From Dactylonectria macrodidyma (taxonomy: Eukaryota; Ascomycota; Sordariomycetes; Hypocreales; Nectriaceae): 64,000 nucleotides of DNA. The notes under the pieces are model-generated. The model saw nothing but the letters and a program-made list of their open reading frames with translations. It did no database searches and had not been told where the DNA came from. Location: NCBI GenBank assembly GCA_020744425.1, contig JAGMUV010000005.1:4092001-4156000 (forward strand). The letters are read 5' to 3'. Made by a program: the position numbers and the translations under genes. Below are positions 1 through 64,000 of the stretch, in pieces. Positions within the stretch are counted from its first letter, which is position 1; every line of letters begins with the position of its first letter.

Positions 1-255
1 CCATCATATCCCGCCTTCAGCGCCAAAAAGGAAGTTTGGCCACTACATTAGACAGTCAGTCTCTCAACGGCTTTCTTCATTACAACACATCAATTCACCT
101 CTCCAATCCCGTCATTTCTCACCCAAGACTAACGGTCTATCCATCCCGTCTCCTTTGGTACTGCGCCACAAATAAAGAGCTCCCGGTTTTGCGACCATTG
201 GGAGACACTCGCTCTCCGGTTGTGGGCTCACACGTCGAACACACCACTCCGTTAA

Positions 256-264
256 TATATAAAG
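256..264 (+). promoter_or_regulatory. possible TATA element of the first transporter gene
   Basis: A TATATAAAG string lies about 60 nt upstream of the ATG at 323 in an AT-rich patch. Position and sequence suit a core promoter element. No transcript data are available, so this is inference. Confidence 0.35.
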
Positions 265-322
265 GGCGTATAATAAAGCGGATTAGAACGAGAAGTGCTC
301 ATCTTGCTCTCCATCCCTAAAC

Positions 323-1991
323 ATGGCTTGCTCAATCTCCTCGTCATCGTCTAAGACGGTCAACGAAAAGAGCACTCCCGCAACGACTAACCCTGGTGCC
401 AAAGTCCCCAACTTCAACGAGGACTCATCCACATTCTCCAAAAACAAGTCAGCAGAGCGCATATCACCGCAGCAAAACAATGACATGGAAATCGACACGA
501 GCGTCCTCGAAAAGTCAGAAAAGGCCCTCGACGACACGGACCTGGAGCGCGGCGACGTGGTGGAGTCGCCGGCCAAGCCCGATGCTGCTCCTGCCGCCGG
601 ACCACCTCCGGGCATGGCTCCGGCCGACTTTCCGGACGGCGGCCGGGAGGCCTGGCTGGTCGTCTTTGGCGGCTGGTGCGCGCTCTTCTGCACCTTTGGT
701 CTGGTCAACTGCGTCGGTGTCTTTCAGGCGTACTATGTTCGAGGCCCCTTGAGGAACTTTGACAGTTCCAGTGTCAGCTGGATCTTGTCGGTCCAGGTCT
801 TCTTTATGATCTTTTCCGGTGCCATTGTGAGTCTTGGCCCCGTATCTTCAAGCTTCTTAAGCTTCACCTCACCTTTCATGTTTGTCTTCCTTTCTGTTCT
901 CAATTTACTAACCTCTATCGTCCCCAGTTTGGTCTCCTCTTCGACAACTACGGCCCTCGGTGGCTCCTCTACTGCGGCACCGTGGCCTACGTCTTCGGCC
1001 TCATGATGGTATCTCTCTCGTCCGACTACTATCAGTTCTTCCTCGCCCAGGGCATCGTCGCGTCCGTCGGCTCCAGCGCCGTCTTCAATGCCTGTATGTC
1101 GTCCCTCGTGACGTGGTTCTTCCGCCGCCGCGCCACCGCCTTTGGCATCATGGTCTCAGGCTCGTCGCTCGGTGGTGTCATCCTTCCTATCATGATGGAC
1201 AAGATGATCACCCAAGTTGGTTTCCCCTGGATGATGCGCACTATGGCCTTCATGTTCCTCTTCCTCCTCAGCATCGCCTGCTTCACTGTCAAGTCGCGAC
1301 TGCCCCCTCGGCCACGGCCCTTCGTCTTCGCCGCCTACGTCGGAGCCCTCAAGGATCTTCGCCTGTCCGTCACCATCTTCGGCTTCTTCCTCTTCATGTG
1401 GGGCATGTTTCTGCCCTTTAACTATGTCATCCTACAAGCCGAGGCTGCTGGCGCGTCAGCGACTATCATCCCATACCTGCTTCCCATCCTCAATGCCGTG
1501 AGGTATGTTTTTCCGAATAATCACTCTTTTTCATCGTCAGGACCAACTACTAACCGTCCTTTAGCATATTTGGGCGTATCATCCCAGGTATCATCGCCGA
1601 CAAGGTCGGTCGATACAATGTCATGATTTTCATCATGTTCATTTCAGCGGTCTTCTGCCTCGCCGTCTGGATCCCCGTCAAAGACACGGCGGGAATCATT
1701 GTCTTCGCCATCATCTTCGGTTTCTCGTCGGGCGGCTACATCGGTCTAGCACCCACGCTCATCGCTCAGATCTCGGACATTCGCGAGATTGGAACCCGTG
1801 TTGGTACTGCTTTTGCGCTTCAATCTCTGGGAGCTCTCACTGGAAGCCCCATCGGAGGTGCCCTCGTCAAGGCGCGGCACGGCGATTATCTTGGACTGCA
1901 GTTGTTCTGCGGTTGCGTCATGATGGGTAGTGTCTTCGTCATCATTGCTGCACGCTACCTCCAAGTAGGACTCAAGTTGGTGAAAATTTAG
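323..1991 (+). CDS. MFS transporter, monocarboxylate (MCT) type
   Basis: Predicted plasma-membrane carrier of the major facilitator superfamily. The three-exon model 323-826, 928-1502 and 1565-1991 sums to 1506 nt (501 aa). Intron 1 starts GTGAGT and ends CCCCAG; intron 2 starts GTATGT and ends TTTAG. The first ~95 residues are a hydrophilic Ser/Glu-rich cytoplasmic tail. The [10 protein letters not shown] opening of TM1 follows, then about 12 hydrophobic helices split by a short central loop near PPRPRP. The [12 protein letters not shown] stretch between TM2 and TM3, and a DKVGRYN loop in the second half, match fungal MCT-like carriers (Mch family). Substrate cannot be read from sequence; monocarboxylates or riboflavin are known for relatives. 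The C-terminus is short. The next gene downstream is on the opposite strand. Confidence 0.88.
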
Positions 1992-2339
1992 AAGAGGTTA
2001 TTACCATGTTTCACTTGAACAAAATGGGGTCAGCGAGGAGCCAGTTAGATACCACTTGATGAAATTAGCATGTAGATGAGTAAGACAAAATCTCCATAAC
2101 AAAACCTGCACTCATGTTCAACCATGCACCCTGTCCAGAACCCTTCTACACTGTAGTTAGATTCACATGCCCAAGCACCCACATAGAGCTACCCAGCATC
2201 CGGGAGGCGTGTGTGTGTGGTAATGGCTAGCCAGAGGGAGGTGTTCAGAATGGTTATGGTAATTTTAACTATTTCAAGTATATTTAGGTGCTCTAATATA
2301 ACCACAATACGCAAAGGCTGACATGGGACAAAGCGAGGG

Positions 2340-2436
2340 TTTTGCCAGGGCGTGGAATGGCTAAATGTTTCAGTCAAGGGGATCATGAACAGTCACTGAA
2401 TTCGTCACCTTCGCCCCGCAATGAAATGGCACAAAC
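2340..2436 (-). pseudogene. decayed fifth snoRNA-intron unit
   Basis: A donor GTTTGT follows a fifth short exon at 2436. Inside, a CTGTTCATGATCCC stretch matches copy D. Box C is reduced to a GTGACGA-like string, the GAGG part of the guide is lost, and no CACC..ATCTACATT block or well-placed box D is visible. I read it as an eroded copy; an unrelated intron sequence is possible. Confidence 0.4.
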
Positions 2437-2552
2437 CTGTTCGAAGTTGGATTGAACAAAATTGGGTATACGACCAGAGAGCACTTTCGAATTGTTAGCA
2501 GCATGATAATAAAATATAGTGGTATCAACAATATGTTTGAATAGATAGAAGG

Positions 2553-2637
2553 GTTCTCAGGAAATAGAAAATGTAGATAGGTGAGTTTTTTAAATCATAG
2601 GGATCATGAACAGCCTCGTGATTTATCATCATTGAAC
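2553..2637 (-). ncRNA. box C/D snoRNA, copy D of four
   Basis: Paralogue inside intron 2695-2484. Box C ATGATGA lies around 2632-2626 and box D CTGA at 2560-2557. The GAGGCTGTTC guide and the TATCTACATT region are both intact, as in copy A. Confidence 0.73.
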
Positions 2638-2824
2638 TGGGGAATGTTGGCGTAATGGATGGAAGGAAAAGGGCATAAAAAGCCATAGTACATACCCCAG
2701 GATAAAATAAACCGATGGGTGTCGAGTGTAATGGTTCTCACGAACAAAATTCACACATTCTAAATCCCGAGTCAGCAAGAACATTTTTCAAAGAGAATGA
2801 GAAGCACAGTGCGTCAGGGGAAAG

Positions 2825-2907
2825 ATTCTCAGGATGTAGAGATGTAGATTGGTGAGTTTTTTTAGTCATTGGATTCATGAACAGCCTCATGTGTTGTCAT
2901 CATTGAA
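2825..2907 (-). ncRNA. box C/D snoRNA, copy C of four
   Basis: Paralogue inside intron 2968-2760. Box C ATGATGA is at 2903-2897 and box D CTGA at 2832-2829. The D' guide GAGGCTGTTC is intact. The second region is shortened by two bases before box D relative to the other copies. Confidence 0.73.
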
Positions 2908-3090
2908 TGGGGATTTGTCGAAGTGGTGCATCAAATGAAGGAGAGACAGAAAGTAGTGCAGTACGTACCAAATTATCGATGGGCTAATCGTTCAGATGCG
3001 ATAGTTAAATGAACAAGATAAAGCTTCTGAGTCTTGAGTCAGCAAGTTTGCTCCAGGAAAGGACGAGCAGCACATTATGTCAAGAGCAGT

Positions 3091-3175
3091 GGTCTCAGAG
3101 AGTAGAAAATGTAGATTGGTGAGTTTTCTTAATCACAAAATATCATGAACAGCCTCATGTAATATCATCATTGAA
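3091..3175 (-). ncRNA. box C/D snoRNA, copy B of four
   Basis: Paralogue of copy A inside intron 3208-3027. Box C ATGATGA lies at about 3171-3165 and box D CTGA at 3098-3095. The GAGGCTGTTC guide and ATGA D'-like box are unchanged. In the second region TATCTACATT reads AATCTACATT, a one-base change. Confidence 0.75.
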
Positions 3176-3326
3176 ATGGATCGGGTGTAAGAAAAGTAGA
3201 ATGCATACCTGGTCGATGATCAAGCGTTTAGTAAGTAATGCGCGGAAACTGCAAACGCAATCTAGGTCTTAGTTAGCGATGATGCTACTAGGTCATGGCC
3301 AATGTACGCAGTATGTCAAGGATTAT

Positions 3327-3410
3327 ATCCTCAGTATGTAGAAAATGTAGATAGGTGAGTTTGTTTAATCATTTAGATCATGAACAGCCTCATGTAATAT
3401 CATCAAAGGA
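3327..3410 (-). ncRNA. box C/D snoRNA, copy A of four
   Basis: Minus-strand box C (TGATGA, 3405-3400) and box D (CTGA, 3334-3331) are about 66 nt apart, inside the GT-AG intron 3449-3262. An internal D'-like ATGA is preceded by GAGGCTGTTC, which is antisense to the GAACAGCCTC string of fungal 25S rRNA as I recall it. A second stretch, TATCTACATT, is antisense to sequence about 20 nt further along the same rRNA. By the D+5 rule the first guide would target the last A of GAACA. Yeast snR61 is a possible counterpart, from memory only. Confidence 0.75.
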
Positions 3411-3612
3411 TGGATGGATGAAAGTGGGTATAAGCAAAGCAAAACATACCTGTCTGCAAACTAATGCGTACTGACTGGGCTCGAGTTGGCACAAGTTCAA
3501 GAGTCTCACATGGAAACAAACAAAAACTCCAATTCTCTAGTGTAGCATCTCTTCTCCGCCCAGAAGAGTTATGTACAATCGCTTTGACCATGTTCGCCCG
3601 GCGCTCAGCCGC

Positions 3613-4406
3613 TTATAGGCTGCCATCAACAGTGGCGCTGACCGGGTTGACCTCAAATCCGTACGTCTCCTTGAGTCGCTGGGCCCGTCGCTCCTCGAAT
3701 CCGGGGGGTCGGATTCCTGTGGAAAATTAGACACTCGGTTGGATGGGATGCCAGTTGTGCGCGACTTACCTCGGCCCTCGCCAATCTCCGAGATTGTCTG
3801 CTCAACGGGCAGTCTGGTTGTCCTTCGGAGAGTTTCCTTGCGCACGAACTCGTCGTCCTCCTTCTTGAAGGTGTCGAATCGGCCGCCGAGGTAGTAGAAC
3901 ATGCCTTGGAAGACGGCGATACCAGAACCGAGCCCGACCACAACGGGCATTCGTCGCGCTACTCTAGATTAGAATTGTGAACCCTCTCTCGCAGGCTAAG
4001 GGATGTAGGGCGTACAGGGCATGCCAAGAATGGCACCCATCATAAAACCACCAAAGGCCGCGGACCAGGCATCGTCCTTCTCGCGGAGGTTCATCGAGCT
4101 TCGGGAGAAGAAGACGTAGGCGGCGGGGGCGGCGGCTAGACGATCCAATTAGCTTCATGACGACCCAATTGACAGCGTCGAGTCGGGGAACGTACTGGCA
4201 AGACCGATGATGGGGGCGCCGCGGGTGAAGACGCTCAGGGCGCCGATGTTGCGCTTGGCCAGGGCATTGCGGATGGAGGCGATGAAGAGACCGCTGGCAC
4301 CACCGATGAGACCAGCCTTGCCGGTGTCGTTGAGGGTATCATAAGGCTTGTAAGCCTCCTCCGCACCGTGGTGAGCCTCGTGGCTTGGGTTCGAGCGGCG
4401 TTCCAT
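3613..4406 (-). CDS. nuo-21.3b: NADH:ubiquinone oxidoreductase subunit NDUFA11/B14.7 type (complex I, 21.3 kDa b)
   Basis: Predicted accessory membrane-arm subunit of mitochondrial complex I in the inner membrane. Minus-strand exons 4406-4196, 4135-4016, 3958-3770 and 3716-3613 total 624 nt, giving 207 aa, close to the 21 kDa of the Neurospora subunit. The protein opens MERRSNPSHEAHHGAEEAYK. It has a Gly/Ala-rich Tim17-like four-helix core (TGKAGLIGGASGLFIASIRN, the AAPAAYVFF helix, FGGFMMGAILGMP, VVVGLGSGIAVFQGMFYYLG) and a hydrophilic matrix-facing tail starting FDTFKKEDDEF. Introns carry GTACGT or GTAAGT donors. The family call rests on this Tim17-like arrangement plus the tail; gene naming follows the Neurospora convention. 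snoRNA-bearing introns begin 163 nt downstream on the same strand. The next gene upstream (Trm10) is divergent. Confidence 0.85.
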
Positions 4407-5021
4407 GGCGTTGGAGGCGGCTGAGGACGGAGCTGGTTTGGTTCTTGGGGTCCTGAGGTAGATGCCGAAGCTTTGATGATGGAGGATCGAGGGAGAGCCA
4501 CTAGAGCACGTGATGCTGGTCATTCAATTGCTTCGCGCCTATTGGCTGACGTACCTTCCGAGTGAATTTTGCAAGGCCCCACTTCAACCTCATGTCCAAC
4601 TTCGGGCAATGTCGCGGGTACGTACCTCTCTATCTGATCGGCCCCACTCCCTGTCATTAAGAAAAACACCAAGGCGCTCACCAAGGTAAATCATCTTTCC
4701 CATGCGACTTTTCATACATCCATACTGACTATACTGGACTTTCTACGACAGTGGAGTCGAGTCAATTGAAAAAATTCCGTTCAATTGTTACGGTCAGCAC
4801 ATGTCATTACGGAAGTCCATTCTGTATAGGGAAAGATCACCAGTGTGACTCTTGATCCGTCCTCAGAAGCAACCGGCCGACATCTCAGGTGTTAGTCAAC
4901 TCACTCGCCCGGAACATCCAACTCGTGAGGGCATATCCTGCAGAACGCCACTCTCTCAAGACGCCGAACTTTCTATTGTCAGAAGCGGCATAAGTCTTAT
5001 TTGTCTCATCGACAACTCAAA
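4407..5021. other. divergent intergenic region, complex I gene / Trm10 gene
   Basis: About 600 nt between two divergent start codons, presumably holding both promoters. A short pyrimidine-rich leader precedes the Trm10 ATG. No RNA gene, repeat or credible extra reading frame is seen. Confidence 0.6.
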
Positions 5022-6242
5022 ATGGCATCCGTCCCACCTAAAGACGTTACCCTTACTCCAATGGAGGGAGCAACTGCTTCGACTGCTCAACAACTAGAGA
5101 ATACGCCATCAGAACCACAAAATGATACAATTGCTCCGACCACCGCCATGAGGGAATCTAGCACCGCCGCGGTCGGAGGTAATCCCCAGCCGCCTCTATC
5201 CAAGAACGCTGCAAAGCGCTTGAGGAAAAAGCTAGAGTGGGAAAACGGCTTAGAAGGCCGTCGGAAGCAGCGCAAAGAGAAGCGCCAGGCCCAGCGGATC
5301 CGCAAGCGCGAGGACAGGGCGTCGCTCATTGCCCAGGGCATCGACCCATTCGCCAACATCCCCAAGCGCCCGACGTCGACCAACGTGCCGCTCTCGCTCA
5401 TCTTCGACTGCGGCTTCGAGGAGTACATGCTCGACAAGGAGCTCGTCTCCCTGGGCGCCCAGATCACCCGGTCGTACTCGGAGAATAAGAACGCCGTCTT
5501 CCGCTCGCACATGTGGGTGTCCGGGTGGAACGGGAAGCTGGCGACTCGGTTTCGAGACGTACTCGAGGACAAGCATCAGAACTGGAAGGGCATCGAGTTT
5601 CTAGAAGGCGACTTCATCGAGTGCGCGGTGAGGGCGAGGGCGAAGATGCAGACCAAGGGTGGAACCATGATCGAGCCGCTACAGAGGAGCGTTGATCAAA
5701 ATGTCCCCTGGATCCGCGACGAACGAGACCCCTTTCCAATGGTCGAGCCAGAGCCAGAGCCCAAGGAGGAGTATAAAGACATCGTCTACCTCTCCTCGGA
5801 CTCACCCTATACGCTCGACCGGCTCGAGCCCAACACCAGCTATGTCATTGGCGGCCTTGTGGACAAGAACCGCGAGAAGGGCCTTTGTTACAAGCGCGCC
5901 CGAGAACTGGGCATCCGAACCGCTCGTTTACCCATTGGCGAGTACATGGTGATGCAAAGCCGTACGGTGCTGGCGACGAACCACGTGGTTGAGATCATGC
6001 TCAAGTGGCTCGAGTACGAGAACTGGGGTGATGCATTCCTCAGCGTCATTCCCAAGCGCAAGGGCGGTCAGCTACGGAAGCAGGAGAGTGCCGAGGGTGC
6101 TGTGGACGAGACAGAAGAGCTGGACGAGGCCCAAGATGACGCTGGGGAAGCCAGTGATACGGGGGCTGCCGAAGGCGAGGCGATAGCTCCTCAAGCCGTG
6201 GTTAAAGAAGAAGAGAACATTGTAAAATCAGAGAACCTGTGA
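5022..6242 (+). CDS. trm10: tRNA (guanine-N1)-methyltransferase, Trm10
   Basis: SPOUT-fold enzyme that methylates N1 of G9 in tRNAs using S-adenosylmethionine. Single exon of 406 aa. I start at the ATG at 5022 (MASVPPKD, A at -3); an upstream in-frame TTG at 5001 is not needed. A Lys/Arg-rich basic segment (AKRLRKKLEWE to about residue 95) precedes the catalytic domain, as in yeast Trm10 where it helps bind tRNA. Family motifs: LSLIFDCGFEEYM, RSYSENKNAVF, the YLSSDSPYTLDRLEPNTSYV block with the VDKNR loop, then KRARELGIRTARLPIGEYM and TNHVVEIMLKWLE around the cofactor site. The tail after about residue 355 is acidic and disordered (EETEELDEAQDD). The gene is convergent with the primase gene, 81 nt between stops. 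Confidence 0.95.
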   Translation: MASVPPKDVTLTPMEGATASTAQQLENTPSEPQNDTIAPTTAMRESSTAAVGGNPQPPLSKNAAKRLRKKLEWENGLEGRRKQRKEKRQAQRIRKREDRASLIAQGIDPFANIPKRPTSTNVPLSLIFDCGFEEYMLDKELVSLGAQITRSYSENKNAVFRSHMWVSGWNGKLATRFRDVLEDKHQNWKGIEFLEGDFIECAVRARAKMQTKGGTMIEPLQRSVDQNVPWIRDERDPFPMVEPEPEPKEEYKDIVYLSSDSPYTLDRLEPNTSYVIGGLVDKNREKGLCYKRARELGIRTARLPIGEYMVMQSRTVLATNHVVEIMLKWLEYENWGDAFLSVIPKRKGGQLRKQESAEGAVDETEELDEAQDDAGEASDTGAAEGEAIAPQAVVKEEENIVKSENL

Positions 6243-6323
6243 AATGCCATATGCGCCAGCCAACTACACCCAAATCCCAAATTTATGTACAGTGTCATGA
6301 CTCTTAAACAATTCATCAAGTCC

Positions 6324-7996
6324 TCAAAAGTCCATTGAATCCTCTTCTCGCTCCCTCTTCACCCTCACGCCCCTCTCGTCCTTCATTATGCCGATTACAA
6401 ACAGTCTAAGCTGGTCAATGTACGGCTTCAGGCTTGTCTTTTCCCAATCAGGAGTGTTCTTGGCATTCTCTTCGTCGTCTTCACCCTTCCAGGCGTCAAT
6501 CTCCTCGAGAAGCCCCTGTACAGTTGGGACAGCAAAGGGGTCAAAGTCCTCGAGGTGCTTGAGGTCGATGGGAACACAGACTCGTCCAGTGCCGGGATGC
6601 ACGACGAAGGGGCTCTTGAGCAAATGGTTCAGCTTCTTGCTGACTTCAATATCCAATCTCGGGTACGTGTATTCCAGGACAATGTCCTGCTTAGCTTCCA
6701 ACAGAGCTCTGGCATCGAGGTTCTTGCTGGCACCCGTCTTAGCCAGGGCATCAATGTCGGCCCACTTTGATGTAGAGGCTCGCCCAGGAGCAGCATCCCA
6801 TTTTCGGCGGAGAGCGTCATTGAGGTTGCGGTCAGGCAAGAGCTGTAGAAGCTTTTCAGCTTGTTCAGAGCTCTCCCAGGGATCCTGCACAGCTAGCACG
6901 TCCTCTTGGAAGTGATCCTTGAGGATCTCGAGGCTTCGGCTGGGGAAGTGTTAGCGACTGCATGATTCCAACGGTTCGGTGGGATCCGTACGCCAGATGA
7001 GGATGCAGCGGCCTCCTCAGGTTTACCTTCTTGCCGCTCTGAGCACCTCCCTTGACCGTTTCCAAGTAGCCAGCAATGGCTCTCCTCTTTTGATCGTCCA
7101 AGCTCCGCACCTTCTTGTCGCAAACCCAGGCGTGGGCACCACGTCGACCGGAGTACACCCACATAATGTGCTTGAAGCCAAAGTCCTCGCGGAGAGCGGT
7201 ATCGATGACCTTGATTGCCATTGTCATCCACTGCCAACACTTGATACAGATGTTGGCCTTGGTGCAGCACGTTCGGACATCGTCATAATCTGTCAAATCG
7301 ATATCGAAGCAAAGTTCCTTAGCTACGGGCTTAATCTTAACGGTCTTGCGGTCGCGGGGGTTGGCGGAGTAGACGGGGCCGATTTCGAATCGGGTCGGCA
7401 TCAGACGAAGGACATCCTTGCGGAGGCTGTAACTTGTGAGAAAGTAAACAAGGGGGTCTCGGGGCCACGTACAGGTCAGCGGTTGTGTAGGATTGGTATC
7501 GGAGGACGATGTTGCTCTGGAGGGTAAAGGCAAACTCTCGGTTGGCAAAGTCGTTGCCAGGAGTGTGGCTGTGGTTGAGCCACTGGAACATGTATCGCCA
7601 GGGGAACAATCGCTGGTAGAAACTCCGCATGACTTCCGGATCGGACGCATTCAGGGCCGACTTGTCGCTGTCGCGCAAGTTAGTGCATCTGAGGCTGGTG
7701 TTTGCAATCTAGGGGTCTTACGCAGGTGATCCAGGGGCTACCTGGGAGCTCGGGTGGGCAGGACCAGAGCTAGGAAACTCGTCGTCCGAGTCGTCATCGT
7801 CGAATAGATCCTCCAGTTTCTTTATGTCCTTTTTAGTGTCCTCTTTAGTGTCCTCCTTGCCCTCCTCGGTACCAGCCATGTCGACATCGGCAACAGGGGC
7901 CGGAGCCGTCTCTGCGGAGATGCTGGTCCCCTCCACGGGCTCGTCCTTAACGGCACTTGGTGATGACATGGCCTCTGGCGTTATGGAATGGGGCAT
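6324..7996 (-). CDS. pri1: DNA primase small (catalytic) subunit
   Basis: Catalytic subunit of the DNA polymerase alpha-primase complex; makes RNA primers in the nucleus. Minus-strand exons 7996-7722, 7667-7473, 7426-6992 and 6939-6324 total 1521 nt (506 aa). The first ~95 residues are an acidic tail (LEDLFDDDDSDDEF) not found in the yeast core. The conserved core follows: MRSFYQRLFPWRYMFQWLNH; the DxD metal-binding aspartates in ELCFDIDLTDYDDVR; a zinc-binding CCTKANICIKCW; the substrate motif YSGRRGAHAWVCD; and LVFEYT-equivalent IVLEYTYPRLDIEVSK near the end, with FVVHPGTGRVCVPID. Intron 2 (7472-7427) is only 46 nt, and intron 1 has a clear CACTAAC branch. The C-terminus KREREEDSMDF is charged. 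Confidence 0.95.
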
Positions 7997-10395
7997 TGTG
8001 CCTTTTCTATCTCATAGAGGCGTTCAAGTTGAGAACCCCAGCGTGTGCAGGTCGGATTAGATAAAATTGGCGGTTGTCGCAGTGATGAACGCGAATAGTG
8101 GGAGGTTCAAAGTGGAAGTGGGACAAGCGCGTTTGAGAGACGCGTCTTTCGCGTAAAGCGGATTTGAGCTAAGGAAGGTACGTACCTCTAGTTCCCTCCA
8201 TCCCGTCGCACTCTAAGACCAGGATCGGGTCAAGATAACTCATGAGGAGACATTCAATTTCTATAGCATTTGTTGCCAAATAGTTTAAAATCTATATCAA
8301 GACCCAATCCTCTATAGGACCCAACTTGTCCCGGAGACTCTTGATGGTGATTGCTGTAACTGTTTTGTAGGGTGCCTTGTGTCGAACTGCATCCCACTTC
8401 TCCCAGCGAGCAAGACGCATAACCACCTAATCCGCCTCAGAGCCTACATTAGGCCAGTGTATTGATGTCAGTACAATCAAACGTCCTTCTTTGAGCGGCA
8501 TTTGGTACTAAATCCCGAAATCTGCCCGCCCTCTCGGTTCACTGGGAACCAATCGCGCATGGGTACCTACTCTGGAAGAGTCACGGGACTAAAGCGTTAC
8601 CAAACCTGTGCTTAGATCGCCCATGCTCCCATCCCTTCCCGCTTCAAAAGGACCGCACGGTCCGGCCATTGCGAACAAAAGTCCCCGAAACGCGTCTCAA
8701 TCAAAAGTTTTGGTACAGAGGCTTCTTGGCTCAAAATTCGGCTCGAACAGAACAGTCGATGCCTTGTCTCACGCCCATGGTGGGTTGCACACCTGTGGGG
8801 GCTGCATGTTGTATGGCTAGTTCCCCCAACCATGCACTGTAACCAACCTACCTTACTCAACGATGAGCGCCATGGTTGAGTAAAGAGTGGCAGGCGATGG
8901 AAGCAAGGAAACAAAACACCAAAGCAAAGTGAAGTAATAGCTGGCCTTCTAGCTAAAAGTCTCAGCAAGACGAAAAGCGACTTCTTCAGCACACTGAAGG
9001 GACGGGACCTAGGGAGCAGCAGTGGGTGGGCGGCCTTCGTGCTCACACTGCAGTCAAAACCAACCCCCAGATATCGAGTGGATCTAATCAAGTACTTTTC
9101 CAGCTTGACCACCCAGCACACCCATTCCCTCAACCAACGCTTGTGTTATGGATGATACCACGTAGTATCAAAGCGTAGAGTCTCCGTAACATCAAATCGC
9201 ATCAACCGGACGACAACAATTCCGAGGCCGATCCCAGCTAGTTCGCTTGTAGTGCTGACGGCTTTACAACCTTCCGGCTGTGCTACCGCAACAACAGCAA
9301 AGGCAATATCAAACGAAGCCGACCAGGTTCCAAAAGGATGTCAAGGTTGCCAACTCTATGTGCCCCCTCAAGCCCAATCACGCTCTTCGATTCGTGCCAA
9401 GCGTCCTGCTCGTGAGCCAAAACACAGACGTTCTAGGCCGGCCCAGCAGCATCATGGCCCGTCATGACCATCAAAGCTCCCAAAGCCACCCCCTGTTAGT
9501 GATTTGGTGACTTGGTGACTTGGTACAACCACACACCAAAACACAAAACACCCTGGTCATCTGCCTCCTACACCCGCAGAGTCGTCCAAACAAATGTCCT
9601 CATTGCCAGCCAAGCCAGCCAAGCGAATCTGTTGCAATCCAGAACCTCAACGCAACGTCCGCCTCAAAATCCCCACCGCCGACCCCACCATTTCAACGGT
9701 CCAGAACTTCATCGACCTGCACCTCTTGTGCCACACCAGGGATGCCGAGACGCCTATATCTGGCGACCGTTCCGCCCTTTCCGGCCCTTTTGCAACTTCT
9801 TTCTCTCTTGATCGTCTTTGTCTTTTACCCACTGAAACCTCCTTGTTTTCCTCTTAATCTTCGCCCTCGGTCCTCAACCATCGATTTACAACATCGCACC
9901 ATCAATCAGCCTCGAATCTTCGAATCCCATCTCTACACTTTTTACTGGTCAACGGCATACAAATCCTTCACAAACAAAACACCCACTCTCCCTTGAATTC
10001 AGATGAATCTGGAAAAAATCGATATGCTTCTTGGGTTCGCTGGGCTAACGCGGCACCCAAACGGTAATAATAATGATATTATGCTTAGGTATCGAACAGA
10101 TTCATCACGTATGCCAGAAAAACAAACCTACACGCCACCGGACCTCAGCTGCCGAGAGCCTATATTCCCAGTCGCTTCCGTCCCTCTCCTTCCAGCCAAA
10201 AACTGCCTCATGAATCGAACTAGAGCCTCTCCCGAATCGTATATAATAGACCGCACGGAAATCCCGCCGGCCCAGAGAGATGACCCATGACATGCTATCC
10301 CACCATGAACGCCGCACTCCAAATGACCCAGTCAACGGTGAAAATCGGCTAAAACCGAACAATGCCACCGCCAGAGCTCCATCACGACAGCGTTA
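7997..10395. other. gene-free interval between primase and Skn7-type genes
   Basis: Some 2.4 kb without a convincing gene. The first part holds the primase promoter. From about 9.2 to 10.0 kb the plus strand is C/T- and A/C-rich with several open but low-complexity frames of 60-160 codons, resembling untranslated or promoter sequence. No tRNA, rRNA or transposon ends were seen. Confidence 0.5.
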
Positions 10396-12524
10396 TTATG
10401 CATACGTCCGCTGTCTCTTTTCTGGAGGACTCTGATTATCCATACGTCCTTGGCTATTCGACTGAGGCTGAGAAATCCCCCCAGGGAACGTTGCTCGAGT
10501 TGCGCTGGACGGAGTCATGCCATACTGTCCCCCTCCGTTAACCATGCCGTAGCTTTGATCCATTCCGGCGTTCATGGGAGATGCTTGCGGCATCTGTCCA
10601 GGCGACCAGGTCGAGCCTGTTGCTGGAGGAGTGGGGGTGGTTTCAAACTTGAACGTGGTGGTCCCTGAAGTGTTCAAACTACCAGGTGGGTTCATGTAGC
10701 CTGCGCCACCGACGACGTAGCCTGATCCGGATTCTTGCTGCGTGGCCGGGTCATAGTTCTTTAAGAGGTAGCTCAGGTGGTTCTCTACGATTTTGAGCAT
10801 ACCGCTCTTCGTGAACGGCTTGGCTAGGACTCCATTCATTCCTGGTTAGGAATTAGCTCACATTCTTCATATCCAACTAACCAGTACTCACCATGCTCAA
10901 AGTAACAGTGTACTTCGTCCGATCGGATGTTAGATGTCATGGCAACAATGGGAATGGAAGGACAATCTTGGCGGATATACATGGTGGTCGAAACACCATC
11001 TAACCGAGGCATAATGATGTCCATAAAGATCATATCGAAATGGTCACGGCCAACACTCGTAATCCGGCTATAGGCCTCTGCACCGTTTTGCTACAAATTA
11101 CTGCGTCAGTCACGGCACGCACACGATCAACCCAGAGTAGGATATCCACTCACAGCATGTTCGACTTCGCAACCCATGGACTTGAGGAACTTGATGCCAA
11201 TCTTGGAGCAAGTCGGGTCATCCTCAACAAGGAAGATTCTCGGTTTCCTAGCGCCCCACAGCAGAGCCGAGTTGTTGCTAGTAGGCGAGTTGGAGTTTGG
11301 CGGTGCTGCAGCTGCCGTGTTGATCGGTTGGGGAGTGGGCACTTCCTGCATAGCACCAACGCTGGAATCGTTTGGCATGGCATACGGAATCTTATGGATG
11401 TGATCGGAATGGAAGGGATCGATTCCAACAGTCTGGCCTACTGGGTACACAGGGTATCGGTTGATGTCGTTCATCGGATCATGCATCATAGGCACTGAAG
11501 CCTGGGGTATCACAACCGCCGAATCAGCGGGAGATCCGTAGACACCTTGGAGACGCTCAAGTTCTCGATCGGCAATCGAGTCAGGTGTCACGCTGGACAG
11601 GAGCTCTCTGGCTCGTCGAAGTTCAGGCGCTGATTCATCTCCATCCAACGGTGAGGTGCCGACATTGAGATGCATGGACTGCTGGTGGCGGTTCCGGTCG
11701 CTAGAGGACATGAAGTTGAGCATCTCATGTTGAGACTGCTTCTGCGCGTTCAGCATCTTTTGAAGCGTTAATACCTCGTTGACGAGCAGTCGATTTGTCT
11801 GGGAAACCTCAGTGAATAGCTCTTGGAGTTGTTGCACTTGTTGTTGTGTTGCCGTGAGCTGCTCAGTCAAGACAGTGATATGATGGCTCGTAGTGAAATC
11901 CTCGGTGGCCTGAGTCCTTCTCGGTGCGGGTGCTTTCCGGCGGATGTTATCTAGGTCATCTTTGCTCCCGACTCTGAAATTAGGGTGCTTGAACTCGAGA
12001 GTCTGATACAAATCGTCAATACACGCGGGATGTTCTATCCGCGAATTCGTGGGAATCAACTAACGTTTGCGCCGTTTGTCGAGTTGCCGCCGTCATTTGT
12101 CTGCCTCACTTTGTGGAAGTCATACTTGTTGAGCTGACGCACGAAACTGGCCATATTGCTGTGCTTAAAATGCTTGGGCAGAATTGATCGAGTAAATTTT
12201 TCGTTCTGTACAATCTCATTAGCACGTTAGGCGACTTGGGATCAAGGCCAGAACATCATACCTCGACCACCACGAAAGTATCTCCATCTTTACCCCATCG
12301 TGCAACTTCTTGATGCGCCGGGTCTTCGAGCATTCTGTGGTGCAGTTAGTACGGGCATACCAAAGGCTGTTGGATCATCCATACCGATAGAGCTTGCGGA
12401 CCTAGAAAGGGGGGTTAATGGGACGTTCAAACAGAAGACCAGTGGGAATTTCGAACAAACTCACAAACTCGCTAGCATTGCTACCGCTAACCCCAGCATT
12501 TGGGGTGATCTCGCCTCCAGACAT
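10396..12524 (-). CDS. skn7: Skn7/Prr1-type transcription factor (HSF DNA-binding domain plus response-regulator receiver)
   Basis: Nuclear regulator of oxidative and osmotic stress at the end of a histidine-kinase phosphorelay. Seven minus-strand exons, 12524-12465, 12401-12385, 12334-12262, 12205-12065, 12002-11154, 11090-10892 and 10841-10396, total 1785 nt (594 aa). Exon 2 is a 17-nt microexon. Residues ~17-100 form the heat-shock-factor-type DNA-binding domain ([36 protein letters not shown], then LEFKHPNFR and RRKAPAPRR). A Gln-rich coiled coil follows (~135-180). The receiver spans ~350-475: acidic pocket VEDD, phospho-acceptor Asp near residue 404 in [20 protein letters not shown], and the KPF lysine. 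The tail is Gly/Ser/Pro/Gln-rich. The frame stays open upstream of the chosen ATG, but the conserved part starts just downstream of it. Confidence 0.95.
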
Positions 12525-15500
12525 GGTGAGGTTGTGGTTTAGGTGTGTTCGCGCGTGCGCGGGTTGTGGGTTGGTAACTTGGCCGGATGGACCAAGTCGG
12601 GGTTGATGGGCGTCGTCGGGGGAGACAGTGGGTTGTCCAGCCGTCGGGCCGAGGGGAAGATCCCGCAAGTGGCAATCCGTTCTCCTGAACGAAGAGAGCT
12701 CGAGGCAACAGGTGCCCGGTCGGTCGAGCAGGACAGCGCGCGCAGGGCGGGATGAAGCAGGCGGGATATGAACGGGACGGGACGAGGAACGGTCGGCAGC
12801 GCAGCGAGGTTGGACAGAGGTCGGATGACCGGGAGTCGACGCGGAGCTGAAGTAAAAGGCGTACAGTAGCTGAGCGGAAGCTGGACGGAAGTTGGACGGA
12901 AGCTGGGCGAAAGCTGCAAAGTGAAAAGCGCCTGGTGAGAGGCACGTCGCCGAGAGTGACGCTGCGATGAACGAGGACGGCGCAATTGGAGGGACAGGGA
13001 CGGGGAACGGGGGGACTGGGAATGGGGAATGGGGAACGGGGACAGGGTCTGAGTTGTATCTCAGGATCGAGGTTGGGCGTGCGTGTGAGCGGGCAGCGGG
13101 CGTGAGTGGAACACAGCAGCACTGCACAAGCCGCGTTGGGTGTTTTTGACAGCCAGACAAGACAGACAGATGGACAGAGAAGCAGGCTTGTTACCCACTT
13201 GCCCACCCGCCGTAGCGTCTGCGGTGCGGTGCGGTGCTGGTGCTGAGGATAGAGTACAGATGGCAGGGTATTCCAGCCGTACCGTGCCCTCTGGAAACAG
13301 GCCAAGGCAGCGTGATAGCGCAGAATAGCGCGGCATAGCGCACACCGGACCAGGCCAGAGAGCTTCTTGACCCCATCTAATGCTCCGCTCTGCCCGTACT
13401 CGGTACATGCTACCTACCTGGTGCTTCGTCCATCCATCGTCTCCCCGACCGGCCTGGGACTGGTTCAGACAGACGGTGCGGACATGGTGGACACGGCAAG
13501 ACAGGAGCAGACGGGGGGCTCACGCTAGGACACCAAGACACCAAGACTCCAGCAACCAGCCGCTGCACGCCCACGGCTGCGCCCAAGGAAGAAGGAAAAA
13601 GGCTTGGGTCTCGGACACTGGAGGGGCGTCCTTCCAGGGGGGGACTAGCCCGAGAACGATCGCGGTGGGAATGAAGCGCTATTGCGAAAAGAAGTTTGGC
13701 GCCCGTGGGGGGTGTCGCTGCGACGGGGTCTTCTTGACCATGGCGCCGCTCGTCATCATCCGCCATTGGTCGGCCTGCTCGAGATCGCCCCGGACTTGAC
13801 TGTGTGACGTGGGTCATCGCACACAGTAGCCACCCAGCTCTTGGGGTACGGCCGATTAGGGATTGGTTTAAGGTAATTACGAGGTCCCCCAGTCGAGAGG
13901 ATGTCCCAATCGCCCAGTTGCAGTTGTTGGGACTTGGGTCTCTGTTCTGGGGGGCCCTTTTTTTTCCTTTTTTTCTTTTGGCTAACGTGTCTTGTCGGCG
14001 CCACTTTGATCGATCGCGTTGCGCAATACTGGGGCTTGGCTGTCCCCTTCAGCTGCTGTTGAGTTGCCGCGGCGTGTCCATCCGGAGCCATACAATCCTC
14101 TCAAGCTATGGCCGTTGCTTTGTTCGTGTCATCTTGCCTAGCAGGTGAACGACACGTACCTCCAGCTCTCCTTCGTTGGGAATGCTCTCTCGCCATATCC
14201 CTTTCCGCGTTGCGCACGAGGAGTCGGCATACCACATTTTATTCCTCTTCCGTATGCGCACCTGTGGCCGACCTCTCATACCTAGTCAGTTGTCAGTCCA
14301 CCATTGCGCGAAGCTCTCCGAGGACGTGCCATGCCATGCTCCATGCTCCGCCATGCAAGGAGACCGATGGGGGCGGGCCCTTCCCGGCACGACGAGTTTC
14401 CAGGTTCAGGTCCGTTGGCTTGCGAGCCCCAGCGGCAGCGCCGCTTGATTTTCGACTCGCGGAGCCACGTTCCTGGTAGGGAATCCAATCAACTCGAAAG
14501 GAATGCTGTCCAATTTCCCCTGCTACATTTATCGATATGCAGCAAGAGTCGTACCCAACCTTAAGAACCAGACCCAGTAGCTTGGACCCCGTTTCCCGTC
14601 CCTGGGATACGGCGTCTTATTTGCAGACCTGCCCGGCAAATCATTGGTAGACCCAATCACCCCCCATCAAGAGAGAGGCTTAAGCCGGCAGTTAGATGGC
14701 GTGTGTCCGAAATATGTGTGTGGTACCCAGAGCAAAATCAACCCCTAATCCCTGTAGTGCTATCATGAGGGTTAATTTTTCTTCTTCTTTATTCAATCAT
14801 ATCATGGATGATCATGTCTTGTAGATTCGTCCAATGATCTCTTTGCTTTTTCCATTGAATGTAATCTGAGTTACGACGGTTCTTGTACACTTTGGGGATG
14901 TATTATTGTGAGACCGCCAGCCGCTGGGCTGAATCAAGGATGTGCTTCGAGAATGCGGCCTGCTCTCCCGTCAGTGCCAATGCCAGGAGGCAATTAGGCC
15001 TTGATTAGTAGGGGGTTGAAGAAAAACTAGTACGAAGTAGAATCCAACGATAGTAAGCCCACCCAACTTGGCCAAGAAACCTTTGGTTCGGCACTAGTTG
15101 AATTGGGATGGTCATTCCGAACAAGACGCTGCGTGCCCGTATCCTTTTGGCCACGAGTCGAAGCCGACACCTGCACTCAGAATATGTTTAATCAACCAGC
15201 GTGGAGATAGCAGGCCGTATTCGTTGTCTTGAACTTCAGCACTGCTCCTGCTGCCGAGTTCGTCCTGGTGAGCATGCCGGGTACAGAACGGTCCGAGGTT
15301 GGACCCCAGATGTCACGTCGCGGATCTAGCCGGCCGCAGGATTGATCGACCAGGCTGGGGAGAAAATATTGAGATGTCGCAACGGTACGTATCGATGACA
15401 AGGGTGTGGCGTTTTTCCTTAGCCCAGAGCTACGGTCAAAAATTGCTTCTCGCATCCCCCTGGCTTAGGATGGCGGCTCGCCAGCCCTTTTCTGCTGCCG

Positions 15501-16884
15501 GAGAGCCGGGACCAAATGCGAATCTGAGAGTTGCCACCGTGCGCTGTCACGGAGAGCTTGGTCATATCCATGATAGGACATGCCGTGCGAGTCTTGTTGG
15601 GTCCTTGAAAGTTGTCCAAGTGCGAGTTGTGGGAAGATGAAGCTTTCAAGCACTAGTGGGAGCCAATTTTTCACAATCACTAATCAGCAAGTGCCTGACC
15701 TGCCTACTGCCAGCCGGGGCAGGTACGGCAGTCAGTCACTTGGATGAGATGAGGGAAGGCGCATCCTCCCTTGCACGTTTTGGGAAGGTGTGCAGGGTAG
15801 CTACCTTAACCACACGGAGGCAAGAGTGTCGATAATTGCAAATTGCGGTACGGGATCGAAGTCCAAACTTTATTGCAGCTCCCAACAACTTCGGGCTGTG
15901 CTGTTTCCGATTCATGACACCCTTTTCGACAGCTCTAAGATCGTACATGTGTTTCAATGGAGGGCGTCAGCCATTCCACTACTGGTACAAGTTCCGTACC
16001 TTGCAGATTTGAATTGCCACCTTCACATGTCAGATGCGAAGTTGCAGCCCAAGGCAAATATTTGGAGTAGTATTCCAGTTGTCAGGATATCGAGTATGAG
16101 AAGAAATGTTATCGAAGTCAGACAATTCCCGCTTTCCGAGACCCTTACTTATGAAGCCCATAGAGAGCCAGTCCGACCCTTTTCCCTACCTAGTTTGAGT
16201 TCCCCTTTTCGCCAGGTACTGCAATAAAACGCACTCTGCGCAAAAGCAACGAGCTAACAATGCAAAGAAAACCCCGGGCCCGGCTCCGGACTTGCCGACC
16301 AAAGCCATGGCCAAGTAAAAGAAAAAAGAAAAAAAAAGAAAAAAAAAAGGCATGGCTGTGTCACGGCGCACCTGGTGCTATCGGACAAAGAAGGGATACC
16401 GCCCCATTAACGGGCGGCCAAAAGTTTCCTTACACATGATCAACGCGTTGAGCAATTTTGTCGCTTCGACACACCCCGCGGCTTGAGCCGGATCTGTAGA
16501 TCACCTTCTACTTCGGAAGCTGCGGGCGGCGAGAACCAATCATCTATATTATATACTCGATCAGCACCTGCGGTGTAGTGCTGATCGGGAATGTTGGACG
16601 AAGTCTATCAAGCTAGCCGTCCGGAAGCTTCCATTGCCGTGTCCAGGGTAAGCAAATTGCACACTGTGCTAAGCCATCCTTCTCAGCTAAGCTGCCTTAG
16701 TCATGATCCAACAGCCCCGCCATACACCGAGCCTCACCGAACCCTCACCGAGGTGAGAAATTTCCCGTGCATGCGCAATTGAGTCACCGGCCGTAATTTT
16801 GGCCTGGACCAACTTCGTCCAAGCCTACACCACTAAATCTTACTGTTCGGTCTGCCTCAACGCACAACCTTCTAGCTCAAGGCG
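12525..16884. other. long leader/promoter interval, Skn7-type gene to eIF2B epsilon
   Basis: About 4.4 kb with no recognisable gene. 12.5-13.4 kb is probably the leader and promoter of the minus-strand Skn7-type gene; it is C/T-rich on that strand and contains a G-run tract on the plus strand (12988-13047). Homopolymer-like T and A tracts occur near 13960 and 16315-16347. Reading frames of up to about 270 codons here are Ser/Arg/Pro-biased or overlap on both strands and look spurious. Confidence 0.5.
12988..13047 (+). repeat. G-run tract with imperfect GGGGAAT/GGGGAAC repeats
   Basis: About sixty bases contain at least eight separate runs of three to six G, mostly spaced by 3-5 bases. The pattern is compatible with G-quadruplex formation on the plus strand. 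It lies 460-520 nt upstream of the Skn7-type start codon, on the strand that would be template for that gene. Confidence 0.6.
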
Positions 16885-19166
16885 ATGTCGCACAAAGGGA
16901 ACAGCAAGGGCAAGAAGTCCGCCAAAGGGGGCGCCGAGAGCAAGAGCGAGGATGTTCTGCAGGCGGTTGTAGGTGCCATCGCGGGGTACCTCGAAGGTTG
17001 AAGGCAGCGCAAGCTCACTATGCGTCGCAGGTCCTCGCAGACTCGTTTCAAGACAGATACCGACCCTTCACGATAGAGAAACCAAGAGTGAGATCTCGTG
17101 CCGGAGTTTCATTGTATCTATGTCCTCGCTAATGCTGCTATGTTCAGTGTCTCCTGCCTCTCGCCAACACGCCTCTCATCGAATACACCCTCGAGTTCCT
17201 GGCCATGAATGGTGTCAATGAAGTCTACATCTACTGCGGCGCTCACACCGATCAAGTCGAAGACTACATTAGCCGCTCACGGTGGTCGACGGCCTCGCGA
17301 ACATGCCCATTCTCCGTCCTGCAATTTGTCCGAGTCTCCGATGCGCGATCAGTGGGCGACGTCCTTCGTGATATGGATAAGCGTTCACTGGTTGACGGGG
17401 ACTTTATCCTTGTCCACGGCGATCTCGTTTCCAACATGATGCTCGGAGGCGCTCTTGCGGCGCATCGCAAGCGAAGGGAGACGAGCGCGGCCAACATCAT
17501 GACAGTAGTTCTGCGAAGTGGGGGGCAGGACGAACACCGAACAAAGACAAACGGAATCACTCCCATCTTCGTTGTAGACAGCAAGACCCAGCGATGCCTG
17601 CACTACGATGAAATGAGCCCTCTAAACAGCGACCGATACATGTCATTAGACCCCGCCGTGGTTGACGAGCTGTCGACCGAATTCGAGATCCGATCTGACC
17701 TCGTAGATGCCCAGATCGACATCTGCACCCCCGAGGTCCTGGCGCTGTGGTCAGAGAGCTTCGACTACGAACTGCCACGAAGGAATTTCTTGCACGGTGT
17801 GCTGAAGGACTGGGAGCTTAATGGCAAGATGATTTATGCAGAGATCTTCGACGAAGGATACGCTGCAAGGGCTAGCAACCTGCAGATGTACGACGCAATT
17901 AGCCGCGATGTTCTGAGTCGATGGACGTACCCATTCATCCCTGAGTGCAACGTCGTACCGAAACAGACGTATCAGCGCGGCATCAATGGCGTGGTAGCGG
18001 AAGAGGACGTGTTCCACGCCAATGATGCTAAGATCTCAAACTCGATCATCGGACGTAACAGCACAATCGGATCGGGTAGCAAAGTGTCCAACAGCATCAT
18101 TGGCAGGGACTGTAAGATCGGACCCAACGTTGTCTTGGAGGACTGCTTCATCTGGAGCGATGTTACAGTCGTGGATGGCGCGAGGATATCTCGCTCCATT
18201 GTTGCTGAGACTTCCATCATCGGCAAGAACAGCAATATCCCCACCGGTTCCCTCATCTCGTTCGGCGTCCAGGTCAGCGAAGGCATCTCGCTCCAGAAGA
18301 GCGCCATTATTTCTTCTCTCGCTGCCGACGGCACACCTATAACCCCCGATACCAACCGGCTCGGCGCCAACACCAATGCCGCACCCTTCACCAACCCGGA
18401 TGACGACGAGGTTGACGACGAAGACCCTGCCATCCTCCAGAAGTCGCTGCTCTACTCGCTGGCCGAGTTCAACATCTCTACATCCTCCGTCTCAACCCTC
18501 TCGTCAGAAGTGTACCAGGACGACTTCGACCAAGGCGCCCACTCAGCCGATGCCGATGCCTCTACGCGCTCCCGCCTCTCGTCCTTCGCCTCCGATGAGG
18601 CCGGCGAGAAGATCTCCTTCCACAATGACGCCGTCCATGGCCTACTCGACGCGCTCCGTGCCGACTCGGACGACTTCGACTCGGCCAAGCTCGAGTTCAT
18701 GGGCCTGCGCCTCGCCAACGACGCTTCTGACTCCATGATGCGTCGCGCTGTCGCCGTCTCCTTCGCCCGCCGCGCGGCCGAGCTGCTCACGCCAGAATAT
18801 GGACCCCTGGAGCCGAGCAAGGCCGCTGAGAAGACGCTCACGGCCAGCAAGGGCGCCGCCAAGTTTGTCGACGAGGTCGGTGTCGGTGGCGGTGAGCCCG
18901 AGCAGGTCGACTTCATCATTGCCCTGCAAAAGGGCCTGCTTCACGCCAAGGGCCCAGATCAGTCGCGCCTGGGCACACTGCTTGCCGCTCTCTTGCAACA
19001 GCTCTACGCGCTCGACATCCTCGAGGAGGAGGGTATTCTGAGCTGGTGGGGAGACGAGCGCGCGGCGGAGGGCGACGGCATGGTTGCCCTCAAGGACAAG
19101 TGCCGTGTGCTGGTTGAGTGGCTGGAGAATGCTGAAGAAGAGGATGACGATAGCGACGACGAATAG
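16885..19166 (+). CDS. gcd6: translation initiation factor eIF2B subunit epsilon
   Basis: Catalytic subunit of the cytosolic guanine-nucleotide exchange factor for eIF2, controlling translation initiation and the general amino-acid response. Exons 16885-16968, 17031-17087 and 17148-19166 total 2160 nt (719 aa). The N-terminus is a Lys-rich leader, then a nucleotidyltransferase-like domain (VLADSFQDRYRPFTIEKPR, LPLANTPLIEYTLEFLAMNG, LVHGDLVSNM). Around residues 310-400 comes a left-handed beta-helix of Ile/Val hexapeptide repeats (SIIGRNSTIGSGSKVSNSII, VSEGISLQKSAII). A Ser/Asp-rich linker leads to the C-terminal W2 HEAT-type catalytic domain (~520-719) with conserved acidic/aromatic boxes, ending in the acidic EEEDDDSDDE. 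Both introns are near the start, the usual place in these fungi. The gene is convergent with the HAD protein. Confidence 0.95.
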
Positions 19167-19593
19167 ATGCGTCCAATGTTGTTTTCCAAGGTTTTCTGTC
19201 TGTATTGGTACATGAAGACAGGTTTAGAGAAAAAAAACCCAAAGCCACGATGAGGCAATCACTGAATCCCAGGTGTGAACAATCTGTAAAGCTGTGTCCT
19301 GCCAAATTCGAGAGTCAAAACGCAAGTATCCGAATACATTCCCTTAGGTATCATTTGCAAAAACCCCTATACGCCTCGCCCATTGATGCTGGGTTATTCC
19401 AAAGCACTCGGCTGTTTGCAAGACACGTCCCCACAGAACAAAACCGCGACCTGGCAGTCAGTGATTACATGCCAAGATGCCATGTCAGTCAAGCTTGATA
19501 TACCTATGGTGAGTCGAGATTCAACGACGAACCAAGCCTGCCTTAAAGAGTAGCAAGGAAAAAGAACCTCTCTTGTGAGAGTGGATACTATCT
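19167..19593. other. convergent 3' intergenic region
   Basis: About 430 nt between the stop codons of eIF2B epsilon and the HAD/RGG protein, presumably their 3' untranslated regions. No other feature is visible. Confidence 0.6.
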
Positions 19594-21413
19594 CTAATAG
19601 TAACTCTGAAGATCCGCGCTGTTGCCCCCGTATCCGCCCATAGGTCGTCCCTGCTGACTTGCTGGGCCTCGGGGAGGTTGAGCAGTCCATCCCTGACTGG
19701 GGCCAGTCGGGGCGGATGGCGGAGCTTGGGACTGGCTTGGTGGTTGGTAGGCATCATCATAATCAACCTGAGAACCATACCCACTCTGCTGGTTCCTGGG
19801 CTCGACATCATCAAGAGATCGATAGTTGAAACCGCCTCGCCCACGCCCGCCCCTGCCATTACCCCTCGAGGCATTCCGACCTCGATTGGAGTTGCCACCA
19901 CGGCCCCGGCTTTGACCCGAGCCCCCGCGACCACTTGAGTGATAACCTCGGGACTCGTTTCGACCAGCGTAATGGCCGTGCGTGTTTCTTTGATTCCAGT
20001 CGTCTTCGCCATTGTGTTTCCGCTTAGAAGTTTTGTTGGCGAACAGGCTCTCGTAAGCATCTTCCCGAGGGTCCTCAGCCTCGATTCGGAGAATGACTTT
20101 CTCACCAACGACAGTCTCGAACACGAATGATTTATCGGCTAGAAGGGGCTGCCAATTCTGTATCTTGCCAGCGTCAACTGGCCGAGCACCTTTCCTGAGC
20201 GCCAAAACAACGAGGGGACTGGGATTGTCCGTGTGGAACTTGGCCGTTGCAGGAACTGGTCGGAGGCAAGCAGCCCAGATACTATTCTCAAAGCAAGCTG
20301 TACCAGTAACTTCCCACTTCATCTTGCTGTTCATGCCGCCGACCTTTTCCAGAATACTAGCGGGACAGGGGCGAGGACATATGAGAATGTTGTTTCCGTG
20401 GTACTTGAGCTCATTCTGCGGCAAGTTAGGAGGAATCTGGGCGAGCTTGATGAGTTTCTTAGTATCATCGGGGTTGATCATGTAGCCGGTGAAGAAGACA
20501 GTCTTCTTAATCCTGAGCTTGTTCTGGCGCCTTGATGACGAGGATTGCTTGTCCACCATGTCATTGTGAATGTTGATCATGTGTTGGACTTCGGCAACTT
20601 CAACCACTGGGTCAAGAGTTGTTGAAGTATCGGCGACCTGAACTACCTCTGCCGCTAATGGACCCCGGGTGGGCATCGCGTTTTGTCTCCGGTTGTACTC
20701 GGCAAAGAAGTCGCGGAAGCCCTTGGTGTGCTTGGGACGGTCCTCATAGACGCGGATTTCCTCTGCGTTTTTGTACGTCTCCATAAGAGCCTCGAGGAAT
20801 AGTTGCTTGAAGTGCATGGTGCTCTGAAATCGCTGGTTCGAGGGGCTGACCTGGGGCTTTAGACCGACCATGTCAAAGTCGAGACCTTTGACCTTGACCA
20901 TTTTCCGGATGAGGTCAGCGAAACCTTTCTCAGAGCGGCCGGTCAGGAGCACGCACAGCGCGTCCTTCTGCCTAATGCTCAGCCTGACGAGCTCCACGAT
21001 CTTTTCATTCCACCACCCATCCCATGCGCGCTGTTCCTCTTTATCGACGCCGTCGCCGGTCGCGGCAAGAATTCGATTGTCGTGCCACCAACCGCCATTG
21101 ACAAAGATGTCCTGGTTCGACAGCGTTCCTATCGTCGGACCGTTCCAAAGCGCGGGGTTTGGGAGTGGTGTCTTGAATACTGGCGAGTGATGAAATCAGT
21201 ATGGAACACCAGGGTGAGCGGCCGCAGCTAGGCGCAAAGTCGGCCGAACAGCAGGCATCACTCACGCGTATTGTCAAAGTCGTAGACGTGAAGGGCCTTG
21301 ATATCACCAATGGCAGGCAATGTGCTGTTCAAGACAGACCAGCGACCAAGGGCTGTGATGGTGAAGTTGGAGGCGGCGGCAGTGCCATGCAACGCGTTGT
21401 AGGCCGAAGCCAT
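19594..21413 (-). CDS. Swiss-Army-Knife HAD-domain RNA-repair-like protein with RGG tail
   Basis: Two minus-strand exons, 21413-21266 and 21179-19594, total 1734 nt (577 aa). The junction restores the HAD phosphatase nucleophile motif VYDFDNTLF (DxDxT) at about residues 44-52. It is followed by PLPNPALWNG and a WWHDNRILAATGDGVDKEEQ stretch. Another HAD motif is LCVLLTGRSEKGFADLI. This arrangement matches the fungal family described as the HAD domain of Swiss-Army-Knife RNA-repair proteins; enzymatic activity of such proteins is poorly known. From about residue 440 the chain is RGG/RG-rich (SGRGGSGQSRGRGG and following), typical of RNA-binding tails. It ends in a Gln/Pro/Gly-rich segment. A long in-frame extension upstream of the chosen Met lacks recognisable domains. 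Confidence 0.82.
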
Positions 21414-22164
21414 GGCGCTGGACACGCCGCTGGGTTTTGGAAAGCGAATTGTCGCAGTGAGCAGGCAGCAGACCGTATTCAGGGAGAACGATGGTTTAGC
21501 AGTCGATGCGAGTCTCGATGTCGTTGTCGAGGAGGCGGGTGGTGGATTTGTCGCTGTCGACGTTGATGTTTGCGTAACAAAAACTGGCAGCTTGGATGAT
21601 GAATGATGTCGCCTTTGCTGGTGAATTATCGATGGGCGGCTGCTGCGGCGGCGGTGGGGCAAAACCACCACAAGAAGCGCGTGCTGGTGCTGGTACAGCT
21701 CAAGGCGGTTCCTTCCCCCGCTGGCCCTCCTGAAGCCGGAGCTGATGGCCTGAGGCTTCAGTGCGTTCAGCGCGTCTATAGGCGACAACCGCCGCGTTTT
21801 CCAGTGGAGCATTGGATCCTACAGCCTCTCGCGAGCCTACTAGAGGAGAGTTGATGGTAGCAGAGCGAGCATGTGCCTCCGACGACTCCAGCCCGCAGAG
21901 TGATTGAAGGTCCACGTCCAACCTTCAAGCTCTTGTTTCCGCTTCCAGCATAGCAATCACACGGGGGACACGAGTGCCAATAAAGCTGCAGGTCTCGGGT
22001 AACGGGATGTAATGGTCATCCAGACGGGCATTACCCCTCACAGTAGCTATTCCACCTGACGCATCTCCTCCAACCTTTTTGCGCCAACCTACCTAACCTT
22101 TGGCCAACTCTACACCCTTCGACCTTTTGCAGCTTGGGGTCAGCCAGGGCATGGGCCATCAGTC
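21414..22164. other. divergent promoter region, HAD protein / DUF167 protein
   Basis: About 750 nt between divergent start codons. Frames on both strands extend into it without domain content. No RNA gene or repeat is seen. Confidence 0.5.
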
Positions 22165-22518
22165 ATGGCGTCGTCTAGCGCAGCCATCCGCTTTGTCACC
22201 GGGACCAAAAAGTCGCCCTTGGGCAGCCTCCAGCTCCAGCTACACGTCAGGCCCGGCGCCAGCAAGAACCGCGAAGGCGTCCTTGCTGTGACCGACTATG
22301 CCATTGAGATGTGCGTCGCGGCCCAGGCGAGGGAGGGCGAGGCCAACAAGGCCGTCGTCCAGGTTCTCAGTGCCGTGCTCGGCATTCCCAAGTCAAGGCT
22401 GCAGCTGACCCATGGCCTGAAGTCACGCGACAAGACAGTCATCGTGGGGGATATCAAGGGCGATGGCGAGGAGTTTGCGAAAACGATCCGGGTGATGCTG
22501 GACAAGGCCATCGAATAG
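22165..22518 (+). CDS. DUF167 (YggU-like) family protein
   Basis: Single-exon gene of 117 aa, the normal size for this widespread small family whose cellular role is unknown. The start [10 protein letters not shown] is used because the conserved fold begins soon after. Family features seen are [20 protein letters not shown] (the VxPGASK signature), the [20 protein letters not shown] helix (ANKA motif), [20 protein letters not shown], and the RDKTVIVGD loop typical of the last strand pair. No signal peptide or membrane segment is apparent. Its left-hand neighbour is divergent, and a tRNA-Thr gene follows 457 nt downstream on the same strand. Confidence 0.88.
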
Positions 22519-22974
22519 ACTTCCATCATGACCCTCCGTCGGGATGAGAATGAACCCCTCTTGGATTCCATGTATATTCCGTACAGCTCGTGAATCATAC
22601 AGCCCCGGATTCCACCTGGGGACTTTACAAGTCACAGACATCTATCCTCATGAGACTGAATCCGGTCGGTTCTCTTCATCCAGGTCCTGTCTCACTCACT
22701 AGCCAATTGAAGACTCGACCTAGGTTTAGGTCATCCATTCTCAGTCTTTTGTTCAATCGAGACCATTATTCTGAAGAACCTCACACCCGCTGACGATTCA
22801 ATCGGGTTTGAGCTGTGCGACGCCCCTGCATTTGCACTTTCGTCCATTTAGTTCGGTGAATTGACGGAGCTTGGCCCCACCAGAAGCTAACAGAGCTCTA
22901 ATTCAGCAGCCAAGGACTATCCCCAGCCTATAATATGGCAAATAGAACGGCAATCCCCATCAGCAGCGAAACAA
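22519..22974. other. spacer between DUF167 gene and tRNA-Thr
   Basis: About 450 nt, presumably the 3' untranslated region and tRNA 5' flank. No additional feature is seen. Confidence 0.6.
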
Positions 22975-23045
22975 GCCCCGTTGGCTAAGTGGTATAGCGT
23001 GTCACTAGTAATGACAAGATCACTGGTTCGATTCCAGTACGGGGC
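22975..23045 (+). tRNA. tRNA-Thr (anticodon AGT), intronless
   Basis: A perfect cloverleaf of 71 nt: acceptor GCCCCGT/ACGGGGC, D-stem GCTA/TAGC, anticodon stem TGTCA/TGACA with loop CTAGTAA (anticodon AGT), T-stem ACTGG/CCAGT with loop TTCGATT. Internal boxes A and B are intact and a T-tract terminator follows 17 nt downstream. Confidence 0.96.
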
Positions 23046-23062
23046 AATTCGTTTCTGATCCC

Positions 23063-23072
23063 TTTTTTTTTT
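23063..23072 (+). terminator. RNA polymerase III terminator of tRNA-Thr
   Basis: A run of ten T begins 17 nt after the tRNA 3' end. Confidence 0.85.
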
Positions 23073-26000
23073 CCGTCCTGCTCGTGACAATCGTTTCTTT
23101 TTCGCCATTGTTGGTTTTGCGATCGACACCAGATGAATGAATATCTGCTTGAAAATCAGTCAGATTTAACCTGTGTATGTAGATTGGGATGAATGAACAT
23201 TTACCAAAATTGTTGCCCCAATGTTGCCCCCCTCCCCCCGCGACTGCCCCAGCTCCATGTGACGTCTCTCTTGCTCGACAGTTGCGGTTTCTGATGTCAG
23301 ACACTACAAAATCCGACTTGTCTGTCTTGGGGAAGAACCATACATACCTAACATGTTTAGGTAGTTGAAACCCTGAGTAGTAAGCATCGATCTATTTGGT
23401 GCGAGATGCGTACATTTGGAGAGTTTCTGGCCACTCTCCTGCGCTTTGATGATGCGTGGCGTGGATAGTTGATCGTATTCAAATGACCGATACCTAGTCT
23501 AGCAAATTAGCCTGCGCAGAGTTGGAAAGTAATTTGGTACTTCATCTTCTGGAACGACAATCTCTCAACGTACTTGTTCCAATGGCGGGGTTCCGTGCTT
23601 ATGTGCAACTCGTATGAGCGTTTGGCGCATGTAGATGTTGTCAATTAAGCTCACTCAGACACACGCCGCTTCACAAATTGAATTAGCAAACTCATACAGC
23701 GACAAACAACATGATGTTCATCTCCATTCGATAATTTCGCATTTTTTGACGTCAAGACGGCGTTGCTGGGGTTCCTAGCCGGTTTCCCTCTCGTGAGGAT
23801 CATCGGGATCGTCATCAGCATTGCCAGATTGACCACGAAGCCCCCCTTCTTACCCTGGGACGCTTAGGATGGTTGCAAACTGTTAAAGTGAGACACAGCA
23901 GCTGACCCTTCGACAGCCCTGTGGTTTGGCCTGTGGTTTAGGGGACAATGCGGTTCAGGGGATAGATAGAGAGCAATCGCTGCCGTATTGATCCCGCCAG
24001 ATCAGCCCAACGCCCTCGCCGGTGTGCCCAATGTTGGCGGGGAAGAATTGTCTAGCAAGGCTCCCGCTCTTCCAAGTGACAGCTCCTATCAGCATTGATC
24101 CCAACAGCGTCGTGTTTCCGCGGACACGGCCTGAACTCCGTCTATGAGCAGGAGGAAAGGTTGGATCTAGCACTCGCTAGAGCATCTCGGCCCTCTCCAA
24201 GGAGCTGCCAAAACTCAATTCGCTCGACGACTGGTCGATATTGTCGCATACCCGTCTCCATTGGATGGTGCAATCCACCTTTGCCCATACCATTCAACCT
24301 CGCAGATCGCACTGGACGTCATAGACCCACGCCGGTTCTGTCCGCATCCTAAGCTTCCCCGCCACACACAGAAACCTCCCAGTGCCTTTGTTCAATGAAA
24401 ATGCATTCTCTTGTGATGCTGCTAATGAGCTTCATCAGCCTCGGAGATGGTGAACCCCTGAGGCAGAAAGTGCACACACAGTGAGCTTGTATGAACGTTA
24501 CCCCCTGGTCCATTGAGGGCGTTCTCTCGCCTTCAGTTTGATGCCATGTCACTCTGTCCGTAGCAGACGTCGACTTGCCAGAACAGGAAGTGTCACGGTC
24601 AAACCTGTCGTTGCCATTGGCCGTGTCTGGGGGGGGGGTCTCTTCTGCATGAAGGGTTGGTTCTCTCAGAGTGACCGCTGAGAAAAGAGAAAGAAGGAGG
24701 GAGAGAGTCTGGGTCGTGTCTTTACGGGCTGGCAAACAACTTTGCTACAATCCCTCGAAGAGTCTGTCGATGAGAGCATTCAACATAGTACCTCCGTCGA
24801 CACTTGTAAGAGCAGAGGCCCTCTCGTCCTCTCCACGGCTCGTCAAGGGCAGGGCCATGACCCCTTGATAAGTCTCGTCCCTGACTCCCAGGACCATTCT
24901 ATCCGCGTACCGAGATTCTCACCCCCGTCAGCGATCTCAGCTCCCGTTCCGCATCCCGGCTGCATGGCGCCCAATGGTGCAGCCGAATCCTAGACGCTGA
25001 TGGAGAGTGACTTGTGGCTCAGAACTTGTCGATCACCCGCTTAGCTTCAGCACACCCCCCTCCGATGCAGCTCCCAAGAAGGGCCCCTTGTCTTGCAGCA
25101 CATCTTGCAGGCTTGCAGCAAGCTCCAGAGCCAGTGAACGGTGCAGCTCGACAGCGTTTCGAAACGCTCCTAGCCCTACCGACTTGGGCTAACTGTCTAG
25201 ACGGTCCAATATCGCCACAAAGGAGGCAGCCCATGGCTACCACAATGTGGCTCGCCGGAGCAAATGAGCCACAGCATCCCAGGTACCACGCTTTTGCACG
25301 CCACATGCCACATGGCCTGGAGTCTCGACTGACCCATCGGAACCCTTGCACAGCTGATGAGGTCCTCGGTTGCGGCCTTGCGCGCCGATCGGATTGCGCG
25401 GTTCGCAGATCATCTCCCCTGGAGAAGCGAGGCGTGAACTCAAGTGTGGCTAGTGATGCTCGGCTGACAAGAAGTCTGTAACAGCGGCTCATGAGGCGGA
25501 GGGGTTGATTGGGATTAGATACGCTTGCGAAGATGCAGGGAGAAGAGCTGGAGCTATCCGCTGACATTGTCTAACCTCAACGATGATGCGATCGACAAGC
25601 TGTACAACTTGACATCTGCTAATGCCGCGCATTCCGTGCCGAGAAGCATCGTTTCAAAGCCATTGTCAGCCAACAACTTAGTTCGCTTCAGCCACACGCA
25701 ACACTCCCTTGTACTTGTTGACAACAAACAAGTAGCAGTATTGGACCAGAACATATCGTAGATACCTGAAGGATGAGGCCGCCCATGGCCCAATACTTAG
25801 CCTGAAGAGGAGAAATTGAGAAGCGAAGGGATCGACACCATCTATTTCCTTGTCAGTCAACAAACTCGTGGAACCCAGCCCAGCGGACAAACAAACAACT
25901 AACACGGGAATTCGGGGACTTCTAACAATCCACCTGGATTCGCCACTTCAAAACTCAACGCCCCAACTACCTAACCTACCTAATCGACCGCCATGATCCC

Positions 26001-27432
26001 ATGCCCAACTCATAGACTAACCAATTGAACAAACTTCTACGTGATATTCCACCATTCATCATCCCTGGAGCTTACCGTCCATTCCCAATGGCCATGGAGC
26101 CCAAGCTCGACGCGCAAGCCACCTCGCCACACCTCTCCGGCATTGAATGTGGCTTGCCCTTCATGCCGTCGTTTTCCAGCGTGGCGAATAAATCTAACTC
26201 GCAGGCTAACGATTTGAATGGTGCTACTGCGTGCTCTTTCGCTTTGCACTGCCACAATATTTGACGGATATGAAGGTACATTGCAATGATCAAGATACGG
26301 TGTGGCGAGTGCATTGGCTAGGCCGTAATTGCAAACCACACCCCCTAGAGCACGTATGGCCTGAGCATCAACGCGCCATACCTTTAGTCTGTTGTTGTCA
26401 AGGTACTTTCGGGTTGTCGTACTGCGTACTTTTGGGTCAGGGTTGCAGCCTCAAGTGATTTGCACAGGGTCCACGATCGCCTATCGGAACCAAACTCAAC
26501 CTCATGTCAATGACTTAACGATGACTGCTATTATCCTTCTTGCAAAGTCGTCAGAAACCTGCTAGTCACGTTGCCCTGCATTTTGGCCGGGGCCGTTCCA
26601 TCACAGCTAAAGACAAACCAGAGAGAGTTGTAACAGAGTCGATAAATGCGAGATTTTAGATATATGTTTGCCACCTAGTTATTCACTTCATATTCATAGA
26701 GAATTTGTGCCAAATATGTGCATCTGATGCCTGTTCGCATTAATTCATAAGCCCCGGTTGTCGTATGCCTCGGGGTGGGTGTCATGGGCGTAAAGTAGTA
26801 CAAAGAAGAAGGATCTCAGCGCATCAGGTATGATATGATACCGTCTTGAGACTCGAATAGAAAATCGGAAAAGGGAAAAAGAAAACAAGTAAAGCGGAAG
26901 GGATTTCCCAAAAGATCTTTCCATCCATCGCCTGGGAGTCTCCATATCCCTTCATCATTGCCTCCGTTCAAAATCCTTCCCATGAATATCCACCTTGTCT
27001 AAGAACGGCTTCACGTCGGCCAGGACGCTGTTGTCGTACTCGCAAAGTAGGATCCCACAGAGCGCCATCCATTGCGCAGAGGTACCTCTCATAATCCGAG
27101 GGTAAAACCGAGTGCGAGAAAAAGGCCAAAGAAAAAAACCAACGCATCGTTTCCTTGGGTATTGAAGCGAAGCAGTAACAGGGTTGAAAAGAAACAAAGC
27201 AAAGCATCATCCGACAAGCGCTCCAGGGAGCCGTGGTATCTTTTCAACAAGTGTCGTCAAACGCCCCAAAGCAAACAATCCATCCGTGTATGTGTGATCG
27301 TGAGCCCAACCTGGCGGCAGGTTGGGGGAGCTAGCATAACATTTACATGTCCCAGTCTAGACCTCGTGTGTTCATCTGCCTAAAAGCAGTCGTATCGTTG
27401 GGGCAAACAGGGTAAGAAAAGAAATCAAAAGA
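23073..27432. other. gene-free interval
   Basis: About 4.4 kb with only short, unrecognisable frames. The longest (about 180 codons near 25.0-25.6 kb) is Arg/Ser/Cys-biased and overlapped by a plus-strand frame, so I do not call it. The last few hundred bases are probably the 3' untranslated region of the CP2-type gene. No transposon ends, satellites or RNA genes were noticed. Confidence 0.45.
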
Positions 27433-30101
27433 TTAAAAGACAAGACGCAGGACATATCCGCCTGTCTCGTCAGATAGTTGTGTGTCGGGAGAACCGTCGT
27501 TTGAGTCGACCGCCATCTCCCACTCGCGCTTCGCTCCTGGGGATTGTTCAACTTCCTCAATTTGGAGGACCATGTCTTGGCCCTCCTTGAGTTCTCGGAT
27601 AACGTCGTCGTCCAATTCAACCTCGAGGCCGTTCTGGAGCGAGCGAGTTGTTCGCGTGATTCGAGCCGGATCAAATCCCCACTTGGCTGCAAGACGATCA
27701 TTGAAGTCTTTCAGTGTCCGCCGCGTCAAGTAAATGGCCCGATGGTAATTCCGCTGTTCGGCGCCTTCTTGGGTGTGGCGACGGACGTAGAAGCAAGCAA
27801 CAGGCTTCGGGGCCCGCTCTAGCGGGGGCCTGTATGAGGGATCGACGTCAAGAGCTTCGATCCAGCCGCTAAGGTTCCCGTCGTCATCTGTCTTGTTGAC
27901 TTTTGTTGGAGGATCCGAGCCCTTGCGAGAAGTATCACCCACGGCAACGGAGTCAAAGTTTTGCCATTGGCCACCAGGGCCGATGGCAGAGGCGTGTGAC
28001 GCCAGAGACAGGGAACTTGGCGAGGGAGAAATCATGGAGCCGGTTATGGAACTGCGTCCACTTCTGGCCTGCCAGTTTGTGCCGTCGCGACTTTCGGTCT
28101 TGGTGAGGGGCGAAGCGTCTCCAGGAAGTGATACGGGGTGTAGATCGGGATCGTCGTGCTCTTCACCTCGAAGATACAGAACGCTGACAGGTCGGGTGCT
28201 GGTGAACATGTCCTGGAGGGTTTGAAGTTTAAAGTGCAAGTCTTCCTCCATGGTCACCCGCCCCCCGCCAGCGGAGCTTGCAGAAGACATAGACCATGTC
28301 CGCTTGTGCTTGATGACTTTGCCAGGTCGGTGCATTTCTCCTGCCTTGGGGCCGGCGCTCGAGCGCTTCCGCTTGCCAAAGTCTTTCATACCGCTCTCAG
28401 CTGGTGCAATCTGCTGCTTGAGTTTGTCAATGGACTTCTTAACGTGAGCAACATCGTTGGAGAGTTTGCGTTCGGCTCCGTGATCTCGGAAGAGCTTGAC
28501 CTTGCAGAAGCAGATCTCGGGTTTGGCATCGGCGGTCGGGGACAGGCCATCCGAAGTGACTGGGCTGGTTTTGGCGCAGAGTCGGACTGGAATGCCCTTC
28601 ACTCCTTTGGAATGGCTGAAGTCTGTGGAGAGGAAGTTGAACCGTACTGCGATGTTTGCCTCGCAGGCACCGTTGGTACCTGGCGTCCATATGACCGAGA
28701 AACCATCAAATGACGATGATTCAAGCTCCATGCGAGTTCTCTTGTCGTCTCCTTCGATTGGTTGTCCCGCTTCGACATACTCGACAGCTTGAAGTTTCCC
28801 GCCTCTTTGATGCGCCTCATTGGTCCCTCTACCTTCCTTCCAAAGACCCCAACAGACGCCTGGCCGTTGTCTCTGTTGGTCATCCTCGAACGAAACTCGC
28901 ACAAAGGTGCGATACTTAGTGCCGGGAACAATGGGTAGAGTCGCATTGGTGTCGGTGACGGACAAGGAGTAGGCTTGTCCTTTGTTGAGATAAGTTATGG
29001 GAACCTCATCCGCTTGCTTGATCATGGCGGTCGGCGCATTGAGAGTAGAGTGGAATCGAAACTTCTCAGCCGAGGTAGGAAGAGGGTGAGATGCCTGAAC
29101 ATCAGTAAACGGGCGTGTCTGGAGTCCAATCATGGCGGTTGAATTCTGGAAAGGGTCCATTGGCATGGGCTCTTCCGGTGGTTTAGAATCCATTGGGGGA
29201 GCGTCCTGATCCATTGTTTCGTAGCCGGTATCCTGGTGAACGAAGCTGGATGGGGCAAAGGCCGGCTGAGGCGGAGGCGCTTGGATGAAGGGGTTAAACT
29301 GGTGGAATTGTTGGGAGTGAAATGCTTGGAACCCTGCTATGTCCATAGGCCCAGTCCCTGGTACAGCATGCATCCCCTCTCCCGAAGTAGGCATTGAGAG
29401 CGGAGTTCCGAGACCCATACCGAAACCAAGGGTCGGGGTATGGAGGTCGCCAGCCTGATGGTGAAAGAGAGTGTTGGTTCCACCTGGGGTTGGTGTGTAA
29501 TATCCAGGTGGTGCATTGGCGAAGTTGGCAAAGGAGAGTGAGTTAGGGTCTAATAGGGACGGTGTAAACCTCCAAGGTTCATTTGTAGCCCGGGGAGTTG
29601 GGTCTTGGTCGCGGAAGACATCTTGGGTAATGCCCTGGGCTCTGTATGAGAAGTATCAGTCAGCGGGTTTGATCAGCTAGTCAACCCAGTGCGATCTGAA
29701 AGTTGGATGGCAACCACAGAAGACAACCTTAAGACTCGCGAAATAGTTTTCCGACAGCAATTGTAGCTAAGAAGCTGCCACTGGAAATATGAAAGACATA
29801 CCTCTCAGGTTGTGGCGGTGCATGGACGATAGGATTCTCGGCTGCAACGGTCTGTGATATTGCGGGGGCGGTGGTTGCGGTGCTGACGGCTGCGACCTGA
29901 GGGAACTGCTGTCGAAAATCGGCCAACAGGTCGTCCCCGGGTTTCTGCGAGCTTGTTCTATATGGAGAGGAGGCAGGTCAGTACAGTAAACGACGGGGGC
30001 AAAATGGCTAGGACAACAGCTAGCGGAGCATGGCGAGATGTGCTTCGAGTCATAGTCGCAGTCGCCCGTAGGAGCCAAGTCGCTTACCTTTGACGGAACA
30101 T
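27433..30101 (-). CDS. CP2/Grainyhead-type transcription factor
   Basis: Predicted nuclear DNA-binding regulator. Minus-strand exons 30101-30088 (14 nt, MFRQ plus a split Arg), 29957-29802 and 29641-27433 total 2379 nt (792 aa). Residues 1-240 are a Pro/Gln/Ala-rich activation-type region. The CP2 DNA-binding domain covers roughly residues 240-415, seen as KFRFHSTLNAPTAMIKQADE, TYLNKGQAYSLSVTD, the KYRTFVRVSFEDDQQRQRP loop, VCWGLWKEG, and SFDGFSVIWTPGTNGACEAN with IAVRFNFLSTDFSHSKGVKG. The RLCAKTSPV end and a Lys-rich linker follow. A ubiquitin-like/dimerisation-type segment near the end includes ITRTTRSLQNGLEVELDDDV. In Neurospora a relative (csp-2) controls conidial separation and cell-wall remodelling; orthology is inferred. 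The short first exon is supported by the ATG, the GTAAGC donor and frame agreement. Confidence 0.88.
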
Positions 30102-33100
30102 ATCGAGGTGAGAGGGCAAGCTAGTTCGCTGCCAAAACAAGAGAACTTCCTCGGGTTTCCCAAACGTAGCGGGGTGGAATATTGCCTCTCGGCGAGGATG
30201 TCACGCGGTTTTGCGATCTCGCGACAGCAAGGGGACGTGTGCGCTGTGTCCAAACGGCGACGGCTCAGTTTGCGCCGGAGTTGTTCATGGGTTGCGCCAG
30301 AGAGTAGGCCAAGACTGGGGCGTGTATGGAGGACTGCGTCGCGTCGCAGACGAGGGGCGACAGGAGGAAGTTATACGTCTGATGTTGTTGATTTGACGTG
30401 ACGGTATAAACGTTGTATGAGCGAGTGGGAGAAAACGAATGGGCACGAAGTGTAGGGGAATTTCGAGGGTTAGAGAGAGTAAAATAATAAATAAAAAGGT
30501 GAGGTTAGGTTAGGTGAAGCTAGGGACGTATTGCAGGAAGTAGCCGGGGGTGGTGGGTGTAGCGGTACGGTACAGATGAAGTAGAGAGGTATGGTAGGCA
30601 GGGATGGTATGAGTAGTGGTGGGGAATTGTCGTCAGTCTGAGGCAGAGAGACTGATGAGTGAACGGAGCAAAGCAGAGAGGGGGTGGCCAAGGCCGGGGG
30701 GTGGGGAGGGGTGTTGTGGTGGCGGTGTCGTGGATCGAGCTCTTTTTAGGTGGGAGAGGAGTGGGAGAGCGTGGAGTGAGAGAGAGCGAGTGGGAGAACG
30801 GGTGGGAAACAAATGAAGGTCGTGAGAATATCGTGTCAAGGATGTGAGTCGTTGGAGAACGTGTGGTGTGGACGCTTTGTGGGTGTGCGGGTTCGTCCGT
30901 GCTATGGCCTGCACCACGAAGCGGCTCTGTCTCGCCAGATATATTGCTTGATGTGTATCCCGACGAACTGGTCCGAGTCGAACGACGGCTCGGGGAGTTG
31001 GACAGGTCTATATGCGGAGGTTATGAACGTCCCGCGATGGGATGGGGCTGGTGATATGAAGATGGAATGGGCGATGGCGGGTCAGCCACTGGGTATAGAG
31101 TAGGTAGGGTGCAGAGAGAATTGCTGTCCTTGAATGTCGGGTACAGAAGTACTGCAAAGGCGGAGGGTGTTGTGCAGGTGGTCCGCGCCGCTGTGGAGAG
31201 AGGAGCGTTCCCGTCGTTGGGAGAGACGACTTATTGGCAAAGCGTTGTATGTAGGGGGCGTGCCAGTAATAAGTGCGACAATGGCTCGGCCGTAGTGTTG
31301 TTGGATTCTAGTGATGCCATCGGGTCTGATACCCACGGACGAAATGGCTTTGTCTAGTATGGCTCAGGCGTCTGGAGTCTGGGCGCCGAGGGGTTATATC
31401 GACCGGGTACTGTAGGCGAGCAGGCGAGCGAGGTGGTATTTTGTCAACTGGGGACGGGGACGACCTAAGGTAGGTAAGTACCTAGGTCGGTTGGTGAGTA
31501 GGGCCAGATACTGGAGTGTCATCCGCAATCTGCTGCTGCGCTTCCGTTGCTGATGGCTGAACCAGAACGAGCCTTGCACCCGACTTATTGTATGGACTGC
31601 TCACAAAGAGCCCTACAATAGCGACGGGCTCAGAGGGAGCTAGAGCCTGGGGGGAATAGAGGTCGCTGGCATGGATCACATCGCAGGGTTCCCTAGCCTG
31701 CTTCGGCGCCTTTGCAGATCCCTGTCAGTAGGAGAAGTGGAGAGAGGCTCGTGGATGAAAATTGTTAGTGAGGGACAAGGGAACGCCGGTCCTTCGCCTC
31801 CGACCGCTACGATGACGCCCCCTCCCCCCCCTTCCTACCTAAAAGAGCAAGGGGAGGAGGTGCGTGGGTAGGCAGGTAGATGACTGCAGCTTCCCCGCCT
31901 GGAGGTACCAGGGAGCTTGCTCGTGAGGGAAGGAAGAACGGATGCTACTCCATTCTTCGAGCATTTTTCGAGTGGGCGCCAGGCCAGCCCACCGAAAGCA
32001 CCAAGCAACTCCCTTAATTACGGTGCCTCTCGGCCATTGTGACCTCTCTATATCGGCATTTCGAGGGAGGTAGTGGTACTCCGTGTCATCGTCCAGCGCT
32101 GTTGGACACATCACACGCCAGACGGACCACCTAAGAAATGGAACTAAATTTCCACACCCGGCCCTTTGCAGTGTCCATTGCTTTCCCTTTCCCCAGCATT
32201 GTCTCCACCTCATACCCAAGGGCCCCAAAGCCTCTGCTCTCTCGACGTGCTAAGACGCCCCCAGCTCCAGGTGTTACAGCGGTCACCCTTACGCAGGAAC
32301 GCCATCCGTCCACCCAGGCCGCGGGAGGTGGAGGCGGCCATACCCACTGCGATTTGCTTCAAGGGCACGCTGGATCGGATCTTTCCCGTGTCATCGGCCC
32401 TCCAGCCCAACGTCGATTTTCGAGCATCTTCTGGCGCCTGACAAGACAATTTCAATGCCAACACCAACACCGACGCCAGCGCCCACCCACGCGTCCTGGC
32501 GCGCGCCTAGGTGCCGCTGTCTCGGACGGACTGAGCGTCCAGCCGTCTTTTGGGTTCGATTTTCCCTTACCGACAGGATGGATCATGGATCCAGAGACCC
32601 AGAAACCACAAACAATACACAGAGCCTTCATTTCTCAAAGAGGGTCTCGAGCCCACCAATAACCATATTCTGCGCGGCATCTTTTGACAACGACGGTGTG
32701 ACACTGAGCTTCCGCTTCCCGCTCCTTCAGTTACGCACTCTCGACCGCCACACATGGGCTCTGTATTATGCCCTCATGCCTGCCTATTGGCCCTTTCGCT
32801 CCCTCTCCGAAGTCGTCGATTCGCCCGCCTGATAGGGTGCTAACGCCCGCCTGGTCTAGGTATCTGTAGACTGCGTCCAAGGAGTGACAAGGGCGTCTCA
32901 TTCCAAGCCTTCCCCTTTGGGACCAGCCATCTGACCAGGGCTGTCATTTGGTTCACCGTGACATCTCATGGCGAGACTTTAGCCGTCGATGGCCTTGTCC
33001 AGCCGTCCAGTTGGCGCATGGCATGTCTCGAGGACTCTTCAAGCCTCAACAGTGCTCCTGCGCCGTTCAAGGGTGTCCCAACCCATCCGTGCTATCCCCA

Positions 33101-36100
33101 AGTTGGCCTCAAATCTGGAGTCCTATGGGGGCGTAGTACGTCCCGTAGAACAGACGCACTCACTGGATAATCCCTTGGCCTGATGCCATTCTCGGGTGGC
33201 TGTGCAAATTCTCTTGGCGTCGAATCGCTCTTCTCTGGAACCTCTCAACCTCTCAACGCCAGGCCCAGCAGTTCTTCGCCCGGCAAGCACCTAGAAGCAC
33301 CTAAATCACTCGCCCTTATCACCAAGGCGAAACCGTCAGAATCAGACCATTTCCTGCACCGCTTGGCCTGTTCCAGGAGGCACCTACCAGAGCCCCCCAG
33401 CGCTCCTAGTACGTACCCCACGTCTGCTTGACGCCACAGTCCACACCATCCACAATCACCTCGCCCCGGGCCATGGCGTTGCCCTGTGCGCCAAGTCCGC
33501 GATTTCACCATCTACGCTTGTTGGCTTGCTGGAGCATAGCCATGTTTGCTTCACATGCATATAGTGTCCGGGAGGGGCAAATGGGTACCGGTATCACTTA
33601 CGTACGTGTCCCCTAGACCGCTCTCTGTCCGGAGCCTAGTCGGAAAGGGACAGTGGCCTTCCCTACGTCAGCTATAATACTCTTGCGGCGATAGAATTCG
33701 GATGTGGCTTAAGACAACGGCCATTTCCTAAGGCCCAACCCTTAGTATGCTACTTCTTGGGTCTAATTTCAACGGGGAAACATGGGCATTTCTTCTCGCG
33801 CCCAGCTCAATGCGCCCGTTGTCGATCCCTTCCTGATCGACGTTTCTTCACTTATTTTTATCATGCGAATTAATATCCTCGCCCACGTGTGGCTGGTTGC
33901 GCCATTGCGTGGCTTGTTCGCCTCTCTACCGTGATTCTACCCTTGCTATCAAACCGCCAGAGTCGGATGCTTCCACTTTGCCCGCCACCGGTGGCCAAAT
34001 TTCAGGAACTGTAACTGTGCTCATGGCCCCCAGCAATAGCCTTTTCCTGTCGATCGATTCCCATTCGGGAACTTAGCCGCCAGTCAGGGCCCAGGGGCTT
34101 TGTGGTTTGACGAAGATGCACCAACCATGGCCAGCATTACCACAAGAACAATTGGGTGGTCAGAGTAGCCGCCATTTGGCATTACATCGGTCGCGTGCTT
34201 AATATGAGCTGCTCAAGAGTCGGCTCGCGTGGTGGTATCGTGTGTGAACTCTGTTTTGTTACCGCAGCGGACGTCGTATCACAACGCCGCTCCACTCAGG
34301 GAACCCAGATCGGACATTGGCACAAGTTGGGATGGTCTTTCGCCAACTAGACAGGTCAACTACATGAGAAAATTTCACACTACTAGTAACAAATCGAAGC
34401 GCGGTGCACACACCCAAGCGTTAGTACCCCGTGGTTGATGACAGGGGGCTGTCCGCGTCTCCGACATTGATGGCCCGTGAGTGGAAGCAGATGGCTTCGA
34501 TGGAATGGGCTTCCCACGCGAATGACTTCCTCCCGGTGCTTCCCTTGTCAGTTCCCGCGCGCGATCCTCTCGGAGCGAAACTCAACCCCCAGTCAGATCC
34601 CAGCCTATATGAAGAACATGCCTACAATGCCGCGCCAGCGTGCGCCAAGTTGAGCGTAGCACAAGACGATGAGTTTTTGGGGTGCCGCGGAGAGGCCTGT
34701 GCATAGGCAACCGGCCCCTCTTCGAGAGCAGCGTGTGAGCCAAATTATCATCATTCACTTCTGGCCGCCGGGTACGGGGTGCAGGATAATGGGGCGTTGT
34801 ACCCGAATCATGGGTCTTTCACTGGTGGGCTTAGGGCGTAGCCTTTCGGCGGCACGGCTGCGTCAATTCCGATCACCACGGTGGTGCCCTTGTGATGGGC
34901 CACCTACGTCATTTCAAGATTTCACGATGACAAGTTCGTGAGGGCTGAAGACCCCGCGGCAGAGAAAATTTTGGTGAGCTCGGTCCGGCCGTTACCACTC
35001 TCCACTTCGGCTGGAGAAATGATTTGGACTCGTATGAGCCAAGAGATATGGGCATCCTGTTTAGACGGCGATCTTTCTAGATTCAGTTTTGCACCATGTG
35101 CCCGAAGCCGCTCTGGGGTTTTACGGTTTGAGACAGCGCGATGTGGCTGACATCCCCGGATTTGTGACGTTGTCAATGGAGATTGGAAGGGTTCGTGCTC
35201 TCTGACGACTTTTTTTCTTTCTTCGTCTTGGATTGAGTTCCTGAGCCTGCTCGCGGGAACTGAAAATAGTATCGATTTGTTCTTGTTGTTGACAGCATAA
35301 GCACGAATGAGACGGCGACTACATCCCCTGGTCCCCCCCCCCTCCCGGCGGCATGTCAACAGCTGCAGGAAAGGCAACACGGCAAGTGCGGTACCTCAAG
35401 CGAAGACTTCATTGTCGATCAAAACCCCAAAAGACAGTGTCGTTCACCGCAGCCCCACAGATGACAGGTGGCTCGTGATGTTGACCCGCCTGAGGCTGGG
35501 GTGTCGAAGTGTGAGACGATGGGCCATGCCACGCAGAGCCACAAGGACGGAAGTGTTGAGGGTGTACTCCATCGAATTGCCGAAAATAATGCTGCAGTGC
35601 AAGCCCCCGACGACATTCTGTCCGGTTCCGTCTACGGGAGGTTGAGGAGCGCTGCGGAGCGCATGCATGCACGCGAGGCACCCCATCGCCATTGCAGCAC
35701 GCAGAGTCTCATTGTTTGGCATAATTGCATGGGTGGTGGGTCCAGGATGCCGTCAGAAGAGCGGAGAGACCAGCCACACACGGAGCATCATGACGTCACT
35801 GTCTCTGTTCCGCCGTTGGCCCACGTCAATTTACCCACGAGGCTGAAACTTCCTCAGAGTCCATCATACGCGCCTCCCCTTTGCATTCAGTTCCCCAGTG
35901 ACCGGGCTTTGCGGGCTTCGAGAGCACAAACAAGAAGCGTAAAGAGTGTCTGACATACGAAGTAAGATAGGGGAGTTGACACACCTTCCCCGGTCATCGA
36001 GAGACGCATCAGGACTAGACCTGTCGACGTGGCATCCCACGGCTTGCACGGCTACAGGTCACGGCAGCTTGAAACAGAGATCGCAACTAGTATCAGGACC

Positions 36101-38880
36101 TAAATGGACGGTTGAGTCCTCAATAGTGGCGCCGTTCTGAAACAATAGGTCGTCATACCGTCTGCCGATCACCTTGACTCACCACGCCTCGTGGTTGTGG
36201 ATGTTGCGAGAGCGCAAATCTCAAGAGGCATTCACGTCATCCTAAGACTTGCCAGCTACCAGCTTGACTACCTCGCTAGATATGACGATACATGCTCGCC
36301 AAGATGGACGAAGGGGGGCATCCTGTGATCAGACCACCGTCAACTTCCATGCCCTGTGCTCTTTCTTTTTCTCCGAAGAGTTCACACCCGCTGTCGTCTT
36401 GGTCTTCTTGGCCCTCTGGTGGCACGTTGACAGGGCGGTCCGTGATCAATTGGCTTCTTCTGACAGCCATATGAACATCATTAATTTTGTCTGAAGAACA
36501 CGAGCTTTCCAGCCCAGTCTGCATCTCTTCTAAGGCAATTTTGAGGATCATCTCTTCGTATTACCCTACCAACCCGGTCATATGTCAGGAACACGGCAGT
36601 TATTAGGGTGTCGGTTCACTTCAATAGGCACGGCTTATCAGGTCACAAATCACTTCTGCATGCATGCAAGGTTACTAGTGTAACCCCACGGCATTGGGCC
36701 TTACCGCAAAAAAAAAAAACCACGACTCAGCGGTTTATGGACGGCAGCATGTTCTTTCCCTTATGAGACACAACTATCAGGATTAATTGTAGCTGACAAG
36801 ACGGATGGTGTCACGGTTACGCTCGCCAGCTTCATCCAGATGGTTCACTATCACGAAATTCCGTAACGAGGATCGGTAACTACGAACAGCTTGTCCGAAG
36901 AAAGAAGTTTTTTCTAAAGACTGGGTGTCATAATGACATAGGGCATTTGCACTTTACGGAAATGCAATGAACGACTCGATAGCGTCTCGGCACGCGTCTG
37001 GCTTCTAGATCTCGCTTGGTTCATGTGCCTAGGTATCCTTGCGCTACTGTCTCGTTGGGCTTGACTTACACGCACTTCTCACCTTTGGCGTCGGAGCGAA
37101 TGAAATTCTATTTTGCCACTGCAGCCTCTCTCTGTACCCCGACCAAAGCTTTTTTTTTTCCATCCCCACGTCGAACAAGGGGGTTTGCGCGTCGTTATAC
37201 TTGGGTCGTTACGCTGAGTTGGCTCCCAATGTATCCCGCTATCACCCACGCCACTGCCATGTCAAAAACTGCCGTTCACCCTCGACTGCACCATGTCCCC
37301 GGTAAGTCCCCTCGGCCTCGTATTGAGAAGCAGATCTTATGGTGTTGAGGCTATGCTCGATGCACATTTTAGGGGTCCTCAAGGGTCTTCCAGAACATCA
37401 AGGGTACGCAGGTAGCCCTCGCGGGAGGGTCCACCCAACTCGGCACTTCTGGCGATGATCACTACATCATTGAGCATATCTAGGCTGGGATGTGCGTACG
37501 TGGGTACCCCCCTTTGACCCAAATCTCACTACGTCGTAGGACTGTACTGTACCGAGGGCAGGTCGCATGACGTGATGCCATGGAATTTTGCAGCGAAGAA
37601 AATCCCCTCCATACCCGCACTATCGGGACCCTGATTCACTTTCTGGGTTCCGTGGACGATCTTATCTTTTTGGAGCTCGCTTCCGTCTCAGCGGTGATGG
37701 CACGTCGACGGCAGGGCATAGAAGCCAGCGTTGAATTATTTTTGGAAATGCGATCGTCGGCGGCCAACGGTTCAGCGGTCCAACGGTGAACTCCGTGGGT
37801 ACGGGTAGGGCGAGTTGGGATCCGTGGCCGCGATGGTTGCATTGATAGACACGCGTTCCAAGTCGGCGAATATGGGCAATGCGACCTCGCCGCCGGTGAG
37901 CGTTTTCTCCTAAGGTTGGCCTGTCAATAACGCGTTCGACTCAAACTATTGACGGTGAGGAGTCAGATTAGGAGCACTCGTCCGCGGCTAGAGTCAGGGC
38001 GCTTCTAGCACAGGGCAGATCTGATTGATTGTGAGATTTGGGGCCAGGGCAATTGAACTTTCCTGCCCTCCAGCAAGGATCGGATATTGGCATTTGTTAC
38101 ATCGTCGCCAAAGCCAGGGTAACGTAGCTTAGTTTGCTCGCAAATTATATTAATAAACAATTAATAAACAAGCCTGGTGATAACCGGCCTGGATTGTGGG
38201 ATATTTCCGCTTTGTTATACTTCATACTAAACAGCAAGTGAACTTCGTGGGATCTCTGTGGCAAAACTGCGTCAGTCTAGATACTCATTTTTGGACTCAT
38301 AGGGCGTTGTTCTATCAGTTCACCGCATCTCATGACTCGTTTGGCGGAGTTAACGTCGAGAACTTGAGCCAGTAAAGACAGCTTAGCTGTGTCACTCCGA
38401 CAGTTCGCAACAGCCCAGACGATACCAGAACGTAAACCGAGATGCAAGCACAAATAGCCATATTCTATGAGTTCGTGCAAAGAGATCAAAGCCAATTGAG
38501 GATATGAAAGACTTGAGAGTTAAATTATTCGCGTGTTAATGTCATGTAATTTCCATCGCCGCAGATAACAGTCCCAAGAACTCATTCATGAATCGCGGGT
38601 GTCGTTCAGATTAGATTCGCATAGGTCCACTTTTGGTCGGGACAAGTTCACGAGATGAGGGCTTTGTGACAAACTGGGCCCAGACGGAAATTTGTTGCCC
38701 CCACAAATTGAGCAGAACTCGTTATAAATTATTGAGAATCGCGAAAAAACAAAGAAGAAGAAAATAAATCAAGAAAGAAAACTCTTTGCTTTGATCCCGT
38801 AGGTAGGCTGAGGCTGAATAACTCGTACCCAGCCAAACAGCCGTACCATCAACTCAGGCTCATAGAGAAAGTCCAGCAGC
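30102..38880. other. large gene-poor interval upstream of the CP2-type gene
   Basis: About 8.8 kb in which I recognise no protein or RNA gene. 30.1-31.4 kb is purine-rich on the plus strand (GA/GT-rich near 30.6-30.8 kb) and probably holds the CP2 promoter and leader. Beyond that, frames stay under about 175 codons, are usually Arg/Ser/Pro/Cys-biased, and overlap each other on both strands. Poly-A occurs near 36708-36719. No paired terminal repeats or transposase remnants were noticed. Small multi-exon genes could be missed here. Confidence 0.4.
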
Positions 38881-38885
38881 AAAAA
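38881..38885 (-). terminator. candidate RNA polymerase III terminator of tRNA-Phe
   Basis: Five T on the minus strand begin 11 nt after the tRNA 3' end, enough for Pol III termination. Confidence 0.65.
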
Positions 38886-38895
38886 GATAATTGTG

Positions 38896-39023
38896 TGCGG
38901 TTTATGTGGATCGAACACATGACCTTCAGATCTTCAGTCTGACGCTCTCTGTCAGTGAAGGTTAGTTGTGATTCTTAAGTGAGGGATTGATATTATGACA
39001 TACCCCAACTGAGCTAAACCCGC
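38896..39023 (-). tRNA. tRNA-Phe (anticodon GAA) interrupted in the D-loop by a 55-nt GT-AG intron-like insert
   Basis: Minus-strand sequence 39023-39004 gives the acceptor GCGGGTT, TA, D-stem GCTC and loop AGTTGGG. Sequence 38948-38896 gives the rest of the D-arm (AGAGC), anticodon arm TCAGA-CTGAAGA-TCTGA with anticodon GAA, T-arm ATGTG-TTCGATC-CACAT and acceptor AAACCGC plus discriminator A. Joined, they make a 73-nt tRNA. One acceptor pair (G5/A68) is mismatched. The anticodon loop has no intron at the canonical 37/38 site. The 39003-38949 segment between nucleotides 20 and 21 starts GTATGT, has an ACTAAC branch-type motif 14 nt before its end and ends ACAG. These are the signals of this genome's mRNA introns, not of a tRNA intron. 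Boxes A and B are intact but 55 nt further apart than usual. Confidence 0.85.
38949..39003 (-). other. spliceosomal-type intron candidate inside tRNA-Phe
   Basis: Length is 55 nt. Donor GTATGT is an optimal U1 match, the branch is ACTAAC, and the acceptor is CAG. Exact removal restores the D-loop/D-stem of the tRNA. The insert is A/T-rich and shows no internal inverted repeat or target-site duplication that would suggest a transposon. Confidence 0.75.
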
Positions 39024-39078
39024 TTTGTTGAGGATCAGGAGGCTTCATTCGGACTATCTCCCACCATTCCGATGGTTC

Positions 39079-39505
39079 TTATGCCTGCAAATCTCAGATT
39101 AGCGTGTCAGTTTCAAGAAAAGACCAAAGGGAGGCATACTGCGTGCTCTATCGGTTTGAATAAAAGCTGATCGTGCGGGAAGTACCCATCGCGCAATAGG
39201 GTTGTTGATTCTCCGCGGCCTACTTCCACGGCATCAACGGACACATTCTGCTTCTTCACCACTCGGCCACAGAGCGCAGGGAACCAGACGTCGTGATTGT
39301 TGACATAAAAAATACAAGAACAATAATACATGTTGGAGCGAATGTCATACAGTTGACGACCTTGATAGCTAGTACCCTGTTTGAAACTACATGCATTCGT
39401 GGCTTCAGGTTTTACATCGCTGCACATATCAACAATTCTAGCAACCGATTCCCTTGCACCGGCATCGAAATAATCACAGGAGCCATATCTCCTTGGTACG
39501 TACTA
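39079..39505 (-). CDS. unrecognised small cysteine-containing protein, 3' exons; 5' end unresolved
   Basis: On the minus strand an open stretch runs from just after a TAG at 39505-39503 to a GTATGC donor at 39139. The 55-nt intron 39139-39085 (branch GCTAAT, acceptor TTTGCAG) is followed by one Ala codon and TAA at 39081-39079. The deduced chain includes YGSCDYFDAGARESVARIVD, NACSFKQGTSYQGRQLYDIR, MYYCSCIFYVNNHDVWFPAL, CGR and a charged end (GYFPHDQLLFKPIEH). Five or six cysteines suggest a secreted protein, but I see no signal peptide. The same frame is open upstream to 39772 apart from that single TAG. So the TAG is either a splice acceptor (CTGTAG, exon from 39502) or a nonsense mutation. 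I do not recognise the family. The gene lies directly upstream of tRNA-Phe on the same strand. Confidence 0.45.
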
Positions 39506-39779
39506 CAGACTTCTCTTGACGGGTTTCAGGTCTCCACTGCTCATCGTCGACGCGTCCCCAATGGCAAACGAAGTTAAAGCCTGGGCACGCTTCACTGCAC
39601 CCCAACCACCAACTTGCATCACCCAACGCATTTCCTTCTTTCTAAATATGACTGTGCTGTAAGCGATCGACATGGATAAGGACAAATCCCATGCCGTGAC
39701 TCTTTCCATGGAAGCTGTGATGTGTCCGTAGTTATACACCTCAGAAACGTTTAGACAGCGGTCGATGCTCATCTTATGG

Positions 39780-40057
39780 TTAAGCTCTGATTGGGATCAT
39801 CCAACTATGGAAGAGAATTCGTGCCCGCATAGCAATAGTATCTCCACAACGATAGACGCAAGGACGAGTAACAATGTTTCTGGGCGTATACAAGAACGAC
39901 ATCCGAGACTTGTGTAGGTGGTCAATCGGTCGTCCTCAAGTGGGCGAGGGTGAATCACTCAGATGGTATCCGTCACGAGATGACCAAACAGTGGCTCCAT
40001 TCTACCCGTAACGACGAGTTCACTTGGGTTTTCGACCATCCAGTCATAGAAATATGC
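39780..40057. other. spacer between the small minus-strand gene and tRNA-Gly
   Basis: No feature recognised. It may contain the promoter or first exon of the small cysteine-containing gene. Confidence 0.4.
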
Positions 40058-40062
40058 AAAAA
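40058..40062 (-). terminator. candidate RNA polymerase III terminator of tRNA-Gly
   Basis: Five T on the minus strand, 32 nt beyond the tRNA 3' end. Confidence 0.5.
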
Positions 40063-40093
40063 GATTAATTGTCTCGTTGTCAAGACATGGTAC

Positions 40094-40175
40094 TGCGTGA
40101 TCTGGGAATCGAACCCAGGGCTCCCCGACGTTGCTCGGATGGCAACGGAGAATTTTACCACTAAACCAATCACGC
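40094..40175 (-). tRNA. tRNA-Gly (anticodon GCC) with an 11-nt canonical intron
   Basis: Acceptor GCGTGAT/ATCACGC plus A, D-arm GTTT-AGTGGTA-AAAT, anticodon stem CTCCG/CGGGG, T-stem CTGGG/CCCAG. The loop reads TTGCCA, then an insert of about 11 nt (TCCGAGCAACG), then T, which places the intron at the usual 37/38 position for tRNA endonuclease cleavage. Total 82 nt, that is 71 plus 11. Confidence 0.93.
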
Positions 40176-41091
40176 TATAGAAGGTAAAGGCCATGTATTT
40201 GCATTCAGATGGGGCTGAGATGTGGGTGACGTTGAGGGTGGAGATTGTTGGTGAGAAAATTCCCTGACTAGGGTTTTCAGGTGGATGAGGTGTACAGGGT
40301 ATACATGATGCCGAATTGTTTGGGGAAGAGTGACATCTCAAAAGGGCTCAGGAGCATGCAAGGTGAAGAAGCTGAACTAGACTTCATGGCGTCTCACCAG
40401 GTGCTGGAGAGTTTAATCCTGAAGGGTGCTTCTTTGAGAAAGCACTATCTTGGTTGTCCAGCAGATAAAAATATGTATCGACAAGTGACAGATTCATCAA
40501 GGGGTTACTGCTGAAGCTGCTCGTAGTACAAGCCACTTGACTCCAAAAGGGCCTAGTAACTTTATTTGTTTTAAAATCGGCCGTGTTTGCCATTCCAACA
40601 ATACTACACATCAATGTCCATGTCTCTGAAGCGACAAGGATATAAATATAGCTTCATTGTTGTCGCACCAACAGGGTCTGCGAGTGGTAAAGGTGAGGCA
40701 ACTCCAAGCCCAAGGTTCGCTGGACTGTCATGATACTACCGGTAGAGTGTGCTCTGTATGTAAGTGCCCTTTTCCAGCATTATTAACTTATTCCATGGTT
40801 CAATTATACCCGCATGAGCAATCATTGGGAAAATTATGGTGCAAAGGACATTGACCAGCACGTGCAAACGATCACGTTGACTCATATTTCATCAATCATT
40901 TTCTCATGCAAGCTAGTCATCTCGAATTATTAATCATATTTGTGCCACTCGACGCTACTACGCGCCAAAATCTCACTTAGAAGATTCACCTTGCTAGGAA
41001 CGCCTAAGTTTGGTCTAATTTCGTGAACTCGTACTAAAACCTCCACGCGTTGTTCATCCATTGCTGCTAGACATCGCAATCACATCCAACA
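40176..41091. other. spacer, tRNA-Gly to acetyltransferase gene
   Basis: About 900 nt of promoter/intergenic sequence. Small frames here lack recognisable content. Confidence 0.5.
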
Positions 41092-41954
41092 ATGGAGACT
41101 ACGGCACCGATCAAGGTACGACTGCACAGAAAAGGTTCTTCATCCATTATGAAGTCCTTATAAGGAGTATTCATGATAGCTAATCGTACCCAGGGGACGC
41201 ACAGTGGCCCGAGGGCTTCCAAAAGGCCACCAACATCACAGTGCCGTGCTTCTACGACGACCCCCTATTCGGCTGGATCTTCCTCGAGGCCAGCGATGAA
41301 GAGCGTCACAAGAAGCTGTGGGCTATGATACGGTCCGTCATCCGTTCGTCTTTTGAGTGCGGCGGCTTCGTTCTAGATGCCCGCGACTGGGGAGCCGTCA
41401 TGTCGGTATCAGAGCCGGGCCAGAAGTACGATGGCGTACGCACCGTTTGGCGGTCTGACGGTGTCTCTGCAACTATCGCTGGTGGGATCAAGCCTACTAT
41501 TGTTAGTATTTCACCTGCCATTACCGTATCATCATCGACTGATCAAAGCTCACCATCGTACCAGCACCTCCTGTTCGGGTACCTCGAAGCCGTCGACAAG
41601 GTCAAGGCCAGAGTCATACGGGGCCCGAATCTCCGGGACTGTTTCTACGTTCTTATCACAGCGACGGAGGCCTCGAATCGAAAACAGGGGCTGCTGGCGG
41701 CCATGACGACAAGGCTCCTGGATGAGGCGCGGAAGCTCAACAAGCCGGTCTGGCTCGAGGCCACCACCAAGTATTCGGCGCGGCAGTTTACGCGTTTCGG
41801 GTTCGAGACTGTGGATGAGATCACCTTAGGTAAGGGTAAAGTCAACGCGAAGGGTGTGAAACAGGCTGGCGGTGAAGGTGTCACTGTCATTGGTATGATT
41901 TGGTGGCCAGAGGCTGCGAGGAAGAAGACGGCTAAGGAAGAGACAACTCAGTAA
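41092..41954 (+). CDS. GNAT-family N-acetyltransferase
   Basis: Predicted acetyl-CoA-dependent acetyltransferase; substrate unknown. The three-exon model 41092-41134, 41194-41501 and 41565-41954 totals 741 nt (246 aa). Intron 2 (63 nt, GTTAGT to CCAG) keeps the frame open if unspliced. Intron 1 (59 nt) has the weak donor GTTCTT with a GCTAAT branch and CCCAG acceptor. It is chosen because it alone among the donors examined keeps the frame into DAQWPEGFQKATNITVPCFY. The GNAT core is seen as YVLITATEASNRKQGLLAAM, where RKQGLLAAM is the acetyl-CoA pyrophosphate loop (R/Q-x-x-G-x-A type). LLDEARKLNKPVWLEATTKY, ARQFTRFGFETVDEI and a final VTVIGMIWWPE strand follow. This order fits fungal GNAT proteins. 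Convergent with an ACS-type transporter. Confidence 0.8.
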
Positions 41955-42186
41955 GTGGCAATCAAGTACGGTAATAGTAATGATAAAGGGTAGATGAAGA
42001 TATATAGAAGCATATTTAGAGCAAGCATACATCAGATCAAGACAACAACAAGTCATAAGGTAGACAAGGGAACATACATGGTCTCTAGATGCCACACAGC
42101 AAATCTTCACCGTCTAAAACGTGTATCGATAGTAAACATCATCCTGAATAACCACCCTATCCCTATCCGCCTTGCCGTTTTGTCTC

Positions 42187-43803
42187 CTAAACCACCAACG
42201 CAACAAGCACAATCAGCAAGAACTGCGTCGCCACTCCACACCACACGCCTGTGCGGTACGTCGGATACTCGGCCTGCATAAAAGTGCACGAGGCGTAGAC
42301 ACCACCGATAGCTGCGAATAGAATCTGCACGCCGCTGGCGACAGATCGTCGCGATGCGCCGCGTACGTTGTTCGACTGAAATGCAATGATGGTTGGTAAG
42401 TTGGCATTGCAACCGGAGACGCCGAGAAAGACACCTGCATTTAATATTAGCAACTAGAATATATACCGAGACATCCGGTGTATGTGTTAGTTAGACTTAC
42501 CGAAATATCTCACAGCATTACTCTTATGGTACGCCGTCAAGAGCAGCCCCGTAAGTGTGATAGCCGCGTTTAACACCATCCACGGCATCCTCATCCTTGA
42601 CCGGTCCGCGAGCCATGCCACGCCCAGCGTCCAGAAGATGCTAAACAGATACGGTGGCGCGCAGAGCGAAAACACCATGGCCGTCGAGAACCCCAGCGTC
42701 GTCAAGATGATCTGGACGAAGTGCGCAAAGGCGTAAATGGGTGCGCTGCAGCACAGGAACATGAAGCCATACACCCAAAGCTCCCATCGAAGGCCAGTCC
42801 GCCCCACCTTGCGGAATGTGAGGGCGTCAGGTTCTGCGTCGCTGCGGTCTCGGTCCACTCGGTCGAGGATAATTTCGAGCTCCTCGCGTGTAAATGACGA
42901 TTTGACACCGGACGCAAGCAGTTGGTCAGGGAAGGGGAGGGTGAAGACAAAGCCAATGAAGGCAAAACCGACTGTTATGGCACCCTCAATGCTGTAAAGA
43001 CGTGGTTAGAATTAGGGGCATCTAGAGAGCCTTGTTAAAGAAGGTCACTTACATGAAGATCCAACGCCAGCCCGCGATATCGTGGGTGCCGTCTAGCTTG
43101 ATTAGGGCATATGCCAGAATATTGCCAAACGCCGAGACGAATAAGTTGATTATGTACCAGAGAGCCATCCTCAGTCCACTTCAGCTTCTCTGATTCCTTT
43201 AGAAAGGTCAGGGAAGTACATACCGCTTCTGAACCTCGTATCGTTGATACCAGCTACTCAGCAAATACATGCAGCAGGGCAAAAACCCCGCCTCAAACAC
43301 GCCGATGAGCATCCTGCACACGACAATGACGCGCCAGTCCTTGGCCCAACCCATACCAAGCATGACTATGCCCCAGCTGAGCACAAGGCCATTGAGAAGC
43401 AGCCTCGGGCCAACTCGACGCAGGGACAGGGTCGTGGGCAGCTCAAAGAGGAAGTACGTGATGAAGAATACGAGCAGGGCGATGGTGTAGCGGTCGCCAA
43501 CATCGAAGTGCAAGTCTTCGTTCATGCCAGCCACCCGTACGTTAGAGAGGTTAACGCGGTCTAGGCCGGCGATCGAGTATAGAATGCCGAGGATCGGGAT
43601 GAGGCGGATGTCAACCTTTCGTCTGGACCATAGTTAGAGGTATGACGGAATATATTGGGTGCGAAGAAGCCATACACTAGACGGACTTCTGCCTTGCGTT
43701 GTTCAAGTGGAATCTCAGATTCCTCGACATGCCGACGCTCCCGCTTGCTATCCGCTGCGTCAATCTCCTGCACGGAAGGATCTTTGTCTCGATCGTCCGC
43801 CAT
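42187..43803 (-). CDS. MFS transporter, anion:cation symporter (ACS, allantoate-permease-like) type
   Basis: Predicted plasma-membrane uptake carrier for an organic anion, vitamin or nicotinate-like compound; substrate not determinable. Minus-strand exons 43803-43678, 43615-43224, 43169-43053, 42991-42501 and 42434-42187 total 1374 nt (457 aa). The N-terminus is charged (MADDRDKDPSVQEIDAADSK). TM1 follows VDIRLIPILGILYSIAGLDR, the ACS hallmark, then VNLSNVRVAGMNEDL, IALLVFFITYFLFELPTTLS with LRRVGPR, and VCRMLIGVFEAGFLPCCMYL. The helices continue WYIINLFVSAFGNILAY, GAITVGFAFIGFVFTLPFPD, a central charged loop, and six further helices ending LLIVLVALVV. Several introns have weak acceptors (AAAG, TGAG), but the junctions restore family motifs. 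Slightly short for the family because its C-terminal tail is missing. Confidence 0.87.
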
Positions 43804-46121
43804 GTCTATCGTGTGTTTCTGTCTGCCTCTATTGCCCCAGGACCGGAAGTGCCCTATACCAGGACAACTATATGAGTAAATCATTCATATTGTAGCCCAT
43901 AGAGCATACCATAATACGACCCTAATCTATCATAGCCTATGCCGATCACTGCAGCCTGGACAAGCTCATCCGCACCCCTCCTGTTCCCGAGGCAATCACG
44001 GCATCTAATATGCTTGGGCCTGGCGCATGCAAAGCTCGCTTTGACATTGACTTAAACGAATAAGAGTCGTAATCAACTTGCATGGGCGGTCCTCGAAGTG
44101 GTGTGACGAGAGGGGGGGATTATTTGTTGATGACCACGCTTTCCCTGCTTTCCATCGGATAACGTTATCAGCATAACAGGCATTGGCTGGGCTGCCAGGA
44201 CAGGCCAGCCTGGAAGCGATAACGACTCGATACTGCATTTCCAGGTGATTCGCTATTCCCCACGGGGTAGGGGAACGGTAGTAGTCGCCCCCATCTAAAC
44301 CGATCTGTGCTCGGGTCGGACCTAGGTGGGGCCGACAACCGCCAGTCGCCGGGCTTCCGTCTCGGGCTTCCCTCCACAAGGCCGGAATCACACACATCGG
44401 CGTTGAGCTAGGGGAATTAAACGCATCGCATGAATAGGAAATTCCGGGAACCAGCCACATTCCTTGTATGGATCGTGAGAGCCGCCTCGTCTGCCGCTGT
44501 ACCAGTGCAAATCTAAGATGCCATGGACACTATCCACTCAGTCACATCCCGAAGTCGTGATAGCGTGGAGAGTTTTGACAACTCTATTCTTTCTTCTTGT
44601 TATTGAAGATACTTGTCTACCAAGCAACCAGTTCACAACCATTGGTGTGGTCGAATTAGCGATGGAGGCAGGGTCTCCAACGCGGGCCTCCCCGTTCGAT
44701 GGTGAGGGCTTTAGGCTGCAATGTTGCATCAACTCAACCTCGACAGGGGGCGTGAGGTTGCTGCTGGTTCAGCCTGGATATCGTCGTGCTGGATATGAAT
44801 GTTTCACCTCCACGTAAACGGTGTAAGAGGTTAGCTCAGGCCGTAAGCGGAGTGGAGGGCCTTGGATCATGAGCACACAACGGGTACGAATAGATGGTCA
44901 GTCATTGCGTCGTAGATTCCAGAAGTAATAACCCAGATAACAGCACTGGAAGAACAAATAACCCAGCATGAGAACGAATCGGGCGTTAATCCGCTATCAA
45001 TCGACTGCGGCCCACCCCGATTCAATCGCATTCCCCATGACGCTTCGTCGTATCTGGCACCCGAGTCATGGAGCGATTTTCGAGATTTTTCTTTGACATG
45101 CAGGGGGCAGGTGATAATCGCGATTCCCAAGCTCATGCACACCCTTGATCAGCCTCAAAAGCCACAAGCACCAGGGTGTGAGCGTGATCGGCTCCCGGCC
45201 GAAAACGGATTTCGGCACCGACTCGGTGACAGCATGAGCAGCTGAGGGGCCCAAGAACACCAAACGAGCCAATCCTTAACCGAGACTGCGAATTGGCGAC
45301 CCATTTGCATGATTAGCGGCGGCAGCTTTTGTCCGTCGATGCGCTAGAATGCTGGGCAGTTGGATGCGGTGCAACTCTGCAGTCGATCTAGTCGACGAAG
45401 AGAGCAATTGCGTGCAGTACACACTCGCTGTTGCCATACAGTGTGCCTCGGTACCATGCAGTTTCCCCTCAGCTGACTGCATCACCATTGAAGCCTTGAG
45501 CCATCATGGAAAACGCCAGGATTCGCCTCGCCGTGACCCTGGCGAACACACCCTGGGACTCAGGATGGAATGCAATCTCAACTCCCCATGATCCTGGAAT
45601 CAAGAATTTGCCGCCCCTATCCGCTCTGCAGCACCAACGTCTCATTCAGCGTGGGGCAGAGATTTCATGGTGGATGAAAACTGAGATGCCCTCCACTGAG
45701 CCCACTGTCGCTCCACCAAGACGTCGATAGGAAACATGGCTGCCTCCACTTGTGAGGGACCGGCTGCTCCAATAATTAATGCCCGGTGCTATGTCCGTTG
45801 AATTGTCGCTGGGACTGACGAAGTCGGCATCGGTGCCGCATCGGTCGGCCTAGGGGAGACCAGGGTTGTCCGTCTATTGCTAATCTTTTCGCAATGCCCG
45901 ACTAACGAAGCGCCAAGGAGTCCGTCTTATCGCTGCTCCTGTTCCCAGTTGTTTCTGCTCTGACGTTCTGAAAGCCTTCGTTTCTGCGTCATTCTCAGGC
46001 TGAATTTCATGTAAACTGGTCGCTCCCGACGTTAGCAATTGCCCATCATTCGTTTGACTGTGCTCCCGAGTCTCAGTGATTTGTGAATATAACAACTTCC
46101 AGGATCTCAGCAAGCGACACC
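43804..46121. other. intergenic region between divergent transporter genes
   Basis: About 2.3 kb with no recognisable gene. Frames up to ~150 codons are present on the minus strand near 44.0-44.5 kb but are Arg/Ser/Cys-rich and unsupported. It presumably holds promoters for both transporters. Confidence 0.5.
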
Positions 46122-48043
46122 ATGTCTGAGGACATCGAGAAGGGGTCAGCAGCCACACGCGTGGACACTCCGTCGTCGTACTCTACGTCGACGGACTCGC
46201 CCGTCTTGGAGCCCATAAGGACGGCTGGTACACAACGGAGTCGCCACAGCTTTGCGACACGACGATCACACGAATCGGACATTTTTGAAGTCCTAGAGCA
46301 TGCGCTCACCCCAGATGTCGAGACAGAAGCCGAGCGCGAGGCCCGCGAACCCATCACATACACCAGAACCGGCACCAGCATAGCAAGCGCCGGCTCCCGA
46401 CCACCAGATTTTGAAATCATCTTCGAGGAAGGCGATCCGGAGAACCCCAGGAATTGGCCTTTGTGGTACCGTGCCTGGATCACCGTTTCCGTCTCGTACT
46501 CAACATGGGTCATTGTGTTGTACAGCACCTGCTACACCTCATCGATTCCTGGCTTGATCGAGGAGTTTGACTCGACCACCACTGCCACGACCTTGGGACT
46601 CACCACCTATCTGCTCGGTCTCGCCACAGGAAGTCTCGTTGTCGCTCCTATGAGTGAGTTGTTTGGTCGACGGCCGGTGTACATGATCTGCTTGACCATT
46701 TGGTTGCTTCTCATCATACCATGTGCCCTCGCGACTTCATTGACCGAGATCCTGGTTGTGAGATTTGTGGGGTATGTACCACTTGTTCCCCTCACCCTCT
46801 TATTTCCGAGAACCTCGATTGACGATGAAAATGGTATAGAGCTCTCTTTGGTGCCGCATTGATTTCCAATAGCCCTGGAAGCATCGTTGATATTGCTGAC
46901 CCCGAGTATCTGGCCCTTGCCATGTCGCTGTGGTCAATCGCGCCGCTCAATGGGCCATCTTTAGGACCCATCATTGGAGGATTCGTCTACCAATATCTCG
47001 GCTGGCGATGGGACAACTGGATTGTCTTGATTCTGGGCGGTGTCGGAACTCTCATGATGGCGACCTGCAAGGAAACCTACCACCCCGCGATTCTCAAGAA
47101 AAAGGCTGCCCGGATACGCAAAGAAACGGATGACCCTCGGTGGTGGTGCCAGTATGACCAAAGGGTGTCATCCCTGCATCTATTGAAAGTTAACTTGAGC
47201 CGTCCTTTCATTCTGTTTGCGACGGAGCCCATCTTGTGGTTCCTGAACATCTGGTATGTTACTTATACCAGAAGCGGGAAATACCCTCTGCGCCGAAGCC
47301 CGGGTTCTTGTTGTCTCTAACTTGGTCGCAGGATTTCCGTGATTTATGGCATCTTGTATCTCTGCTTCGTTGCGTACCCGATCGTGTTCGCTCAGCATCG
47401 AGGATGGAATTCAGGCATGGCGGGCCTTTCGTTTACTGGCATTGGTGTTGGAACAATGATCGCTATCGTCTGCGAGCCTCTCCTTCGAAAACTCATCAAC
47501 GCTCAGCCACGCGACCCCGAAACAGGCCGGGTTCAACCCGAGGCAACTGCGCTTGTCATGGCCATCGGCTCCATCCTTACCCCAATCGGTCAGCTCGTCT
47601 TTTCTTGGACGTGTCTCCCAAGTTCCATCCACTGGGCCATTCCTATTGCCTTTGGCATCCCCTTTGGCGCAGGAAACACACTCAGTTTCATCTATGGCGC
47701 CAACTACCTTGCCGGCACGTACAACATCTATGCCGCAAGCGCCCTCGCTGGCAATGCCGTGATTCGAAGCATCTTTGGAGCTACACTTCCCCTAGCTGGA
47801 CCCAAGATGTATGAAGCTATGACGCCTCAATGGGCAGGCACTCTCCTAGGCCTGCTTGAAGTCGCCATGATTCCGATCCCGTTTATCTTCTGGCGATACG
47901 GAGCCAAGATTCGAGCCAAAAGCCCGGCTGTGCAGCAGCTGCGCGAGGAACAAGACAGAATAGATGCCAAGAGGGCCAAGCACCAGAGAAGACTCGAGAG
48001 GAGGAGGGAAAGGGTTGCTGCTGGTGAAGAGGATAAGAACTAA
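46122..48043 (+). CDS. MFS drug/polyamine transporter, DHA1 type
   Basis: Predicted plasma-membrane proton antiporter of the 12-helix DHA1 group that includes polyamine and multidrug exporters. Exons 46122-46771, 46840-47253 and 47332-48043 total 1776 nt (591 aa). The start MSEDIEKGS is the ATG at 46122; an earlier non-ATG extension is not needed. About 115 hydrophilic residues precede NPRNWPLWYRAWITVSVSY, the characteristic entry into TM1. The family motif A-like APMSELFGRRPVY follows TM2, and later come LFGAALISNSPGSIVDI and PLNGPSLGPIIGGFVYQYLG (motif C-like). The central loop is charged (KKKAARIRKETDD). The C-terminus is a basic coiled helix (RIDAKRAKHQRRLERRRER). Introns have GTATGT donors. 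Expression signals cannot be read. Confidence 0.93.
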
Positions 48044-48984
48044 GTGTTGACCACTGGCAGCCAAAAAGCCGCTGGCTTTGCTCCGTATATGCCTTCTTTC
48101 GGGGGTTAGTATCTTCCTTCTTGGGGTGGAAAGGTTGTTGGTGAGAAGAAGAATGGGAGAGATTTTGAAACACAGACGAGTGGTGCCGAGGAGAAGAGTG
48201 CCAACTCCTCCCTGACGCTCGGGGCATGTCACTCAATATCAACGGGAAGGCAGGTGCCATGAGCAAAATGACCGGAACAGACATGACAGCACATGATTCA
48301 GCATATAAATGTGTAATTTTAATACAATAAAAATATGAAACAATATCAAATTCGCTTCGGCCTCGGTATAGTAGTCAAATTGCATCAATATTATATTGTT
48401 GCTTCCACAGAGGTAGGTATCCTTCGCACATCATGGTCCTGCCTGGCATTCAGGCATACTCTAACTAGATAGGTACAATTGCGAGATGGCAGCCTCACCC
48501 GACCCGACGTCGCAGGGGTTCTGCCTTGGAGCCTGAGGCCTGCTTGCACATCAGTACCTAGGTAGTCACCACCTCTCCCAATAAATGAGTTCGCACATTA
48601 CCCCGCAGGAGTGGCTTACCAGCCAAACATCGATCCAAGATCATCACCCACCCAAAAAGCCGACAGGACCAAGTGATCTCAACGGTTCTGCTTGGTTTTC
48701 GGTAGTGATTCGTCGTATCTGTGTTCTGTGAGATGCTTATCTTTCATACATTTCAACCGCCTGTCCCCAACTTGAGTGGACGAAAACTTTCGATACAGAT
48801 CGACCATTGACCATCACACCAATAACCCTTTGGCACACCTAGTTGCACTCGGGTTCACTTCATCGTTCTGGAGCGGGCCGAGCCGTAGCAAGGAGTGCCT
48901 TGTTTGTGTCCACACTACTTTCTACCATTCTTCCTAGTGCTCTCCAAACAGACGGCTCAATGTTACCTTGACCATCGAGTAGAG
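48044..48984. other. spacer between DHA1 transporter and NLR relic
   Basis: About 900 nt. The part near 48.30-48.35 kb is A/T-rich. No gene recognised. It may have held the promoter and first exon of the NLR gene. Confidence 0.5.
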
Positions 48985-51900
48985 ACGATTTTCAGATCGC
49001 CATCATTTGCGCACTACCAGCCAAATACGATGCCGTCTACGACAGTTTCGACCAATACTAGGATCAGCAAGGAACGGGGTTTGGAACAGCTCCGGGCGAC
49101 CCGAACCGGTATGTGAATGGAAGTATGGGAAATGTTGCCGTCGTTCTCTTCCTCCTTCCCTTCCTCCTTCCAGGCATGGGCAAGGCCAATGCTGCGAGTG
49201 CCGTGGCAAGTTTACGCTCCAGTTACAACAACATCAAGTGGGCCCTCCTGGTGGGAATATGTGACGCCGTGCCACAGGTATCTGGGACTGAGGTTCTACT
49301 GGGAGATGTTATCCTTAGCAGATATGTAGTCCAGTACGACTTCGCTCGACAGTACTCTCACAAGGTCATGCCCAAGAAAACCATCGAAGACACACTCGGC
49401 AGGCCGAACAAGGAGATTCGAGTTCTGAACGCGCTGTTGGAAACACGATCAAGCAGCAATAGATTGGAGAGAAAGGCGACGCAGTTTCTCCAGCAACTAC
49501 AATCCAAGGTTGCGCAATCCAAGCATGAAGCTGTGTATAAGTATCCTGGAATAGCACAAGACAAGCTCTTCAAGGGAAGCTGCCGCCACAAGCACCAAGA
49601 TCCGGAACTCTGCGACACCTGTGGAGCTTGTTCTAGCGACGTCGATCCGATATGCCATGAGGCACTGAAACAGTCATGTACGATTCTCCAATACACAGCT
49701 GAGCGCCAGAGGAAAGCGGTTTCGAGAAAGGCAACAATTAGAGCGCCAAGGCCACGGCACGTTCCCGGCGCCGGCTATGCATATCGGAGGTATTGCCTCA
49801 GGAGACATCGTCATGAAGTCCTCTGTACATCGAGATCAAGTTTCAAAAAGAGATAAGGTAGTCGCATTCGAGATGGAAGGCGCTGGAGTGTGGGACGAGA
49901 TGCCCTGCATTGTGGTTAAGGGAGTCTGATTATGCAGATTCTCATAAGCAAAAGCACTGGCAGAACTTTGCGGCAGCGACAGCGGCATCAGTGGCAAAAG
50001 ATATTTTAGAGAGCTACGTCCAGGCAGATCACATCAAGGAGCAATGGCCCAGTAAGTACAGTTTTTCCCTCTCTCCTGTATCTACTGCCTTAGCTCTTAG
50101 AACTGCGCAAAACCACCATCAGAGCAAGAATACAGCTGATCTTCAGTAGGAGAACCAAGTTCATATCTTCCATTCGCCAAGAACGACACGTTTGTAGGAC
50201 GCCAAGATGTGTTCAATCAAGTCACAGAACTGCTCTTCAATAAAGGAGCCACACGAGTCTCTCTGGTAGGCTTAGGTGGGATTGGCAAGACCCAGGTGGC
50301 TTTGCAGGTCGCGTTCTGGACACAGAAGCATATGCCCGACCACTCCGTCTTCTGGATACCTGCTTTGAGTAAAGCGAGTTTCGAACAGACGTGTGCTGAT
50401 TTAGCAAGGAGCCTAGGCATTTCCATAACTAAAAACGAGGACACAAAAGAGGCACTTCGAACTTATCTCGGTTCCAAGAAGGCAGCGAAGTGGCTCTTTG
50501 TTCTTGATACCGCGGACGACGAGACAATTATGTACCAATCCTCGGAAACGAGCAGAATCCTAGACTATATTCCAAAGAGCAACAACGGGCGCCTCCTACT
50601 CACAACGCGTTCACGAAAGGTCGCCGTAAAGATTGCCAAAAACAGGGTGATTGAGTTGTCACCAATGAGTTTTGACGATGCCAAGGGTCTTCTTGAGAAA
50701 TCCTTGATCAACGCGGAACAGTTCAACGATGATTTGGTGGAGAAGTTTCTTGACAAGCTCACTTATCTCCCCCTTGCAATCGTTCAGGCGGCGGCCTACA
50801 TGAATATGCACGAGATACCGATGGCAGGATATTTAGCACTCTGCGAAGGAACGAGCCAGAATATGATGGAACTGATGAGCGAAGGTTTGCTCGACGATAC
50901 TCATTATACACAAATCCAAGGCGCGGTAGCAACCACTTGGTTTATTTCATTTTAGCAGATCCACAAGACGAATCCCTCTGCCGCACGACTCCTTTCATTC
51001 ATTACTTGTGTTGAGCCAAAGGCGATACCTCTGTCAATGATGCCCAGTCTGGGCTCAGAACAAGAACAAACTCAGGCAATTAGCACACTACGCGGATATG
51101 GGTTCATTCATCAAAGAGGGGGACATGGCGTGTTTGATATGCATGGCTTGGTGCATTTGGTGATGCAGTCGTGGTCCCTTAAGCAAGGAGCCGATACTAC
51201 GGCGAAGAGTGATGTGCTCACCCGAGTTTTAGAAATATTTCCGACAGATGAGTGGGAGCACCGAGAGCTGTGGTGGCAATACCTACCACACGCCCTCAGT
51301 ATCTACTGGTCTCACAAGGCAGTTGATGCATTGAGAGCCACTGAATTGGGATATTGGGTAGGGCGCTGCTTGTATAGCGATGGCCGGGTCAGGGAGTCAG
51401 TCAAGGTGCTCAGTGATGTCGTAGCGATACAAGAGAAAACGCTACCGGAAGACCACCTTGGTCGGCTCGCCTCACAGCATGAACTTGCACGAGCATATCA
51501 CTCGAATGGGCAAACTAAAGCGGCCATCGCTCTACTACAGCACGTTGTAGGGATGCGTGAGAAAAAGTTGGCAGAGGAACATCCCAATCGACTCGGCTCG
51601 CAACATAGGCTTGCCCAAGCATACCAGGCCAACGGGCAAGCCAGAGAAGCGATGACGCTGATACGACAATGTAGTGGGGATATGCGAGTTGTCGTTACGA
51701 GAGGATCATCCGGATCGACTTGCCTCACTGTACGCGCTTGCACAAGCATGCAAGGCCAACGGACGGGTCAAAGAAGCAATCGAGTTGCTACAGCATGTGG
51801 TTAGCTTGGAGGAGAACCTTTTGCCAGAGGAACATCCTGACCGACTTGCCTCGCAGCAAGCGCTCGCACAGGCATACGAAACCAACGGCGAAGTCAAGCG

Positions 51901-52180
51901 GGCAGTCGAGCTACTACAGCATGTAGTGGGGATACAGGAGAAATCACTAGCTGAGGATCACCCCGATCGACTTGACGCACAGCATGCGCTTGCCAGAGCG
52001 TATCATTCCAATGGCCGGGTCAAAGAAGCAGTCCAGTTACTACAGCATGTAGTCAGGGTGCAAGAGAAGTCACTTACGGAGGACCATCCTGACCGCGTTG
52101 GATCGCAAAATGTTCTACGATGGCTCCGCCGTGTCAGCGCAAAGGCGCATATAAGAGCTCTCTATGACTTGCCCAGGTAG
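48985..52180 (+). pseudogene. inactivated NLR-type gene: nucleoside-phosphorylase-like domain, NB-ARC, TPR array
   Basis: Remains of a fungal NOD-like receptor of the heterokaryon-incompatibility/innate-recognition class. The phosphorylase-like domain (~48990-50050) shows IAIICALPAKYDAV, GMGKANAAS, LRSSYNNIKWALLVGIC and VVAFEMEGAGVWDEMP. An apparent intron at 50052-50146 leads to NB-ARC: FVGRQDVFNQ, P-loop VGLGGIGKTQVALQ, kinase-2-like WLFVLD, RNBS-like RLLLTTRSRK, and LTYLPLAIVQAAAYM. From ~51.3 kb at least six 42-residue TPR units follow (core pattern LASQxALAQAYxxNGxVKEA). Breaks: in-frame TAG at 49059-49061; frame changes between about 49700 and 49770 and at ~49927; TAG at 50953-50955; a frame change at ~51665-51680. 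Both stops fit C-to-T change at CpA on one strand (TGG to TAG, CAG to TAG). The N-terminal start is not identifiable. Confidence 0.85.
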
Positions 52181-52477
52181 GATCGTGTATATTGTGTATC
52201 TACTAGTTAAACGAGAGAAATTTGGCCGAACAGGATCTTTAAGGGTCTATAAACAGCGACGAAGTATGCAATATCGGCTCAAGAAATGTACAAGGGCTTG
52301 AAGGACTTGTAGTGTTTGAACTAGGTTAGGCAGACTGGACAAAATTCTGCAGTCTGCCTCAATCCATTCAGACACGAGTTTGGTGCTTACGTCGGTACAT
52401 TCTACACACAGATCACAGATCACGTACCACTCCCATTGCCTGGTGCCTGGGGGGGAGGAATTATCATCGCAAGACGC
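52181..52477. other. spacer, NLR relic to tRNA-Lys
   Basis: About 300 nt. No feature beyond the tRNA terminator at its right end. Confidence 0.5.
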
Positions 52478-52484
52478 AAAAAAA
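52478..52484 (-). terminator. RNA polymerase III terminator of tRNA-Lys
   Basis: Seven T on the minus strand, about 41 nt after the tRNA 3' end. Confidence 0.6.
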
Positions 52485-52524
52485 GATTTGCTCAATCCCT
52501 TTCTGGGAAGATGTGTATAGGAAC

Positions 52525-52610
52525 AGCCCGATGCGGGGGTCGAACCCGCAACCTTGAGATGTGAATCTCTATTTAAGAGTCTCACGCTCTACCGATTGAG
52601 CTAACCGGGC
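52525..52610 (-). tRNA. tRNA-Lys (anticodon CTT) with a ~13-nt canonical intron
   Basis: Acceptor GCCCGGT/ATCGGGC plus T, D-arm GCTC-AATCGGTA-GAGC, anticodon stem TGAGA/TCTCA, T-stem GCGGG/CCCGC. The loop reads CTCTTA, then about 13 nt (AATAGAGATTCAC), then A, so the intron sits at position 37/38 as expected for nuclear tRNA splicing. Total 86 nt. Confidence 0.94.
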
Positions 52611-53564
52611 CTCGAACCGAGGCATTTGCTTGTTGAGATGGCAGCCTGCTATTGCAAATCAACTGGGTGTGAGTTTTGTGTGTGTGCAAGTTATGTGTGT
52701 GTGTGTGGGTGGGGCCATTGCTCCCACTTTTTCGGTGCACCTACCCGGGACCTGAGTGGTTGTAGTGGTTAAGCCTTGTAACTCCAGCTCACGATGGAAT
52801 CAAAAAAATGCACAATAGGCATATTGATTGAATTTATGAGTTTTCGGGTTTAGGTGTAAGTTCTTGTCACTTGAACGCGATCGAGAGCCTCCGCCAACAA
52901 TCGCCATGTTTTGTCTCGCGTCAAGTGTAGTTGCGTCGGTGAGAATAGCCTCATGCACATCAATTTGGTTGACCATGATCAGGAATTGTGAAACACACGC
53001 GAACTTGCTTAGCAGCAAGCTCCGCGGGTTCAAACTATCAATAACCTACCCCACCAATAGACCGTTGTGTCAACAGATTAACATAGCTTATAAGTTTTGG
53101 ACCATTGTCGTATAGGGTAAGCCAAATCCTCAAGGTGGAGTGAGAGTCAGCAACCCTTGACAACTCGAGTGATTAGAGACATAGGAACAGAGTCTTCACA
53201 ACGAACACTGGAACCAAATCCTGATTTGCGGTAGTTAATCATGTTTTTCTTCTGTCTACTAATCACCCCGTCACCGAAAGTAGGCGCCCTCCCACCCCGT
53301 CCCGGCCTGTTTCATCCAATTATGACTAGGCGGCAAGGGAGGGCGAGGTACGTGACGCCAGCCTATTCACACCATGTTGTTACCTTGTGCAACGGGCACA
53401 TCCGAAATAAAACAGACGCAGCACCGTGCACCCATTTTTTGACCGTTGTCCCAATCCATTCTCTTGCCAATTCTCAGTGTACAACTCCTGCATGCAGAGA
53501 GAAATCCAATCAATGGGTCATCTCATACTGGGGCTCACTGGAGCAAGCCGTAAAGGGCCTGCCA
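52611..53564. other. spacer with a GT-rich tract
   Basis: About 950 nt. A (GT)n-like stretch occurs at about 52671-52712. The right part is probably the 3' untranslated region of the eIF2A gene; the plus-strand frame crossing it is the antisense of that gene. No other gene recognised. Confidence 0.5.
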
Positions 53565-55727
53565 TTAATTTTCCTTCTCCAACTGATCCAGCTCCTTAAG
53601 CACGGAAGACTTGGTGTTGATCTTCTTAAGTTGAGTGTCCTCCAGCTTCTCGCCGCCGGCCAGGCGCATCTCCAAGTCCTCGATGGCGCGGACCTTCTTC
53701 TGGAGACTGCGGATCTTCTTGGCAGTGGGGTTCTGCGAAGCATCGAGCCCAGGGCCGCCGGGGCCGCCCTGGTTAGAAGCAAAGTTGCTGTTGCCGTTGG
53801 CATTGCCGTGTCCGTTTCCACGGTGGGTGTTGCTGCGGCTACGGCCACCGTTGTTCCGAGACTGGCTTCTGTGGTGGGCGTTGTTACCACCGGGTCCTCC
53901 ACGTCGCTCGGGGCTGCGTCCCTCGCTTCCGGAACCAGCTCCGAAGTCTCGGGGAGGAGGCGCCAGGCTGGCGCCGCCGTTGGGCTCGCCTTGGGGTCGT
54001 CCATCACCCTGAGGTCGTCCCTCGCCCTGGTTAGCCTTCTTGTTGCGCTTCTTCTTGTTCTTGGCCTTGGACGAGTTTTCATCGCCAATAGGCTCAGCAC
54101 CCGGGACAGTTCTCGCGCCCACAGGGGCCGAGTCAGCCAAGTCAGCGCCGGGGACAGCGCGGCGCTGCCGGCCGAAGCCGTTGGGGCCAATGTTGGCGGT
54201 CCCGTTGCTCACAGAATGAGCAACGCCGCCCTCATCCTCGCGCTTGAAGTGCAGCGGCGTGGCCAGACCTCGCGCGCCGGGTGGACGGTACGCACCGGCC
54301 GGCTTGCTCGGGGTCTTGACTGTGCCCAGGTACGTTGCGGCCGAGGCGTGCGGGGATGGGACGGGGGTGAGCGGGTCACCGCCGACAATCTGGTCCGCGG
54401 GCTGCGGGCGCCAAACGACGTGGTACAACTCGACCATATCTTCGTTGTACATGATGCCGCCGCTGACGTGCCACAGCTTGATACCGTTGTCCACGCGGAG
54501 GCGCGGCGAGGTAGTCGCAGTCATGATGTAGCGACTGTCGGGGCTCCATTCGCAGACGCTGGGGTTTCCGCTCTCAATGGTGGTGACCTTGCGGAAGTCC
54601 TTCTCGAGATCGTAGACATCGATTTGGCCGGCAAGGTTGCCGAAGCCGGCGACCAGAACGAATCGACCAGTTGGGGAGAAGGTGATGGTGTTTCGGGGCC
54701 CAAGGGGGAACGTGTGAGTCGCGACAGCCCGGTGGTTGAAGATGGTGGCCTTGGCCGGCATGTAGCCGTACACAACACCAAACTCTTTCGAATTTGGGGA
54801 CCACGAGACGTCGTGGATCGGGCCCTCCTTGTCGAGGGTGATGCGAGCATCGAATGCGCCAGAGGTGCTCAGAAGATACAGGTTGGTTTCGCCATAATAG
54901 CTCTTGCCAGAGCGATCGACATCGGTCTGGGCAAGAACCAGAAGGCTGGAGCCCTGCTTGTTCCACTTCAGTTGGACCTTGTCACCCTTGAAGAAGGTCT
55001 TCTGGGAGATGGGGCTGTTGAAGAGGGGAACGTTGAAGACCTTGACAGCAGCGGGTTGGCCCTGTTTGACCTTGTTAGTGTATGCTCGGGTAGAGGATAG
55101 AGTTTGAGAATTTGAGGCGGGTTAGGAAATTCGACTGACCTTGCGTTCGGGAACGAAGACGGCAACCGCATGGTTGTGGGAGCCGGGAGCGAGGGCATAG
55201 TTAGTAACGCCCTCGACTCGGAGCTTGTTCCACACCTTGACGAGATCGTGGCTCTCATAGAACTGGACCTCGTTGGTGACGAGGCGAGCACAGTACTTCT
55301 CATCGGCAGTGTACTGGAGATTCCACCCACTCTGCTGCTTCTGGACGAACCGGGCCAGCGGCTGCTTGTCGGCGGCATCGACGCCTTCCTCGACGACGCG
55401 CCAGACCTTGAGGTTCTTGGTCGCGTCGCCGGCCTCGTCCTTGCTCGGGCGTTCCCAGGTGATGACGAAGCTGCCGCGGGGGGAGAAGCCGAGCTCGTAG
55501 ACGTTGAGGAGGGGCAGGGAGAGGACGGCGCGGCCGGTGGAGGCATCGACGACGGTGACGGTCTCGGGGGAGGCCCAGCCGAAGTAGCGGCCACAGGGAG
55601 AGTAGGCACAGCACCTGAGGTTTCCGTCGGGCTTTTCGAACTCAGCGAGAGGCTCGTAGACGGGCGCGGCGTCAAAGACGCCGATGGTCTTCTGGGTTCG
55701 GTAGGCAAACTGCAGCGGAGACGCCAT
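53565..55727 (-). CDS. eukaryotic translation initiation factor 2A (eIF2A)
   Basis: Cytosolic WD-repeat factor that can deliver initiator tRNA in a GTP-independent way. Minus-strand exons 55727-55140 and 55061-53565 total 2085 nt (694 aa). The intron has donor GTCAGT, a CACTAAC branch and acceptor ACAG. It joins VFVPERK to GQPAAVKVFNVPLFNSP, which matches the family junction. Residues ~1-430 form the beta-propeller: AYSPCGRYFGWASPETVTVV, ELGFSPRGSFVITWERPSKD, QLKWNKQGSSLLVLAQTDVD, KSYYGETNLYLLSTSG and ITFSPTGRFVLVAGFGNLAG with IDVYDLEK. CEWSPDSRYIMTATTSPRLR, with RVDNGIKLWHVSGG, closes it. The C-terminal third is low-complexity (Asn/Gly/Arg-rich with basic KNKKKRNKK). It ends in a coiled coil (IRSLQKKVRAIEDLEMRLAG), as in other eIF2A proteins. 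Confidence 0.95.
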
Positions 55728-57792
55728 GGCTAGTGAAAGTCACAGTATCTCGTGTCTTGCGGGTCTTGATTGTAGTCGGGGGAGGGAGGATTCAAATGTT
55801 CTTTTTGAGGATGTCGTTTTTGGTGTACTTTCTCCTGGTTCTTGTCGATGGGCGCAAAGCTCAGACTCGGTACCCAAGGGTCTTTGATTTTTTTGTTGGA
55901 GAGGTTGACAGAGGCGAGAGTCGCTCCTGAGACGCTCAAGCACACTGTAAGAAAGCGGTCGTCCAGGAATGGTTGTTGTCGAGCGTTGAATATATATTCG
56001 TCGCGGAGCAACAAGGTGGTGAGCAGCGGGCGAGGCGAGCAGCGCAAGCGAAGCGGGCGAAAACGTCAACGTCGACGTCACGAGGGGGTTCGTTTGGTGG
56101 AAGACAAACGGAAGCCCTTGAAACCTGAAACCTGCAAGAGGAGAGAGAAAAAACAGGAAGAACAGATGGCCGGGAGAAGGCTGAAAGAAGACGTGCAAGC
56201 ACCCAGAGGGGGGGAGGGGGAATTGGCGCGGCAGGGCCGTGATGCTGTGGGCTGGAGAAACAAGGAGAAGGGAGCGTGGCCACGGGGAGGCGGCGGGCGG
56301 GTGGTGTTTTTTGTTCTTTTTTTTTTTTCCTTCCATTCTTTTACTGGGCTGCTGGCTGGCTCTGAAGCAGCGACTTGAATTGCGCACGCGCCACACTTTG
56401 CACTTTGCAGTGACCACAGGCTGTTTCTGGCTGGTCGCTGCTCCATGACTCAGCGCAAGCGAGCGAAACGACGGGGAGTGCCACAGAGCCTAAAGAGCCC
56501 CAGCGGCTCCCTCCCCTCAGGGAACTTTCCAGGGACCTCCAGGTGCCTTTGCCAGTGTCCACAGCCCCAACTGCCAGACGTTTCCAGGGGCCTCCCGCAG
56601 CCAATCAGCACTGTGTCGTTCCCGTAGGCTCACTTGTTTTTTTAGGGCCGTTTTTTCTTTCTTTTCCACCCAGCGCCCTAATTAATCGATGCCTGATCCC
56701 GGGCTATGCCCTTTCAAGCCACAGCTCGTGGGGCGCCCGACACCTGTGGATCTTGTGGGGCTTCTGGAGATGGAATGGCATTTTCACGAGCCAAGTCTCA
56801 ATGCGGCTTTGGACAGCTGGGATTTTGGTTGACGATTTTACAGAGAGTAACAGATAGTCGACTCTGACGAGCAAATGCAAATGCGCTGGTTTAAGGCATT
56901 GCCGCGTGCCTGCTACAGCGGAAGTGAATTTCTCTTAAAATTCTTTCTCGCCGAGGGGCTGCACCATGACGTGAGCCAACTCTATCTCGCTGTCGGGTCG
57001 GGTGTTCAGTAAAAGACCCTGTACTCAGGCTGAGCGACCGCTAAATCGTAGTTATCTAGTCTCCCTCACGCGCATGTCAGAAGCTGACATTGAACAAAGC
57101 GGTCAGACTAACAGCGACATGCGCCCGGAGTTGCAGCTTATCATCCATCATCTGACCATTGACTTGTTTATTGGACTGTTTTCTACTATGTACTGCTTGC
57201 TGGGCCCTGCTGCGGTTTGCTGGCAACAGTTCCCATTCTGTGGGGAAGCAATCATAGGTCGAGGCCTTCTCCCAAGTAAGAGACTAACTGCAGACCGACC
57301 GATTACAGGCTGACTGTGATGCGCTGTGATGCCACCCCACCGACTCATCTACGTAGTGCCCCTTCAGCTCTTTCATCTTTCCATTCATCAACTTGGAGAC
57401 CTGGCTTGCCTTTCCTTTCTCGTCCAGGTTCAGGTGTCAGTCTGCTACGTGGCACATCCCAAGCCATACCACGCCCGCTGCCTGACCACACCGACTGCCA
57501 CTATTCTGTTTGATCAAAGGTGCCACTAGGGCTTCTGTGGGATATCTTCATTCGATTTGTCGCTCATATGGCTCGCCTCAGCCCCAGTCGCGCACTCAAT
57601 GGTCGTGACTCTTGCTCAACGTCTTGCTTAGCTGCACAAGTGTGATGAGTGTCCATGACCCAAGGTCGTCTAATTAGCAAATTCAATGGTGAGCCTCGGC
57701 CCTTTTGTCGTAATGTTACAGTCGGTTGCGGGCGGGAGACAGGGAATCAATCCTTATTGTGCCCTCTCCCCCCTGTATACGTAATTATCTCT
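55728..57792. other. promoter/leader of eIF2A and 3' side of RPAP1-type gene
   Basis: About 2 kb. The part next to eIF2A is purine-rich on the plus strand (C/T-rich leader on the gene strand), with a T-rich tract at about 56317-56330. No coding gene or RNA recognised. Confidence 0.5.
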
Positions 57793-59046
57793 TTATCGTC
57801 CCTTGAATTTCTCCTTCCAGCCTCCTTTTTCGAACAGCCACAGGGCTTCAGTTGCAAATGCACGACTGCCTCTATGGCCGCCCTCGTTCATGGCCGCCTC
57901 TGAGAGACTCTCGAGAACGCGTCCCTTCTTGACCGAACTCCACACACCCATGGCAATGGGGTCATCTGCAGTCTTGCCCCACTCACCATGTCCCAGGCGA
58001 TAAAGGATTCTCCCCAGCGTTTGATATGCCATGCATCGCTGTGCCGGGACTGCACTCCGAGCTAGATGGGCAAGCTCTGCAACCGTGTAACCCGCGGCTT
58101 CTGGAGCTTCTCCGTGGTGGTGTAGACCCTTTGACGAAGGAATAGATCTACTGACACGCGGAGACAGGAATCGACCGGCAAAGTCGAATCGCAATGCCGA
58201 GATCGTAATCTCAGGGTGGGGGTAATATGGCGAGTCCTTGTCGGCTGGGCTGTCCTTGGTGGGGATTGGTGCCATCCAAGCAAGTTTGCTCGGGTCGGCC
58301 GGGAGGTTGGGAAAGTATTTCTCGTGAAGGGTGGCGAGGAAGTTTGGATCGGAAGGGTCGAGGTCGGGAAGGGACGGGGGCACCGGGAAGTGAGTCGACT
58401 TTGGTAGGTCGGTGATTGGGAATATATCAGGAGGTATCTGCGCCGGCGCCTGGTCCTCGTCGTAGTCGTCTGCGATCTTCTTGAACGATACTGTAGGCTC
58501 CTCGGCTGGTTTTGAGGGCGGGGAATCTTGCGCCTCGACCTCCCGGGTATCTGGCTTGGAGGTATCGACAATGTTGATATCGGGTGGAGGCTGCGACACC
58601 TCGGGAATCTCGGAGGGTGGAGGGTCAAACGGCGAAGGGCCAGAAGTCTCGTCGATGTTGGCTCGTGAGAGCAGTTTTTGGATCAAGGCAGGATCCAAGC
58701 CGCTCATGATATCCTCTTGCGCCTGAGCGATCTCGGCCGGAGACATACTGGCGATCTTCTGACGATTCTCATGGTCGATGCGATTCCTCTCTACCGCCTC
58801 GAACTTGGCCGGCGAAGCAGCGTCCTGGGACTTGGCTGCGGCACCCTGCCTTGACGGCCAAGGCCGAGCGACAGGTTCCTCTCCGGCTGCCTCGGCGGCG
58901 CGCCGTTGCTTGAACGCCGAAGACCTCCACCGTCGTTTGTGCTGCGGGAAGCCGGTAGCCGAGATGAGGTGGTCGGTGAACTCGACCGGCTTCTTTTCGC
59001 CAGCGTCGCGCTCCACGATATCGCTGATGAGGAGTGACGGATCCAT
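57793..59046 (-). CDS. RNA polymerase II-associated protein 1 (RPAP1) type
   Basis: Intronless minus-strand gene of 417 aa. RPAP1 proteins bind RNA polymerase II and link it to assembly and import chaperones. The N-terminal RPAP1 module is visible as FEAVERNRIDHENRQKIASM with SPAEIAQAQEDIMSGLDPAL and IQKLLSRA (~residues 80-130), the characteristic 'QEIxxGLxPxLIxxLxxR' helix pair. The C-terminal module comprises ITISALRFDFAGRFLSP, then EAAGYTVAELAHLARSAVPA, QRCMAYQTLGRILYRLG and ATEALWLFEKGGW. The two are joined by a Pro/Asp-rich linker. Fungal members are far shorter than the animal protein, so 417 aa is as expected. Start MDPSLLISDIVERDAGEKKP is the first Met of the frame near the conserved region. 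Confidence 0.9.
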   Translation of the reverse strand: MDPSLLISDIVERDAGEKKPVEFTDHLISATGFPQHKRRWRSSAFKQRRAAEAAGEEPVARPWPSRQGAAAKSQDAASPAKFEAVERNRIDHENRQKIASMSPAEIAQAQEDIMSGLDPALIQKLLSRANIDETSGPSPFDPPPSEIPEVSQPPPDINIVDTSKPDTREVEAQDSPPSKPAEEPTVSFKKIADDYDEDQAPAQIPPDIFPITDLPKSTHFPVPPSLPDLDPSDPNFLATLHEKYFPNLPADPSKLAWMAPIPTKDSPADKDSPYYPHPEITISALRFDFAGRFLSPRVSRSIPSSKGLHHHGEAPEAAGYTVAELAHLARSAVPAQRCMAYQTLGRILYRLGHGEWGKTADDPIAMGVWSSVKKGRVLESLSEAAMNEGGHRGSRAFATEALWLFEKGGWKEKFKGR

Positions 59047-62000
59047 GGTGATGTGGTGATTTTGTCCCGGTGAGGACGTCTTTGCTGGACAGAGTCACGG
59101 TCGTTTTTTGGTGGAGGGGCGCGGAGAAAATGTAGGGTGGGGCACCATCGTTCTGCGTGACCCCACCATTTTCCATCAGCCGCGGCGGACATATCCGCCC
59201 GGCATCCGCCTGCCCTCCGCCACGTGTGCTGCGGGAATGGCCTCCGAAAGAAGAGCGTGGAAGCGAGCCGTTTTATTCACTGACTGTAATTACGGTTCTT
59301 GATTATAATACGACGCAGAGGCTGTGGCATTTGTACGAGCAAAGGTCGAATTGACTACGTAGTCAGCTTCCTATTGTGGGATGGGCGGATACAGTTTGCA
59401 TCATTATTCGTTGATGTCGGCCGATATGACACGATTAAATGCGGGCTTTGCTTACCTAGGCAATCAATGCTTTATGGGAAATGCATTCCTGAAACTAGGG
59501 CGCAGGATTTTCGCCGGCTTTGTGTACAAAGGAGATGAAAAATCACCGAAGGATAAACAGAGGCTACTGGTGAATTCGGTATGAAAATCCGAAAATAATC
59601 AATGTTCATTGCAGCCTCGATCACAGTTTTTTTTTTTTTCATTTGCATTTTGCATTTCCGCCCCCCTGTCCCTCTCGCGCCTCTTTTCTCCATCTATGAA
59701 TCGTATCAAATGACAATTCCCCGGGGCTGAAAGCATCTTGCACCGCCACAGGTTGATTGGGGTGCTGTGTGCATTAGCGCCGATCGATCCCCCCTCTTCA
59801 ATTCAGGATTCCAGAAACATAACGCCACAGGGGTTTTCGCTGATACGTCGTGTACTCCGCATCCAGGGGGTCGGTAGAAACAGGGACATTCAACAATGGG
59901 GCTACAAAGCAACGATGCTGGGATCGAGTGAGACAATGGAATAACTCCAGGTTTATTGGTTTCACCATCTCTATGCAGTAATATTTAGGCGGCTGCACAG
60001 TAAGATCTGCCTCGCCATGGTGCAACTGCGCGAACCCGAAGTGTCGCAAGGTCCGTAGATGGCGCACGGCAAAGAAAGGGATTGGTGGATGGAGACTCGT
60101 GAATGGGGCATTGGCTTGTTGTTTCTCTCTTTTTGACAGTGCAGTAACCGAACTTGGACTGCTATCAGAAATCAGAATGCCACTTAAAGTGATTGAAATG
60201 GGCGGGCAAAGATGGTCATTACTCATTCGCTGAAAACCAAATGCCGACATGTACTGTGGCAGAGCGCTAGGTCCCCCTGCAAGGCAGGGTCAAGCAGCAA
60301 GGGACAGCTGACGATCACACAACGTTGGACGAAGGCGCGGGAAACACAACCCGATCGGGAACATGGATGGGATATCAATGCATGTGTGAGAATAAAAGAA
60401 AAAAAAACAATAGCATCAAATTAATGTGGCGCCCACTGGTATTTATTTTCTTGCCTTTGCGACAAACGAAAGCGTGGTGTCTCGATCTGTGATTAATTGA
60501 GCCAGGCGATACATGCGTACCTGCCACAGCCACATGGGGTTCCCGAAAAAAATACAATGTGGCTGGTCCTGGCTTAGCCCTGGCTGCAGCCGCGCTTGTC
60601 GGCCAGGACGCTAGATCCCTGTCGGCATGCCGCGCCTAAGCTTGGTTCAACGTTCACGCAAACCAGACGAGGGAAGCACAAGGACGCCCCAGGGACTTCA
60701 GGGAGGACCAGGGGATTGGCACCTGGGGGGCGTGGGTTTTCGTTTGGCTGACGAGACTTGCGGCTATGTGTACGGCTGGACGGGGTCACAAAGACAGATA
60801 CTGACCGAAACTGAGCTCGTAGGCGAACTGGGCCAGGTAGGAACTCCAGCACTGGACAGTTGGTGGTACGTATCCTCAGGTTGTTATTCTTGGCCCGCTC
60901 CCCACGCTTGTTACCTTATCCACTCACCCGCGCTCCGACGCACCCTCGCTCGCAGGACCGGGTAGGGAAGCTATGTTGCACGTTGCCGCTTGGGGCTCGA
61001 AGCTTGGGGGAGGAGAGCTCACCTAACTTACCCACCTAGTCTCACTATGCCGTGTAGTGGTGGCCTTGGGAATCTGGCTTCGACCCCAATGTCCAGTGTT
61101 TGTACTCTTCTCCCGTCTTGTCCGTGCTCTTGGCCACGCTCACACGGTTTTCCCATGAGTCTATCCAGGCCGCTCCCGCTAAACCCGGCTGCCCTGTTCC
61201 CCCAATATCTCTCGCTCTCTCGTTCGCTCGCACCTTGTCTGTTCTTCTTGTTGCCGTGCTTCTTCGTCCACTTGATCAACACGCACCCCCCTCCCCATCG
61301 CCAAATGACCCCCCAGTCAGCCCGCCCCCCTCCCATCCTCCTTCCCCAATCCGTGCAGCCCATCTGATACCGTCTCAACTCTGTCCAGCGGTCTGGTCTG
61401 AGGCAGCCATGGCGTTGCTGCTGTTCGTGCAAAATGGAACCGCGGCGTAGCGTCGTGTAGTCTCGTTCCCTCCACCCCTCTCGCCTTTTCCTTGTCTCCC
61501 TCCCCTTCCCTGGTCTTCCCTCTTCCACATCCACATCCGATGCTTGGCTGATGGCCTCCCACCCGCCCCAGATGGCCGAGGCCGATGTTTAATTCGCGTT
61601 GAATAATAAAATTTCCCATTGCCAGAATCATGCTGGTCAGGCCCCCCTCTCGTTTCCTCGTGCCGGTGTCGTGCGCGCGCAGCAGCATGTAGCAGCACCA
61701 TCTTTCTGCTTTGCCTGCTGCTGGCTTGCCCCGTTTTTCTCCTTCCCGCCAGAAAATAAGATATGTTGTCGTCCCGAAAAAAAACGTAGCCATCCCCATC
61801 TCCCATTTCCTTTTCTTTTTCCCCCTTCCCCCTCTCCTCTCACCCTCTGCCACCGCCCTTTTTCCTCCACCACCAACCTGCCTACACCGGCCGCATTCGC
61901 TCCAATCCATCAATTCGGCATCCTTTCGGCATCCGGACCATCACCAAATCACCACGATCCGGTGTACCTGGAGCCGCCGTGACTGCCGCGGCCGTCGAAC

Positions 62001-62630
62001 CCGGCCATCCCCCGCATCCGCCCCGGCATTTCGCGCTTTGCAACCTGCTCAACCACCGTCGTCGTCGCCTGACGCAACGTTGGTGAGGCTATTCAGAAGC
62101 GGCAGCTCGAGCTCCACCACCATTCAGGGCCACTACCCATCACTCACTGGTCCCATTTTCTGGCCACTCACAGCCTTTTCGACATTCCCGGCTGCGCAGC
62201 CCCTCATCCATCCGCCCACTGTACTTGGTACCTGAGCAAGGCAATCGTGCAGCGCTGTGTACCTTCCCCAGGTATTGATTGATGCAGTTTGCAGCGCACC
62301 TTCCAAATCTCTCCGTGCCCGTCAACCACCAACGACCATCTGCCAATCACTAAATCCACCAATCACTTGCGCATTTCAACCTTCGACCTTCAACCTTCAA
62401 CCTTCAACCTTTCAATCACCACCACCACTCAACCCCGTGCATTGCGTGCGCTGCATTGATTCACTGATTCACTCATCATTATCATTACACCCTGCCACTC
62501 GTTGCCTATAATTTATAATTCCGCACTCGGCAAGTCATCTCTCACGCGCTAGTCTCATCGGAGGAGCTTTAGCACCTTCGCGCCTCGGTGCATCAAAGGG
62601 ACTACCCCCCTGGGAATTCCCTCCATCGGC
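59047..62630. other. intergenic region and long 5' leader
   Basis: About 3.6 kb with no recognisable gene. A T13 run occurs near 59629-59641. From ~61.1 to 62.6 kb the plus strand is strongly C/T-rich with homopolymer-like stretches, typical of a long leader/promoter for the gene at 62631. Frames on the minus strand here are Gly/Arg/Lys-biased antisense of those tracts. Confidence 0.5.
62378..62412 (+). repeat. short tandem repeat of a 7-mer (AACCTTC)
   Basis: Four to five consecutive copies, the first with one substitution, lie about 220 nt upstream of the ATG at 62631 within the C/T-rich leader. Confidence 0.8.
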
Positions 62631-64000
62631 ATGAACGCGACTGGTGACACGTCCATGTCGCGATACGATTCATCCGCCGGTGAGCTATCATCACCCCCAT
62701 CAGGGTCTCTCTCAGAACCAGGCTCTCCGTCACAGAAGCCCACCAGCCGCATTCGAAACGATATGGAGGAGATTGTTGTTGGACACGACCACCAGCAGCA
62801 AGCCGGCCAGCCGCCGCCGCCGCCTATGCCCCCACAACCTGCCACAGGCCCTCCTCGACGATATGCCTTGGTCGACAACCAGTGGGTGCAACTTACGGCA
62901 GCCGGTTTGCCGCGTAAGAAGCCTGGTCGCAAGCCTGGCTCTGTTGTGAAGCCTAAGAACCCTGACGGCTCCGACGCCCCCAAAGCTGCTCGAAAGCCTA
63001 GGAAGTCTCGCGATTCCAACGTGCAACCTATCCAGCGGAAGCGAAAGATCGCGAGCGCTGATGATGTCGAAAATGATCTGCCTTCCGATTCAAAGAACCT
63101 CGCCGCCATTGCCTCGCGCCAACCTCGTGTCTCGGACATATCTAACATGACGGCTTCGTCGCCAGCCCAACCGCAACATCATTCCCACCAACCCGACCAA
63201 CGTTACTCGCCTAAGATACCCAAACGAGAGCATTACCCTGGGTCTATGCAAAATATTTTGAACTCTGATCCTCCGCAGCCGCCACCCCAGTCTTCGCCAC
63301 CCAACACCACTGTCGTTCCCGTGCGCACAAGTGGACAAAGCTACGATCCTATCCGAGGCAAGATTGACCCTGTTCGCGAATCAATGGTCTCTCACAACCC
63401 TTATCCATCTGCTTCTGGCTCTCCTAGAGCGCCAACCCAAATGCCGAACCGCTCCCCGACTATCGCCAGCCTGCTCGAACCCTCCGCCCCCCCGACTTCG
63501 TCACCGAATCATGCCGTTCCCTCGTATCAACCTACCTCGACGCAGTCTCGGTTCCAGGCTCAGGAGCCTTCGCTTCCACCTTCGCCTTCAACCCACGCCC
63601 GAGGAGTGTCAACGCCCACACCATCGGCGCGTTCCCTGGCTCCGGATGTCGCCAAGAACCCGCCCCCGCCTCCGCCTCCCGTGCAGCGACCTGTGATTAG
63701 GGAATCTAATTTTACTACAATTTCCAATGGCCCCATTAAGAAGGTGTCGCCCAAGCAGAAGCCTCACACGGGTGTCTCAACTCCAAAGACGGACAACCTA
63801 GATGACCTCCAGGAAAGCGAGGGACGATCAATTCTCGACTTTGGAAGGGCCAAGCCCGGCGAGGAGTTGCAGACGCCGACCATCGTTCTTACCATTCCGA
63901 TTCAAGCCGGGGAGACGAACAAGTACGTCAACTTTATGCGCATGGCGGAGGACCGCTATGGATGGGACGCGTTACATCCCCGCCTGGCAGCCAACCGCGA
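62631..64000 (+). CDS. proline-rich, AT-hook-like protein, possibly Hpc2/ubinuclein (partial, 3' end outside window)
   Basis: Open without a stop or obvious intron from the ATG at 62631 to the window edge (at least 456 aa). It begins MNATGDTSMSRYDSSAGELS. A conserved-looking RYALVDNQWVQLTAAGLP leads to RKKPGRKPGSVVKPKNPDGS, a basic AT-hook-like segment (core GRKPG) near residues 103-110. A long disordered Pro/Ser/Gln region follows, with KRKIASADD and PPPPPPP tracts. After about residue 395 it becomes ordered: RSILDFGRAKPGEELQTPTI, VLTIPIQAGETNKYVNFMRM, then AEDRYGWDALHPRLAANR. I associate that last segment with fungal homologues of Hpc2/ubinuclein, a histone H3-H4 chaperone subunit. This is from memory, and the diagnostic Hpc2-related domain would lie beyond the edge. 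At minimum it is a nuclear, DNA- or chromatin-associated protein. Confidence 0.6.
   Translation, partial: MNATGDTSMSRYDSSAGELSSPPSGSLSEPGSPSQKPTSRIRNDMEEIVVGHDHQQQAGQPPPPPMPPQPATGPPRRYALVDNQWVQLTAAGLPRKKPGRKPGSVVKPKNPDGSDAPKAARKPRKSRDSNVQPIQRKRKIASADDVENDLPSDSKNLAAIASRQPRVSDISNMTASSPAQPQHHSHQPDQRYSPKIPKREHYPGSMQNILNSDPPQPPPQSSPPNTTVVPVRTSGQSYDPIRGKIDPVRESMVSHNPYPSASGSPRAPTQMPNRSPTIASLLEPSAPPTSSPNHAVPSYQPTSTQSRFQAQEPSLPPSPSTHARGVSTPTPSARSLAPDVAKNPPPPPPPVQRPVIRESNFTTISNGPIKKVSPKQKPHTGVSTPKTDNLDDLQESEGRSILDFGRAKPGEELQTPTIVLTIPIQAGETNKYVNFMRMAEDRYGWDALHPRLAANR

Follow-up and report, generated by a model that had tools for sequence, protein, structure and literature searches.

Candidate mRNA-type introns in the D-loop of the tRNA-Phe genes found in Dactylonectria macrodidyma

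Nuclear tRNA introns are taught as the domain of a single protein enzyme system that cuts at position 37/38. According to the available text of PMC8450103, a eukaryotic tRNA gene has at most one intron, and archaeal tRNA introns also occur away from 37/38; the search for noncanonical introns described there is one for archaea, tRNAscan-SE 2.0 seeking such introns with archaeal models. C. merolae is listed with multiple-intron tRNAs in the available part of PMC4033280. Introns of the mRNA type are present in fission yeast U6, for which an origin by reverse splicing has been proposed (PMC10484740, available text), and the accessible sections of PMC5832005 name U3 and U6 as the sole small structured RNAs for which frequent interruption is known, the main text, within those sections, mentioning tRNA once and then with regard to concerted evolution. 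The string "spliceosom" is absent from the accessible text of PMC4090602, and among the open-access papers listed by our searches we found mRNA-type introns for U6 and U3 and none for tRNA. Here we describe a D. macrodidyma gene that, from its sequence and by analogy with U6, is very probably a working cytosolic fungal tRNA-Phe(GAA) gene, with a 55-nt mRNA-type insert before A21 that would be removed by the spliceosome.

The gene lies in a window of 64,000 nt, the whole stretch of DNA that was analysed, and its features are collected in Table 1. The initial annotation had described a tRNA-Phe(GAA) whose halves are split by 55 nt running GTATGT...ACTAAC...CAG, and this was confirmed on the minus strand: once the 55 nt are taken out, ARAGORN recognises a tRNA-Phe(gaa) of 74 nt, made up of the 73 nt and the base that follows, whereas it detects no tRNA in the unspliced gene. 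The gene is likewise missed by the intron-aware mode of ARAGORN and by Rfam at the gathering score, the top Rfam tRNA score across it reaching 22.8 bits where the cut-off is 29. ARAGORN called tRNA-Phe in 7 of the 26 GT..AG excisions tried, because the cloverleaf tolerates small changes in the D-loop, and the excision chosen is the one that gives a standard D-loop. The insert directly precedes A21, its putative branch A lies 13 nt from the intron end, and the anticodon loop, where a TSEN-type intron would sit at 37/38, is free of any insert, as had been claimed. The A and B boxes were assigned from their consensus. None of 200,000 random 55-mers carried GTANGT, a suitably placed CTAAC and AG, which, together with the recurrence of these signals in all seven tRNA-Phe genes found (see below), excludes a chance origin. 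The inserts of the tRNA-Gly and tRNA-Lys genes of the window sit in the anticodon loop (ARAGORN, Rfam); a tRNA-Phe(aaa) called by ARAGORN at 52524-52611 on the minus strand was rejected as an intact tRNA-Phe, since the intron-aware mode reads it as tRNA-Lys(ctt) with a 13-nt anticodon-loop intron.

Table 1. Features of the interrupted tRNA-Phe gene (window positions) and locations of the interrupted tRNA-Asn genes
Feature	Position	Strand	Basis
tRNA-Phe(GAA) gene, D-loop interrupted	38896..39023	minus	sequence and excision; one of 7 interrupted genomic copies found
Exon 1, tRNA positions 1-20, 20 nt	39004..39023	minus	same letters in 7/7 copies
Insert with mRNA-type intron signals, 55 nt	38949..39003	minus	GTATGT...ACTAAC...CAG; excision restores tRNA-Phe
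5' splice site GTATGT (putative)	38998..39003	minus	GTANGT in 7/7 tRNA-Phe genes
Branch site ACTAAC (putative), branch A at 38962	38961..38966	minus	CTAAC in 7/7 tRNA-Phe introns
3' splice site CAG (putative)	38949..38951	minus	CAG in 7/7 tRNA-Phe introns
Exon 2, tRNA positions 21-73, 53 nt	38896..38948	minus	same letters in 7/7 copies
A box TAGCTCAGTTGG, entirely within exon 1	39005..39016	minus	sequence; box consensus
B box core GTTCGATCC	38908..38916	minus	sequence; box consensus
T5 run, terminator-like, 10 nt past the tRNA 3' end	38881..38885	minus	run of at least five T 5-10 nt past each of 7 copies
Interrupted tRNA-Asn loci	C77:962530-962790 and C77:961650-961860		

A search of the genome (77.3 Mb in 77 contigs, with all search counts being lower bounds) with the 3' half of the tRNA, allowing up to three mismatches, returned eight matches, comprising seven exact tRNA-Phe matches and one tRNA-Cys, and none with the reversed pattern. 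Using the joined exons as a DNA query recovered the same eight, each of the seven tRNA-Phe matches spanning residues 20-73 only, and the uninterrupted 5'-half pattern, again with up to three mismatches, had no match genome-wide. All seven genes are interrupted at the same site by inserts of 53-55 nt. One gene each lies on contigs C1, C10 and C11, and C45 holds the window copy and a tandem array of three (about 2457295-2457870, 217-bp spacing) with the same exons throughout and one intron differing from the other two; because two array copies have one intron in common, there are six distinct tRNA-Phe introns. The exons are identical (73/73) across all seven copies, and the introns and flanks of the five places differ. 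Each intron has GTANGT (as GTATGT, GTACGT or GTAAGT), CTAAC and CAG with the branch A 12-13 nt from the end, and each gene has an A box, a B box and a run of T5-T10 located 5-10 nt past its 3' end. A pattern made of the A box TAGC, GTANGT and CTAAC finds exactly the seven genes (reversed control: 0 on the forward and 2 on the reverse strand). The body of the C11 intron aligns with four of the five remaining introns no better than expected by chance and with the fifth at the borderline (p 0.05), and this otherwise barely alignable intron still has GTAAGT, CTAAC and CAG.

These results bear on the inactive pseudogene that the initial annotation had set out as the main alternative. We found neither decayed exons nor lost signals in any of the seven copies, and with every copy found interrupted and their exons identical a dead single copy is ruled out. 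The G5/A68 mismatch, suspected to be a mark of decay, recurs in all seven and thus gives no sign of decay in the window copy, and intact tRNA-Phe genes elsewhere, which would have spoken for a dead copy, did not turn up in the genome search. The plain reading of the exon identity would be selection on the exons and splice signals, rather than gene conversion of 20- and 53-nt exons that spares the intron between them. ARAGORN reported no tRNA-Phe at any of the five tRNA-Phe loci on which it was tried, and gave a tRNA (in one case without a named isotype) at 21 of 23 loci taken from 63 genomic tRNA matches, a sample chosen by hand and therefore biased to high-scoring genes. The remaining two (L021 and L024) are tRNA matches in the genome search, L021 aligning as a tRNA with an anticodon-loop insert.

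For comparison with mRNA introns, we joined open frames in the window and in twenty 10-kb stretches of C1 (264 kb), and this search, which itself required GTRNGY, CTRAY and YAG, yielded 35 candidate introns (two pairs nested) versus 2 in the reversed control. The candidates are 48 to 86 nt long, their commonest 5' sites are GTGAGT (9), GTATGT (6) and GTAAGT (5), and CTAAC is present in 15 of the 35, with the branch A 11-12 nt from the end in nine of these. The tRNA introns appear to fit these signals: the 5' splice site follows the genome's GTRNGT consensus in all seven Phe genes and in both interrupted Asn genes described below, the branch motif CTRAC is present as CTAAC in all seven Phe introns and one Asn intron (the other has ATAAC). 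The 3' splice site, YAG by consensus, reads CAG in all Phe introns and departs from it as AAG in both of Asn. The proposed likeness to the mRNA introns of neighbouring genes holds for the frame-joined introns; the bare splice motif, with 30 matches in the window against a shuffled mean of 46, is not enriched. A lack of TTT in the tRNA-Phe introns was dropped as a Pol III signature, being uninformative because 22 of the 35 mRNA candidates are also without it, and intron 1 of U6 (see below) does contain T4-T5. The catalytic core of a group I or II intron takes up well over 100 nt, and the inserts, at only 51-56 nt, are too short for self-splicing introns of these groups. Three of the 10-kb samples from C1 (L051, L060 and L063) have a GC content of 0.24-0.29 versus 0.51-0.58 in the other samples; the genome thus has two compartments, one of them AT-rich blocks of the sort that repeat-induced mutation leaves behind in certain fungi. 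Among the proteins of the window, one encoded at 19597-21195 (minus strand) carries HAD_SAK_1 (6.9e-84), described in Pfam as the HAD domain of Swiss Army Knife RNA repair proteins. Both the introns and the gene content point to a fungus, and the best match of eIF2B-epsilon is chain 5b04_I, from fission yeast.

Introns with such signals are also present in the U6 snRNA genes of this genome, where scoring 47 out of 4305 first-look candidates yielded two genes (C34, about 3697181, and C56, about 1255336), with 43.2 and 41.4 bits, just below the cut-off of 44, and with the 5' half unaligned; two further candidate places, with 22.4 and 17.3 bits, look like chance. With exon borders placed on the U6 sequence, each gene is split by two introns 51-54 nt long, with the signals GTGAGT..CTAAC..CAG and GTAAGG..CTAAC..CAG, in which CTAAC lies 11 nt from the end and between which there is a 9-nt exon, AGAGAAGAT. 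Intron 1 contains a B-box-like GTTCGAACC in both genes, and holds a T4-T5 run; a match to the B box within mRNA-type introns of U6 has reportedly been announced in the title of a published paper.

We also detected inserts at the same D-loop site in tRNA-Asn genes. The A box TGGC with GTANGT and CTAAC occurs at three places (control 2 and 0), one of them a tRNA-Asn(GTT) gene, and the 3'-half pattern identified five tRNA-Asn(GTT) genes, all on C77, three intact and two interrupted. The inserts precede A21 and measure 56 nt (GTAAGT..CTAAC..AAAG) and 51 nt (GTAAGT..ATAAC..AAAG), and are less perfect than those of tRNA-Phe in ending on AAG rather than YAG and, for one of them, in having ATAAC for CTAAC. 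Their removal leaves sequences identical to intact paralogs, and the intron-aware mode of ARAGORN misreads one of the interrupted genes as tRNA-Cys. The five genes are of two exon types, one compensated T-stem pair apart (letters 51 and 65 of 74, A-T or G-C). Interrupted and intact genes occur in both types, so that gain, loss or conversion would have taken place at least twice. Because intact genes are present, the Asn inserts need not be essential and, by themselves, could be tolerated damage; the empty sites in the same genome, with identical exons, also make the gain and loss of these introns directly testable. An alignment of intron bodies across Phe, Asn and U6 gave p<=0.05 for 12 of 45 pairs, 8 of which are Phe-Phe; the four cross-family pairs (two Phe-Asn and two Phe-U6, p 0.01 to 0.044) do not carry enough weight to argue for kinship of the introns across the families.

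Genome-wide, the A boxes TAGC, TGGC, TAGT and TGGT combined with GTANGT and CTAAC gave 7, 3, 5 and 16 matches (reversed controls 2, 2, 1 and 7), and TGGC with GTAAGT alone gave 10 matches versus 11 in the control. The tRNAs among these matches are the seven Phe genes and the Asn genes, one with TGGC, GTANGT and CTAAC and two with TGGC and GTAAGT alone. Eleven other loci with A-box patterns (L080, L081 and L085-L093) were examined and none has a B box; excision followed by ARAGORN gave no tRNA at nine of them, L080 and L081 being judged by eye. Two apparent dispersed repeat families, beginning TGGTTGACGCGGCTGTAAGT and TAGTAAAACCGGTATGTATGT and by eye not tRNA-like, also match the A-box patterns; repeat-like matches make up 13 of the 16 TGGT places, on many contigs, and the 5 TAGT places, on C21, C22 and C40. 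In collections of viral contigs and of genome contigs, both without fungi as such, the interrupted tRNA-Phe pattern had no match, and the tRNA-Phe 3'-half pattern had none in the viral contigs and one in the genome contigs. The latter is an uninterrupted, organelle-like tRNA-Phe on the bacterial MAG contig PBGD01000032.1 (L071:6399-7227), which is filed under a Flavobacteriales MAG and bears an AT-rich tRNA cluster; its tRNA-Phe has a core in common with the fungal one, and the contig is likely a stray organelle contig.

If the inserts were instead removed by the tRNA splicing endonuclease, the GT..CTAAC..AG signals would be incidental, a reading to which we assign a very low probability. Usual anticodon-loop introns do exist in this genome, such as the 13-nt intron of tRNA-Lys(ctt), and five of the six distinct Phe introns allow a four-pair central helix next to the splice sites, two or three of its pairs being G-U in each case. 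Random four-mers make a central helix in 6% of trials, but these five introns share the intron end CCTTCACTGAC (38951-38961 in the window), which can pair with the anticodon arm (38923-38943; GTCAG, TGAAGG) in five of the six copies and not in that of C11, where the central helix is broken (3/4 pairs). Against the enzyme stands the inner helix of the bulge-helix-bulge, which reaches just one of four pairs in all six distinct introns, and for five of the six precursors the fold differs from shuffled sequences by no more than 1.2 sd, so that a conserved precursor fold was rejected as well, the folding energy being ordinary except for C11 (z -2.65; 4 of 300 shuffles as low). Moreover, the yeast enzyme cuts at 37/38 only (PMC4033280, available part), and its action would leave unexplained why GTANGT, CTAAC and CAG are kept in the C11 intron. 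With the wrong position and no complete bulge-helix-bulge, removal of the tRNA-Phe inserts by the endonuclease fits poorly and is unlikely.

We assign a similarly low probability to the interrupted genes being dead, with working intact tRNA-Phe genes absent from the assembly or missed by our searches: the counts are lower bounds, but the same kind of 3'-half search caught three intact genes among five for tRNA-Asn, and the exons are 73/73 identical in seven copies spread over five places while their introns differ. Persistence of the splice signals would be unexpected in dead copies, and gene conversion that homogenised the exons would be expected to homogenise the introns as well. Equally improbable, in our estimate, is transcription and capping of these genes by Pol II, with ordinary co-transcriptional mRNA splicing and the tRNA then trimmed out. 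The intron signals are indeed those of mRNA introns, but both internal Pol III boxes are intact, a T5-T10 run lies 5-10 nt past every tRNA-Phe copy, and U6, a known Pol III gene class according to the available text of PMC10484740, also has such introns in this genome.

We therefore favour removal of the tRNA-Phe inserts by the spliceosome. The reading as mRNA-type introns put forward by the initial annotation gains support from the failure to find an intact tRNA-Phe, the interruption of all seven genes at one site and the signals shared with frame-joined introns. Pol III would transcribe the gene from A and B boxes left intact by the insert and stop at the T-run, as suggested by the intact A box in exon 1, the B box in exon 2 and the T5-T10 run downstream, all of which are present in every copy. 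U1/U6 would then read GTANGT and U2 would read CTAAC in the precursor, the lariat would be released, and the joined exons would fold, be end-trimmed and be charged. Spliceosomal removal is suggested by the splice signals, the exact restoration of the tRNA and the U6 precedent; on the opposite side we count the AAG ends and the single ATAAC of tRNA-Asn, the bare motif that is not enriched, and the four-pair splice-site helix in five of six Phe introns. Since no intact tRNA-Phe was found, the supply of this tRNA would depend on the spliceosome, which the cell likely needs in order to read phenylalanine codons, although the tally is a lower bound and a copy could be absent from the assembly. A tRNA-Phe of the mitochondria would be of no use to the cytosol. 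The introns may have arrived by reverse splicing of an mRNA intron or by copying between tRNA genes.

The 37/38 rule would not hold for a tRNA family whose introns are all of the mRNA type, translation would be tied to splicing capacity, and, if true, this would suggest that the spliceosome can accept a transcript that is likely uncapped and whose 5' exon is 20 nt plus a leader. As ARAGORN was blind at all five Phe loci and tRNAscan-SE 2.0 seeks noncanonical introns with its archaeal models, such genomes could seem to be without tRNA-Phe. On balance, we think it probable that the spliceosome provides a third removal route for nuclear tRNA introns, with the whole tRNA-Phe supply passing through it and with the D-loop site before A21 serving as a recurrent landing place that extends to tRNA-Asn, such introns occurring in pairs in the U6 genes that splicing itself requires.

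The tRNA-Phe inserts resemble canonical TSEN-type introns in lying within a nuclear tRNA gene, but differ from these 37/38 introns in their position at 20/21, in their mRNA splice signals and in lacking a complete bulge-helix-bulge. A position away from 37/38 is shared with tRNA introns of the archaeal and C. merolae type; archaeal introns, however, have bulge-helix-bulge motifs cut by the endonuclease, in place of which the tRNA-Phe inserts have splice-site and branch motifs. Fungal U3 snoRNA genes likewise contain mRNA-type introns in a structured non-coding RNA, frequently so in fungi, yet here the host of the interrupted gene is a tRNA. Finally, as in fungal U6, short GT-AG introns with a branch motif reside in a small structured Pol III RNA; unlike in U6, the host is a tRNA, the site is the D-loop before A21, away from the splicing catalytic nucleotides, and the interruption affects an essential tRNA family in each copy found.
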